Position numbers and translations under genes: made by a program. From positions 1 to 48,156 of the forward strand of contig DASTFB010000109.1 in assembly GCA_035709005.1 (NCBI GenBank): DNA of 48,156 bases. Direction: 5' to 3'. Origin of the DNA: Candidatus Methylomirabilota bacterium (GTDB lineage Bacteria; Methylomirabilota; Methylomirabilia; Rokubacteriales; CSP1-6). The first letter of the stretch is position 1. Each line of letters starts with the position of its first letter. Below are positions 1 through 48,156 of the stretch, one piece after another. Below the pieces are notes generated by a model. The model ran no database searches. It was not told where the DNA came from and saw only the letters and a program-made list of their open reading frames with translations.

Positions 1-149
1 TCCGGGTCGACGGGCAGGCGCCCGGCCCGCGCGGCCCCGCGCCCTACCGGGTCGGTGAGCACACGCACAAGGTCCTCACCGAGATCCTGGGCTACGCGCC
101 GGAGCGGATCGACGAGCTCTGCACGCTGGGGGCGATCGAGACCGGATAG
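1..149 (+). CDS. CaiB/BaiF family III CoA-transferase, C-terminal fragment
   Basis: Only the last 48 residues are in the window; the frame is open at the left edge and stops at TAG 147-149. The tail has a GEHT element followed by a VLTEILGY segment, an ERIDEL helix and an ending LGAIETG. This is the characteristic C-terminus of family III CoA-transferases (formyl-CoA, succinyl-CoA:carboxylate type). These enzymes move CoA between a donor thioester and a carboxylic acid in the cytoplasm. The catalytic Asp and the N-terminal domain lie outside the window, so the substrate cannot be inferred. It precedes a tricarboxylate-type transporter operon by 71 nt on the same strand, consistent with activation of an imported acid. 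The family call is fairly safe although the piece is short. Confidence 0.75.
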   Translation, partial: RVDGQAPGPRGPAPYRVGEHTHKVLTEILGYAPERIDELCTLGAIETG

Positions 150-220
150 GTGCTCACCACGGGTCCGGTCGGTGCCATTGCGTTTCCTTTGAACGTGGCC
201 GAGGCCCGCACGGCTGGCCG

Positions 221-700
221 GTGACTCCTGCCGACGCTCGGCCGACGCCCCCCGGACAGCGGTGGGCGGCCGCGGTGCTCACCGCGTTCGGGATCGCGGC
301 CATCGTGGCGGCCCGGCCACTACCGTTCGGCAGCATCACGCGGCCCGGCGCCGGCTTCTTCCCGTTGTGCCTGGCCATCGGGCTCACGGTGGTCTCCGCC
401 GCCATCCTCGTGCGCTCGCTGCGGTCGCCGGACGCCGAGGCCCGGGCGGCCGGTCCCTCGCGCCGAGGGCTGACGCGCGCCGGGGCCACCTTCGCCGCCC
501 TGTTCGTCTACGCGTGGGCCCTCACCGCGCTCGGGTTCGGCGTGGCCACCTTTCTGTTCCTCGCGTTCCTCTTCCGCGCCATCGAGCCGCAGCGCTGGGC
601 GGTGGCGCTCGGCGGCGCCGGGGCGACGGTCATGGCGAGCCACCTGCTCTTCCGCGTCTGGCTGGGCGTGCGGCTGCCCGTCGGCCCGTGGGGCTTCTGA
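221..700 (+). CDS. tctB: TctB: small membrane subunit of a tripartite tricarboxylate transporter
   Basis: 159 residues, with GTG as the likely start. Four hydrophobic stretches are visible: about residues 15-32, 45-65, 88-120 (two closely spaced helices) and 128-148. The segment after helix 1 carries RPGAGFFP, the usual TctB signature (G-P-G-F-P around the first loop). TctB is the poorly conserved 4-TM partner of TctA in the secondary, ion-driven TTT transporters, which use a periplasmic TctC receptor. The downstream tctA overlaps its 3' end by 13 nt, indicating translational coupling. Length is normal for the family (about 140-190). No clear Shine-Dalgarno sequence precedes the GTG, so the exact start is uncertain. 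Confidence 0.85.
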   Translation: MTPADARPTPPGQRWAAAVLTAFGIAAIVAARPLPFGSITRPGAGFFPLCLAIGLTVVSAAILVRSLRSPDAEARAAGPSRRGLTRAGATFAALFVYAWALTALGFGVATFLFLAFLFRAIEPQRWAVALGGAGATVMASHLLFRVWLGVRLPVGPWGF

Positions 701-2214
701 GCGCGCTCGTGTTCGATGCCGTCGCCTTCGGTTTCGGCGTCGCGGTGGAGCCCGGCAACCTGCTCGCCTGCTTCCTGGGAGTCTTCGTCGGCACGCTGAT
801 CGGCGTGCTGCCCGGTATCGGCCCGGTGGCCACGATGTCGCTGCTCCTGCCGGTCACGTTCGCGATGTCCCCGACGGCGGCGATCATCATGCTGGCCGGC
901 ATCTACTACGGAGCCATGTACGGCGGCTCGACCACGTCGATCCTCGTGAACATTCCCGGCGAGGCCGCCTCGGTCATCACCTGTCTCGACGGCTATCGGA
1001 TGGCGCGGCAGGGCCGCGCCGGCGCCGCCCTCGGCATCGCCGCGTTCGGTTCGTTCCTCGCCGGCACCTTCAGCGTCGTCGGCATCATGCTGCTGGCGCC
1101 GCCGCTGGCCCGGGTGGCGCTCAACTTCGGCCCGCCGGAGATCTTCGCCCTCCTCCTCATCGGCTTCACGATGGTCACCTGGCTCTCGAGCGGCTCCCGG
1201 CTGAAAGCCGTGGCCATGGCCCTGCTCGGCCTGTTCCTCGGCACCATCGGCCTCGACCCCATCACGGCGACGCCGCGCTTCACCTTCGACACGCTCGCGC
1301 TCTCCGACGGCATCGGGCTCGTCCCCATGATCATGGGACTCTTCGGCGTCGCCGAGGTGCTGGTGAACATCGAGGAGGGGATCAGGCCGGAGGTCTTCCG
1401 GCCCCGGATCCGGGGCCTGCTGCCGTCGTGGCCCGACTGGAAGGCGTCGGCCGGCCCCATCGCCCGCGGGAGCGTGCTGGGCTTCTTCCTGGGGATCTTG
1501 CCGGGCATCGGCTCGATCATCCCGACCTTCATCTCGTACGCCGTGGAGAAGCGCGTGTCGAAGCACCCCGAACGGTTCGGCACGGGCGTCATCGAGGGCG
1601 TGGCCGGCCCGGAGGCCGCCAACAACGCCGCCACCGGCGGCGCGATCATCCCGCTGCTGACGCTCGGCATCGCGCCCAACGTGGTGATGGCCGTTCTCCT
1701 CGGCGCCTTCCTGATCCAGGGAGTCCAGCCTGGGCCCCTGCTCATCGCCGAGCACCCGAGCCTCTTCTGGGGCGTCGTCGCCAGCATGTACGTCGGCAAT
1801 GTCATGCTGCTCGTGCTGAACCTGCCGCTGATCGGGCTGTGGGTGCAGCTGCTGCGGGTGCCCTACGCGATCCTCTTCCCGCTGATCCTGCTCTTCTCCG
1901 TCGTCGGCGTGTACGGCGTCGCCGAGAACATCTGGGACGTCGTCGTGATGCTGGTGTTCGGCGCGGTGGGCTACGCCATGCGTCGGCTCGCCTACGAGCC
2001 AGCGCCGCTCGTCCTCGCCTTCGTGCTCGGCCGGCTGGCCGAGGAATCGATCCGCCAGTCGCTGCTCATGTCGCGGGGCAGCTTCGCCATCCTCGTCGAG
2101 CGGCCGGTCGCCGGCTTGCTCATCGCCCTGGCCCTCGCGATCATGATCGCCCCCGCCGCCGTCGGCCGCGTCCGGAGCGTCCTCGCCTTGACCCGGTCGG
2201 CCTCGGCGGGCTAG
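688..2214 (+). CDS. tctA: TctA: large membrane subunit of a tripartite tricarboxylate transporter
   Basis: 508 residues from GTG 688. The start was chosen because the family normally begins with a short LLSAL-like stretch just before the first helix, which is what follows this GTG. The frame is open upstream of it only by chance inside tctB. About 11-12 hydrophobic segments. Two family hallmarks are visible: GVLPGIGPVATMSLLLP near residues 45-60 and a second glycine-rich loop, GILPGIGSIIPTFISYA, around residue 270, with GVAGPEAANNAATGGAIIP following. These loops form the substrate/ion site of TctA. With TctB and the receptor encoded at 5480 it makes a complete TTT system in the inner membrane. 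The substrate is unknown; carboxylates are usual. Confidence 0.93.
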   Translation: MGLLSALVFDAVAFGFGVAVEPGNLLACFLGVFVGTLIGVLPGIGPVATMSLLLPVTFAMSPTAAIIMLAGIYYGAMYGGSTTSILVNIPGEAASVITCLDGYRMARQGRAGAALGIAAFGSFLAGTFSVVGIMLLAPPLARVALNFGPPEIFALLLIGFTMVTWLSSGSRLKAVAMALLGLFLGTIGLDPITATPRFTFDTLALSDGIGLVPMIMGLFGVAEVLVNIEEGIRPEVFRPRIRGLLPSWPDWKASAGPIARGSVLGFFLGILPGIGSIIPTFISYAVEKRVSKHPERFGTGVIEGVAGPEAANNAATGGAIIPLLTLGIAPNVVMAVLLGAFLIQGVQPGPLLIAEHPSLFWGVVASMYVGNVMLLVLNLPLIGLWVQLLRVPYAILFPLILLFSVVGVYGVAENIWDVVVMLVFGAVGYAMRRLAYEPAPLVLAFVLGRLAEESIRQSLLMSRGSFAILVERPVAGLLIALALAIMIAPAAVGRVRSVLALTRSASAG

Positions 2215-2253
2215 AGTTCGGCGGGCATCCTCAGGGTCGTCTCGGGAGACTGA

Positions 2254-3444
2254 ATGCTCTTCAACCAGCCGCGCGCTCGACGCATCATGGCGGACCAGGC
2301 CCTGGACGCGCTGGTCGCGACCTCGCCCGACAACGTCACCTATGCCTCCGGCTACTGGGTCATGTCGCACTGGGCCCGCCCGGGCGGACCCCAGGTGTAT
2401 GCGGTGATTCCCGCCGCCAGCGCCGGCTCGCCGTGCGTCGTCGCCGGGTCGGGCAACCTCGATCTGGTCGTCGACGGCGAGGCCTGGGTCACCGAGGCGT
2501 ACCGCTACGGCTTCTTCGCCACGAAGACGGACGGCCCTGCGCTCTCGGACCTCGACCGCCGCTACGCGGCGCTCCTCGGCGCACCCGATTACGGCGACGC
2601 GGCCGCGGCGCTCGTGGCCGCGCTCCGCGACCGCAAGCTCGATCGCGGCCGCATCGCGATCGAGGAGACGGGCATCCAGCCCGCGCTCCTCGAGCGCGTT
2701 CGCCGCGACCTGCCGGGGGCGGAGATCGTGCCCGGCGCCCGCGTGTTCCGGCAGGTCCGCACGCTCAAGACGCCCGAGGAGATCGAGCGCCTGCGCGGCG
2801 CCGTGCGCGTGACCGAGCAGGGCATCCTGGCCGCGCTCCGCCGGGCCCGGCCCGGCGTGCCCGAGCGCGAGCTCATCGCCGAGTTCGACCGGACGGTCGT
2901 CACCGAGGGCGGCGTGCCCGTGACCTCGATGTGCATCGGCAGCGGCCCGCGCAGCGCGCTGTCGAACTGCCAGGCGGGCGAGCGCCGTCTCGCCTCCGGC
3001 GAGGTGATCCGGTTCGACGGCGGCGTGCGGTTCAAGTGGTACCGGTCCGACATCGCCCGCATCGCCGCCCTGGGCGACCCCGGCGAGCGCGCCCGGCGCT
3101 ACTACGCCGCCCTTCGCGCCGGCGCCGAGCGCGCGATCGAGGCCATCAAGCCCGGCGTGCGCACGGCGGAGATCTTCCGGCTGGCCATGGACACCGTGCG
3201 CCGCGAGGGCATCCCCCACTACGAGCGCGGCCACGTGGGCCACGGCATCGGCATCAACAACTACGACGCCCCCGACCTCGCCCCGACATCCGACGAGGTC
3301 ATCGAGGAGGGGATGGTTCTGTGCGTCGAGACGCCCTACTACGAGCTGGGCTGGGCGGGGTTGCAGCTGGAGAACACGCTCGTCGTGCGCGCGCACGGCG
3401 CCGAGCCCCTCATGACGCTCGGCAACGAGCTACGCATCCTGTGA
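2254..3444 (+). CDS. M24 family metallopeptidase (Xaa-Pro peptidase / creatinase-like)
   Basis: 396 residues with the two-domain M24 layout: an N-terminal creatinase-like domain (about 1-150) and a C-terminal pita-bread domain (about 165-390). All five metal ligands can be seen: Asp in RFDGG, Asp in YRSDIAR, His in GHVGHGIGINN, Glu in LCVETPYYE, and Glu in QLENTLVV. It should therefore be an active dinuclear metallohydrolase acting on an X-Pro bond or a creatine-like amide. It starts with ATG 39 nt after tctA and has no signal peptide, so it is cytoplasmic. Its place between the TTT membrane genes and the TTT receptor suggests that it processes the imported compound. The substrate cannot be read from sequence; creatinase, ectoine-hydrolase-like and prolidase activities all occur in this family. 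Confidence 0.88.
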   Translation: MLFNQPRARRIMADQALDALVATSPDNVTYASGYWVMSHWARPGGPQVYAVIPAASAGSPCVVAGSGNLDLVVDGEAWVTEAYRYGFFATKTDGPALSDLDRRYAALLGAPDYGDAAAALVAALRDRKLDRGRIAIEETGIQPALLERVRRDLPGAEIVPGARVFRQVRTLKTPEEIERLRGAVRVTEQGILAALRRARPGVPERELIAEFDRTVVTEGGVPVTSMCIGSGPRSALSNCQAGERRLASGEVIRFDGGVRFKWYRSDIARIAALGDPGERARRYYAALRAGAERAIEAIKPGVRTAEIFRLAMDTVRREGIPHYERGHVGHGIGINNYDAPDLAPTSDEVIEEGMVLCVETPYYELGWAGLQLENTLVVRAHGAEPLMTLGNELRIL

Positions 3445-3496
3445 GCGCCGCGGGCCCGACGATCCCCGGCGACGCCGGCCGCCCCGGCCGGTAAGG

Positions 3497-4465
3497 GTGG
3501 CCTCGCTCGGCGTCGCTTTCGACGGTCGCAACCCGCTCGACGTCCTGCAGGAGCAGGCGCGCGCGGCGGAGATGGCGGGCGCCAGCACGTTGTGGATGTC
3601 GAGCCACCTGTTCCTCCGCGACCCCTTCACGATGGCCGCCCTCGTGCTGGAGGCCACGCAAACGCCGCGCGTGGCGTTGATGGCCGTGAGCCCCCACGCC
3701 GTGCATCCCGTGCACATCGCCATGGCGGCGGCCACCCTCGACGAGCTGGCGCCGGGCCGCGTCGTGCTCTGCCTGGGCACGGGCGCGCCCGGCGATCTCG
3801 CCGACGCCGGCGTGGAGCCCCGTCGGCCGCTGCGCATGCTCGCGGAAGCCGTCGAGGCTGTCCGCCTGCTGCTCTCCGGCGAGCCCGCCAGGTACGCCGG
3901 CGAGCTGGTACGGCTCCGCGGCCGTCGGATGGGGACCGGTCGGCACGCGATCCCCGTGTTTCTCGCCGCCTCGCACCCGCGCTCGCTGGAGCTGGCGGGA
4001 CGGATCGCCGACGGCGTCGTTCTGTCCACGGCCTCGTCGGTGGAGTTCGTGCGCTGGTGCCTGGAGCACGTCGAGCGGGGCGCCCGCGGCCGCCGCCTGG
4101 TCTGCGCGGGACTGGTCTATGCGACGGCCGCGGACCGCCCGGCCGACGCGCTCGGCCGCTTCCGGCGCCAGCTCGCCATCACGCTCCGCGCGCCCCACCA
4201 TGCGAGAAACCTGGAGCTGGCGGGCGCCAAGCTCGACCAGCCGGCCGTGCGCGAGGCGCTCGCGCGGGAAGACTGGGCCGCCGTCGAGGCGCTCGTCACC
4301 GACGAGACCGTGCGGCGTCACACCGCCTGCGGCACGCCGCAGGAGATGCGCGCCCGCCTCGCCGCCTACCGCGCCGCCGGCCTGGACGAGATCGTGCTCG
4401 CCGGCCTCTACGAACCCGAGGAGACGCGGCGGAGCGCGGCCGCCGCGCTCGATGGCGAGACCTGA
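3497..4465 (+). CDS. LLM-class flavin-dependent oxidoreductase (first copy)
   Basis: 322 residues from GTG 3497. The fold is the luciferase-like TIM barrel: an N-terminal strand LGVAFDGR, the helix AARAAEMAGASTLWMSSHL, then LDELAPGRVVLCLGTG. The LAPGRVVLCLGTG segment corresponds to the phosphate/isoalloxazine contact found in F420- and FMN-dependent members. It would oxidise or reduce a small organic molecule using FMNH2 or F420. Only 4 nt separate it from a second LLM gene, so the two are likely co-translated paralogues. The family is known to act on sulfonates, nitrilotriacetate, alkanes and F420 substrates, but the sequence does not discriminate among these. The sequence is shorter and more diverged than the next gene. 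Confidence 0.82.
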   Translation: MASLGVAFDGRNPLDVLQEQARAAEMAGASTLWMSSHLFLRDPFTMAALVLEATQTPRVALMAVSPHAVHPVHIAMAAATLDELAPGRVVLCLGTGAPGDLADAGVEPRRPLRMLAEAVEAVRLLLSGEPARYAGELVRLRGRRMGTGRHAIPVFLAASHPRSLELAGRIADGVVLSTASSVEFVRWCLEHVERGARGRRLVCAGLVYATAADRPADALGRFRRQLAITLRAPHHARNLELAGAKLDQPAVREALAREDWAAVEALVTDETVRRHTACGTPQEMRARLAAYRAAGLDEIVLAGLYEPEETRRSAAAALDGET

Positions 4466-4469
4466 CACG

Positions 4470-5483
4470 ATGCGGGTGAGCGTGCAGCTGCCCACGTGCA
4501 CCGAGGGACTCGTGAACCCCATCCCCTTCGCGACGGCGCCCGCCGACCTCGTCCGGTTGGCGCAGGCCGCCGAGCGGCTCGGCTACGACGGCGTGTGGGG
4601 CAACGACCACGTCACGGCCGCGCCCTACGTCCGCGAGCACTGGAGCGTACCGCCCAACTTCTACGAGGTGCTCGTCACCCTGGCCACGGTCGGCGCCCAC
4701 ACGCGGCGCGTGCACCTCGGCACGGCCGTCATCGTGCTGCCGCTGCGCGACCCCGTGCTGCTGGCCAAGCAGGTGGCCACGCTGGACCGCATGACGGGCG
4801 GACGCGTCATCCTCGGCGTCGGCCTCGGCGCCTACCGCGAGGAGTTCGAGGCCCAGTGGCCGCGGCGGCGCGACGTGCGGCGGGGCGACCTGCTCGACGA
4901 GGGGCTCGCCGCGCTGCGCGCGCTCTTCACCGAGCGCGAGGCCTCGTACGCCGGCCGGCACGTGGCGTTCGAGCGCGTGGAGATGTTCCCCAAGCCGGTG
5001 CAGGAGCCGCTGCCGATCTACGTGGGCGGCCACAACGAGCAGGCGGTCGCCCGCGCCGCGCGGCTCGGCCAGGGCTGGCTGCCCGGCTGGCGCCCCTTCG
5101 ACGAGATCCGACAGCGCACGGCGCTGCTTCGCCGGCTGGCCGCCGAGGCCGGCCGCGACCCGAAGGCGATCGAGGCCGCCGTGCAGTTCACCGTCATGCT
5201 CGGCCGGACTCCGGAGGAGGCCGCCGCCCGCTACCGGAAGACGGGCATGGTCCAGCACCGCCGCTCGCTCGCGCACACCGGCCGCGATCCGGCGCTGGCC
5301 GAAGCCAACAATCTGATCGGCAGCCCGTCCAGCCTGCTCGACATGCTTCCCGTCCTCGCCGGGGCCGGCGTCGATCACCTTTGCGCGCTGCAGTTCCCCC
5401 ACGACTCGGTCACCGAGATGCTCGAGCAGATGGAGTGGTTCGCCCGCGACGTCGTCCGCATCTTCACAGGGAGGAAACCATGA
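4470..5483 (+). CDS. LLM-class flavin-dependent oxidoreductase (second copy)
   Basis: 337 residues from ATG 4470; upstream in-frame sequence belongs to the preceding gene. Classic luciferase-like monooxygenase features: AERLGYDGVWGNDHV near residue 40, LGTAVIVLPLRDPVLLAKQVATLD near 85, and GGRVILGVGLGAYREEFE near 110. A C-terminal IYVGGHNEQAVARAARLGQGWLPG segment is the usual phosphate-binding loop region. It is closer to the family consensus than its neighbour. It overlaps tctC in an ATGA junction, which ties the oxidoreductase and the periplasmic receptor translationally. An F420 or FMN cofactor is equally possible. The context suggests oxidative cleavage of the compound imported by the TTT system. 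Confidence 0.88.
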   Translation: MRVSVQLPTCTEGLVNPIPFATAPADLVRLAQAAERLGYDGVWGNDHVTAAPYVREHWSVPPNFYEVLVTLATVGAHTRRVHLGTAVIVLPLRDPVLLAKQVATLDRMTGGRVILGVGLGAYREEFEAQWPRRRDVRRGDLLDEGLAALRALFTEREASYAGRHVAFERVEMFPKPVQEPLPIYVGGHNEQAVARAARLGQGWLPGWRPFDEIRQRTALLRRLAAEAGRDPKAIEAAVQFTVMLGRTPEEAAARYRKTGMVQHRRSLAHTGRDPALAEANNLIGSPSSLLDMLPVLAGAGVDHLCALQFPHDSVTEMLEQMEWFARDVVRIFTGRKP

Positions 5484-6463
5484 GGCCTTCGTCCGTGATC
5501 CGTGCTCTCGTCGTCGTCGCCGCGCTGTCCACCCTGGCCGGCCTGGCCGCCGACGGCGTCGGCGCCGCCGACTACCCTACGCGCGAGGTGGAGCTGGTCG
5601 TATCCTTCCCGGCCGGCGGTCCGGCCGACAGCGGCGCCCGCGTCCTCGCTCCGCTGCTGTCCTCGATCCTCAAGCAGCCCGTCGTGGTGGTGAACAAGCC
5701 TGGCGGCGGCGGCGCGGTCGGCGCCGACTACGCCGCCAAGGCCAAGCCCGACGGTCACACGGTGTACTCCTCCACCAACTCCGTGCAGACGATCGCCCCG
5801 CAGCTCAAGAAGCTGCCGTACAAGCCCTCCGATTTCACGCCGCTCGGCGCCTTCGCGGCCGACCTCGGCGTCATCACCGTGCGCAACACCTCGCCGGCCA
5901 AGACCCTGGACGAGTTCGTGGAGTACGCGAAGAAGAATCCCGGCAAGCTCAACTACGGCTCCGCCGGCTACGGCACCGTCTCGTTCTTCACGATGGAGAT
6001 GTTCAAGATGGCCTACGGCCTCGATCTCGTCCACGTGCCGTTCCAGGGCACGGGTCCGGTCAAGACGGCCATCATGGGTGGCCACGTGGGCATCGCCACC
6101 AGCGGCTTCGGCTCGCTCTCGCCGCTCATTCGCTCCGGCGACCTGGTGGCGCTGGTGACGACGTCGCCGACTCGGCTGAAGGATCTTCCCAACGTCCCGA
6201 CCATGGCCGAGAAGGGCTTCCCCGACGCTTCGCTGAACATCTGGCTCGGCCTTTTTGTCCCGGCGCGGACGCCCCAACCCATCGTCGACACGCTGGTGAA
6301 AGCCCTCGCCCAGGCGGCCAAGGACCCGGCGCTGGCCGCCGGCCTCCAGAAGGCGGGGATGCACCTGGACTACCGCGACCCGGCCGCGACGCGGAAGCTG
6401 CTCGAGAGCGAGACCGCCGGTGTGGCCAAGGTCATCGAGAAGCTGAAGCTGCCGAAGGAGTAG
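5480..6463 (+). CDS. tctC: TctC/Bug family periplasmic receptor of the TTT system
   Basis: 327 residues from ATG 5480, with a strong ribosome site (GGGAGGAAACC) and an ATGA overlap with the preceding oxidoreductase. The N-terminus is a Sec signal peptide (hydrophobic residues 7-27, cleavage near GVGAAD). The mature protein starts ADYPTREVELVVSFPAGGPAD, the standard Bug-family opening that forms the carboxylate-binding loop. Later NKPGGGGAVGADYAAKAKPDG and HVPFQGTGPVKTAIMGGHV also match the family. Two aspartate or water-bridge loops normally hold a carboxylate ligand. It completes the TTT transporter encoded at 221-2214, with the intervening enzymes acting on the ligand. Length is normal. Confidence 0.93.
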   Translation: MRPSSVIRALVVVAALSTLAGLAADGVGAADYPTREVELVVSFPAGGPADSGARVLAPLLSSILKQPVVVVNKPGGGGAVGADYAAKAKPDGHTVYSSTNSVQTIAPQLKKLPYKPSDFTPLGAFAADLGVITVRNTSPAKTLDEFVEYAKKNPGKLNYGSAGYGTVSFFTMEMFKMAYGLDLVHVPFQGTGPVKTAIMGGHVGIATSGFGSLSPLIRSGDLVALVTTSPTRLKDLPNVPTMAEKGFPDASLNIWLGLFVPARTPQPIVDTLVKALAQAAKDPALAAGLQKAGMHLDYRDPAATRKLLESETAGVAKVIEKLKLPKE

Positions 6464-6490
6464 CCGGGTTGGCGCAGCCGGGTAGGCTAC
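6460..6490. terminator. Candidate bidirectional terminator between convergent genes
   Basis: GTAGCC (6460-6465) is the inverse complement of GGCTAC (6485-6490), with a further GGC-GCA-GCC mini-stem in the loop. The stop codons of both flanking genes lie inside the stem. There is no clear U tract, so it could act only as a 3'-end stabiliser. Confidence 0.4.
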
Positions 6491-9400
6491 GCTCCGAGCT
6501 CGTCCAGCAGCGCCTTGGCCGTACGGAGATCCTGGGTGTCGAAACCCTCGGTGAACCAGCCGTAGACGTCGGCGAGCGCGTGCCGGGCATCCTGATGCCG
6601 GCCCTCGTCGCGCCACAGGCGGGCGAGGCTCGTCGCCGCGCGTAGCTCCAGCGACTTGAGCTCCTGACGGCGCGCGAGCTCGACGGCGCGCTGAAAGCAG
6701 CGCGCGGCGTCATCGGGGGCCCGGGGGGCGAGACGCCGCCGCAGCTCGCCTTCCACCCGGCTGACCTCGGCGCTGTAGAGCCCGCAGTTCTCGGGGTCCC
6801 CCTGCGCGGCCAGCGCCTGCAGCCCCTGCGCGGGGGCATCGGCCTCACCGTACAACGAGGCGATGATGCACCCGCTCATCACGTAACGCCAGGTCCGCAT
6901 GAACCCCTGGGCCGCCCGCTCGCGCTGCAGCACGTCCAGCGTCGCCACGTCGGGGCGATCGCCGCGGGCGGCATGCATGAGTACCGCGTGATCGATGGCG
7001 CGGGCGCGGAAGCCGTGCGTGTCGATGATGGCCGTGCACCGATCACCGGCCGCGAGGGCGGCCAGTCGATCGCCGCGCAGATGGAGGATCGCGGTCACGA
7101 AGTTCAGCGTCATGGTGGAGGTCATCGCGTGGCCCAGCGCATCCGCCAGGCGCGACGCCTCGTGCGCCGCGGCCAGGGCGCGCTCGGGGTACCCGAGGCT
7201 CCAGTGGCCCAGGGCCAGGTGGTAGCGACAGCAGGTGCCCGGATCATGGCCGCCGTACAGCGAAGCGAAGGAGCCGTGGCGCTCGCGGTCGTACAGGGCG
7301 ATGCCGCGCTCCAGGTGGGGCAGGGCCCGGCGCACTTCCCCCATCGACACCAGCGTCGGCCACAGCGTGTGGTGGGCCTCGAGGAGTTGTCCCACGTCCG
7401 TCCCCCGACGGGCGATGTCGAGCAATCGCTCGCCGGCCTCGAGGGCGGATGGGTAGGCGGCCCGGGTGAACTGGACATACCAGAGCCCCCACAGGACGGG
7501 AAAGCGGCGGGACGCATCGTCCAGCCGGTCCACCAGCGCGAGGGCGGCCCGGTACGACGTCTCCACCGGCGGCGACGGTGGCCCGTGCATCGCGATGAGC
7601 GGGGCGCCCAGAGCGATCCGCACGTCGAGGGCGGCGGACAGCGTCTCCCGGGTCTCGGGAAGCTCGGCCAGGAGGGCCAGGGCGCGCTCCAGGAACTCGA
7701 TGGCCTCCCGGTTCGCGGAGCGCGCGACCGCCTTCGTCCCAGCCTCGCGTAGATAGCGAACGGCTTTGTCGGGGATGGCGGCTCGCTCGGCGTGATGCGC
7801 AAGCAACTCGGCGTGTTCGCCGAGACGGTCGGCATAGAGTCGCTCGAGGGTCTCGAGGATCGTGGCGTGCAGGGCCCGGCGCCGCTCCTGCAGCACGCCG
7901 CCGTAGGCGACCTCGTGGGTGAGGGCGTGCTTGAAGGTGTACTCGAGGTCGGGAAATAGTCGCGCCTCGTAGAGCAGCTCCGCCGTCTGCAGCTCGTCGA
8001 GGGCCGCGTCCAGCGCGTCCTCTGCCATCTCGGCGACGGTGGTGAGCAGGGCCACCGGCACGTCTTTGCCCACGACGGCGGCGGCCTGAAGGAGGCGCTT
8101 GAGCTCGGGTCGCAGGCGATCGATGCGCGCGGCGAGGATGGCCTGCACGGTCGCCGGCACCTGGATAGTCGCCGCCGGGCGCGCCAGGCGGTAGGCGCCG
8201 GCCTCCCCCACCAGCGCGCCCGTCTCCACGAGCGTCCGCACGCTCTCCTCCAGGAAGAGCGGGTTGCCCTCCGTCCGCGTGATGAGCAGCGGGGCCAGGG
8301 GGGCGGTGGACGGGTCGGCGCCGAGCAGGGTGCGCAGCAATGCATCCGCGCTCTCCGGCGGCAGGGGGTCGATGCGGAGCTGGCGGTAGTAGGTCTTGCT
8401 GCCCCAGCCGTGACGGTACTCCGGCCGATAGTTGACGGCGAGGAGGACGGGCGCGCTGCCCAGGCTCTCGGCCAGGCTGTCGAGCACGGCCTGGGTCTCG
8501 GCGTCGATCCAGTGCAGATCCTCGAAGACGAGCAGCAGGGGCTGCACCTGGCTCTCGCGCAGCAGCACCCGCTTGACGCTCTCCAGGGCGCGCCGGCGGC
8601 GCTGGGGCGGCTCCAGCGCGAGAAACGCCTGCCCGGGCTCGGGGACGTCGAGAATCCACAGCATCGCCGGCACCGTGTCCTCGAGCGCCCGATCCAGGGT
8701 GAGGAGCGTGCCCGTCACCTTCGCGCGGATGGCGCGCAGGTCGTCCCGGTCGTCGATGTGGAAGTAGCCGCGCAGCAGCTCGGCCACCGGGAGGAACGGC
8801 GTGGCCTTGCCATAGGACACCGAGCTCGCCTCGAGCACGCGCCAGCCACCGGCCGGCACGTGGTGCGAGTGGAGGAACTCGTAGAAGAGCCGTGACTTGC
8901 CCACGCCCGCCTCGCCGACGACCGCGACGAGCTGGCCCCGTCCCTGCCGGGCCTGGGCGGCGGCCTGCCGGATCTGGTCCATCTCGGCGTCGCGACCCAC
9001 GAAGCGGCTGAAGCCGCGGGCCCGCGCCGCCTGCAGGCGGGTCCGGACGGCAGCGGCGCCCGTGAGCTCGAACACCTCGACCGGCGCGGCGAGGCCCTTG
9101 ACGGGGATCGGCCCGAGCGGCCGGACCTGCACGAACTCCTCGGCCAGGCGCAACGTCTCGGCGGTGAGCCGCGTGGTGGCCGCCGGCGCGAGCTGCTCCA
9201 TGCGCGCGGCCAGATGCGTGGTCTGCCCAACGGCGGTGTAGTCCATGTGGAGGTCGTTCCCCACCGAGCGGACCACCACGTCGCCCGAGTTCAGACCGAC
9301 GCGGATCTGCACCTCGACGCCGTGGGTGCGCCGCACCTCCTCGGCGTAGCGGCGGATCGTCTCGTGCATGCGGAGCGCCGCGTAGCAGGCCCGCACCGCA

Positions 9401-9861
9401 TGGTCCTCGTGGGCCAGGGGCGCGCCGAAGAGGGCCATGATCCCGTCGCCCATGACCTGGTTCACGGTGCCCTCGTAGCGATGCACCGCCTCCATCATCC
9501 GCTCGAGCACGGGATCGAGGATCTTCCGCGCCTCCTCCGGGTCGCGGTCGGCGAGCAGCTCGGTGGACCCCTTCATGTCGGCGAAGAGGACGGTGACCTG
9601 CTTGCGCTCGCCCTCGACGGCGGTCTTGGAGGTCAGGATGCGCTCGGCCAGATGTCGCGGCGTGTAGCTCTGCGGCGACCCGAAACGGGCCGCGGCATCC
9701 GCAGCGACGATCGCGCTCCCACACTCGCCACAGAACTTCTGGCCCGGCGGGCTGACGGTGCCGCAGCTCGGGCAACGGGCGGCGAGCCGGGCCCCGCACT
9801 CCCCGCAGAACTTCTGGCCTGCCGGGTTCGCGTGGCCACACCGTGGACAGGAGCCTTCCAT
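6487..9861 (-). CDS. Zinc-ribbon / class III nucleotidyl cyclase / AAA ATPase / TPR signalling protein
   Basis: 1124 residues from ATG 9861. This start is preferred over the in-frame ATG at 9867 because a GGAG lies 6 nt before it. Domains: two double-Cys zinc ribbons (C5-x2-C8 with C19-x2-C22, and C30-x2-C33 with C44-x2-C47); a class III adenylate/guanylate cyclase domain about 85-265 with metal aspartates D95 (LFADMKGST) and D139 (VMGDGIMALFG); an AAA/NB-ARC-like ATPase from about 300 with Walker A GEAGVGKS (K322) and a Walker B-like LLLVFEDLHW; then a long alpha-helical TPR-like region to the C-terminus. Proteins of this plan are common in actinobacteria and soil bacteria and are thought to link protein binding to cNMP synthesis. 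No transmembrane segment is seen. The effector and partner are unknown. Confidence 0.9.
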   Translation of the reverse strand: MEGSCPRCGHANPAGQKFCGECGARLAARCPSCGTVSPPGQKFCGECGSAIVAADAAARFGSPQSYTPRHLAERILTSKTAVEGERKQVTVLFADMKGSTELLADRDPEEARKILDPVLERMMEAVHRYEGTVNQVMGDGIMALFGAPLAHEDHAVRACYAALRMHETIRRYAEEVRRTHGVEVQIRVGLNSGDVVVRSVGNDLHMDYTAVGQTTHLAARMEQLAPAATTRLTAETLRLAEEFVQVRPLGPIPVKGLAAPVEVFELTGAAAVRTRLQAARARGFSRFVGRDAEMDQIRQAAAQARQGRGQLVAVVGEAGVGKSRLFYEFLHSHHVPAGGWRVLEASSVSYGKATPFLPVAELLRGYFHIDDRDDLRAIRAKVTGTLLTLDRALEDTVPAMLWILDVPEPGQAFLALEPPQRRRRALESVKRVLLRESQVQPLLLVFEDLHWIDAETQAVLDSLAESLGSAPVLLAVNYRPEYRHGWGSKTYYRQLRIDPLPPESADALLRTLLGADPSTAPLAPLLITRTEGNPLFLEESVRTLVETGALVGEAGAYRLARPAATIQVPATVQAILAARIDRLRPELKRLLQAAAVVGKDVPVALLTTVAEMAEDALDAALDELQTAELLYEARLFPDLEYTFKHALTHEVAYGGVLQERRRALHATILETLERLYADRLGEHAELLAHHAERAAIPDKAVRYLREAGTKAVARSANREAIEFLERALALLAELPETRETLSAALDVRIALGAPLIAMHGPPSPPVETSYRAALALVDRLDDASRRFPVLWGLWYVQFTRAAYPSALEAGERLLDIARRGTDVGQLLEAHHTLWPTLVSMGEVRRALPHLERGIALYDRERHGSFASLYGGHDPGTCCRYHLALGHWSLGYPERALAAAHEASRLADALGHAMTSTMTLNFVTAILHLRGDRLAALAAGDRCTAIIDTHGFRARAIDHAVLMHAARGDRPDVATLDVLQRERAAQGFMRTWRYVMSGCIIASLYGEADAPAQGLQALAAQGDPENCGLYSAEVSRVEGELRRRLAPRAPDDAARCFQRAVELARRQELKSLELRAATSLARLWRDEGRHQDARHALADVYGWFTEGFDTQDLRTAKALLDELGA

Positions 9862-10016
9862 AGGCATCTCCAGGGGCGCAGCTAAGGCGCGCACGATCGC
9901 GCCCCCGGCGGCCGAAGTCAAGCGCTTCGGGAGAGCGATACCCGTGGCGGTGCTGGAGGCACTTGCCCGAAGCCGTGCCGGCGTTCCATGATGCACGGAC
10001 GAGGCTGGAGGAAACG
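9862..10016. promoter_or_regulatory. Divergent intergenic region of the cyclase and amidohydrolase genes
   Basis: 155 nt separate two divergent starts, so promoters for both should lie here. For the minus-strand cyclase gene a TTGACT -35-like hexamer (complement of 9916-9921) is followed after 17 nt by a poor GATCGT. A small dyad CCGAAG/CTTCGG sits at 9912-9930. No convincing plus-strand promoter is seen. The amidohydrolase has a strong GGAGGAAACG ribosome site. Confidence 0.3.
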
Positions 10017-11228
10017 ATGAGACAGGGGCTCCGGGTGATCGATTCGGACACGCACGTCAACCCGTCGCTCGACGTGCTGCTACGGTACGCCGACCAACCC
10101 CTCCGGGACCGCCTGGACGAGCTTCGCCCGTATGTGCGGAAGGTCAAGCCGGGCCTCGGCCGGGGCGATGCGGAAGATCAGGATGAGAGCAGCCTGCTGT
10201 CCATCAAGCAGCTCCGGTATCAGCGGGTGGCTGGCGAGAAGCCGAGCGCTCCGACCGGTCCCGAAGGCGATCGCGGCTTCCTCTCGGGACGGACCCAGAT
10301 GGTCACGCGAAAACCCATCACCACCCGGGTTGCCGAGGACAACGCCCGCGGCCGCCTCGCGGACATGGACACCGAGGGACGCGATATCGATTTCATCATC
10401 CCCGGTCCCTGGGCCTACGGCGCCCCCGCGCTGCCGCCGCCACTGGTCAAGGGTCTCTACGGTGCCTATCACCGGTACATGGCCGACTACTGCGCGGCGG
10501 ACCCTCGCCGATTGAAGAGCATGGTGCTGGTCCCGGCCGCCGATCCGGCGTGGGGCGCTCAGGTGATCCAAGACCTGGCCGACGAGGAGTGGGTGGCCGC
10601 CGTGTGGCCTCTGCTGCCCGAGGGACTGCCGATCGACGATCCCGACCTCGAACCGATCTGGGTGGCAGCCAACGACGCGGATCTGCCCATCATGTACCAC
10701 GGCTTCACCATCGAGACGCCGTACTTCCCCGGCTATCGTGACGTCTGGGACAACCCGGCCATGGGCCGCTGCGCGGGCCAGACCTGGGGCGGCCAGCGGT
10801 TTCTCTCGTTCATGCTCATGGCAGGCGTGCTCGACCGCCATCCTCGACTGCGGATCGGCACGCTCGAATGCGGCCATGGTTGGCTCCCCCACTGGCTGCT
10901 CCGCCTGACCAGACAGATCGAGTACGTCCGGGGCTCGGTCTCACCCAAGCTCGCGCACACGCCCCTGGAGTACGCGCGGATGGGACGGGTCTTCTGCGGC
11001 ATCGACTTCTCCGAGGGCGTGGAGATGACGCGCGCGGTGACCGAGCTCATCGGCGATCACGTGCTCATGTTCGAGTCCGACTATCCGCACCCCGAAACCA
11101 TCTTTCCCGACCATGCCGACACGGTCATCGACTGGCGGCGAACACTGGGCGAGCCGGCCACACAGAAACTGATGTGGCAGAACGCCGCCCGCTTCTTTCG
11201 CCTGGCCTCCACACCGTGGCGTGACTGA
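10017..11228 (+). CDS. Amidohydrolase family 2 (ACMSD/LigW-like metal-dependent hydrolase)
   Basis: 403 residues from ATG 10017, with GGAGG 7 nt upstream; the longer in-frame ATG at 9963 lacks a ribosome site. It opens with IDSDTHVNPSLDVL, the family variant of the metal-binding D-x-H motif on strand 1. Later parts of the TIM barrel show MYHGFTIETP, RIGTLECGHGWLPHWLLRL and FESDYPHPETIFPDHADTVI, which supply the second and third His/Asp ligands. Family members hydrolyse or decarboxylate aromatic and cyclic acids. The first motif is D-x-D-x-H rather than H-x-H, as in many uncharacterised soil members. It stands alone, divergent from the cyclase gene and convergent with the liv operon, so no pathway can be assigned. 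Confidence 0.85.
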   Translation: MRQGLRVIDSDTHVNPSLDVLLRYADQPLRDRLDELRPYVRKVKPGLGRGDAEDQDESSLLSIKQLRYQRVAGEKPSAPTGPEGDRGFLSGRTQMVTRKPITTRVAEDNARGRLADMDTEGRDIDFIIPGPWAYGAPALPPPLVKGLYGAYHRYMADYCAADPRRLKSMVLVPAADPAWGAQVIQDLADEEWVAAVWPLLPEGLPIDDPDLEPIWVAANDADLPIMYHGFTIETPYFPGYRDVWDNPAMGRCAGQTWGGQRFLSFMLMAGVLDRHPRLRIGTLECGHGWLPHWLLRLTRQIEYVRGSVSPKLAHTPLEYARMGRVFCGIDFSEGVEMTRAVTELIGDHVLMFESDYPHPETIFPDHADTVIDWRRTLGEPATQKLMWQNAARFFRLASTPWRD

Positions 11229-11312
11229 GGACCCGGGAGGATTCGTCGCGAGCGCGGTGGAGACTGATGGCCGCTCCGGCCATGGCCTGGGGGCGATCGA
11301 GACCGGCCAGCC

Positions 11313-12020
11313 TTACATCCCCAGATAGGCGCGGCGCACGCGTGGATCCGTCATCAGCGTGTCGCGCGAGCCGCTCAGGGCCACCCGTCCCGTTTCCAGG
11401 ACGTAGCCGCGATCGCAGGCCTCCAGAGCCTCCACCACGCGCTGCTCGACCAGCAGGACGGTCAGGCCGTGATGACGATGCACGAGGCGGATCCGCTCGA
11501 AGATCGCGTCCACCACCGTGGGCGCCAGCCCCATGGAGGGCTCGTCGAGCATCAGCAGTACCGGCGCGGACGCGAGCCCCCGTCCGATGGCGAGCATCTG
11601 CTGCTCGCCGCCGGACAGCGTGCCGGCGAGCTGGCCGGCGCGTTCGGCCAGGACGGGGAACAGTTCCAGGATCGTCGGCAGCGCTGCCGCCCACCGGGCC
11701 CGGCCGTTGCGGGTGTAGGCGCCCATCTCCAGATTTTCCATGACCGTCATGGAGGCGAAGACCTGGCGCCCTTCGGGGACGTGGGCGATGCCGAGCTGGG
11801 CGCGCTCGGCCGGCGGGAGCGCCAGGAGGTTGCGGCCCCGATAGACGATCTCTCCCGCCACCGGCGCCACCGTCCCCGATATCGTCTTGAACAGGGTCGA
11901 CTTGCCGGCGCCGTTGGGTCCGACCACGGCCACGAACTCGCCCTCCTCCACGTCGAGCGAGACGTCGGTCAAGGCCCGCAGGCCCCCGTAGGCGACGCTA
12001 AGCGATCGGATCTCGAGCAC
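11313..12020 (-). CDS. livF: LivF-type ABC transporter ATP-binding protein (first liv operon)
   Basis: 235 residues, the usual LivF size. Walker A GPNGAGKST at about 35-43, signature LSGGEQQML at about 135, Walker B VLLMLDEPSMGL and a C-terminal H-loop equivalent LLVEQ (LivF normally has VEQ). This is the cytoplasmic ATPase pairing with LivG on the LivH/LivM permease of branched-chain-amino-acid type importers. Its start lies 23 nt inside the end of the upstream livM-livG fusion, indicating translational coupling. Last gene of the operon; the 84 nt separating it from the convergent amidohydrolase show no strong terminator. Confidence 0.92.
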   Translation of the reverse strand: MLEIRSLSVAYGGLRALTDVSLDVEEGEFVAVVGPNGAGKSTLFKTISGTVAPVAGEIVYRGRNLLALPPAERAQLGIAHVPEGRQVFASMTVMENLEMGAYTRNGRARWAAALPTILELFPVLAERAGQLAGTLSGGEQQMLAIGRGLASAPVLLMLDEPSMGLAPTVVDAIFERIRLVHRHHGLTVLLVEQRVVEALEACDRGYVLETGRVALSGSRDTLMTDPRVRRAYLGM

Positions 12021-13803
12021 GCTCCATCCACTTCTTGCCGAGATACGCTTCGATCACCGCCGGATTCATGACCACCTCGGCTGGCGGGCCCTCGGCGATC
12101 AGCTTGCCGTGGTCGAGCACGGTGAAGACGTCCGCGAGCTTCACCATGGCGTGCATCGTGTGCTCGATGATGACGATCGTGACGCCATCGCGGTTCACCC
12201 GCCGGATGATGGTCAACACGTCCTCGAGCTCGGTCGGGCCCAGGCCGGCCAGCGTCTCGTCGAGCAGGAGCAGGCGCGGGCGGGGCGCCAGCGCCCGCGC
12301 CAGCTCCATCAGCCGGAGCTGCCTGGTCGTCAGGCCGCTGGCGATCGCCTCGGCCTGGGCGCCGGCCAGTCCGACGCGGGCCAACGCCTCGTTGGCCAGC
12401 CGCTCGGCCTCCGCGTCGGTGGCGGCGCCGACGTAGGCGCCGACGATCACGTTCTGCAGCACGGTCATGCGCGAGAAGGCGCGCGCCACCTGGAACGTGC
12501 GTCCCACGCCCTGGGCGCAGATGTCATGCGGCGTCAGCCCCACGAGCTCCCGGCCGCGGTACCGGATGCTGCCGGCATCGGCGGCGAGGAATCCGTTGAC
12601 GACGTTGAACAGCGTCGTCTTGCCGGCGCCGTTGGGCCCGATGATCCCGTGGATCGCGCCTTCCTGGATGGTCACGGTGACGCCGTCGACGGCCCGGAGG
12701 CCACCGAACCGGCGCACAACGCCCTCCAGCCGGAGGACCGCCTGCCCGGCCCGCTGTGCCGGCCCGCCACCGCCACGCGCCGTCAGGGGCGGCTCGACCG
12801 GCGCCGGGGGGGGCTCCGTCCACGCCGGCCGCGACTCCGCCCGGCCCGCCACGACACGATCGCGGATCCGCCAGTAGATCCCGTCGGGGGCCAGGAGGAT
12901 GATGGCGATGATGGCGAAGCCGTACACCACCCCCTGGATGCCGGGAATGATGTGCCCGAGCTCGGCGTGCAGGGTCTCGGCGAGCGGCACCAGCACCGTG
13001 GCCCCGATGATCGGCCCCCAGAAGACTCCCACGCCACCGAACAGCGTGACGATGAGCGCCTGGGCCGACACCAGCATGCCGAAGACCGTCGGGGGAGTGA
13101 CGACCAGGAGCACGACCGCGTAGAGCCCCCCGGCCGCCGCCGCCATCGCCGCGCTCAACGCCATGGCGCGCATCTTCCAGCCCCAGGCATCGATCCCCGC
13201 GGCTTCCGCCGCGGGCTCGTTCTGCTTGATGGCGAGCAGGGCCAGGCCGAAGCGGGAGCGTTCCACGTGCAGCGACACCGCCATGCCGATCACCACCAGG
13301 ACGAGGGCAAGGGCCATATAGACGCGCGGATCGGCGAACTGCAGGTAGAGGGCCGGCGACTCGCGTTTCATCGGCAGCGACACTTCTTGATAGCCGAGCC
13401 ACTCGAACACGTACAGCATGGCCAGCGGGTAGGCCAGCATGGACAGGGCGAAGTAGTGACCGCGCAGGCGGAACGTGGGGATCCCGATGGCGATGCCGGC
13501 CAGCATGCCCACGAGCACTCCGGCCGGGATGCCGACCCAGGGCGACACGCCGAACACGACGAACGCGATCGTCACCGTGTAGGCCCCCAGGCCGAAGAAC
13601 CCGGCGTGGCCGAACGAGATCATGCCACTGTAGCCGCTCAGCATGTTCCAGCTGAGGCCCATGGCCGCCCAGACCAGGACCAGGGTCATCATCAACTGAT
13701 AGTAGGAGTTGGTGACGGTGAGACCGATCAGCAGATAGGCGGCCGCGAAGGCGGCGATCAGCGCATATTGTCGGATCAGGCCGCGCCTCGCCGGCCTCGT
13801 CAC
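11998..13803 (-). CDS. LivM-LivG fusion: permease joined to ATP-binding subunit
   Basis: 601 residues from GTG 13803, whose GTGA overlaps the livH stop. Residues 1 to about 325 form the LivM permease, with some 8-9 hydrophobic segments and the conserved SGYSGMISFGHAGFFGLGAY loop. A Pro/Gly/Ala-rich linker follows (about 330-360, with EPPPAPVEPP and RGGGGPAQRAG). Residues 365-601 are a LivG-type ATPase with Walker A GPNGAGKTT and the GRTFQ motif. The reading frame is continuous, so this is a true fusion. The ABC signature reads LTTRQLRLMELARAL instead of LSxGQ, and Walker B reads LLLLDETLAGL (T for P). Similar fused, signature-deviant LivMG proteins are known from environmental genomes. It should pair with LivF and LivH from the same operon. 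Confidence 0.93.
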   Translation of the reverse strand: MTRPARRGLIRQYALIAAFAAAYLLIGLTVTNSYYQLMMTLVLVWAAMGLSWNMLSGYSGMISFGHAGFFGLGAYTVTIAFVVFGVSPWVGIPAGVLVGMLAGIAIGIPTFRLRGHYFALSMLAYPLAMLYVFEWLGYQEVSLPMKRESPALYLQFADPRVYMALALVLVVIGMAVSLHVERSRFGLALLAIKQNEPAAEAAGIDAWGWKMRAMALSAAMAAAAGGLYAVVLLVVTPPTVFGMLVSAQALIVTLFGGVGVFWGPIIGATVLVPLAETLHAELGHIIPGIQGVVYGFAIIAIILLAPDGIYWRIRDRVVAGRAESRPAWTEPPPAPVEPPLTARGGGGPAQRAGQAVLRLEGVVRRFGGLRAVDGVTVTIQEGAIHGIIGPNGAGKTTLFNVVNGFLAADAGSIRYRGRELVGLTPHDICAQGVGRTFQVARAFSRMTVLQNVIVGAYVGAATDAEAERLANEALARVGLAGAQAEAIASGLTTRQLRLMELARALAPRPRLLLLDETLAGLGPTELEDVLTIIRRVNRDGVTIVIIEHTMHAMVKLADVFTVLDHGKLIAEGPPAEVVMNPAVIEAYLGKKWMERARDPIA

Positions 13804-14741
13804 GTCCGCTCCCAGACGCGGCCGAACATGCCGCGGGGACGGAAGAAGATGATGAGCAGGAAGACGACGAAGATCGCCGTGTTCTGCAACTGGTACGGCA
13901 GGATCAGGGTCGACATCTGCTGGACGAGACCGATCGTGAGCCCGCCCCAGAAGGCGCCGAAGATCGAGCCCATGCCGCCGAGCACCACGCCGGCGTACAT
14001 GACGATCACGAAGTCGAGGCCGATGTAGGGCTGAAAGGACTGGGAGATGGCCAGGAGACCACCCGCCACGGCGGTGATCCCGACCCCCAGCCCGAAGGCC
14101 AGGCTGTGCGCGCGATCGACGTCCACGCCGACGTAGGCGGCCGCGATCGGATTGTCGGCCGCGGCGCGCAGGGCCTTGCCCAGCTGGGATCGCGTGAGGA
14201 AGAGGTACAGCGCGATGGCGAAGGCGACCGCCAGCACGAAGCCCACGGTCCGCGCCTGATTGAGGAAGACGGCCCCGATCTCCCAGGACTCGCGGGACAG
14301 CGGGGTCTGCACCGAGATCGGCATGGAGCCGAACAGGATGAGGCCGCCGTTGGCGAGGACCAGCGCCACCCCCAGGGTGAGGATGATCTGGGCGTAATGG
14401 CCTTCGGCTTCCGCCGTGACCACGCGGGCGCCGGTCACGCTCGACACCAGATAGCGGTGCACCAGCCATCCGACGGCGAAGACGATCGGGCCGGCCAGGA
14501 CCGCGCCGACGACGGGGGCGGCGTACGGCCCCAGGAAGGTCAGGACGCCGACGCCGGTGACCAGGTAGTAGGCCGCGTACATCCCGAGCATCATGAAGTC
14601 GCCGTGCGCGAAATTGATGACGCGCATGACGCCGAAGATCAGGCCGAGGCCCACGCACATCAGGCCATAGGTGCCACCGACCAGCAGGCCGGCCACCAGC
14701 GCCTGGAAGAAATCCACGAGCACCCAGTAAAAGGCGTCCAC
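13800..14741 (-). CDS. livH: LivH-type ABC transporter permease (first liv operon)
   Basis: 313 residues from GTG 14741, about 8 transmembrane segments. The family motif GTYGLMCVGLGLIFGVMRVINFAHGDFMMLGMY (abbreviated: GLGLIFGVM then NFAHGDFMMLG) occupies residues 22-55. The ABC-contact loop ALRAAADNPIAAAYVGVD is near 200. It is the inner-membrane partner of the LivM half of the fused protein immediately downstream, with which it shares a GTGA junction. The binding-protein gene ends 50 nt upstream of its start. Substrate by homology is a branched-chain amino acid, amide or similar small polar acid; the upstream hydantoinase/oxoprolinase genes hint at cyclic amides or their products. Confidence 0.92.
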   Translation of the reverse strand: MDAFYWVLVDFFQALVAGLLVGGTYGLMCVGLGLIFGVMRVINFAHGDFMMLGMYAAYYLVTGVGVLTFLGPYAAPVVGAVLAGPIVFAVGWLVHRYLVSSVTGARVVTAEAEGHYAQIILTLGVALVLANGGLILFGSMPISVQTPLSRESWEIGAVFLNQARTVGFVLAVAFAIALYLFLTRSQLGKALRAAADNPIAAAYVGVDVDRAHSLAFGLGVGITAVAGGLLAISQSFQPYIGLDFVIVMYAGVVLGGMGSIFGAFWGGLTIGLVQQMSTLILPYQLQNTAIFVVFLLIIFFRPRGMFGRVWERT

Positions 14742-14791
14742 GCCTCACCGTGCGGGGGGCGGCGGCGGGGCGGCCGGGCGCGCGCCCGGCA

Positions 14792-16021
14792 CTACCGCTT
14801 CGGCCAGATCGGCTTGGCCACCGCCGCGTCCGCCGGATATACGGTGACGGGAACGCCGTTCTGCCACTGCACCACCACGACGTCCGCGTCCACGCGGCGG
14901 CCATTGCCGTCGAACTTCACGCGCCCGCCGGGGAAATACTTCGCCGGACCTTCGGTGGTGTCCATGGCCCGGATGGCCTCGGCCACCTTCCGGCGGTCGG
15001 CCGACCCGGCCTTCTCCAGCGCGTCCTTGAAGATCAACATCGACCCCGCCAGCGACATGGTCTCCTGCGTCGGCCAGAGCTCCCCCGTCTTCTGCGTGTA
15101 CTCCTTGACGATGGCCTCCTGCCCCTTGATGCTCCAGTTGGCGACGATGGTCATGACGCCCTCGAGGAGGTCCTTGCCCAGGTTCTTCAGCATGTCGGGG
15201 GCGGCGATGTGCGCGCCGTTGGAGATGACCGGCACCCGCCCCCGCCCGAGACCGAACTCGTGGAGCTTTTCGAGGCACAGCTTGTCGTCGGGAATGGCCG
15301 TGGGCAGCAGGAGCAGGAGATCGGGCCGCGACGAGCGGACCTTCTGGACGAGCGGCGTGCAGTCGGACAGCGGCGGCGTGAAGGTCTCGTCGACCACGAG
15401 CTTCAGGCCGAGGGCGGCGATGCCGCCCTCGCGCATCGGCTTCACGAAGCTGACGGGCGCCGCCGTGTTGTCCATGATGATGGCGACGGTGCCCGGCTTC
15501 CTGCCGGTCGCGCTCTCGGCCAGCTTGACCAGCGCCGGCAGGGCCTGCTTGGCCTGGGTGCCTCCGGTCGGAGAGGTCTGGAACACGTACTTGAAGCCCC
15601 GGGCGGTGATCTGATCCGAGTAGGACAGGGTGAGGACGGGCAGCTCGGTGCGCTCGGTCACCTCCGTGACGCCCAGCGTGAAGCTCGACAGCCAGGCGCC
15701 GGCGGCGCCGATCAGGTCAGGCTCCTGGGCGACCATCCGCTGGGCGGCGTTCTTCGCCTTCTCGACGCTGTCGCCGGCGTCGAAGACGACGATTCGCATC
15801 TTGGCGCCGCCCAGCGCCTTGATGCCGCCCTGGGCGTTGATGCGGTCGACGGCGAGCGTGGCGCCCTTGAGCATGAGGTCGCCCTGGCGCGCCCACGGTC
15901 CCGACATCGGTGCGATCAGGCCGACCTTCACGTCCGCGGCCTGGGCCGCCGCCGGGGCGAGAACGCCGAGGGCGATTCCGAGCGCGAGCGGCAGTGCGGC
16001 GAATGCTCTGAAGCGATTCAT
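14792..16021 (-). CDS. Periplasmic LivJ-like (type I fold) amino-acid/amide binding protein
   Basis: 409 residues from ATG 16021, preceded by GGGGGACACC. The in-frame upstream ATG at 16078 would add 19 hydrophilic residues before a clear signal peptide and is rejected. The signal peptide spans about 5-28 with cleavage near AAQAAD. The mature chain starts VKVGLIAPMSGPWARQGDLMLKGA, the standard Peripla_BP_6 opening, with the ligand-contacting SGP..ARQG loop. The protein is the substrate-capturing component of the LivH/LivMG/LivF importer encoded directly downstream. It is the first gene of the liv part of the minus-strand cluster; hyuB ends 134 nt upstream and a dyad lies in that gap. Confidence 0.92.
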   Translation of the reverse strand: MNRFRAFAALPLALGIALGVLAPAAAQAADVKVGLIAPMSGPWARQGDLMLKGATLAVDRINAQGGIKALGGAKMRIVVFDAGDSVEKAKNAAQRMVAQEPDLIGAAGAWLSSFTLGVTEVTERTELPVLTLSYSDQITARGFKYVFQTSPTGGTQAKQALPALVKLAESATGRKPGTVAIIMDNTAAPVSFVKPMREGGIAALGLKLVVDETFTPPLSDCTPLVQKVRSSRPDLLLLLPTAIPDDKLCLEKLHEFGLGRGRVPVISNGAHIAAPDMLKNLGKDLLEGVMTIVANWSIKGQEAIVKEYTQKTGELWPTQETMSLAGSMLIFKDALEKAGSADRRKVAEAIRAMDTTEGPAKYFPGGRVKFDGNGRRVDADVVVVQWQNGVPVTVYPADAAVAKPIWPKR

Positions 16022-16100
16022 GGTGTCCCCCGTAGCCTGGTGTCGGTGTTGAGCAGCGCGGTCGCGAGGCCGGAGCACGGCGCCACGGCGACCCCTGGCG

Positions 16101-16133
16101 CGGACAAACGGATAGCGCTATCGCCGCGGTCCG
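16101..16133. promoter_or_regulatory. Nested palindrome upstream of the liv operon
   Basis: A perfect 12-bp palindrome GATAGCGCTATC (16111-16122) is embedded in an outer inverted repeat CGGAC (16101-16105) / GTCCG (16129-16133). The inner palindrome has no loop, so it looks more like a dimeric protein operator than a hairpin terminator. It lies between the end of hyuB and the start of the liv binding-protein gene, about 90 nt before that start. An operator for a local repressor is an inference. Confidence 0.4.
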
Positions 16134-16155
16134 TCAAGATGAATATGGCGGGACG

Positions 16156-17760
16156 CTACTTGTCGTAGCCCAGCGCGCGATCCCGCTCGACGAGGGCGGG
16201 CTCGCGCTCGGCGGGCGAGCCGTAACCGCCGCCGCCCGGCGTGCGGAGCAGCACCGTGTCGCCGCGGCTCACGACGTGCTGGCGGCGGTGGTCGATCGAC
16301 CGGCCGTTGATCTGCACGTCGCCCAGCCCGCCGTCGTGGCCGCCGGCGAACCCGGGCGCCGCGCGCCGCGTGCGCTCGGCCATGAAGCTCAGCACGATGG
16401 GCGTGTCCGACTCGCAGACCATCAGGATGTCCTGGCCCAGGCCCCCGCGCCGGCGGCCGGCGCCGCCGGAGCCCGGGCGCAGGCGCTTGTGCCGGAAGAA
16501 GAGGGGGCTGTTGCGCTCGGCCACCTCTACCGGCGTGGAGGAGATGTTGCTGGGCCACGAGCAGGCGCTCTCGCCGTCCTTGAGCGCGGTGGCGCCCATG
16601 CCGCCGTTGAAGAACAGCACGTTGGCGTAGGGCGTGTGATCGGCGCGCAGGCCCGACTGGGTGAGAGCCCACAGGGGTGAGCCCGCGCCAGCCATCACCC
16701 GCTCGGGAATAACCTGCTGCAGGGCGCCCAGCACCAGCGTGGGGACATAGTGGCCGGTATTGGAGCGGCTCACCACCGCCGCCGGGAAGCGGGGATTGAG
16801 CAGGCAGCCCTCGGGCGCGATCACCCGCACCGGGCGGTACATGCCTTCGTTGTTGGCGAGCGTCGGCAGCAGCGCGCAGCGGACGGCATAGGCCGTCATG
16901 GCGTAGGTGTAGGCCAGCACGCAGTTGATGGCCCGCGGCTGACTGGGCGAGGTCCCCGTGTAGTCGGCCACGATCTCGTCGCCGGCCACGGTGAGGGCCA
17001 GGCGGAACTGATAGGGCTCATCCACGCCGTCGGACTCCATGGCATAGCGGTAGGTGCCGTCGGGCACGGCGGTGATGGCGGCCCGCATGGCCCGCGCCGT
17101 CCGCGTGAAGAGCTCGTCGGCCAGATCCCCGAGGTCGGGCAGCCCGTAGTCGACCAGCAGGGCCAGGAGCCTGCGCTCCATCAGCTCGTTGGCGCCCGCC
17201 TGGGCCCAGATGTCGCCGGCGGTCTGATCGGGCGTGCGCACGTTGGCCCGCAACAGCTCGACCAGCGTCTCGTCGGTGCGCCCCTCGCGCTTGAGCTTCA
17301 TCAGCGGGATGTAGAAGCCCTCCTCGAACACCTCGCGGGCCTCGATGGCCCGCACCCGCCCGCCGATGTCGGGCATGTGGGAGGTGGTGGCCGTGAAGGC
17401 CACGAGCCGCTGGCCGTGGAAGATCGGCTTCAGCACGCAGACGTCGCTCTTGTGGCCGGTGCCCATCCAGGGGTCGTTCGTGATGAGCACGTCACCCGGG
17501 CGCATACCGGCGGGGCCCCAGTGCCTCAGGAAATGACGCACGGTGGCCGGCAGCGTGGCGATGAACGAGGGGATGCTGCCGGTGTTCTGGGCCAGGGCGT
17601 AACCACGGGCGTCGGTCAGCACGCAGGCGAAGTCGTTGGCCTCGTTGGAGAGCGTGGAGAACGCGGTCCGGACGATGGCCTTGGCCGCCTCGTCGACGAC
17701 GGAGATGAGCCGGGTCCACAAGACCTCGAGCGTCACCGCGTCGAAGTGGATCGCCGCCAC
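16156..17760 (-). CDS. hyuB: Hydantoinase B / oxoprolinase beta-type subunit
   Basis: 534 residues from GTG 17760. The protein follows the HyuB pattern: VTLEVLWTRLISVVDEAAKAIVRTAFST at residues 8-36, then ACVLTDARGYALAQNTGSIPSF, GDVLITNDPWMGTGHKSDVCV and FTATTSHMPDIGGR. These segments carry the Asp/His/Glu metal ligands of the N-methylhydantoinase, 5-oxoprolinase and acetone-carboxylase alpha family. The C-terminal TPGGGGYGSPAEREP is also typical. Together with HyuA it catalyses ATP-dependent opening of a five-membered cyclic imide or lactam (hydantoin, 5-oxoproline). Length is normal (about 510-590). Its start lies 1 nt after the hyuA stop, so they are co-translated. Confidence 0.92.
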   Translation of the reverse strand: MAAIHFDAVTLEVLWTRLISVVDEAAKAIVRTAFSTLSNEANDFACVLTDARGYALAQNTGSIPSFIATLPATVRHFLRHWGPAGMRPGDVLITNDPWMGTGHKSDVCVLKPIFHGQRLVAFTATTSHMPDIGGRVRAIEAREVFEEGFYIPLMKLKREGRTDETLVELLRANVRTPDQTAGDIWAQAGANELMERRLLALLVDYGLPDLGDLADELFTRTARAMRAAITAVPDGTYRYAMESDGVDEPYQFRLALTVAGDEIVADYTGTSPSQPRAINCVLAYTYAMTAYAVRCALLPTLANNEGMYRPVRVIAPEGCLLNPRFPAAVVSRSNTGHYVPTLVLGALQQVIPERVMAGAGSPLWALTQSGLRADHTPYANVLFFNGGMGATALKDGESACSWPSNISSTPVEVAERNSPLFFRHKRLRPGSGGAGRRRGGLGQDILMVCESDTPIVLSFMAERTRRAAPGFAGGHDGGLGDVQINGRSIDHRRQHVVSRGDTVLLRTPGGGGYGSPAEREPALVERDRALGYDK

Positions 17761-17761
17761 G

Positions 17762-19858
17762 TCAGCTCCTTGTCGCCAGCGCGAGGACGATGTTGCCGGT
17801 GGCCGCCACGCGCGCGGTCGCCCCCGGACCGATCACCAGCGTGGAGCCGGCGTCCTCCACCACCGCCGGGCCTTCGAGAATCTCGCCGACCATCAGCCCG
17901 GCGCGGTCGAGCACGGCCGTGTCCACGAAGCCGCCGGCCTCGGGGAAGTAGGCCCTGCGGCGGCCCTTCACCGCGCTCAGCGGGGTCCGGCTCCGGCCGC
18001 GCAGCACGACGTCGCTTCCCGCCACCGGCGCCCGCACCGCCACCCGGATGTTGATGAACTCCACCGGCACGTCGGGAGGCGTGAGCGCGAACTTCTCCCG
18101 GTAGGCGATCTCGAAGGCCTCGCGCAGCACCCGGCGGGCGCCGTCGGCGTCGGGGCCGTCGTAGGGGCCGGGCGGCAGCGGCACCACCAGGTCGAAGCCC
18201 TGACCGACGAACCGGCCGTCGGCCAGGCGCTGGACGGTCGCGCTCTCGAGCTTGAGGCCGGTGTCGGCCATCACCGTGCGCGCCTCGTCCTCCAGCCGCC
18301 GGAAGGCGGCCTCCAGGGCCGCGCAGTCGCCGCGATCGAGGCGCAAGCCGACGGTGGCCACGCGGTCCACGCGCGCCGGCGCCACCAGCAGGCCCAGCGC
18401 CGAAGCCACCCCGGCCGAGGGCGGACAGATGACCCGGCGAAGCCCGAGCTTGCGAGCGACCTCGTAGGCATGGACCGGTCCGGCGCCTCCGGTGCACAGC
18501 AGCGCGTACTGCCGGGGATCGCGGCCGCGCTCGGCGACGTGCACGCGGGCCGCGGAGGCCATGTTCTCGTTGACGACGTCGTGGATGCCCCAGGCCACCT
18601 GCACGACCGACAGGCCGACCTCCCCGGCGATCCGGGTCAGGGCGAGCTGCGCGGCCTCCACGCTGATCGGCAGCGTGCCGCCCGCGAAATAGTCCGGGTT
18701 CAGATAGCCGAGCACGAGGTCGGCGTCGGTCACCGTCGGGGCCTGACCGCCCAGCCCGTAGCAGGCCGGACCGGGTTGCGAGCCCGCGCTGCGCGGCCCC
18801 ACCTTGAGCAGGCCGATCTCGTCGACGTGGGAGATGCTGCCGCCGCCCGCCCCGATCTCGATCAGCTCGATGGTGGAGATTCGGATGGGCAGGCCACTGC
18901 CTTCCATGAAGCGCTTCTGGCGGGCCGCCTCGAACCCGTAGGCCGTCAGCGGCTCGCCGCCCTCGACCAGCGAGAGCTTGGCCGTGGTGCCGCCCATGTC
19001 GAAGGCCAGCAGGTGGCCCCCGCTGTCCTCGTGTCCGAAGAACGCGGCGGCAATGGCGCCGGCCGCCGGTCCCGACTCCAGCATCTGCACCGGCACGCGC
19101 CGGGCCTCGGCCACGTGGGTGAGGCCGCCACTCGACTGCATGAGCAGCAGCGGGGCCGCGATGTCCTGGGCGGCGAGCTGCCCGGCCATCAGCTTCAGAT
19201 ATCGCTGGGCCAGCGGCTTGATGTACGCGTTGGCCACCGTGGTCGAGGCGCGCTCGTACTCGCGGATCTCCGGCGCCACCTCGTGCGAAGCCGACACGGC
19301 GATCCCCGGATGGCGCTCGGCGATCGCGGCCAGCGCCGCCGCCTCGTGGGCCGGATTGGCGTAGGCGTGCAGAAACACCACGGCGATCGAGGTGACGCCG
19401 GCGCTCACGAGCTGGCCCACCTGCTCCAAGAGCTCCTTCACCTCCAGCGGCTGGCGAACGGCGCCGTCCGGGCCCACGCGCTCGGCGACTTCCCGGCGCC
19501 AGTGGCGCGCCACCAGCGGCTCGGGGCGCGCGATGTTCAGGTCGTAGAGCTCGTACTTGCGCTCGCGCCCGATCTCCAGCGTGTCGCCAAACCCCGCCGT
19601 GGTGAGAAGCCCGGTGAGCGCTCCCTGGCGCTCGATGAGCGCGTTGGTGAAGAGCGTGGTGGCGTGCACCACGCGGGTGAAGCGCGAGGCCGCCAGCCGC
19701 TCGTCCCGGAGCATGGCCGCCACGCCGGCCGCCACCGCCCGGGCCGGGTCGTCGTGCGTGGTGAGCACCTTGCGGCTCCACTGCCGCCCACTGTCGTGGT
19801 CGTAGACCACCAGGTCGGTGAAAGTGCCGCCGATGTCGATGCCGAGGGAATAGTTCAT
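17762..19858 (-). CDS. hyuA: Hydantoinase A / oxoprolinase alpha-type subunit
   Basis: 698 residues from ATG 19858. The ASKHA-fold N-terminus shows GIDIGGTFTDLVVYD, the nucleotide phosphate loop of HyuA/OplA. HATTLFTNALIER near residue 65 and FDMGGTTAKLSLVEGG near 280 give the second phosphate and adenosine regions. A GAGGGSISHVDE segment at about 340 and the C-terminal domain about 510-690 complete the protein. It supplies the kinase-like half of the ATP-dependent ring-opening enzyme, acting with HyuB. It heads the hyuA-hyuB-liv array on the minus strand; the liv importer downstream may take up the substrate. Hydantoin, 5-oxoproline or a related cyclic amide cannot be told apart from sequence. 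Confidence 0.93.
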   Translation of the reverse strand: MNYSLGIDIGGTFTDLVVYDHDSGRQWSRKVLTTHDDPARAVAAGVAAMLRDERLAASRFTRVVHATTLFTNALIERQGALTGLLTTAGFGDTLEIGRERKYELYDLNIARPEPLVARHWRREVAERVGPDGAVRQPLEVKELLEQVGQLVSAGVTSIAVVFLHAYANPAHEAAALAAIAERHPGIAVSASHEVAPEIREYERASTTVANAYIKPLAQRYLKLMAGQLAAQDIAAPLLLMQSSGGLTHVAEARRVPVQMLESGPAAGAIAAAFFGHEDSGGHLLAFDMGGTTAKLSLVEGGEPLTAYGFEAARQKRFMEGSGLPIRISTIELIEIGAGGGSISHVDEIGLLKVGPRSAGSQPGPACYGLGGQAPTVTDADLVLGYLNPDYFAGGTLPISVEAAQLALTRIAGEVGLSVVQVAWGIHDVVNENMASAARVHVAERGRDPRQYALLCTGGAGPVHAYEVARKLGLRRVICPPSAGVASALGLLVAPARVDRVATVGLRLDRGDCAALEAAFRRLEDEARTVMADTGLKLESATVQRLADGRFVGQGFDLVVPLPPGPYDGPDADGARRVLREAFEIAYREKFALTPPDVPVEFINIRVAVRAPVAGSDVVLRGRSRTPLSAVKGRRRAYFPEAGGFVDTAVLDRAGLMVGEILEGPAVVEDAGSTLVIGPGATARVAATGNIVLALATRS

Positions 19859-19946
19859 GGCGTTGGAGGAGCGATGTGGGTTGGACGGTAGCAGGAGGCC
19901 GAGAGTCCGTCAAACGGTGGAGCGGGCTTCTCCCGCGGGATCTGGA

Positions 19947-20372
19947 TCACACCGTCACCTCGCAGCCGTAGCGCTCACGGATCGCCTTCGCCAGCCGCAG
20001 CAGACTCGCCGGCCGCGGGAAGCCCGGCATCGGGGGTGCCAAGTCGATCAGCGCCGGGTAGGCGTACTGCGCCCGGTAGCCGCGCTCGTGCTCGATGACG
20101 GTGCCCCAGAGCGCAACCTGGCCCACCACCATGCCGGACTGATCGGCCGTCAGGGTGTAGCCGCGCCCGTCCAGCTTGGTGCGGTCCTTGAGCGCGTAGA
20201 CACCCTCGCCCGGGTTCTTGGGGTTGGCGCGGAGCGGGGTGCCGGCACGCCAGAGCACGTCCTTGTAGACGGACATGAGCGTGCCGTCCGCCGTCGTGCG
20301 CCAGAGGCGCCAGCCGAGGATCGGGCCAGCGACGAAGGCCTCCTCTAGCCACTCCCCAAAATTTTGACCCAT
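19947..20372 (-). CDS. Conserved-looking protein of unknown function, end of a three-gene overlap set
   Basis: 141 residues from ATG 20372, with GGAGGAGAAG just upstream; the start codon overlaps the stop of the 39-residue gene before it (TGATG). I do not recognise a characterised family. Visible features: an aromatic N-terminal part (GPILGWRLWRTT, then a Val-Tyr-Lys-Asp stretch), and a central segment GQVALWGTVIEHERGYRAQYAYP that recalls short proteins of unknown function in actinobacteria with a W-G-x-V-x-E-H-E-x-G-Y-R-A motif. It ends in a helix with KAIRERYGCEV. It has no signal peptide and no membrane segment and is probably a small soluble cytoplasmic protein. The coupling suggests that it works with the two upstream products. 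Confidence 0.75.
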   Translation of the reverse strand: MGQNFGEWLEEAFVAGPILGWRLWRTTADGTLMSVYKDVLWRAGTPLRANPKNPGEGVYALKDRTKLDGRGYTLTADQSGMVVGQVALWGTVIEHERGYRAQYAYPALIDLAPPMPGFPRPASLLRLAKAIRERYGCEVTV

Positions 20373-20491
20373 CACTTCTCCTCCTCCGGCTCGGCCACCG
20401 GCTCGGCGTGCGGCTTCATCTTCTGCGGCTGCACGGCCGGCCACTGCATGGGCTCCACCTGAAGTTCCCGTTGCGGTTGCCCGAGGTCCAT
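20372..20491 (-). CDS. 39-residue overlapping small protein, unknown
   Basis: ATG 20491 is preceded by GGGAGGAAGCTG, an excellent ribosome site, and overlaps the stop of the upstream gene in TGATG. Its own stop overlaps the next start in the same way. The product starts MDLGQPQRELQV and ends AEPVAEPEEEK. It is hydrophilic and rich in Pro, Gln and Glu, so it is probably disordered. No family is recognised. The evidence for translation is the two exact TGATG junctions plus the ribosome site. Alternatively the ORF may serve mainly to carry ribosomes into the next gene. Confidence 0.6.
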   Translation of the reverse strand: MDLGQPQRELQVEPMQWPAVQPQKMKPHAEPVAEPEEEK

Positions 20492-20934
20492 CAGCTTCCT
20501 CCCGAGATTTGCCCGGACACCATCCCCTGCGAGGTCGAGCCCGACGGCAAGGCGCCGACCAAACCTCGAGCGTCGACGGCTGCGCGACCAGGGGGGCGGA
20601 GTATGGCCCGGATATCGAGGCCGAAGATGTCCACGACCGTGCCGACCTTGCCGCGCCTGGGCCGCACCAGTGCGATGCCCAGCGGGCCGGGAATCTCGTC
20701 GGCGTCCACACGGTCGATCCGGAGGACGTTCCCGCTCGCGTCGTAGGTGCACAGCGCGATGTTGCCCTGCTGATCGACCACGGCGATCAGCCGCCCGACC
20801 TCGGCGTAGACGTACTGGACGACTGCGTCCCGCGCCACAGCAGCGGCCGACCGCAGTCCCATCGAGATCGCAACGGCGATCGCGAGAACGGCCAGCGGGC
20901 GTCGGATACGCAGCGCGTCCATGAGCGAGCGCAA
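20491..20934 (-). CDS. Exported YD-repeat/IPT-TIG-like protein, apparently shortened
   Basis: 147 residues from ATG 20934; ATG 20919 is a possible alternative start. A signal peptide is visible (basic RIRR, then LAVLAIAVAISMGL, cleavage around AAAVARDA). The mature part has one YD/RHS-like unit (VVDQQGNIALCTYDASGNVLRIDRVD), then RRGKVGTVVDIFGLDI, which resembles the first strand of an IPT/TIG domain (usually G-x-V-G-T-x-V-x-I-x-G). After residue 108 the TIG resemblance stops, and about 40 low-complexity residues lead to the stop. A full TIG domain needs about 80 residues, so the domain looks truncated or decayed. It is the first gene of a coupled three-gene set, divergent from the AraC-type regulator at 20996. 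Confidence 0.65.
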   Translation of the reverse strand: MRSLMDALRIRRPLAVLAIAVAISMGLRSAAAVARDAVVQYVYAEVGRLIAVVDQQGNIALCTYDASGNVLRIDRVDADEIPGPLGIALVRPRRGKVGTVVDIFGLDIRAILRPPGRAAVDARGLVGALPSGSTSQGMVSGQISGGS

Positions 20935-20995
20935 GATTCATCGACGCGCGACCGGTGTCAATGGACGAATCGGTCGAAAAAATGAGTTTTTGGGG

Positions 20996-22183
20996 ATGGC
21001 GCTGTCTTCAAAAAGCTTGGTGCGAGCCGGCGGCGGGCCGATACTTCAACAACTTATCGTGACAACCGGCGACCGTCAGGCTCGGCCCACTGTGCTGGCA
21101 GTCGATGACGACCCGGGTTTCCTCGAGGCCCTGGACGTTATGCTTTCCGGTGATTTCACACTCCTCGCCGAGCAGAGCGGACCGCAGGCCCTCGAGCTCG
21201 TCCGCAAGCACCGTGTCGACGTCATCCTGCTCGACCTCGTGATGCCCGAGATGGATGGCTTCGAGGTGCTGAAGCGCCTGCGGGCGTCGCGCTCGACCAT
21301 CCCCGTCATCATCGTCACCGCGTACAAGGACGTCGATCGTGTCGTGAGGGGCATGAAAGGGGGGGCCTATAACTACGTGACGAAGCCCTGGGACGACGAT
21401 GACGACCTCATCGAGCTGATTCGCGCCGCGGAGCGGGACCGCGCGGAGAGGACGGCCGTGCTGTGCGTCAGCGATGACCCTGCCGCACTGGCGCCCCTGG
21501 AGGTGGCTCTCCAGGCGCAGACAAAGGTGGTCGCGTGCACGCCGCAGCACGCCGCCGCCATGGACATCCAGCCCGACATCGTCGTGATCGAAAGCCCCCT
21601 CGCCGCGATCGACGAGATGAAGTCGATCCTAGCCGTCCGCGCCCGTTTCTGGGACGTGCCCCTTGTGCTCATCACGAACGGCGCACACGGGGAGGCCAGC
21701 CTGACGGACATCGCCGCCCTTGCCCCGACGGCGATATTCGTCAAACCCTATCCCCTGGATGAGATGCTAGGCCGCCTCGCCGCGCTGCTCGCGGCACGTG
21801 GCCGGCTCGTACGTGGCTGGCCCCGGTTCGGTCCTCAGTTAGAGCGCGCCATCGATACCCTGGCGCGGCGCTATTCAGACCCGCTGACCGTGCACGAGCT
21901 CGCCCGAGTAGCGGCCCTGTCGACCGACCGGCTGGTCCACGCGTTCCGGGAGGCGCTCGGGATGAGCCCGAAGGAGTTCGCGAAGCGGCTCCGGGTGGCC
22001 GTCGCCTCGCGGCTGCTCCGGGAGACCGATCTCAAGCTCGAGGAGATCGGGTGCCGGACTGGGTTCAGCGACGGCTCTCACCTGTCGCGGCAGTTCGAGG
22101 AGGCCAAGGGAGTCAGACCGGGCGAGTATCGGCGGAAGGCAACCGGATTCGGAGGCGTCCGGCCGCACCAGTCTGGTCAGTGA
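20996..22183 (+). CDS. Receiver / pseudo-receiver / AraC-type DNA-binding response regulator
   Basis: 395 residues from ATG 20996; GTG 21059 is an equally possible start, giving 374 residues. Domain 1 (about 31-155) is a normal receiver: acidic triad DDD at 37-39, phospho-acceptor D80 in VILLDLVMPEMDG, and Lys in YVTKPW. Domain 2 (about 155-270) has receiver-like strands (TAVLCVSDDP, ..FVKPYP) but the acceptor position reads IVVIESPLAA, with Glu where Asp should be; it is a degenerate receiver. Domain 3 (about 285-385) is a two-helix-turn-helix AraC module (VHELARVAALSTDRLVHAFREALGMSP.. and IGCRTGFSDGSHLSRQF). It likely acts as a transcription factor controlled by phosphorylation. Its tail overlaps the convergent kinase gene by 7 nt; whether that kinase is its partner is unclear. 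Confidence 0.88.
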   Translation: MALSSKSLVRAGGGPILQQLIVTTGDRQARPTVLAVDDDPGFLEALDVMLSGDFTLLAEQSGPQALELVRKHRVDVILLDLVMPEMDGFEVLKRLRASRSTIPVIIVTAYKDVDRVVRGMKGGAYNYVTKPWDDDDDLIELIRAAERDRAERTAVLCVSDDPAALAPLEVALQAQTKVVACTPQHAAAMDIQPDIVVIESPLAAIDEMKSILAVRARFWDVPLVLITNGAHGEASLTDIAALAPTAIFVKPYPLDEMLGRLAALLAARGRLVRGWPRFGPQLERAIDTLARRYSDPLTVHELARVAALSTDRLVHAFREALGMSPKEFAKRLRVAVASRLLRETDLKLEEIGCRTGFSDGSHLSRQFEEAKGVRPGEYRRKATGFGGVRPHQSGQ

Positions 22184-24090
22184 CCGTCGTTATCAACCTC
22201 CGCCCCCACCGCGGGTTCGGCCACGACGGGCAGGGCGATGCGGAACGTCGTGCCGGCGCCGGGCCGGCTGCGGAAGTCGATGGCGCCGCCGTGGTCCTCC
22301 ACGATCTTGTGGGTCAGAGCCAGGCCCAGCCCGGTCCCGCGATCCCTGGTGGTGAAGAAGGGGTTGAAGACGCGCTCGGCGTCGCGCGGCGCGATTCCGG
22401 TACCGGTATCGCTCACCTCGATCATGATCCGGCGGTTGAAGAGGCGCAATCGCCCGGCCCGCATCTCGGCGCCCTCCGGCCAGCCCAGTCGGAGGGTCAA
22501 TCGCCCTCCCTGGCCCATCGCGTCCACCGCGTTGCTCACCACGTTGACCAGCGCCCGGTAGATGGCTTCCTCGTCGGCCTGGATCGGGGGCACGTCACGG
22601 GCGTACTCGCGCACGACCAAAATCCCGCGCGCCTCCAGCTCGTGGGTGTGGAGCTCCACTACGCGGTCGAGGAGCAGGGGCAGCCGCACCGTCGAGAACG
22701 TCAGGCGGGCCGGGCGGGCCAGCTCCATCAGCCGCTCGACGATGCCGTTGATCCGCTCCAGCTCCCGCGGCACCACGCTCTGAAAGCGCCCACGGAAGTA
22801 CTCGTCGTCGAAGCGACGCACCAGCTGACGGGTGAAGGTCAAGATCGACGTGAGCGGCGTCTTGATCTCGTGGGCCAGGCCGGCGGCCAGCGTCCCCAGG
22901 GCCGCCAGACGATCCGAGCGTCGGAGCTGGGTCTCGAGATTCCGCACGGTGGTGAGATCGCGCACGACACTCACCGCGCCCAGATCTTTGCCGTCGCCGC
23001 CCTTGAGCGGCGCCGTGCTGACCTCCACCGGCAGCGCCGCTCCCGTCCGCCGGCGCAGGCTCATGTTGACGTTGACGATCGATGCGCGGCTGGCCAGGGT
23101 CTCCATCAAAATCTCGCCCAGCTCGGGCGTGGCGGCGAAGACCTCGGTGCAGTAGCGGCCCGCCGCCTCCCCGGCGAAGTAGCCGGTCAGCAGTTCGGCC
23201 ACGGGGTTGAGCGTCACCACCCTTCCCTCCAGATCCACCGTGACGATCCCGCTCGTGACCGAGCTCAGGATGCTGTCGGTGTACGTCTTGAGGTCGGCGA
23301 GCTCCTCGAACCGCCGCTTCAGCTCGCCGTGCACCTCCTCCAGCGCCGCCCGCTGCTGCGAGAGCTGGGCCGCCATGTGATTGAAGGCCGCGGCCAGGCG
23401 CCCGATCTCGTCGGAGGTCGTCGGCGCGATCCGCTGGTTCAGCTCACCGCGGGCGATGGCCGAGGCCCCGGCCTCGAGCTGCTGGACCGGGCGGGCGATG
23501 CGGCGGGCCACGAGCGCGGCGGCGGCGGCGCCCAGGAGGAGTGTCACCCCCGCGATGGCGATCAGCTCCAGGCGCGTCCTCGTGATCTCGGCGTCCATCC
23601 GCCAGCGCGAGAGTCCGACACGGACCGTGCCCCATTTCTGGGCGCCGACGAAGACTGGCATGGCGAAGTCGTAGATGGGCTCGCGCGTGTCGCCGGCGAG
23701 GGTCTGCTGCACCAGCGGCCCGGCGGCCCGGGCGGCCGCCTCGTGAATCGGTCCGGCCAGCACCGTTCCCACCCGCTCGGGACGGCGGTTGTGCGCGGCG
23801 ACCCGGCCCTCCGCGTCGAGGACGATGGCGTAGACCACGTCCGTCTCCCCGCTCACGCGCTCGACGTTCTGCTCGAGCGCGGTGAAGTTGTAGAGGAGCA
23901 GGGGGCCGTAGGACATCGCGGCCAGGTTCCGCGCCAGCACCGCGCCGCGCCGCTCGAACTCCGCCACGATGGCGTCGCGTTGCCGGTGCTCGACCACGGC
24001 GGTGACCGCTCCCATCACGAGCACGATGATGAGCACCGTGCCGGCCAGCAGCCGGGCCCGCAGAGACGAGAAGGCGAGTCGGCCGCCCAT
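22177..24090 (-). CDS. Membrane sensor histidine kinase (sensor / HAMP / PAS / HisKA / HATPase)
   Basis: 637 residues from ATG 24090. TM1 about 12-33 and TM2 about 175-197 bound a periplasmic sensor of about 140 residues. HAMP follows (RRIARPVQQLEAG.., DEIGRLAAAFNHMA), then a coiled coil, a PAS domain (about 265-385, VDLEGRVVTLNPVAELLTGY) and HisKA with H407 in LAHEIKTPLTSIL. The HATPase has N-box NVVSNAVDAMG, G1 VSDTGTGIAP, F-box VFNPFFTTRDRGTGLGLAL. This is the NtrB/AtoS-like kinase type that pairs with sigma-54 activators. Its start overlaps the stop of the upstream binding-protein gene (TGATG), so receptor and kinase are co-translated. The NtrC-type regulator at 26184 is the likely partner. 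Confidence 0.94.
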   Translation of the reverse strand: MGGRLAFSSLRARLLAGTVLIIVLVMGAVTAVVEHRQRDAIVAEFERRGAVLARNLAAMSYGPLLLYNFTALEQNVERVSGETDVVYAIVLDAEGRVAAHNRRPERVGTVLAGPIHEAAARAAGPLVQQTLAGDTREPIYDFAMPVFVGAQKWGTVRVGLSRWRMDAEITRTRLELIAIAGVTLLLGAAAAALVARRIARPVQQLEAGASAIARGELNQRIAPTTSDEIGRLAAAFNHMAAQLSQQRAALEEVHGELKRRFEELADLKTYTDSILSSVTSGIVTVDLEGRVVTLNPVAELLTGYFAGEAAGRYCTEVFAATPELGEILMETLASRASIVNVNMSLRRRTGAALPVEVSTAPLKGGDGKDLGAVSVVRDLTTVRNLETQLRRSDRLAALGTLAAGLAHEIKTPLTSILTFTRQLVRRFDDEYFRGRFQSVVPRELERINGIVERLMELARPARLTFSTVRLPLLLDRVVELHTHELEARGILVVREYARDVPPIQADEEAIYRALVNVVSNAVDAMGQGGRLTLRLGWPEGAEMRAGRLRLFNRRIMIEVSDTGTGIAPRDAERVFNPFFTTRDRGTGLGLALTHKIVEDHGGAIDFRSRPGAGTTFRIALPVVAEPAVGAEVDNDGH

Positions 24091-25733
24091 CAGCGGGTCC
24101 GATCCAGCCAGATTTTGCGGAAAGGGATGTAGGGATCGCCCAGGCCGTTCACCTCGACGCTGCGCACGTAGGGCTGAAAGAGCCGCTCGTACGTGTGGTG
24201 CAGGATCGGGATGACCGGGACGTCCGCGATGACCTGCTGTTCCGCCTTCCGGTACAGGGCGATCCGCCGGCTGAGGTCCCGCTCGCCGCGAGCCTGATCG
24301 AGCAGGTCGTCAACGGTGGCGTTCGCGTACCCGAAGAAGTTTTGGGGACTGCGGGACTGGAACAGCTTGGACAGGAAATTGTCGGGATCGGGCACGTCGG
24401 CATACCAGCCGTGCAGGAACACGGGGAACTTGCCCTGGTCCAGCCCTCTGGCGAACACGGGCCAGTCGGTCAGGTACTCGACGTCAGCGTCGACGCCGAT
24501 GGCCGCCCAGTATTTCAAAACTTCCTCGTGCTGCCGCACGATCTCGTGCCGCTTGACGCTGGACCAGATCACGATTCGGGGCAGGCCTCGCCCGCCGGGA
24601 AAGCCAGCCTCGGCGAGCAGCGCGCGGGCCTTGTCGGGATCGTAGACATACCCGCGCAGGGCCGGGTTGAAGCCCTGCGTTCCTGGCGGCAGGATTCCCC
24701 GGGCCAGGACGTGACGATTGGCGTACACGTCCCGGAGCAGCGCGACGCGGTCGACGGCATGGATGAGCGCCTGGCGGATACGGCGGTCATCGAGCGGTTT
24801 GTGGCGCGCGTTCAGGCCGTACCACCGGATGCTGATCATCGGGCGTCTGACGTGTAGATGGTCCTTGGAAGCGAGAGCCTGCTCGTACTCTCGCGCGGGC
24901 GCCGGGGCATCCTCCAGGCGGCCCCGCGCGAACTCCCGGTACATCTCATCCGCGTCATTGCCGGGGAAGATTTTGAACCGGATCTCCGACAAGCGCGGAG
25001 GGCCATCGAAGTAGGCGGGATTGGCCGCGAGCACGATCTCCCGGCCGCGATCCCAGCGGACGAAGCGAAACGGGCCGCTCCCGACAGGGCGGCTCCCGAA
25101 GCCCTCCCCCTCTCGCTCGACGACATCTCGGGGCACGATCTTGGCATGACCCACGGCCAGCGCCGAGACGAACGGCGTGAACGCCTTGCTCAGGGAGATC
25201 CGCACCGTGTGGGGGTCGACCGCTACGAGGCCGGCCAGGTGGCTGGCCCGTCCCTCGCGGAAGTCTCGAGCGCCTTTGATGCCCAGGACCAGATCAGCGG
25301 CTCCCGACCGGGTCCTGGGATCCAGGAGTCGGGTGAGAGAGAAGATCACGTCGTCGGCGGTGACGTCTCGTCCGTGGTGGAACTTCGCTCCCTTGCGCAG
25401 CGTGAATGTCCAGTTGAGCCCGTCGCGGGACGCCTTCCAAAACTGGGCCAGGCCAGGGACGATGCTCAGTGTCCGGTCGAACTGAACGAGACCGTCGAAG
25501 ATCTGCTGGGACACCGACCGACTATAGATGTCCTTGATCCGGGCAGGATCCAGGGTCGCCGGGTCGTGCCCTAGGGGACGTCGATACACGGTGGCCGCGG
25601 CCGGCGCCGTCGGCCGGTCGTCGGCGTCGGCGAGCGCCGCCGGCCAGACGAGCAGGAATGCCAGCAACAGGGCAAGGAGAGGCAAGCGGAACCTGCCTGC
25701 CTCTCCCTCGACCGGCTGACACCGTGACGTCAA
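24090..25733 (-). CDS. Family 5 extracytoplasmic solute-binding protein, kinase-coupled
   Basis: 547 residues if TTG 25733 (GGGGA upstream) is used; TTG 25685, with AGG upstream, would start 16 codons later, exactly before the signal peptide. The open frame to 26129 crosses a promoter and another gene and is not used. Signal peptide: LPLLALLLAFLLVWPAALADADD. The mature part is typical SBP_bac_5 (OppA/DppA/NikA fold): LGHDPATLDPARI, then FKASRDGLNWTFTLRKGAKFHHG-like segments, with D..GLNWTFTLRKG and FHHGRDVTADDVIFSL. A C-terminal lobe has LRRIALYRKAEQQVIADVPVIPI-type sequence. No permease or ATPase gene is nearby. Because it is translationally coupled to a histidine kinase, it probably presents a ligand (peptide, metal chelate or opine) to the kinase. 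Confidence 0.88.
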   Translation of the reverse strand: MTSRCQPVEGEAGRFRLPLLALLLAFLLVWPAALADADDRPTAPAAATVYRRPLGHDPATLDPARIKDIYSRSVSQQIFDGLVQFDRTLSIVPGLAQFWKASRDGLNWTFTLRKGAKFHHGRDVTADDVIFSLTRLLDPRTRSGAADLVLGIKGARDFREGRASHLAGLVAVDPHTVRISLSKAFTPFVSALAVGHAKIVPRDVVEREGEGFGSRPVGSGPFRFVRWDRGREIVLAANPAYFDGPPRLSEIRFKIFPGNDADEMYREFARGRLEDAPAPAREYEQALASKDHLHVRRPMISIRWYGLNARHKPLDDRRIRQALIHAVDRVALLRDVYANRHVLARGILPPGTQGFNPALRGYVYDPDKARALLAEAGFPGGRGLPRIVIWSSVKRHEIVRQHEEVLKYWAAIGVDADVEYLTDWPVFARGLDQGKFPVFLHGWYADVPDPDNFLSKLFQSRSPQNFFGYANATVDDLLDQARGERDLSRRIALYRKAEQQVIADVPVIPILHHTYERLFQPYVRSVEVNGLGDPYIPFRKIWLDRTR

Positions 25734-25738
25734 GCCGT

Positions 25739-25763
25739 CCCCGTCAAAACGGGGCCGACCCCG
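25739..25763 (-). terminator. Attenuator-like competing hairpins between micropeptide and binding-protein genes
   Basis: On the minus strand CGGGG (25763-25759) pairs with CCCCG (25754-25750) across a TCGG loop and is followed by TTTT (25749-25746), a short intrinsic-terminator shape. The same CCCCG can instead pair with CGGGG at 25743-25739, which also holds the GGGGA ribosome site of the next gene. The two structures exclude each other. Stems are only 5 bp, so stability relies on GC content. Confidence 0.45.
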
Positions 25764-25768
25764 CTCGG

Positions 25769-25897
25769 CTAGTCGCCACCACTGTCCGCGGTACCGACCG
25801 CCTGGAAGAGCTCCGTGGACGAGGTGCCCGACTCCATCACCGGGGCTGCCAGCAGGAACGACGCGAGGATGAGAACTGCCGCCCAGAACTTGGCCAT
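25769..25897 (-). CDS. 42-residue exported or membrane micropeptide
   Basis: ATG 25897 follows a strong ribosome site (GGAGGAG, 6-8 nt upstream) and the frame closes at TAG 25769. The product has Lys3, then a hydrophobic stretch of 15-16 residues (WAAVLILASFLLAAPV), and a small polar acidic tail (MESGTSSTELFQAV then GTADSGGD). Third-position GC is high, as in neighbouring genes. It could be a signal peptide releasing a peptide of about 20 residues, or a single-span membrane microprotein. It is the first gene after a sigma-54 promoter and lies 35 nt before a peptide-type binding-protein gene that is coupled to a kinase. No family is recognised. A signalling ligand or a kinase-modulating membrane peptide are both inferences. 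Confidence 0.7.
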   Translation of the reverse strand: MAKFWAAVLILASFLLAAPVMESGTSSTELFQAVGTADSGGD

Positions 25898-25924
25898 ATC
25901 GCTCTCCTCCTGTCTCCGAGTTGC

Positions 25925-25945
25925 GGACTCTCCCCATGAGAGTCC
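25925..25945. promoter_or_regulatory. Perfect 8-bp inverted repeat in the leader of the micropeptide operon
   Basis: GGACTCTC (25925-25932) and GAGAGTCC (25938-25945) are separated by 5 nt. It lies between the expected transcription start (near 25956) and the micropeptide ribosome site, so it would form a 5'-UTR hairpin or act as an operator. No U tract follows, which argues against termination. Confidence 0.5.
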
Positions 25946-25965
25946 GACCAGTCGGGCGACCGGAG

Positions 25966-25982
25966 AGCAACACCCTAGCCAG
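25966..25982 (-). promoter_or_regulatory. Sigma-54 (-24/-12) promoter for micropeptide-SBP-kinase operon
   Basis: Minus-strand sequence CTGGCTAGGGTGTTGCT has the -24 TGGC and -12 TTGC elements with exactly 10 nt between GG and GC, as the sigma-54 consensus (YTGGCAC-N5-TTGCW) requires. It lies about 70 nt before the micropeptide start, and the gene immediately upstream on the same strand encodes an NtrC-type activator with an intact GAFTGA motif. Position, spacing and context agree. Confidence 0.72.
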
Positions 25983-26183
25983 TTTTGCAGTGAGCGCCGT
26001 TGTCAGAGAACCACTCCGTTTCGCGACCTTGCGCGGTGGGCTCCAGCCCCGGCCACCGTAGGCCCTGGCCCGTGGCGGTACAGCCTGGACGAAACGCCGG
26101 CCCGGAACCTCGGCAACCTGCCGTCCCACCTGACGCTTTTCACCTCTGCCCTGCTACGAGCAACGTTGGCCAGAACCTGATGG
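25983..26183 (-). promoter_or_regulatory. 201-nt region between the NtrC-type gene and the sigma-54 promoter
   Basis: This is where upstream activator sites for the NtrC-type protein should lie, 30-200 nt before the promoter. A loose inverted pair, GTTTCG near 26019 and CGAAAC near 26094, is the only candidate I see, and it is weak. No open reading frame with a ribosome site was found and no terminator is evident after the regulator gene. Confidence 0.25.
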
Positions 26184-27554
26184 CTAGGCGGCTCCCTCCG
26201 GACGCCGCAGGCCCCAGCGGGCCAGCTTCACCTTGAGCGAGTTACGGTGGACGCCCAGCAGGCGGGCGGCCTCGCTGACGTTCCACCGCACGCGCTCGAG
26301 GATGCGCAACACGATCTGACGTTCGAAGTCCTCGGTGGCCTCGACCAGGGAAAAGCCCGCCGCGGGCGGGCGGACGCGCTGGTCAGGGACGAGCAGGTCG
26401 AGCGGGAGGTCACCGAGGCCGATGACCGGCCCCTCGGCGAGCGCCACCAGCCGCTCGACGACGTTCAGCAGCTCCCGCACGTTGCCTGGCCAGCGGTACT
26501 CCTGGAGGACGGCCATGGCTTCCGGCGAGAGCCCTTCGATGCGGCGGTTGAACTGCTGGCTGTACTGGCGGACGAAGTGCTGGGCGAGCAAGGGGATGTC
26601 CTCCCGCCGTTCGCGCAGCGGCGGCACCGCGATCGGCACCACGTGCAGGCGGTAGTAGAGGTCCTCCCGGAACCGTCCGTCGGTCACGGCCTGCTTGAGG
26701 TCGACGTTCGTGGCCGCGATGATCCGGGCGTCGAACCGTATCGAGCGAGTGCCGCCTACCCGCTCGAACTCGCGCTCCTGCAACACGCGGAGCAGCTTGG
26801 CCTGCAGCTCGGGCCGGATCAGGCTGATCTCGTCCAGGAACAGCGTGCCGCCGTGGGCCATCTCGAACCGTCCTACCTTGCGCTGGAAGGCTCCGGTGAA
26901 CGCGCCCCGCTCGTGGCCGAACAGCTCGGACTCCACCAGGCTGTCCGACAGCGCGGCCGGGCTCACCGGCACGAAGGGCCGGTCGCGCCGCGGTCCCTGA
27001 CGGTGGATGGCCCGGGCGACCAGCTCCTTGCCCGTGCCACTTTCCCCTGCGATGAGCACCGTCGTGGTCGTCCGGGCCACCTGGGCGATCAGGTGGTAGA
27101 GCTTCTGCATCTCGGGGTGCTGTCCCACCAGCTCGTCGAAGTCCTGCTGGCGGGCCAGCTCCGAGCGCAGGAAGACGATCTCCCGCTCCAGCGAGCGCCG
27201 CTCCAGGGCCCGCCGGATGAGCGCCAGCAGCTCGTCTTCCTCGAAGGGCTTGGTGAGGTAATCGAAGGCTCCGAGCTTCATCGCCGCCACGGCCGTGCGC
27301 ACGGTCTTGACGGCGGTGACGAGGATGACCTCGACCGCCTCGTCGATCGCCTTGATGCGCTCCAGCACCTCGATGCCGTCCATCTCGGGCAGGCGGATGT
27401 CGAGGAGCACCAGATCGACCTGGCTGGCGCGGAGGATCCCGAGCGCGGTCGCGCCGTCGGCGGCTTCGACCACCTCGTACTCGTCCTCCAGGATCAGGTG
27501 GAACGACTCGCGTAGTCCTGGATCGTCGTCGACGACGAGCACGACGGGCCGCAT
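26184..27554 (-). CDS. NtrC-family sigma-54-dependent response regulator
   Basis: 456 residues from ATG 27554, chosen because the receiver domain begins at once (RPVVLVVDDDP); an upstream ATG at 27599 would add 15 residues and has no better ribosome site. Receiver: acidic D9-D11, phospho-acceptor D52 (LVLLDIRLPEMDG), Lys in LTKPF. AAA+ domain: Walker A GESGTGKE, sigma-54 contact loop GAFTGA intact, Walker B GGTLFLDEI, and a normal R-finger region (RIIAATNVDLKQAV, FREDLYYRLHV). C-terminal Fis-type helix-turn-helix: WNVSEAARLLGVHRNSLKVKLARWGL. It should activate sigma-54 promoters after phosphorylation. The best target in the window is 25966-25982 directly downstream, with the kinase at 22177 as partner. 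Confidence 0.95.
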   Translation of the reverse strand: MRPVVLVVDDDPGLRESFHLILEDEYEVVEAADGATALGILRASQVDLVLLDIRLPEMDGIEVLERIKAIDEAVEVILVTAVKTVRTAVAAMKLGAFDYLTKPFEEDELLALIRRALERRSLEREIVFLRSELARQQDFDELVGQHPEMQKLYHLIAQVARTTTTVLIAGESGTGKELVARAIHRQGPRRDRPFVPVSPAALSDSLVESELFGHERGAFTGAFQRKVGRFEMAHGGTLFLDEISLIRPELQAKLLRVLQEREFERVGGTRSIRFDARIIAATNVDLKQAVTDGRFREDLYYRLHVVPIAVPPLRERREDIPLLAQHFVRQYSQQFNRRIEGLSPEAMAVLQEYRWPGNVRELLNVVERLVALAEGPVIGLGDLPLDLLVPDQRVRPPAAGFSLVEATEDFERQIVLRILERVRWNVSEAARLLGVHRNSLKVKLARWGLRRPEGAA

Positions 27555-27590
27555 CGTGCGGCCCGGCTCAGCCCCCCCGGAGGGCCGCAC
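27546..27590 (-). promoter_or_regulatory. Mutually exclusive hairpins at the start codon of the NtrC-type gene
   Basis: TGCGGCCC (27557-27564) can pair with GGGCCGCA at 27546-27553, a 3-nt-loop hairpin that contains the ATG. It can also pair with GGGCCGCAC at 27582-27590 in a 9-bp stem just upstream. The two folds exclude each other and differ in exposing the start codon. If translation actually begins at 27599 the repeats lie inside the coding sequence instead. Confidence 0.35.
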
Positions 27591-27599
27591 CTCGGGCAT

Positions 27600-27729
27600 T
27601 CGAGGACTCTACCACCGCCCGGGACGGAGTTGAACCGCTCCCCGGGACGAGCGCCGGCGGGCCCCACGCTGCACGAGCACGCGGGCTGGGCCTCCGCGGA
27701 GGCGCCAACGGACACCGTTCGACGCCCGA
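27600..27729 (-). other. Gap between the two response-regulator genes
   Basis: 130 nt without a plausible gene. It holds a GC-rich palindrome GCCTCCGCGGAGGC near 27690-27703 and no U tract. The two regulator genes may form one transcript or the downstream one may have its own promoter; I cannot decide. Confidence 0.3.
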
Positions 27730-28110
27730 TCACCCGGTCGGCCGATACACGCAGGCGGTGGCCACCGCCTGGGCCAGGTAGCCGTAGTCGAACGGTTTGG
27801 ACACGTAGTCGAGGGCCCCCATCTTCAGCGTCGCCCGCGCCAGGCCGATGTCGTCGTTCGCCGTGATCATGATGACCGGGAGCGTCGGGTGCGCGGCCCG
27901 GATCCGACGGAGCACTTCGACGCCGTCCATGTCGGGCATCCGGATATCGAGCAGGACGACGTCGGGCGGCGCCCGCTGGATCAGCGTCAGGGCATCCCGG
28001 CCCGTCAGGGCGACGTCCACGGTGTAGCCGGCCTCCGCGAAGAAATCCAGGAGCACCTCGGCGACCGCCGGTTCATCGTCGACCACGAGGATTCGGGACG
28101 CCTCACTCAT
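27730..28110 (-). CDS. Stand-alone receiver-domain response regulator (CheY-like)
   Basis: 126 residues from ATG 28110, a single receiver domain and nothing more. Acidic pair D11-D12, phospho-acceptor D55 (VVLLDIRMPDMDG), Thr in MITAND and Lys in VSKPFDYGYL are all present, so it should be phosphorylatable. There is no output domain, so it would act by protein contact or as a phosphate shuttle or sink. It is the first gene of the minus-strand regulatory array that continues with the NtrC-type gene 176 nt downstream. No good ribosome site is seen before the ATG. It may share a kinase with the NtrC-type regulator. Confidence 0.92.
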   Translation of the reverse strand: MSEASRILVVDDEPAVAEVLLDFFAEAGYTVDVALTGRDALTLIQRAPPDVVLLDIRMPDMDGVEVLRRIRAAHPTLPVIMITANDDIGLARATLKMGALDYVSKPFDYGYLAQAVATACVYRPTG

Positions 28111-28142
28111 GGGAGCTGGCAAGTCTGCGGACGTCACTGCAC

Positions 28143-28159
28143 AGCAATCATCGGACCAG
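28143..28159 (-). promoter_or_regulatory. Possible sigma-54-like promoter upstream of the orphan receiver gene
   Basis: Minus-strand CTGGTCCGATGATTGCT has GG and GC with 10 nt between, and TTGC at -12, but TGGT instead of TGGC at -24. It is 33 nt before the ATG at 28110. The position fits, but the mismatch makes it weaker than the site at 25966-25982. Confidence 0.35.
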
Positions 28160-28595
28160 GCCCCGTCGGCGCAATCCCGAGCAAAGTCGCCGTTTTCGAG
28201 GTGTCCCGGCCGACCCGGCCGTGTGGAGATGCACAGCCGTTGGTCAGCCGAATGGGGTGCGGGCCGAATTTTCTTAGTTGCTGCGAACTTGGTGGGCTGT
28301 CCGTGACCTGGCCACTGATGGCCCGCCACGGTGCGCCGTCGTCGAGCTGAACGCGTCCGAGGAAGCTCTACGACATCGCGGCTCTGCTGCGCGATCCCGA
28401 GCGGTACGTCGTCGAGTCGTGTGGTGGAGGACGACGGGAGAGCAGGCGGTCGGGCCGACGACGACCAGGCAGCGGCGCCCCACCTGTCCCGCGATCGCCC
28501 CACCCTGTCTGGTAGGCCGCAGGATAAGTGCGGCTACCAGGTATCCGGGTCTTCGGCACGAGCCTTGCTGATATGATGAGGGCAAGGAGGGGCGT
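28160..28595. other. Gene-free divergent region with one strong hairpin
   Basis: 436 nt between the orphan receiver (minus) and the YtxH-like gene (plus). No reading frame in it has a ribosome site or protein-like composition. It holds a strong hairpin (28509-28540, listed separately). A TATGAT -10-like hexamer at 28571-28576 is a candidate for the plus-strand gene, but I see no good -35. Local composition is slightly less GC-rich than the neighbouring genes. Confidence 0.4.
28509..28540. repeat. 12-bp stem-loop with single bulge upstream of the YtxH-like gene
   Basis: CTGGTAG-G-CCGCA (28509-28521) pairs with TGCGG-CTACCAG (28529-28540); the loop is GGATAAG and one G is bulged. The stem is far longer than chance. 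It has no U tract on either strand. It lies about 56 nt before the start at 28596 and just upstream of a -10-like TATGAT, so it may be an operator or part of an unannotated RNA. Confidence 0.5.
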
Positions 28596-28811
28596 ATGGC
28601 GACGATCAAAGGCTTTCTCGTCGGCCTTATCACCGGCGCCGTGGTGGCCTACTGGTTCAGAGACTGGATCGCCGCTCGGATCGACGCCCGGACCGAGACC
28701 GTCCGCTCGCGAACTGCCCATAGGCTCCACGCCGCGGCGGACGCCATCGAGAAAGGGATCGCCGGCGCGGAGGCGACCGCCACGCCTACCCGGATCGTCC
28801 GTAGTTCCTGA
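28596..28811 (+). CDS. Small YtxH-like membrane protein
   Basis: 71 residues from ATG 28596, with a very strong ribosome site (AAGGAGGGG). The N-terminus IKGFLVGLITGAVVAYWF is a single glycine-rich membrane span followed by a basic amphipathic helix (RIDARTETVRSRTAHRLHAAADAIEKG). This is the general plan of YtxH/YtxC-type general-stress proteins: a short GxxxG helix anchoring a soluble tail. The family match rests on architecture rather than a decisive motif. It precedes the universal stress gene by 24 nt on the same strand, which supports a shared stress-related role. Confidence 0.75.
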   Translation: MATIKGFLVGLITGAVVAYWFRDWIAARIDARTETVRSRTAHRLHAAADAIEKGIAGAEATATPTRIVRSS

Positions 28812-28835
28812 TCAGGGTCGGCGCCAGGTGTCGTG

Positions 28836-29684
28836 ATGACGCCCCGCCGAATTCTGGTGCCGCTCGACGGACGCCGGGCCTCCGAAGCCGCGCTGGCCAT
28901 CGCCGGCGAGCTGGCAAGCGCGGCCGGAGGAACCCTCTACGTGATCCGGGTGCTGGAGACGCCGGGGCCCAGTGCAGAGGCGTCGGTTCGGCACCGAGCC
29001 GCCGCGCAGCAAGCCACGCGCTACCTGGGCTCGGTCCGCCAGCGGGTCACGGCTGAGGCCGGTGTCGAGCTCAGTACCGCCGTGTGGTCGGGGTCGCCGG
29101 CCGCGGCCATCGTCAAGGCCGCGGAGTTGATCGAAGCGGACATGATCGTCATGGCGACCGGTGCCCGTTCCGGTGCCCCGCCGAAGCTGGTCGGCAGTGT
29201 CGTCGAACGTGTGCTCGCCGGGACGAGACGCCCCGTGGTCGTGGTCACCGCCCCCGAGGCGCTGGTCGACACATCGCTCGGTGATGCCGCGCCGCTCCCC
29301 AACCGCGTGCTGACCGACGCGGAAACTCGTCTGCCGGCCGACCCGCCAGCGGCTGGCGATCGCGCGCTGGCGCCGACCGAGGCCTACCTCGAGTCTCTGC
29401 GCCCCGTGGAGGAGTGCGAGCGAGACGTCGTCCGCATGGTGACGACGATCCAGGACGCGGCCAAGCGCCTCGAGCGCTGGCAGGCGGTCCACGTTGCCCA
29501 CGCCGGGGCCGGCTTCCCGAAGGAAGTCACGATGGCGGGCCGGGCCATCGACGCCACCACGTGGCCCACGGCCGGACAGCTGGCCGACACCCTGGCCGAC
29601 TGGCATTCCGCGGCGGAGTCGGCGCGGGTCGCCTGGAGCCACGTCCCGGACGAGGAGCGCTCCGGGCTCCCGCCACCGCCGTAG
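28836..29684 (+). CDS. Universal stress protein (UspA) with extra C-terminal domain
   Basis: 282 residues from ATG 28836 (a GTG directly before it is also possible). Residues 1-142 are a standard Usp domain: RRILVPLDGRRASEAAL at the N-terminus, then IVMATGARSGAPPKLVGSVVERVLAGTRRPVVVVTAP, which contains the ATP-binding G-x2-G-x9-G-S/T pattern in slightly altered form. Residues 150-282 are an additional part unlike a second Usp domain. It has a helical segment (VVRMVTTIQDAAKRLERW) and a Trp-containing stretch, with helices around TWPTAGQLADTLADWHSAAES. I do not recognise that part. It is cytoplasmic and probably co-transcribed with the YtxH-like gene. Confidence 0.85.
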   Translation: MTPRRILVPLDGRRASEAALAIAGELASAAGGTLYVIRVLETPGPSAEASVRHRAAAQQATRYLGSVRQRVTAEAGVELSTAVWSGSPAAAIVKAAELIEADMIVMATGARSGAPPKLVGSVVERVLAGTRRPVVVVTAPEALVDTSLGDAAPLPNRVLTDAETRLPADPPAAGDRALAPTEAYLESLRPVEECERDVVRMVTTIQDAAKRLERWQAVHVAHAGAGFPKEVTMAGRAIDATTWPTAGQLADTLADWHSAAESARVAWSHVPDEERSGLPPPP

Positions 29685-29886
29685 CGCGCGGGCGGCGACG
29701 GTCAGCCGGCGCGCCCTCGGCCCCGGCCTGGCGCTCGGACGCCGAGGCGGAACGCACGCTCTCGCCCGCCAGCACGCGGGTGCGGGTGCTCGGCCAAATC
29801 GCGAGCTGCACGGAGACAACCGCCCGAGCCGGATTTCGGCCGATCAAGACAAGTAAATCAGCTAGTTATAAAGACAATGTGAATAG

Positions 29887-29915
29887 TTGATAATTTCGCT
29901 CGGAATTGTTGTATT
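29887..29915 (+). promoter_or_regulatory. Promoter of the nitrite/sulfite reductase-siroheme operon
   Basis: TTGATA (29887-29892) and TGTATT (29910-29915) are spaced by 17 nt: 5/6 and 4/6 matches to the sigma-70 consensus. They lie in an AT-rich island (about 29851-29916) that stands out in this very GC-rich window. An AATT-N8-AATT inverted repeat (29892-29907) sits inside the spacer and could be an operator. The start at 29946, with GGGAGG, is 30 nt downstream. Confidence 0.5.
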
Positions 29916-29945
29916 CTCCCGCGCATCGTGCGGGAGGAACGCGTC

Positions 29946-31682
29946 ATGAGCGAGCTCGAGCTGCACCACCACTGGGCGGACGACGAGGAAATCGACACGT
30001 TCGAGTGCTTCGTCCAGGATTTCTGGACCGGCCGCGTCAACCCGGACGACTTCAAGCGGTTCCGTCTGCAGCACGGCGTCTACGGCCAGCGACAGCAGGA
30101 CGTGCAGATGGTGCGCGTGAAGATCCCGTGGGGTGGGCTGACCGCCGATCAGATCGAGCGTCTCGCCGACGTCGCGGACAGGACGCCGCGCGGCGTCGGG
30201 CACGTGACCACGCGCCAGAACGTGCAGTTCCACTTCGTCCCCCTGGCCGAGGTCACCCCCCTGTTGCGCGAGCTGGCAGAGGTGGGGCTCACCACGCGCG
30301 AGGCGTGCGGCAACACGGTGCGCAACGTGACCGTCGGGCACTGCGCCGGCGTGTGCCCCGCCGAGATCTTCGATCCCACTCCGTACGCGGATGCGGTGGC
30401 CCGCTTCCTTCTGCGCAATGCCATGAACCAGAACCTGCCCCGCAAGTTCAAGATCGCCTTCTCCGGTTGTCCCGACGACACGGGCATCACGCCGATCCAT
30501 GACGTCGGTGTCCGCGCCGCCGTGCGCGAGGCGGAGGGCGTCGCGACGCACGGCTTCGAGGTCCTGCTCGGCGGCGGACTGGGACCGGCGCCGCAGCTGG
30601 CCCAGGCCCTGGAGGAGTTCACGCCCGCGGCCGACCTGTTGCCGACCGTCGCCGCCATCGTGCGCGTGTTCGACCGCCACGGAAACCGGGAGAACCGGAA
30701 CCTGGCCCGGCTGAAGTTCGTCGTCAAGAAGCTCGGCATCGACGCCGTCCGTGGCCTGGTGCACAAAGAGCGCGAGGCGCTGCGGCTGACGATGACGTTC
30801 CCCGCCGTCACGCCATGGGTGGAGACGCCGCCGCCCGCCGGCCCGGCCGATGGATGGCCCGCCGGTCCGGCCGATCCGGGGTACCCTCGCTGGCGGTCCA
30901 CCAACGTGCTGGCCCAGAAGCAGCGGGGTTACGCGATGGTCCACATCCGGCTCGTCCGCGGCGACGTCACGGGGCGCGAGCTGCGCACGGTGGCCCGGAT
31001 CGCGCGCGAGCTCGGCGATGGTCGGGCGCGGACGAGCAACCAGCAGAACCTGGTGCTGCGCTGGATCCCCGTGAAGGCGCTGCCCGGGGTCCACGCCGCG
31101 CTGGCGGCCGTGGGCCTCGCGCTGCCGGGCGCCGAGCGCCTCATCGACGTGACGACGTGCCCGGGCGCCGATACGTGCCAGCTCGGGATCACATCGTCGC
31201 GGGGGCTGGCCCTGGCCCTGAGCGAGCGGATCGAGCGCGCGCTGCCCGAGCTCGCCGACGCCGAGGGCGTGCGCATCAAGATCTCCGGTTGCCCCAACTC
31301 CTGCGGACAGCACCACATCGCCGCCATCGGGCTCTTCGGCGGCGCGCGCAAGTTCCACGGCGAGCAGGCGCCGACCTACCAGCTCCTGGTCGGCGCGCGC
31401 CTCGCCGGCGGCGCCCCGCGCTACAGCAAAGCCCTGGCCCGCATCCCGGCGCGGCAGGTCCCCGACGCCGTGCAGGCGCTGCTCGAGCGCTTCCGGGACG
31501 AGCGCGCGCCGGCCGAGACGTTCGACAGCTTCGTGGACCGCGTCGGCGTTCAGCGCCTCGCCGAGATCGTCGCGCCGTGGTCCGAGCTGCCGCCGCTGGC
31601 CGAAGCGCCCGAGCGGTACCTGGACTGGGACTCCGGCCAGCGGTTCACCCTCGAGACCGGCCCGGGAGAGTGCGCGGCGTAG
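29946..31682 (+). CDS. Siroheme-dependent nitrite/sulfite reductase
   Basis: 578 residues from ATG 29946, with GGGAGG upstream. Two ferredoxin-like plus catalytic halves as in NirA and assimilatory sulfite reductases: TTRQNVQFHF near residue 90 and SNQQNLVLRW near 360 are the paired substrate-loop motifs. The siroheme-[4Fe-4S] ligands are present as C405-x5-C411 (CPGADTCQLG) and C449-x3-C453 (SGCPNSCGQHH). It reduces nitrite to ammonia or sulfite to sulfide by six electrons in the cytoplasm, probably with ferredoxin. The N-terminal half carries extra cysteines (C121, C133, C137, C175). The siroheme genes directly downstream confirm the cofactor; nitrite or sulfite cannot be decided from sequence alone. 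Confidence 0.92.
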   Translation: MSELELHHHWADDEEIDTFECFVQDFWTGRVNPDDFKRFRLQHGVYGQRQQDVQMVRVKIPWGGLTADQIERLADVADRTPRGVGHVTTRQNVQFHFVPLAEVTPLLRELAEVGLTTREACGNTVRNVTVGHCAGVCPAEIFDPTPYADAVARFLLRNAMNQNLPRKFKIAFSGCPDDTGITPIHDVGVRAAVREAEGVATHGFEVLLGGGLGPAPQLAQALEEFTPAADLLPTVAAIVRVFDRHGNRENRNLARLKFVVKKLGIDAVRGLVHKEREALRLTMTFPAVTPWVETPPPAGPADGWPAGPADPGYPRWRSTNVLAQKQRGYAMVHIRLVRGDVTGRELRTVARIARELGDGRARTSNQQNLVLRWIPVKALPGVHAALAAVGLALPGAERLIDVTTCPGADTCQLGITSSRGLALALSERIERALPELADAEGVRIKISGCPNSCGQHHIAAIGLFGGARKFHGEQAPTYQLLVGARLAGGAPRYSKALARIPARQVPDAVQALLERFRDERAPAETFDSFVDRVGVQRLAEIVAPWSELPPLAEAPERYLDWDSGQRFTLETGPGECAA

Positions 31683-31692
31683 CCGCGATCAC

Positions 31693-32505
31693 ATGCCGTC
31701 GCTTCTCGGCAGGACGATCGCGCTGACGGAGTCCCGTCGTGCCGCCGAGCTGGCCACGCTGGTCAGCAACCTGGGCGGCCGGCCATACGCGGCCCCGGCC
31801 GTCCGCGAGGTGATCCGGCGCGACCGCGGTCCGGCGCTGGCCGCGCTGGAGCGGGTGGTCGCGGGCGAGGTCGCGGCGGTGATCTTCATGACCGGCGTCG
31901 GCGCGCGGGCGCTGTTCGCCCTGGCCACGGAGGCGGGGCGACGCGAGGCCCTGCTTTCCGCGCTGGCGCGGTTGCTGGTCGTTCCGCGTGGCCGCAAGGC
32001 TCTGGCGGCCCTCCGGGAGGCGGGGGTGACGCCGGGCGTGGTCCCCGCCGTCCCGACGTCCGCGGGGGTGCTCGACGCGCTGGCCGCCTGGGACCTGTCC
32101 TCGCGGGCGGTGGCGATCCAGCTCGCGGGGGACGAGAACGCGGTGCTCGTCGATGGGCTTCGCGCGCGGGGTGTCGAGGTCGTGGAGGTCCCGCTCTACG
32201 AGTGGACCCTGCCCGAGGACTGCCGGCCGCTCGAGCAGCTCGTCCACGACTTGCCGACGGGGCGGGTGGACGCGATCGCCTTCACCAGCGCGCCCCAGGT
32301 GCGGCATCTCTTCCTCGTCGCCGAGCGGGCCGGCCTGGCCGACACCGTGGCGGCGGCACTGCGCGACCGGGTGCTCACCGCCGTCGTCGGACCCGTGTGT
32401 GGCGCGGCCTTGAAGGAGCGCGGGGTGACCCCTGCGGTGGAGGCGGAGAAGGACACCATGGGCGCGCTCATCCACGCGATCGCCGCCCGCCTGGGGCAGG
32501 CGTGA
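31693..32505 (+). CDS. hemD: Uroporphyrinogen-III synthase
   Basis: 270 residues from ATG 31693, 10 nt after the reductase gene. HemD proteins are poorly conserved, but the two-lobed pattern is clear: an N-terminal GRTIALTESRRAAELATLV, a middle hinge, and a C-terminal FTSAPQVRHLF followed by AVVGPVCGAALKERGVTP, which match the family blocks TSxxxV and AIGxxTAxALxxxG. The enzyme closes hydroxymethylbilane with D-ring inversion to give uroporphyrinogen III. Its GTGA stop/start overlap with the next gene, and the position between a siroheme enzyme and two siroheme synthesis genes, strongly support the call. Confidence 0.87.
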   Translation: MPSLLGRTIALTESRRAAELATLVSNLGGRPYAAPAVREVIRRDRGPALAALERVVAGEVAAVIFMTGVGARALFALATEAGRREALLSALARLLVVPRGRKALAALREAGVTPGVVPAVPTSAGVLDALAAWDLSSRAVAIQLAGDENAVLVDGLRARGVEVVEVPLYEWTLPEDCRPLEQLVHDLPTGRVDAIAFTSAPQVRHLFLVAERAGLADTVAAALRDRVLTAVVGPVCGAALKERGVTPAVEAEKDTMGALIHAIAARLGQA

Positions 32506-33131
32506 GCTTCTCCTACCCGATCGCGCTGGATCTGGCGGGGCGCGCGGTGGTCGTCATCGGCGGCGGCGCGGTGGCCCAGCGCAAGGTCGAAGGCCTTGGT
32601 GCGGCAGGCGCTCGGGTGACCGTGATCGCGCCCGAGCTGACGTCCGCGCTCGGTGACCTGGTCCGGGCACAGGTGTTCGTTCATGTCCCGCGCGAGTACC
32701 GCGACGGCGACCTGGAAGGGCAGGACCTGGCGTTCGTCGCCGTCGGTGACCCGGCCGTGGGCGACGCCGTAGTCGACGAAGCCCGCCGCCGGCGCGTCTG
32801 GGTGAACGCGGCCGATGATCCAGCGCGCTGCGACTTCGTCCTGCCCTCCATCCTGCGCCGCGGCGCCCTGATCGTCGCCGTGACGACAAGCGGGACCTGC
32901 CCGGCGCTGGCCCGGGCGGTGCGAGAGCGCGTCGCCGACGTCGTCACCGAGGAGTACGGCGAGCTAGCGGCAGTCGTGGCCGACGTCCGCCGGGAGCTAC
33001 GCCAGCAGGGGGCCAGCCCGGAGGCCGAGATCTGGCGCCGGGCGATCGACGACGAGCTGCCGCGGCTGATCCGTGAAGGCCGACGGGCCGACGCCCGCCG
33101 GCGCCTGCGCGAGCGGCTCGGAGCCACCTGA
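32502..33131 (+). CDS. Precorrin-2 dehydrogenase / sirohydrochlorin ferrochelatase (CysG N-terminal type)
   Basis: 209 residues from GTG 32502, overlapping hemD. The N-terminal Rossmann fold shows VVVIGGGAVAQRKVEGL, the NAD-binding G-G-G-x-V-A-x-x-K motif of Met8p/SirC/CysG. A conserved NAADDPARCDFVLPSI segment carries the catalytic Asp region, and SGTCPALARAVRERV the C-terminal dimer part. It oxidises precorrin-2 to sirohydrochlorin and probably inserts iron to make siroheme. The next gene starts in its stop codon (TGATG) and supplies the methyltransferase half, so CysG is split here into two proteins, as in many bacteria. Confidence 0.92.
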   Translation: MSFSYPIALDLAGRAVVVIGGGAVAQRKVEGLGAAGARVTVIAPELTSALGDLVRAQVFVHVPREYRDGDLEGQDLAFVAVGDPAVGDAVVDEARRRRVWVNAADDPARCDFVLPSILRRGALIVAVTTSGTCPALARAVRERVADVVTEEYGELAAVVADVRRELRQQGASPEAEIWRRAIDDELPRLIREGRRADARRRLRERLGAT

Positions 33132-33928
33132 TGCCTCGGGGAACGGTGGCCCTCGTCGGCGCCGGACCCGGTGATCCGGGCCTGCTCACCGTGCGCGGTC
33201 GCCGCCTGCTCCGGCGCGCCGACGTGGTGGTCTACGACCGCCTGGTCGATCGGCGGCTGCTGGCCCTGGCCCCGGACGGCGCCGTGCGCATTTTTGCGGG
33301 CAAGGCCACCGGCCGGCATGCCCTCGACCAGCGGCGGATCAACGACGTGCTGATCGCACACGCCCGGCAGGGGTGCCGGGTCGTGCGGCTCAAGGGCGGG
33401 GACCCGTTCGTGTTCGGCCGCGGCGGCGAGGAGGCCGAAGCCCTGGCGGCGGCCGGAATCCCGTTCCAGATCGTGCCCGGTGTCACCTCGGCCATCGCCG
33501 TCCCGGCATACGCCGGCATCCCGGTCACCCACCGGCGGCTGGCGTCGTCGTTCGCCGTCGTGACGGGGCACGAGGACAGTCGCCGGGCGAGCCCCCGGGT
33601 CGACTGGACGCGACTCGCCACCGCGGTGGACACGCTGGTGATCCTCATGGGCCGCACGGCCCTGCCGAGCATCGCGCGCGAGCTGGTCACCGCCGGACAG
33701 GCGCCGTCGACGCCGGTCGCCGTGGTGCGGGCGGGGACAACCCCGGACCAGCAGGTGCTCAGGGGAACCCTCGGCGACATTGCCGCCCGGGTGGCGGCGG
33801 CGCACCTCGACTCGCCGGTCGTCATCATCGTCGGCGAGGTCGCGCGCCTGCGGCTCACCGCGCCCCGAAGGCCGCCGCCGGCCTCCACGAACGGCTTGAC
33901 TGGAAGGGGACGTCCAGAGTACGTCTAG
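33131..33928 (+). CDS. cobA: Uroporphyrinogen-III C-methyltransferase (SUMT)
   Basis: 265 residues from ATG 33131. Canonical SUMT motifs: VALVGAGPGDPGLLTVRG at the N-terminus (SAM-binding loop), VVYDRLV, CRVVRLKGGDPFVFGRGGEE in the middle and VPGVTSAIAVPAYAGIPVTHR. ILMGRTALPSIAREL and a C-terminal VIIVGEVA complete the tetrapyrrole methylase fold. It transfers two methyl groups from SAM to uroporphyrinogen III, giving precorrin-2 for the preceding dehydrogenase. Length is normal. It sits in a tight operon of five genes that begins with the siroheme enzyme. Confidence 0.94.
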   Translation: MPRGTVALVGAGPGDPGLLTVRGRRLLRRADVVVYDRLVDRRLLALAPDGAVRIFAGKATGRHALDQRRINDVLIAHARQGCRVVRLKGGDPFVFGRGGEEAEALAAAGIPFQIVPGVTSAIAVPAYAGIPVTHRRLASSFAVVTGHEDSRRASPRVDWTRLATAVDTLVILMGRTALPSIARELVTAGQAPSTPVAVVRAGTTPDQQVLRGTLGDIAARVAAAHLDSPVVIIVGEVARLRLTAPRRPPPASTNGLTGRGRPEYV

Positions 33929-33933
33929 AGTGG

Positions 33934-35946
33934 GTGTCCAGCGAGCAACAGGTCGAGGCGCTCCTCGCCGCCGCCCGTGACGGCGTGATCGTGGTCGATG
34001 ACGAACGGACATTCGTCGATGCCAACCCGGCCGCGTGCCGGCTGCTTGGCCGCTCCGTCCAGGATCTTGTCGGTCGCCGGTTCGACGACCTCCTCCAGCC
34101 CGGCGTGAATCTCGAGAGCGCCTGGCAGGGGTTTCTCCACTGCGGCGAACAAGTCGGCGAGGTGCGGCTCATCCGCCCCGACGGGGCGGTCACGCACATC
34201 GAGTACAGCGCGACGGCTCGGTTCGTGGCCGGCCGTCACCTGGCGATCCTGCGCGACATCGCCGACCGCAAGCGAGCCGAGAGGGAGTGGACGGAGTTAC
34301 GGCAGCGCGAGCAGTTGCGCTTGCGGGAGACGGAGACGTTACTGGCGGTGAGCCGGGCGCTGAGCTCGACGCTCGACCCCGCCGAGACGATGCGGCGGGT
34401 GGCCCGGGAGATCGCCCGGGCGATCGGGGCCGACATGGTGGGCGCCTACCTCTCCGACGCCGCGGGGGAGCATCTTTGGCCCACGGCCGGGTATCACGTG
34501 CCTCCCGATCTGCTCGACGCCTTCCGGCAGATCCCGATCCCGATCAACAACCATCTGGCCATCGAGGAGGCGTGGGCGCACCGGCGCGCCGTGTGGACCG
34601 ACGACATGCCGAGCGACCCGCGCGTCGACGTGTCGATCCTCCGGCAGTTCCCGCATCAGTCCTGCGTCTTCGTGCCGATCTGTACGAAGGACCGCCCGGT
34701 CGGCGGCTTCTTCGTCGTCTGGTGGACGGCGCGGCGCTCCATCACGGAGTGGGAGATCGGTCTGCTCCAGGGCATCAGCGACTTCGCGGGGATCTTCCTG
34801 GAAAACGCCCAGCTCTATCGCGAGACGGCCGAGGCCAATCGCGCGAAGGAACAGTTTTTCGCCATGCTGTCCCACGAGCTGCGCAATCCGCTCGGTGCGA
34901 TCGCCAATGCGGTGGCCGCCCTCGATCGTTGCCGGGCCGGCACCGACACGGCCGTGCGGCTGCGTCAGATCATCGATCGCCAGACCCATCACCTTACGCG
35001 GCTGGTGGATGACCTGCTGGACGTGGCCCGGGCGACGGCCGGCAAGATCAGCCTGCAGCGTCAGCCCGTGGATCTGAGCGACGTGGCCGGCGGCTGCGTG
35101 CGCTCGCTGCGCGAGAGCGGGCGTGTCCGGCGCCACCGGTTGACGTTTCGGGCCGAGTCCGTCATCGTGAGCGCCGATCCCACGCGGCTCGCGCAGATCA
35201 TCACGAACCTGCTCGACAACGCGGTGAAGTTCACCCCCAGCGGGGGCTCGGTAGACGTGGACATCCTCCGGGAGGGTCAGGAGGGCGTCGTCCGCGTCAG
35301 CGACACCGGGATCGGCATGGATCCCCAGATGCTGCCGAGGGTCTTCGAGCTGTTCGCCCAGGCCCAGCAGCCGGCGGACCGAGCGGTCGGCGGGCTCGGT
35401 ATCGGCCTGGCCCTGAGTCGCCACCTGGTCGAGCTGCACGGGGGCACGATCGCCGCGGCCAGTGAGGGCCGCGGGCGCGGCGCGCAGTTCACCGTGCGCC
35501 TGCGACTGGAGCCGGCCGGCGTACCGGCGGCGGCGCCGGCGGCGCCGAGCACGGATCGCAGCCGGAGCGTGCTCATCGTCGAGGACAAGGACGACACGCG
35601 CGAGGCGCTGCGGCTGCTGCTGGAGTCGCTGGGGCATCGGGTGCTCGAGGCGCCCGACGGCCCCCGCGGTCTCGAGCTGGCGCTCGATCACCAGCCCGAA
35701 GTGGTCTTGATCGACCTGGGGCTGCCAGGGCTGGACGGCTACGAGGTCGCGCGAGCCCTCCGGGCAAGCCCGGCTGGCAAGACGGCCCTCCTCATCGCCG
35801 TCACCGGGTACGGGCAGGCCGAGGATCGGCGCCGGTCGAAAGAGGCGGGGTTCGACGCCCACCTCGTGAAGCCGGTGTCGCAGAGCTTGCTCCTGAGCTT
35901 CATCACGGCGCCGTCAGCCTCGGACTCCGACCTCGCCGCCCGCTGA
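33934..35946 (+). CDS. Soluble hybrid histidine kinase (PAS / GAF / HisKA / HATPase / receiver)
   Basis: 670 residues from GTG 33934, 5 nt after cobA. No transmembrane segment. PAS about 5-115 (VDDERTFVDANPAACRLLGRS); coiled linker; GAF about 140-300 (LLAVSRALSSTLDPAETMRRVAREI, FVPICTKDRPVGGFFVVWW). HisKA has H314 in FFAMLSHELRNPLGAI. HATPase: N-box IITNLLDNAVKFTP, G1 VSDTGIGMDP, G2 GLGIGLALSRHLVELHGG. A C-terminal receiver (about 545-660) has phospho-acceptor D594 (VVLIDLGLPGLDG) and Lys in HLVKPVSQ. It probably senses a small cytoplasmic ligand or redox state. The partner that receives the phosphate is not encoded next to it. The operon position suggests a link with siroheme or nitrogen/sulfur status. 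Confidence 0.9.
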   Translation: MSSEQQVEALLAAARDGVIVVDDERTFVDANPAACRLLGRSVQDLVGRRFDDLLQPGVNLESAWQGFLHCGEQVGEVRLIRPDGAVTHIEYSATARFVAGRHLAILRDIADRKRAEREWTELRQREQLRLRETETLLAVSRALSSTLDPAETMRRVAREIARAIGADMVGAYLSDAAGEHLWPTAGYHVPPDLLDAFRQIPIPINNHLAIEEAWAHRRAVWTDDMPSDPRVDVSILRQFPHQSCVFVPICTKDRPVGGFFVVWWTARRSITEWEIGLLQGISDFAGIFLENAQLYRETAEANRAKEQFFAMLSHELRNPLGAIANAVAALDRCRAGTDTAVRLRQIIDRQTHHLTRLVDDLLDVARATAGKISLQRQPVDLSDVAGGCVRSLRESGRVRRHRLTFRAESVIVSADPTRLAQIITNLLDNAVKFTPSGGSVDVDILREGQEGVVRVSDTGIGMDPQMLPRVFELFAQAQQPADRAVGGLGIGLALSRHLVELHGGTIAAASEGRGRGAQFTVRLRLEPAGVPAAAPAAPSTDRSRSVLIVEDKDDTREALRLLLESLGHRVLEAPDGPRGLELALDHQPEVVLIDLGLPGLDGYEVARALRASPAGKTALLIAVTGYGQAEDRRRSKEAGFDAHLVKPVSQSLLLSFITAPSASDSDLAAR

Positions 35947-35953
35947 CGGTCGG

Positions 35954-37246
35954 TCAGTCCTCCTTCGCCGGGACCTGCCGCGCCGCGCGCGGTGACGGGC
36001 TGGCCATCGCCCGCGCTCTCCGCGGGGCCGCGATCCAGGCGGCCAGCGCGGAGGCGCCGATGGCGAGCGCGGCGACGGCGAACGCGATCCGGTAGCTTCC
36101 GGTGACGTCGAAGAGCCAGCCGCCGAGGAACGGCCCGATGAACCCTCCCAGTCCGCCGCCGCCGTGGGCCGCCCCGAGAATGACCCCCAGATGCCGCCCC
36201 GCGAAGAGGTCGGTCGGGATGGCCGCCAGCAGAGAAATGCGCATGCCGAAGCCCACCCCCGACACCACGTAGCCGAGCAGTCGCCAGAAGTGTTCGGGGC
36301 CATCGAGCCAGGCGAGGCATCCGATGCCCGCCATCCCGATGGCCGAGCCGAGGGCAAAGACCCACTCGCGGCCCCAGCGATCGGAGAGGGCCCCGCCGAG
36401 CACGTTCCCCGCGACCGTGCACACGCCGCTCAGCCCGAACAGCCACCCGAGCGTCACGGCGCTGAACCCCCGGTCGAGCGCGTGCGCCACCTGATGTGTC
36501 GTCACGATCTGGTACCCGATCACCCCGAACCCCCACATCGCGAACACCGCCCAGAACGGGACGCTGCGCAGTGCCATGCCGAGCGTCCAGTCGCTGCCGG
36601 CCATCGGCGGCGGATCGACGGTGAGCCCGCGCGAGTGTTCGCGCGTGTCCGGCGGGTCACGATAGAAGAACGCGGCGAGAGGGATGGTGACGACGGCCAC
36701 GAGGAGGCCGAAGATGGCGAGCGCTTCGCGCCAGCCGAACGTGACGATCAGCCAGGTGTTGAGGGGATAGAAGACGATGGCGCTGGCCGAGGCGCCCGCG
36801 CTGATGATACCCATCGCCACGCCGCGCGAACGAACGAACCATCGGCTGACCACCGCCGCAGCCGGCATCTGGATCCCGGCGATCCCCGCACCCGCCAGGA
36901 CGCCGAACGCCAGGTAGTACTGCCAGAGCGTCGTGACGTGACCGGTCAGCGCCAGAGCGACGCCGAGGAGGATCCCGCCCGCCGGTACCAGGAGCCGGGC
37001 CCCCCAGCGATCGTAGAGCCAGCCGGCCAGGGGAGAAAACACCAGGAGCAGCAACCAGCTCAAGGAGTACCCCAGCGCCGCCTCGCCGCGTCTCCAGGCG
37101 AACTCGCCGAGGAGCGCGACGTAGAACACCGCGAACGTCGAGCGAACCGACCAGGCGAGCGAGTTGACGGTGGCGGAGACGCCGACCACGACCCAGCGAT
37201 ACGGTGACTGCGCCTCCCCGCCCAGCGGCGCCACAGGCGCGATCAC
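35954..37246 (-). CDS. Major facilitator superfamily transporter (OFA/monocarboxylate-like)
   Basis: 430 residues from GTG 37246, with AGGA just upstream; the much longer open frame to 37603 is antisense to the next gene. About 12 transmembrane helices. The loop 2-3 motif FSPLAGWLYDRWGARLLVPAG and its second-half copy GNVLGGALSDRWGREWVFALG are the MFS G-x3-D-R/K-x-G-R/G signature. A central cytoplasmic loop is at about 200-225. The helix 4/5 region with WFVRSRGVAMGIISAGASASA resembles the oxalate/formate and monocarboxylate-type branch (RKKRxLAxGIxxAG). It likely exchanges a small carboxylate. It converges with the hybrid kinase gene (7 nt between stops) and diverges from the DUF488 gene. Confidence 0.88.
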   Translation of the reverse strand: MIAPVAPLGGEAQSPYRWVVVGVSATVNSLAWSVRSTFAVFYVALLGEFAWRRGEAALGYSLSWLLLLVFSPLAGWLYDRWGARLLVPAGGILLGVALALTGHVTTLWQYYLAFGVLAGAGIAGIQMPAAAVVSRWFVRSRGVAMGIISAGASASAIVFYPLNTWLIVTFGWREALAIFGLLVAVVTIPLAAFFYRDPPDTREHSRGLTVDPPPMAGSDWTLGMALRSVPFWAVFAMWGFGVIGYQIVTTHQVAHALDRGFSAVTLGWLFGLSGVCTVAGNVLGGALSDRWGREWVFALGSAIGMAGIGCLAWLDGPEHFWRLLGYVVSGVGFGMRISLLAAIPTDLFAGRHLGVILGAAHGGGGLGGFIGPFLGGWLFDVTGSYRIAFAVAALAIGASALAAWIAAPRRARAMASPSPRAARQVPAKED

Positions 37247-37289
37247 GAGTCCTGTTGAAGCTGCCCGCCGACGGGCATACCGTTTAGCG

Positions 37290-37715
37290 GTGACCAGGGA
37301 GACGAGGCTGAAGCGGCCCGACGCGTCGAAACGCATCCGGATCAAGCGGGCGTACGACCCCTCTGCCGCGCAGGACGGCCGGCGCATCCTGGTCGACCGC
37401 CTGTGGCCGCGCGGGCTCAGCCGGCAGAGCGCCCGGATCGAGGAGTGGGCCCGCGACCTGGCGCCCTCGGCCCCGCTGCGCAAGTGGTTCGGCCACGACC
37501 CGAAACGGTGGCCCGAGTTCCAGAAGCGGTACCAGGCCGAGCTGCGCGCGCGCCCGGATCGGCTCGCCTGGCTGGCGGGACTGGCGCGGCGGGGGCGGAT
37601 CACCCTCGTCTACGCGGCCCGGGACCCCGACCACAACAACGCCCGCGTGCTGCAGCGTCTGGTGGCCAGACGGTTGGGACAGCCCGGCCGGCGCTGGCGC
37701 GATACGGCGCGTTGA
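37290..37715 (+). CDS. DUF488/YeaO-like protein
   Basis: 141 residues from GTG 37290. Conserved DUF488 blocks: IKRAYDPSAAQDGRRILVDRLWPRGLSR at residues 20-48, EEWARDLAPSAPLRKWFGHDPKRWPEF and RITLVYAARDPDHNNARVLQ at the end. The family is small and soluble, with unknown biochemical function; a DNA- or nucleotide-related role has been suggested only by context. The usual length is about 115-125, so the N-terminal 18 basic residues before IKRAYDP are an extension, or the true start is a little further down. It is divergent from the MFS gene across 43 nt. Confidence 0.85.
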   Translation: MTRETRLKRPDASKRIRIKRAYDPSAAQDGRRILVDRLWPRGLSRQSARIEEWARDLAPSAPLRKWFGHDPKRWPEFQKRYQAELRARPDRLAWLAGLARRGRITLVYAARDPDHNNARVLQRLVARRLGQPGRRWRDTAR

Positions 37716-37762
37716 GTCAGGCATCGATGTCAATCGTGTCGGTCTCGACCTCGCTGAGCTCG

Positions 37763-37781
37763 GTGGCATCCAAGTTGCCAC
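37763..37781 (+). repeat. Small hairpin before the SRPBCC gene
   Basis: GTGGCA (37763-37768) and TGCCAC (37776-37781) form a 6-bp stem with a 7-nt loop in the 101-nt gap before the SRPBCC gene. It may be a leader hairpin or operator; no U tract follows. Confidence 0.3.
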
Positions 37782-37816
37782 ACTCTCACTCAGTACACCA
37801 ACGGGAGGCGAGCTGC

Positions 37817-38308
37817 ATGGCGACCATCGAGCAATCCATCAACGTCGACGTGCCCGTGCGCACCGCGTACAACCAGTGGACCCAGTTCGAAGAGTTCCCC
37901 AAGTTCATGGAAGGCGTCAGAGAAGTGCGCCAGCTCGACGACAAGCGCTTGCACTGGCGGGCGGAGATCGCGGGCAAGGAGAAGCAGTGGGAGGCCGAGA
38001 TCACCGAGCAGACGCCCGACCAGCGCATCGCCTGGACCAGCCGCACGAAGCCCTGGAACGGCGGCGTGGTCACGTTCCACCGACTCGCCGATAGTGTCAC
38101 CCGCGTGATGGTCCAGCTCGAGTACGACCCGGAGGGCGTCATCGAGAACGTCGGCGACACGCTCGGCGTCGTCTCGGCCCGAGTGAAGGGCGATCTGCAG
38201 CGGTTCAAGGAGTTCATCGAGACCCGCGGCTACGAGACCGGGGCCTGGCGCGGTGAGATCAAGCAGGATCGCGTGGAGAAGACCGACAGAGAGCGCCGGG
38301 CCTCGTAA
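37817..38308 (+). CDS. SRPBCC (START/polyketide cyclase-like) protein
   Basis: 163 residues from ATG 37817, with GGGAGG upstream. It begins MATIEQSINVDVPVRTAYNQW, then a TQFEEFPKFMEGV segment, then WRAEIAGKEKQWEAEITEQTP and GGVVTFHRLADSVTRVMVQLEYDPEG. This is a typical cyclase/dehydrase-type SRPBCC protein with the beta strands that form a deep hydrophobic pocket. Such stand-alone proteins bind lipids or small hydrophobic compounds; several are stress-related, but no activity can be assigned here. It ends with a charged tail (KQDRVEKTDRERRAS). A strong hairpin 17 nt after the stop closes the transcript. Confidence 0.85.
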   Translation: MATIEQSINVDVPVRTAYNQWTQFEEFPKFMEGVREVRQLDDKRLHWRAEIAGKEKQWEAEITEQTPDQRIAWTSRTKPWNGGVVTFHRLADSVTRVMVQLEYDPEGVIENVGDTLGVVSARVKGDLQRFKEFIETRGYETGAWRGEIKQDRVEKTDRERRAS

Positions 38309-38324
38309 CGCCCGGGCCGAGCCT

Positions 38325-38356
38325 GGCGGAAGGGCCGCCGCGACGGCCCTTCCGCC
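38325..38356 (+). terminator. 13-bp hairpin terminator after the SRPBCC gene
   Basis: GGCGGAAGGGCCG (38325-38337) is perfectly complementary to CGGCCCTTCCGCC (38344-38356) with a 6-nt loop CCGCGA. Only a T/C-rich TCCGTC follows, not a run of T. It lies between the SRPBCC stop and the next gene start, so a transcript end is the best reading. Confidence 0.65.
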
Positions 38357-38472
38357 TCCGTCATGCCCGCCATTGACTGCCGGAGACACCCCGGCTACGC
38401 TTGCCGCGCCCGGGTCCACGCATCCCAACACAGGGACGCTCCGCGGTCAAGAATCGAGCCGAGGAGGCAGCC

Positions 38473-40047
38473 ATGGCCCGTCCACAGCCGTCTTCCCCTT
38501 TCGTGTCCGCCATCATCATCCTGTCGTGCGCCATCGTGCTCGTGAGCGGCGCCGCCGGCGACGTCGCAGCGCAGGCCAAGCCGGGGGCGGCGTACAAGCC
38601 CGAAGGGGAGATGCGCTGGGCGCTGTACGTCACGCTCGCTCCGGCGTGGTTCGATCCCGGCGACGTGGCCGGGTTCATCACGCCCTTCTGGGTGCTCTAC
38701 GCGATTCACGACGCGGTGGTGAAGCCGATGCCGGGCAACCTCATGACGCCCAGCCTGGCCGAGTCGTGGACGGTCAGCAAGGACCAGCTCGTCTACGAGT
38801 TCAAGCTGCGGCAAGGGCTGAAGTTCCACAACGGCGATCCCTTCACCGCCGAGGACGTGAAGTTCAGCTTCCTGCGCGCCAAGAGCTCCAAGATCTTCAA
38901 GGACAAGGTGCGCGAGGTCGAGGTGGCCAGCCCCCACCGGGTGCGGTTCCATCTCCACGAGCCGTTCCCGGACTTCATGGCCTTCTACGGGACGCTGGCG
39001 ACCGGCGCCAGCTGGGTGGTGCCGAAAAAGTACGTCGAGAAGGTGGGGCCGGACGGCTTCAAGAAGCACCCGATCGGGTTGGGCCCCTACAAATTCGTGA
39101 GCCACACACCCGGGGTCGAGCTGGTCATGGAGGCCTTCGAGGGCTACTGGCGCAAGATGCCGCACGTGAAGCGGCTGGTGTTCAAGAGCGTTCCCGAGGC
39201 CACCACCCGCGCGGCCATGCTGAAGAACGGCGAGGTCGACATCGCCTACCTCCTGGATGCGCCGACGGCCATGGAGATCAAGCGCGACCCGCGTTTGACC
39301 CTGGCGTTCTCGGGCGCGATCGGCATCCACTTCCTCGAATTCTTCGATCAGTGGGATCCGAAGTCTCCGTGGCACGACCGGCGGGTGCGGCTGGCCGCCA
39401 ACTACGCGATCGATCGCCGGGCGCTGAACGAGGCCGAGACGCTCAGCGCCTCGCGCCTCACCGGCGGCATGGTGCCGCGCAAGTTCGAGTTTGCCCTGAG
39501 CATCGAGCCCTATCCCTACGATCCCGCGAAGGCCAAGCAACTCCTCGCCGAAGCGGGCTTCCCTAACGGCTTCGACGGGGGCGACTTCTACCCGTATCCG
39601 CCCTATTTCTCGATGGGCGAGACCATCGCCGGCTACCTCGCCGCCGTCGGCATTCGGACGAGGTTCCACACCATGGAGCGGGCGGCCTTCCAGACGGCGT
39701 GGAGGAACAAGAAGCTACGCGGGATCTGCTCGTGCATCACGGCGCAGTACGGCAACGCGGCCACACGACTGGCCGACCTGGTGACGAAGGAAGGGGTCCT
39801 CGCCGTGGGCCACGATCCCGACGTCGACGCGCTCTTCAAGCGCCAGGCTCGCGAGACCGATCGTGGCAAGCGCGAGGCGATGCTCCACCAGCTCCAGCAT
39901 CTCATCCACGAGCGGGTACGGTTCGGACCCATCTGGGAGTACATCTGGCCGAGCGCGATCGGACCACGCGTGGCCGAGCCGGCGCTGCTGGCGATCGACC
40001 CCTACCCGTGGTCGGCGCCCCTGGAGGACGTGCGGCTCAAGCCGTAA
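38473..40047 (+). CDS. Family 5 extracytoplasmic solute-binding protein (orphan)
   Basis: 524 residues from ATG 38473, with GAGGAGG upstream; an in-frame ATG at 38401 lies before the ribosome site. Signal peptide: hydrophobic residues 10-30 (FVSAIIILSCAIVLVSG), cleavage near AAGDVAAQA. The mature part has SBP_bac_5 blocks: LAPAWFDPGDVAGF, LMTPSLAESWTVSKD, EFKLRQGLKFHNGDPFTAEDVKFS and LGPYKFVSHTPGVELVMEAF. It is the receptor of a peptide/nickel/opine-type ABC importer, but no permease or ATPase gene is in the window. The stop TAA lies inside a 35-bp repeat shared with 47115-47149. Only moderate resemblance to the kinase-linked SBP at 24090, so they are not recent duplicates. Confidence 0.9.
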   Translation: MARPQPSSPFVSAIIILSCAIVLVSGAAGDVAAQAKPGAAYKPEGEMRWALYVTLAPAWFDPGDVAGFITPFWVLYAIHDAVVKPMPGNLMTPSLAESWTVSKDQLVYEFKLRQGLKFHNGDPFTAEDVKFSFLRAKSSKIFKDKVREVEVASPHRVRFHLHEPFPDFMAFYGTLATGASWVVPKKYVEKVGPDGFKKHPIGLGPYKFVSHTPGVELVMEAFEGYWRKMPHVKRLVFKSVPEATTRAAMLKNGEVDIAYLLDAPTAMEIKRDPRLTLAFSGAIGIHFLEFFDQWDPKSPWHDRRVRLAANYAIDRRALNEAETLSASRLTGGMVPRKFEFALSIEPYPYDPAKAKQLLAEAGFPNGFDGGDFYPYPPYFSMGETIAGYLAAVGIRTRFHTMERAAFQTAWRNKKLRGICSCITAQYGNAATRLADLVTKEGVLAVGHDPDVDALFKRQARETDRGKREAMLHQLQHLIHERVRFGPIWEYIWPSAIGPRVAEPALLAIDPYPWSAPLEDVRLKP

Positions 40048-40074
40048 TCGGCTCCGAGGCGAGACGCCCGAGGA
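40040..40074. repeat. Dispersed 35-bp repeat, copy 1
   Basis: Identical over 35 bp to 47115-47149, in the same orientation. On the minus strand it begins 3 nt after the stop of the alpha-hydroxy-acid oxidase gene (TAG, then CCC). It contains a GCCG-TAAT-CGGC stem-loop (40041-40052) and a GGCG-AGA-CGCC stem-loop (40058-40068). Both hairpins could serve as a 3' RNA end. The plus-strand SBP stop codon lies within it. Confidence 0.75.
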
Positions 40075-40077
40075 GGG

Positions 40078-41130
40078 CTAATCGGCCCGGAAGACCAGGT
40101 CGGGCTTGAGGTCCGCGATCCTGGTCCGGCCGCAGAGCCCCATCGCGACGTGCATCTGATCGCGCAGGATCTCGAAGACGCGCGCAACGCCCTCGGCGCC
40201 GTCGGCGGCCAATCCCCAGAGCGCGGTCCGTCCGATCATCACGACCTTGGCCCCGCGGGCCAAGCCCTTCAGCACGTCGGTCCCCCGCGAGAAGCCGCCG
40301 TCCACGACGATCTCGGCGCGACCGCCTACCGCCTCGACGATCGGTGGCAGCGCCTCGATGGACGACTGGGTGTGGTCGAGCTGACGCCCACCGTGGTTGG
40401 AGACCCAGATGAGGCGTACGCCGATCTCGACCGCGCGCCGGGCGTCGGCCACCGTCATGATGCCCTTGAGGCCGACCGGCAGCTTCGTCGTCTTCATGAG
40501 CCATTCCACGTCGGACCAGGTCAGGCGCATCTGGTAGTCGTGAAACGGGCCGCGGGGGTTGGGCGCGATCTCCATGGCCTTGCGCGGGCTCCAGCGCGCG
40601 AGGATGTCGCGCTCCCGCCGGCTGTAGTGCTGGGTGTCGACCGTGAGGGCGACGGCCTTGTAGCCGGACGCCTCGACTCGCTGGAGCAGCTCGCTCACCC
40701 AGCCGCGATCGCCGTGGTGGTAGAGCTGGAACATCTGCGGCGCCCCGCCCGCTTTGGCGACGTCCTCCACTGGCCACCCCGTGGCGCCGGAAAGCCACTG
40801 GAGCGTGTCGGCCTTGCCGGCCCCACGGGCCATCTGCACGTCGCCCTCGGGGTGGAAGAGGACGAGACCGCCCATGGGCGCCACGCCCACCGGCGAGGAA
40901 AGGGGCACGCCGAGCAGACTCGTGCGCAGATCGATCTCGCGCACGTCGACCAGGACGTTCTGCGCGATCGCCAGACGGTCGAGGTGGCGGCGGTTGCGCC
41001 GCAGCGTCGCCTCCGACTCGCTGCCGCCGTCGCCGAAGTTCCAGGCCTCACGGGAGAGCCGAGCCCGCGCGGCCCGCCGGATCTCGGACAGTGTCGCGAA
41101 TGGACGTGGGAATTCCTCTTGTGGCGTCAT
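40078..41130 (-). CDS. FMN-dependent alpha-hydroxy-acid oxidase/dehydrogenase
   Basis: 350 residues from ATG 41130, a normal length for the glycolate/lactate oxidase family. FMN-binding and catalytic blocks: LSSPVGVAPMGGLVLFHPEGDVQMARGAG, then FQLYHHGDRGWVSELL and ALTVDT. LPVGLKGIMTVADARRAVEIGVRLIWVSNHGGRQLDHTQSS carries the active-site Lys and His (GLKG, SNHGGRQLD), and DGGFSRGTDVLKGLARGAKVVMIGR the FMN phosphate loop. It oxidises a 2-hydroxy acid to the 2-oxo acid in the cytoplasm. It follows the second liv operon by 71 nt on the same strand, so the importer may bring in its substrate or a precursor. A TATAGT -10-like hexamer (41144-41139) lies only 8 nt before the ATG, hinting at an additional leaderless promoter. 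Confidence 0.9.
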   Translation of the reverse strand: MTPQEEFPRPFATLSEIRRAARARLSREAWNFGDGGSESEATLRRNRRHLDRLAIAQNVLVDVREIDLRTSLLGVPLSSPVGVAPMGGLVLFHPEGDVQMARGAGKADTLQWLSGATGWPVEDVAKAGGAPQMFQLYHHGDRGWVSELLQRVEASGYKAVALTVDTQHYSRRERDILARWSPRKAMEIAPNPRGPFHDYQMRLTWSDVEWLMKTTKLPVGLKGIMTVADARRAVEIGVRLIWVSNHGGRQLDHTQSSIEALPPIVEAVGGRAEIVVDGGFSRGTDVLKGLARGAKVVMIGRTALWGLAADGAEGVARVFEILRDQMHVAMGLCGRTRIADLKPDLVFRAD

Positions 41131-41138
41131 GGCCCGGT

Positions 41139-41144
41139 ACTATA
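41139..41144 (-). promoter_or_regulatory. Possible -10 element of a leaderless promoter
   Basis: TATAGT on the minus strand matches the -10 consensus in 5 of 6 positions and lies 8 nt before the ATG of the alpha-hydroxy-acid oxidase. No -35 is evident and no ribosome site separates the two. A leaderless transcript would fit. Confidence 0.25.
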
Positions 41145-41201
41145 CGACAGTCCGGCCCGCGGAGTCTGGCAGGGAGGCGCCTCCTACGGCCTCTGTCCTG
41201 C

Positions 41202-41906
41202 TCACGTCCGAAGGTAGGCGTGGCGGACGATCTCGGAGGCCCACAGCTCCGCGGCGGTGCCGCGGGCGACGATCTCGCCCTTCTGGATGAGGAACCCGGC
41301 CCGGGCGATGTCGAGCGTCTTGCGCGCGTTCTGCTCGACGAGGAACACCGTCGTGCCCGAGTGGTTGATGGTGGCGATCATGCCGAAGAGCTGCTCGACC
41401 AGGACCGGGGCCAGGCCCAGCGAGGGCTCGTCCAGGAGCAGGAGCCGGGGCCGACTCATGAGCGCGCGCCCCATCGCGAGCATCGCCTGCTCGCCGCCGG
41501 ACATCGTGGCCGCCTTCTGGTCGCGCCGCTCGGCCAGGCGCGGAAAGAGCGTGAAGACGTGGTCGCGCCGGGCGGCGAGGTCGGCCACGGCCCACTCCCG
41601 GAAGGCGCCCATCCGGAGGTTCTCGTCCACCGTCATGCGGGGGAATACCCGCCGGCCCTCCGGCACGACCGCGATGCCGCGCTGCACGATCTGGTCGGGA
41701 CGCAGCCCGTCGATGCGCTCGCCGTCGAACAGGATGGTGCCGGCAACCGGCTTCACGACGCCGAGGATCGTCCGGATCAGCGTGGTCTTGCCCGCGCCGT
41801 TGGGGCCGAGCAGGCAGGCGATCTCGCCCCGCGCGACCGCGAGCGACACCGAGCGGAGAACCGTGATCGGCCCGTAGCGGACCGAGACGTCCCGCACCTC
41901 AAGCAC
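41202..41906 (-). CDS. livF: LivF-type ABC transporter ATP-binding protein (second liv operon)
   Basis: 234 residues from GTG 41906, overlapping livG by 8 nt. Walker A GPNGAGKTT, ABC signature MSGGEQAMLAMGRAL, Walker B LLLLDEPSLGLAP and the LivF-type VFLVEQNA are all intact. It energises import through LivH/LivM together with LivG. The LEVRDVSVRYGPITVLRSVSLAVARGE start is normal for LivF. It is the fifth gene of a complete operon (binding protein, LivH, LivM, LivG, LivF) with 1-11 nt junctions, and the alpha-hydroxy-acid oxidase gene follows. Confidence 0.93.
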   Translation of the reverse strand: MLEVRDVSVRYGPITVLRSVSLAVARGEIACLLGPNGAGKTTLIRTILGVVKPVAGTILFDGERIDGLRPDQIVQRGIAVVPEGRRVFPRMTVDENLRMGAFREWAVADLAARRDHVFTLFPRLAERRDQKAATMSGGEQAMLAMGRALMSRPRLLLLDEPSLGLAPVLVEQLFGMIATINHSGTTVFLVEQNARKTLDIARAGFLIQKGEIVARGTAAELWASEIVRHAYLRT

Positions 41907-42681
41907 GGACGGTGTCCCGTCCGAGGTACGCCTCGCGCACCTCCGGGTGCCCGGCCACCGCCGCGAAGGACCCCTCGGCGATCTTCCGTCCGTAGTTGAA
42001 GGCGATCACGCGCTGGCTCACGCCCTCGATCACGAACATGTCGTGCTCGATGATGACCACCGCCAGCCCCGGCATCTCGTCGCGGACGATCTGGAGGTCC
42101 TTCATCAGCTCCGCCGTCTCCTCGGGGCTCATGCCGGCCGAGGGCTCGTCGAGCAGGAGGAGCCGCGGCCGCGTCGCCAGAGCGCGGCAGATCTCCACGC
42201 GGCGCCGGTCGATCTGGGGCAGCTGGCCGACCCGTTCCCACCCGCGGGCCGGCAGCTCGGGATTGAACAACCCCAGGAGATGGCCGGCCCGAGCGATCGC
42301 CTCCTGCATCTCGACGCGCACCCGCCCGCGCCGCACGACGGCGTCGAGGAGCCCCGTGCGCCGCGCCGCGACCATGCCGGCGAGGACGTTGTCGAAGACC
42401 GAGAGGTTCGGGCAGAGCCGGCTCGACTGAAACGTCCGCGCCACCCCGAGGCGCGCGATACGGTGCGGCGGGAGGTCGCCGACGTTCTCGCCGCCGAGGA
42501 GGATCGTTCCCGCCGCGACCCGGTACAGCCCGGTGAGGGCGTTGAACAGCGTGGTCTTGCCCGACCCGTTGGGCCCGATGATCCCCACGCTCTCGCCCTC
42601 GGCGACGCGCAGATCGACGCCGTCGAGCGCGACGAGCCCTCCGAAGCGGATGGTCAGGCCGCGCGTCTCGACCAGGCTCAC
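41899..42681 (-). CDS. livG: LivG-type ABC transporter ATP-binding protein (second liv operon)
   Basis: 260 residues from GTG 42681; the longer open frame upstream is antisense or out of frame with livM and livH. GTGA overlap with the livM stop. Walker A GPNGSGKTT, VARTFQSSRL (the LivG R-T-F-Q block), and Walker B LLLLDEPSAGMSP are normal. The signature region reads QLPQIDRRRVEICRAL, lacking the usual S-G-G-Q and the Gly found in most LivG (L-S-Y-G-Q). It still keeps the R-R-x-E-I-x-R-A-L continuation, so it is a diverged signature. It forms the asymmetric ATPase pair with LivF encoded directly downstream. Confidence 0.92.
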   Translation of the reverse strand: MSLVETRGLTIRFGGLVALDGVDLRVAEGESVGIIGPNGSGKTTLFNALTGLYRVAAGTILLGGENVGDLPPHRIARLGVARTFQSSRLCPNLSVFDNVLAGMVAARRTGLLDAVVRRGRVRVEMQEAIARAGHLLGLFNPELPARGWERVGQLPQIDRRRVEICRALATRPRLLLLDEPSAGMSPEETAELMKDLQIVRDEMPGLAVVIIEHDMFVIEGVSQRVIAFNYGRKIAEGSFAAVAGHPEVREAYLGRDTVRA

Positions 42682-43799
42682 CGGTAGCGCCGCACGGCGG
42701 CCGGCCACAGACCCTGGGGCCGGTAGAGCAGCATGACCAGGATGACCACCCCGTAGAGGAGCAACCGGTATTCGTGGAGAAAGCGGAAGCGCTCCGGCAG
42801 CGGCACCAGCAGGCAGGCGCCGAGGACGACGCCGGGGATGGAGTCGACGCCACCGATGATGATCACGCTCAGCATGATCAACGAGTACCCGAAGTCGAAA
42901 TCCGGGGGCGATACGAACCCGACCATGACCGCGTAGAAGGCGCCGCCGAGCCCGATGAAGAAGTTCCCGACGCAGAACGCGGTGAGCTTCGCGCGGGCGA
43001 TCGAGATGCCGCAGCACTTCGCGGCGATCTCGTCGTCGCGGAGCGTGTTGAGCGCTACCCCGAGCCACGAGTCGTGGAGCCGGCGGATGACGCCCGTGGC
43101 GAACGCGGCCAGGGCCACAGCGGCGAAGTAGAAGTTGGCGTGGGCCGGCAGGGCGATGCCCAGGACCGTCGGCGCCGTGGTGAACGAGTACCCGAACAGG
43201 CGCAGGGTGGGGATGTTCTTGATGCCCTGGGGGCCGCCCGTGAACTCGAGGTTGTTCATGAGGACGTTGAAGATGAAGACGAACGCGATGGTCACCAGCG
43301 CCAGGTAGTGCCCCCGCGTGGTCAGGATCGGCACGAAGAGCAGGGTGCCGACGACGACCGCCACGACCGGGCCGGCGAGGAAGGCCAGCCACGCCGGCCA
43401 GCCGGCCGACACGGTGAGCAGGCCGACCGTGTAGGCGCCGAGGCCCGCGAAGGCGGCGCCGGCGAGGTTGATCAGGCCCGCCGTGCCGATCTGCAGATTC
43501 AGGCCCTGCCCGATGACGACGTAGAGCAGGGCCAGGGTGGCGACGAACGTCCAGTAGGGGCTCGTCCGCAGCGCGAACGGCAGCGCGAGCGCGCACACGG
43601 CGCCGCCGGCGAGGGCGGCCGTCGGGTGCCCGGCGAAGGCGCCGGCCAGCGCCGCGCGCAGCCGCGGCAGCGCGCGCACCAGCACGAGGGCGGCCAGCCC
43701 GGCCGCCGCGGTGCCCGCCAGCGCCAGCGGCGACTCCGCCAGGATGCCGAGGATGACCAGCACGAGCACCACGGCCTCCGCCGCCCAGACCAGGATCAC
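42678..43799 (-). CDS. livM: LivM-type ABC transporter permease (second liv operon)
   Basis: 373 residues from GTG 43799, GTGA overlap with livH. About 10-11 hydrophobic segments; the N-terminal 90 residues carry two extra helices ahead of the usual LivM core. Core features: LNLQIGTAGLINLAGAAFAGLGAYT (the LivM N-Q-I-G-x-A-G block) and the ABC-contact loop ALNTLRDDEIAAKCCGI. Towards the end GGVDSIPGVVLGACLLVPLPE and a C-terminal LLYGVVILVMLLYRPQGLWP are typical. In contrast to the first operon, LivM is separate from LivG here. It pairs with LivH in the inner membrane. Confidence 0.92.
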   Translation of the reverse strand: MILVWAAEAVVLVLVILGILAESPLALAGTAAAGLAALVLVRALPRLRAALAGAFAGHPTAALAGGAVCALALPFALRTSPYWTFVATLALLYVVIGQGLNLQIGTAGLINLAGAAFAGLGAYTVGLLTVSAGWPAWLAFLAGPVVAVVVGTLLFVPILTTRGHYLALVTIAFVFIFNVLMNNLEFTGGPQGIKNIPTLRLFGYSFTTAPTVLGIALPAHANFYFAAVALAAFATGVIRRLHDSWLGVALNTLRDDEIAAKCCGISIARAKLTAFCVGNFFIGLGGAFYAVMVGFVSPPDFDFGYSLIMLSVIIIGGVDSIPGVVLGACLLVPLPERFRFLHEYRLLLYGVVILVMLLYRPQGLWPAAVRRYR

Positions 43800-44719
43800 A
43801 CGCGCTCCACGCTCTTCGCGCCGAGGATGCCGCTGGGGCGCGCGACCAGGAAGAGCAAGACCACCGCGAAGGCGACAACGTCTCGGAACTCCGAGCCTCG
43901 AGGGATCAGCGCCGCGGCCATCGTCTGCACGAGCCCGAAGAGGAGGCCGCCCAGGATGGCGCCGTAGACGTTGCCGAGCCCGCCGATGGCCGCCGCCGAG
44001 AACCCGATGACGCCCCCGGTGACCCCCATGATGAAGTGGATCTCGCTGTAGTAGAGGCCGCTCAGGATGCCGGCCACGGCGGCGAGTCCCGACCCGAGAA
44101 AGAACGTCGCGTCGACGGTCCGGTCGAGGTTGACCCCCATCATCTGCGCCGCTTCCGGGTCCTGGGCCACCGCGCGGATAGCGGCGCCCATGCGGGTGCG
44201 GTTGATGATCCGGTCGACGGCGACCATGGCGGCGAGACCGATGGCGAGGATGGCGAGGTTGTCGTAGCGGATCACCACCCCGCCCACGTCGAACGCGCCC
44301 TGCGGCAGCAGCCACGGGAAGGGCTTGGGGTCGGCGCCGCGGGGGTAGAAGATCAGCACCGACTCGCGGATGACGAGACCGAGCGAGAGCGTCGCCAGCA
44401 GGGTCATCAGGGGCGACGAGCGGGCGAGCGGCTTGACGCACACCCGCTCGGCGGCCACGCCGATGAGCCCCGTGATCACGATGGAGGCCGCGAACGCCAC
44501 GGGGAGGGCCACGGCCGGCGTACCGGCGCCCGCGGCCGCCAGCCCGGTCAGGACCGAGAGCCCCGCGAAGGCCCCGAGCATGTAGATGTCGCCGTGCGAG
44601 AAATGGATCACGTCGAGGACGCCGAAGAACAGCGTGAACCCGACGGCGATCAAGGCGTACATGACTCCCAGCATCAGGCCGTTCAGCGCCTGCTGGAAGA
44701 GCAGCTCGAGCGGCGGCAT
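43796..44719 (-). CDS. livH: LivH-type ABC transporter permease (second liv operon)
   Basis: 307 residues from ATG 44719. About 8 membrane segments. The diagnostic blocks are QQALNGLMLGVMYALIAVGF, TLFFGVLDVIHFSHGDIYMLGAF and the contact loop AIRAVAQDPEAAQMMGV near residue 190. Its start is 11 nt after the binding-protein stop. It provides half of the membrane channel; the second half is LivM directly downstream. The substrate is likely an amino acid, amide, urea or hydroxy-acid derivative; the associated oxidase gene favours a 2-hydroxy acid, but this is only inference. Confidence 0.93.
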   Translation of the reverse strand: MPPLELLFQQALNGLMLGVMYALIAVGFTLFFGVLDVIHFSHGDIYMLGAFAGLSVLTGLAAAGAGTPAVALPVAFAASIVITGLIGVAAERVCVKPLARSSPLMTLLATLSLGLVIRESVLIFYPRGADPKPFPWLLPQGAFDVGGVVIRYDNLAILAIGLAAMVAVDRIINRTRMGAAIRAVAQDPEAAQMMGVNLDRTVDATFFLGSGLAAVAGILSGLYYSEIHFIMGVTGGVIGFSAAAIGGLGNVYGAILGGLLFGLVQTMAAALIPRGSEFRDVVAFAVVLLFLVARPSGILGAKSVERV

Positions 44720-44730
44720 CGAGCCCGCAG

Positions 44731-45933
44731 CTACATCTTCTTGTACTTCAGGCCCGGCAGCGTGCGCTTGCCGGAGGCGTACTCCGAATCCTCCCAGAGC
44801 ACCCACTTGCCGTCCTGGCTGACGTACTTGGAAATCAGCGGCACCGTGTTCTGTCCGTACTCGTCGAACTCCACCGGGCCGATGATCGTGTCCTGCTTCT
44901 TGGTGCGCTTGAGCCGCGCCGCCACCTTGGCGCGGTCCGGCCCCACCGCCTCGATGGCATCGATGACGAGGTTGGCGGCCACGTACGCGAACGGGCCGTA
45001 GGCCTCCGACGGCTCCGGGAACCCGGCCTTGGCGTAGGCCGCGAGGAACTTCTTGCCGCCGGGCAGCTTCTCGGTCGGCGCGCCCTCGACGAAGGCGAGC
45101 GTGCCCTCGGCCGACGGCCCGGCCGTCTCGTTGAAGGTGTCCGACTTGATCCCGCTCGTGCCCTGGAACTGCGCGCGGAAGCCGAGCTTCTCCATCTGCA
45201 CGCGCACGCGCACGCCGTCCGGGGTGAGGCCCCCGTACCACAGCACCTCCGGCTTGTCGGCCTTCGCCCGCGTCAGCTCCGCCGCGTAGTCCTTCTGGTC
45301 CTTGGCCGTGCCCTGGCTCGAGAGGATCTTCCCGCCAGCCTTCTCCACGAACTGCGAGAACCACTTGGCGTGCGCGCGCCCGTAGTCGGTCGTGTCGTGG
45401 ACGAGGGCGAAGGTCTTGAACCCGAGGGTCTTCACCGCGAAGTCGGCGGCCACGTTGTTCTGGTTGATCATCGTCCCGTTGACCCGCGTGATCTCGACGT
45501 GCTTGTGGCCGTACGTGATCTCCGGCAGCACCGCACCCCACACCATGGCCGGCATCCCGGCCTTGTGGTAGGTGTCCACGGTCGCGATGGCGGTGACCGA
45601 ACAATAGTGAGTGACGCCCGCAATGACCGCCGGGTCCGAGGAAGCCTTGAGGGCCGCCTGCACGGCCACCGTCGGCTTGCACTCGTCGTCGAGGATTTCG
45701 GCCTCGTAGCGGTACTTCGCTTTCGGGTCGGCGTTGCGCTCCCGCAGCGCCAGCTGGAACGAGTTGCGGCCGCCGAGCCCGTTCGACGCCGTCCCGCCCG
45801 TCAGGGGACCGATGAAGGCGAGCTTGACGGCCGGTTTCTGGGCCCAGCCGCGGAAGGGACGCAGCCCGAGCCCGAGGGCCGCTCCTCCCGCGAGAAGCTG
45901 ACGACGGCTGACGTGGTAAAGAGTCGCTCTCAT
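44731..45933 (-). CDS. Periplasmic LivJ-like binding protein with twin-arginine-type signal
   Basis: 400 residues from ATG 45933. The N-terminus VSRRQLLAGGAALGLGLRPF has the twin-arginine pattern (S-R-R-x-x-x-L) with a short, weakly hydrophobic core, so export may go through Tat. Mature chain: VKLAFIGPLTGGTASNGLGGRNSFQLAL, the Peripla_BP_6 opening, then ILDDECKPTVAVQAALK. TTDYGRAHAKWFSQFVEKAGGKIL near 160 and PEVLWYGGLTPDGVRVRVQM near 205 also fit the family. It is the ligand-binding component of the second Liv importer and the first gene of that operon. 92 nt separate it from the TerB-like gene upstream. Confidence 0.92.
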   Translation of the reverse strand: MRATLYHVSRRQLLAGGAALGLGLRPFRGWAQKPAVKLAFIGPLTGGTASNGLGGRNSFQLALRERNADPKAKYRYEAEILDDECKPTVAVQAALKASSDPAVIAGVTHYCSVTAIATVDTYHKAGMPAMVWGAVLPEITYGHKHVEITRVNGTMINQNNVAADFAVKTLGFKTFALVHDTTDYGRAHAKWFSQFVEKAGGKILSSQGTAKDQKDYAAELTRAKADKPEVLWYGGLTPDGVRVRVQMEKLGFRAQFQGTSGIKSDTFNETAGPSAEGTLAFVEGAPTEKLPGGKKFLAAYAKAGFPEPSEAYGPFAYVAANLVIDAIEAVGPDRAKVAARLKRTKKQDTIIGPVEFDEYGQNTVPLISKYVSQDGKWVLWEDSEYASGKRTLPGLKYKKM

Positions 45934-46025
45934 GTCGCTCCCTCCTCAACCCCGACCGTGGACGTGGGTGCCCGGCGGCAGGGTCCACACATTAGCCGAG
46001 GACGCCGCGCCGGGGCGGAAAAAAG

Positions 46026-46988
46026 TCACCGGGGGCGGTCCGCCCCCCCGGATGTGGGCGGGGGGACGAAGAGGTAGCGGGCGATCAGCTGGAGCGTCCT
46101 CGCCTCTTCGAACACCCGCACGCCGTCGGCGTGCGCGATGCGCGCGAGGACCTCGAGGAACGCGCGCCGCTCGTCGCTCGTCGTGCCGTCCACGATCGTC
46201 CGGGCCAGGTATGTCAGCTCGAGCAGCTCGTCGGGAATCTGGAGGAGCTGGTGGACCAGCGGGCTGGCCACGTCCGGCGCGACCCCTGCCTCGCGGGCCA
46301 CGAACGTCCGGAAGGCTTCCAGCTCGTGGTCGTGCACCGTGTCGTCGGAATGGAGCACGAGCAGCACCATCCCGATCCTTGCCGCGTGAACCTCGTCGAT
46401 CGCGGTGCCGCCCGCACGCCGCGCCAGGGGCAGCACGGGATTGCGCCCGTATTCCTCAGCCTCGCGCTCCAGCCGGGCCATCGCGGGGGCCAGCGGCAGA
46501 GACCGTCGCCATGCGAGACGGAGGGTCTTCGTCACATAGGCGATCGGCGAGGTCCCCACGGCGTCGACCCTCGAATCGATGAGGTTCAGGACCTCTCGCT
46601 CCGCGCCGCTCAGGACCTCGTCGGCCTGCGCCATCTGCCGGACCGCCTCCAGGAGCTGCTGCCGGTCCGCCCTGGTGCGGATCTCCCCGAGCACGGTGTC
46701 CACCATCTGGCCGAGCTCCTCCCGGGAGAGGCGAGCGGCCTGATAGTACGCGAGCTCGGCCCACTCCTGCTCGGTGAGCGTGTGCTCGAACACGAAGTCC
46801 TTGAGGAGGTTCTGCTCCTCGAGCGTGACGTTGTCGTCGGTGGCGGCAATCGCCATGAGGAGCTTGAAGAACAGGAGCTGGAGCCGCCGGCCAGGCTCCT
46901 GCTGGATCGGCGCCGCCACGCTCTCGAAGCGTCTGACCACGGCGCGCCGGCTCGGCGTCTGCACGAGCGACCGGAGACGCTCGAACAT
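46026..46988 (-). CDS. TerB-like (tellurite resistance B fold) protein, two domains
   Basis: 320 residues from ATG 46988, no signal peptide and no clear membrane helix. Two similar helical parts are visible. In the first (about 35-150), LLMAIAATDDNVTLEEQNLLKDFVFE and AVRQMAQADEVLSGAEREVLNLI; in the second (about 195-305), MVLLVLHSDDTVHDHELEAFRTFVA and LEVLARIAHADGVRVFEEARTLQLIA. Each A-x-x-D-x-x-x-x-x-E unit is the metal-binding signature of the TerB/DjlA helical fold. The protein is likely a soluble metal- or membrane-associated factor; tellurite resistance itself is not implied. A middle positively charged linker separates the domains. It sits alone before the second liv operon. Confidence 0.78.
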   Translation of the reverse strand: MFERLRSLVQTPSRRAVVRRFESVAAPIQQEPGRRLQLLFFKLLMAIAATDDNVTLEEQNLLKDFVFEHTLTEQEWAELAYYQAARLSREELGQMVDTVLGEIRTRADRQQLLEAVRQMAQADEVLSGAEREVLNLIDSRVDAVGTSPIAYVTKTLRLAWRRSLPLAPAMARLEREAEEYGRNPVLPLARRAGGTAIDEVHAARIGMVLLVLHSDDTVHDHELEAFRTFVAREAGVAPDVASPLVHQLLQIPDELLELTYLARTIVDGTTSDERRAFLEVLARIAHADGVRVFEEARTLQLIARYLFVPPPTSGGADRPR

Positions 46989-47153
46989 CGCCTCAGGCGG
47001 GACGCCCGGGCAGGGGGTGCCGGAGCGAGATCACGACCGGCGGGGCGGGACGCATCGTTCCGTCGAGAGTGTACTCGCGGGCCCCCACCGGCCTCAACCC
47101 CGTGAGGGTCCGCCAGCCGTAATCGGCTCCGAGGCGAGACGCCCGAGGAAGCG
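46989..47153. other. Intergenic region holding the second 35-bp repeat
   Basis: 165 nt before the TerB-like start. It contains the 35-bp repeat at 47115-47149. A 20-codon minus-strand frame (46993-47055) ends 4 nt before the TerB-like ATG, but its ribosome site is weak. I see no clear promoter hexamers. Confidence 0.4.
47115..47149. repeat. Dispersed 35-bp repeat, copy 2
   Basis: Identical over 35 bp to 40040-40074. On the minus strand it begins 4 nt after the stop codon of the amidohydrolase gene (TAG, then CGCT). It contains the same two small stem-loops. The same placement after two unrelated genes suggests a 3'-end element rather than chance. Confidence 0.75.
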
Positions 47154-48156
47154 CTATGGGCGAGGGCCGGCGCCCGCCGGGGCGTAGACGAAGCCGCCCG
47201 CCCGCATGAGGCGCTCGCGGGAGGCCAGCAGATCGTCCTTCAACCGGGCCAGCCGCGCCGCCGGGAAGGTGAGCTGGCCGCCGCGCTTGACGATGCGGCC
47301 GGCGATCAGAACGGTGTCCACGTTGCCGCTCTCCGCGCTCATCACCACCGCGTGCACGGGGTCGCCCAGGGGAACCGACGGGAAGATGTTGAGGTCGGTG
47401 GTTTGGACCATGACCACGTCGGCCTGCTTGCCGGGCGTCAGCGAGCCGATCCGGTGCTCGAGGCCGAGGGCCCGGGCCCCACCGAGCGTCGCCCACCGGA
47501 GCGCCGAGCGCGTCGTCGTGGCGTGCTGCTGCGCGGGGTAGCGCCCGGCGGCGGCCAGGGCGCGATTGTCCAGCTCCCGCTGGTGCAGGAACGCGCGCCG
47601 CATCTCGGCCAGCATCGAGGCGGCGAAGTAGGGATCGACGTCGGTGCCGAGCGACGGCAGGCCGCCCAGCTTCTCCACCCGGCCCAGGAGCGCCGGCCGT
47701 TCGCAGTTCAGCATCTCGGCCATCACCGTCGCCGAGATCGAGCAGCCCGAATTCACGATCATCGCCAGCTCGTCGTCGTCCAGGCAGTTGCCGTGCACCA
47801 CGTTGTGGTCGGGCCCGAGCAAGCCGGCCTTGGCGAGCCGGTACATCCCGTCGGGAACCATGCGCTTGCCCGGGCGTCCGAAGGTGTGGGCGCTGGTGAT
47901 CAGGCCGTACTCCCGGGCCAGGGTGATGTCGGCCTCGGCCACCTCGTAGGCGCCCCAGTCGGGTCCCAGGATGGCCAGGGCCAGCGTGACCAGGCGATCG
48001 TCCGAGGCCAGGCGACCGGTGCGCAGGCGATGAATCTCCTCGCGGGGCTGGGGGATCTCGAAGAACGGTCGCGGGTCCGGCCGGCCGATCGGCTTGGCCG
48101 TGCCGTGGCCGAACACCGCGCGGATGCCCGATTCCTCCAGCCCGTCGAGCGCGGCG
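47154..48156 (-). CDS. Amidohydrolase (cytosine deaminase / TRZ-ATZ/SsnA type), N-terminus outside window
   Basis: About 334 residues are visible and the frame is still open at the right edge; an internal GTG at 48116 is not a start, because in-frame AALDGLEESGIRAVFGHG before it continues the family pattern. Blocks: GLITSAHTFG (third metal-ligand region, S-x-H-x), VVHGNCLDDDELAMI, CSISATVMAEM, LGTDVDPYFAASMLAEMRRAFL (the catalytic G-T-D) and RWATLGGARALGLEHRIGSLTPGKQADVVMVQ with a D-x-L-N segment near the end. It would deaminate or dechlorinate a purine, pyrimidine or triazine ring; the first H-x-H motif is outside the window. The stop is followed by the 35-bp repeat. Confidence 0.88.
   Translation of the reverse strand, partial: AALDGLEESGIRAVFGHGTAKPIGRPDPRPFFEIPQPREEIHRLRTGRLASDDRLVTLALAILGPDWGAYEVAEADITLAREYGLITSAHTFGRPGKRMVPDGMYRLAKAGLLGPDHNVVHGNCLDDDELAMIVNSGCSISATVMAEMLNCERPALLGRVEKLGGLPSLGTDVDPYFAASMLAEMRRAFLHQRELDNRALAAAGRYPAQQHATTTRSALRWATLGGARALGLEHRIGSLTPGKQADVVMVQTTDLNIFPSVPLGDPVHAVVMSAESGNVDTVLIAGRIVKRGGQLTFPAARLARLKDDLLASRERLMRAGGFVYAPAGAGPRP

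Follow-up and report, generated by a model that had tools for sequence, protein, structure and literature searches.

The window analysed here (the whole stretch of DNA, 48,156 nt) carries on its minus strand a cassette in the order NtrC-type regulator, -24/-12 element, micropeptide, family-5 solute-binding protein and Cache/PAS histidine kinase (Table 1). This order is held in nearly all relatives' loci long enough to test, including those from other families of the class. Two further regulators were considered as parts of the cassette and rejected, as neither has an orthologue in the relatives' cassettes. One, a single-receiver regulator, is encoded directly upstream of the NtrC-type gene (27730-28110, minus strand), and the other combines a receiver with an AraC-type regulator and is convergent with the kinase gene (20921-22183, plus strand).

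Table 1. Features of the cassette, with positions in the window
Feature	Position	Strand	Remarks
Sensor histidine kinase	22177..24090	-	sCache_3_2, HAMP, PAS, HisKA, HATPase_c; ATG overlaps the binding-protein stop
Family-5 solute-binding protein (Dpp/Opp type)	24090..25733	-	Signal-peptide-like start; start uncertain, TTG 25733 proposed; SBP_bac_5 PF00496
GC-rich hairpin, micropeptide/binding-protein intergenic	25735..25760	-	z-score unremarkable in the window; stronger in many relatives
Micropeptide gene, 42 aa, MAKFWAAVLILASFLLAAPVMESGTSSTELFQAVGTADSGGD	25769..25897	-	N-terminal hydrophobic segment; tail presumed outside the cytoplasm
Ribosome-binding site AGGAGGAG	25904..25911	-	Seen in the sequence
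Leader RNA hairpin CGGACTCTC-AUGGG-GAGAGUCCG	25924..25946	-	Covariation; top model match in own genome
Sigma-54 -24/-12 promoter TGGC-TAGGGTG-TTGCT	25966..25981	-	Predicted transcription start ~25955
Candidate degenerate enhancer TGTACCGCCACGGGCCA	26066..26082	-	At -101, as the dyads of some relatives; 5.0 bits, shuffle P = 0.094, weak alone
NtrC/AtoC-type response regulator	26184..27599	-	Receiver, AAA+ with GAFTGA, Fis-type HTH; presumed activator

Results

The -24/-12 element and its conservation

Read on the minus strand, positions 25982 to 25966 give C-TGGC-TAGGGTG-TTGCT, with the GG at 25980-25979, the GC at 25968-25967 and exactly 10 nt between them, as the sequence-only reading had described. 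The site has both this spacing and the TGGC-N7-TTGC context of a sigma-54 promoter, and it differs from TGGCACGNNNNTTGCW at two positions; the consensus of RpoN sites in E. coli is TGGCACnnTTnTTGC (PMC8743547). The micropeptide ATG (25897) lies 68 nt beyond the end of the element, in agreement with the earlier estimate of about 70 nt, and the stop of the NtrC-type gene lies about 200 bp upstream of it.

The same reading had called such a match rare by chance, which overstates the case for the single site. TGGC-N7-TTGCW occurs exactly once in the window, where 0.27 occurrences are expected and 23 of 100 shuffles contain at least one, and the strict core string is found 85 times in the organism's own 4.6-Mb genome against 60 times for the reversed control. 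The lone site is therefore suggestive rather than compelling. Near-matches to TGGCACGNNNNTTGCW with three or fewer mismatches number 44 in the window, fewer than the 65 of the shuffles. To obtain a promoter footprint, 45 loci were oriented on the micropeptide ATG; some come from the same genus and are not independent, but together they are spread over more than 20 genera and several families. A relaxed -24/-12 match precedes the micropeptide in 42 of these loci, at 59-116 nt, and the strict core is present in 36 of the 45 leaders; dinucleotide shuffling predicts 0.03, and among 7441 control windows 4 have it. Two of the three remaining loci have one-base variants (TGGC-N7-TTGCG in L129 and TGGC-N7-ATGCT in L133). 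Column information reaches 1.4-2.5 bits in the core compared with a flank mean of 0.17, and the promoter before the micropeptide is also kept in other families of the class. Its identification rests on position and conservation across orthologous leaders, a single site being weak evidence by itself, and on these grounds we regard the window motif, with near certainty, as a genuine sigma-54 promoter. In kind, the promoter itself is ordinary and classical.

Sigma-54 machinery and the NtrC-type regulator

Absence of rpoN from the genome had been named in advance as evidence that would count against sigma-54 control of the operon, and we looked for the gene. Contig C133 carries, in one open frame, the gene for a full-length RpoN that has both region I and the RpoN box (ARRTVAKYRE). 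The adjoining regulator contains GAFTGA, the sigma-54-interacting motif, and these two findings, together with the promoter kept across the micropeptide family, support the proposed sigma-54 control. A second, partial Sigma54_DBD match at the very end of a contig (L002, G000:C96) is a possible second rpoN. At least 27 places in the organism's own genome (G000) match the NtrC-type regulator at E <= 1e-60, which indicates that the lineage uses sigma-54 activators heavily. One paralogous regulator, on contig C12, was considered as the start of a second cassette and rejected, there being no micropeptide downstream. The literature searched yielded no report of sigma-54 in Rokubacteria, and the Rokubacteria genome paper is silent on sigma factors.

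The cassette regulator falls below the curated cut-offs of both families that it resembles, scoring 445-453 bits against NtrC (TIGR01818, cut-off 558.6) and 488 bits against AtoC (NF008469, cut-off 714). An NtrC candidate on contig C94 scores better, at 546 bits, just under the NtrC cut-off.

Enhancer-like dyads and a possible wider regulon

In many relatives, tandem 17-bp dyads resembling NtrC boxes occupy the region from about -90 to about -140 relative to the -24 element, with 61 observed compared with 8.6 expected. They are of the types TGCACC-N5-GGTGCA, CGCCCA-N5-TGGGCG and CGCACA-N5-TGTGCG, the first of which equals the E. coli NtrC box, TGCACCAnnnTGGTGCA (PMC8743547). A strong dyad stands at -101 in a close relative (L111), the position of the degenerate candidate in the window. 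The organism's own genome has no perfect TGCACC-N5-GGTGCA, and clear dyads are absent from several relatives' loci too. Between dyads and promoter, near -40, the relatives share a conserved A/T-rich block, which may be an IHF-type bend site. Five genes of the HU/IHF family are present in the organism's own genome.

In one clade of nine loci (g9) the dyad becomes CGCCCA-N5-TGGGCG and the regulator HTH changes from SEAARILG to TEAGRIL[EAN]. Because dyad and HTH change together, the cassette regulator is the probable binder of the dyads, with the caveat that this covariation comes from one clade and represents one evolutionary event.

Pairs of TGCACC-N5-GGTGCA about 19 bp apart occur at several loci in four relatives (G003, G024, G013 and G092), where reversed-pattern controls are near zero. 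Each of four further dyad pairs in G003 is accompanied, at 105-114 bp from the dyad centre, by TGGC-N7-TTGC or by its one-base variant with ATGC. Downstream genes there code for an exported DUF7948 protein, with repeat-rich frames after it, for a MASE1 hybrid kinase, for a receiver-kinase-receiver protein and for a receiver-PilZ protein; in G013 a gene for a large exported NHL/Ig protein follows. These targets suggest that, in some relatives, dyads with sigma-54 sites control signalling and cell-surface functions. The search for a promoter gave none at several of the other dyad loci. The recurrence of NtrC-box pairs with a sigma-54 site in the relatives' genomes (L203-L222) has the appearance of a small regulon. 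Beside enhancer sites we also observed a family of 101-102 aa proteins starting M[AT]AFTP[DE]Q (L211:4504-4809, minus strand; L206:6018-6326, plus strand), and the one member scanned has no Pfam match.

The micropeptide family

Members of the micropeptide family are 40-48 aa long and follow the consensus M-x-K, about 16 mostly hydrophobic residues, then APVIESGTS-x-STQ-x-FQAIGTADGGG; the tail of the window's copy is close to TELFQAVGTADSGGD. Outside the hydrophobic segment the C-terminal FQAIGTADGGG is the best-kept part, and a Pro-x-x-Glu is kept at the presumed membrane edge. By eye, the micropeptides show no consistent signal-peptidase AxA site, and the family has no match in Pfam or NCBIfam. 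Codon constraint (mean pN 0.25 versus pS 0.52, with most variation at third positions) and conservation led us to reject the possibility of a non-coding artefact.

A profile search of 95 genomes of the phylum recovers the family in 47. Among 60 near genomes, 36 have relatives of it at a loose threshold, with 28 of the matches at E < 1e-6. All named records carrying the micropeptide are Candidatus Rokubacteria. A scan of genome contigs for the micropeptide in other phyla, in which only Rokubacteria records were confirmed, relied on one tail pattern, so more distant forms could be missed. Where the regulator orthologue has at least about 68% identity the micropeptide is nearly always present; the two exceptions, G031 and G034, may be due to contig ends.

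The leader and intergenic hairpins

Of the 45 loci, 37 have a nine-pair hairpin with an AUGG loop some 25-30 nt ahead of the micropeptide ATG. It is found nearly throughout the order and is absent from more distant families. All nine pairs have two-sided changes, and covariation is 0.575, against 0.223 after shuffling and no more than 0.24 on sliding. Choosing the hairpins for their pairing biases the percentage paired, but does not by itself explain the many pair types per position. No Rfam family matches the hairpin near its gathering score. When its model was searched against eight genomes the micropeptide leader was the top match in all and other matches were weaker; two of these (G000 C101 and G015 C140), inspected by eye, have no recognisable leader context, and the idea of a genome-wide regulon element was rejected. 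As far as searched, the hairpin appears specific to Rokubacteria micropeptide leaders.

The GC-rich hairpin between the micropeptide and binding-protein genes is frequent in relatives, with a mean z of -1.4 (for example GAAGGGGGGC...GCCCCCCTTC). Such a hairpin could allow excess production of the micropeptide, which we offer as a lead only.

The binding protein and the kinase

By phmmer the binding protein matches PrgZ and DppA/OppA chains, and among proteins of solved structure its nearest relatives bind peptides, dipeptides and heme. Its GWYADVPDPDNF aligns with GWTGDNGDPDNF of DppA, the motif of Asp408, the residue that holds the ligand amino terminus in DppA. The window protein therefore has both the SBP_bac_5 domain and the ligand aspartate of peptide-binding family-5 proteins. 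All 31 loci in which this stretch was located keep the motif; in the other 14 it was off the contig or unmatched by the search pattern. Judged from frame starts, no Dpp/Opp-type permease is apparent beside the cassette in eleven loci, and some cassettes have unrelated branched-chain-type transporter genes nearby on the opposite strand. The pairing of an orphan binding protein with a downstream kinase suggests a role as co-sensor.

Discussion

From the sequences, their conservation, the coding constraint and the RNA covariation, we consider it likely that the locus is a sigma-54-driven, self-amplifying two-component cassette with a micropeptide, activated by the adjacent regulator. The promoter would drive three genes as one operon, those for the micropeptide, the extracytoplasmic binding protein and the sensor kinase. 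The adjoining NtrC-type regulator would most likely activate it through tandem dyads about 100 bp upstream, probably assisted by DNA bending at the A/T-rich block. The kinase presumably phosphorylates the cassette regulator, so that the circuit would switch itself up on receipt of a signal. That signal is probably sensed by the binding protein together with the Cache domain of the kinase, a role proposed because the operon, where checked, has no transporter permease with it. Through its hairpin, the leader probably also regulates translation or the stability of the mRNA. The micropeptide is predicted to cross or anchor in the membrane with its conserved C-terminal tail outside, and it probably feeds back on sensing, as signal or as membrane modulator. 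Against this explanation stand the degenerate enhancer dyad of the window, the several relatives without clear dyads and the separate, more NtrC-like regulator of every genome tested, which could bind such boxes.

Two roles are considered for the micropeptide, precursor of a signal or membrane modulator of the sensor. It is quite possible, if somewhat short of probable, that it is a small membrane protein tuning the kinase or the binding protein, as with MgrB or ZraP, and not a released signal. The hydrophobic segment that uniformly follows a short basic start at the N terminus, the lack of a consistent AxA site by eye and the Pro-x-x-Glu at the presumed membrane edge are in line with this, whereas a simple anchor would not need so well-kept a FQAIGTADGGG tail. 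More tentatively, the cassette may represent peptide cell-to-cell signalling of a Gram-negative type in uncultured Rokubacteria, where a released tail would pass by way of the orphan binding protein and the Cache/PAS kinase to the sigma-54 regulator, amplifying the operon and turning on surface and signalling genes. We weigh the modulator slightly above the signal because no regular signal-peptidase site is visible, and the signal stays under consideration because the tail is so strongly kept.

A different question is which protein activates the promoter. The promoter could be real and yet be served by the genome's true NtrC, as part of general nitrogen control, with the neighbouring regulator acting elsewhere. 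This is a live rival because each genome tested encodes a distinct, more NtrC-like regulator (about 535-553 bits), and the dyads of many relatives are identical to the NtrC box of E. coli (PMC8743547). We nevertheless regard it as unlikely, given that the dyads, where present, lie directly downstream of the cassette regulator's own gene, that they change in the clade whose regulator HTH changes, and that the other dyad targets read are signalling and surface genes rather than nitrogen genes. That the -24/-12 match is a product of chance, with another promoter driving the operon, is highly improbable: the genome-wide counts of 85 and 60 and the two deviations from the extended consensus would allow it, but position and sequence are kept in 36-42 of 45 loci against 0.03 expected.

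The operon marked by this promoter, which we continue to read as a self-amplifying cassette under its neighbouring regulator, appears to be undescribed in the resources searched. It is kept over a deep bacterial group and joins a micropeptide family, absent from every library searched, to a binding protein, a sensor, a sigma-54 regulator and an RNA leader of its own. Should the micropeptide be a signal, it would make the communication, and perhaps the cultivation, of an uncultured soil lineage open to study; should it be a modulator, it would be a new kind of small sensor partner.

The nearest parallel for the promoter is the NtrC-activated sigma-54 promoters of E. coli (PMC8743547), which likewise combine a -24/-12 element with a GAFTGA AAA+ activator and whose upstream 17-bp dyads and A/T-rich block have counterparts in the relatives. 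The cassette differs from them in that its presumed activator is AtoC/NtrC-like and under both families' curated cut-offs, in that this activator's target is the operon for its own micropeptide, sensor and binding protein, and in its leader with a covarying hairpin. For the circuit, other comparisons are useful. In ZraPSR of enterobacteria, a sigma-54 regulator and a kinase are accompanied by a small extracytoplasmic protein that the regulator controls and for which feedback has been proposed. The cassette shares these three kinds of component, but ZraP is longer and zinc-binding, the system has no binding-protein gene, and the micropeptide is without a Pfam or NCBIfam match. In the LuxP-LuxQ-LuxU-LuxO quorum sensing of Vibrio, a periplasmic binding protein and a sensor kinase feed a sigma-54 regulator, as proposed here; LuxP, however, is another type of binding protein, the signal is AI-2, LuxO drives small RNAs and there is no micropeptide gene. 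Finally, the peptide and pheromone binding proteins of PrgZ/OppA type are, like ours, family-5 proteins, but they work with permeases in uptake, whereas in the cassette no permease gene was seen and the kinase follows directly.
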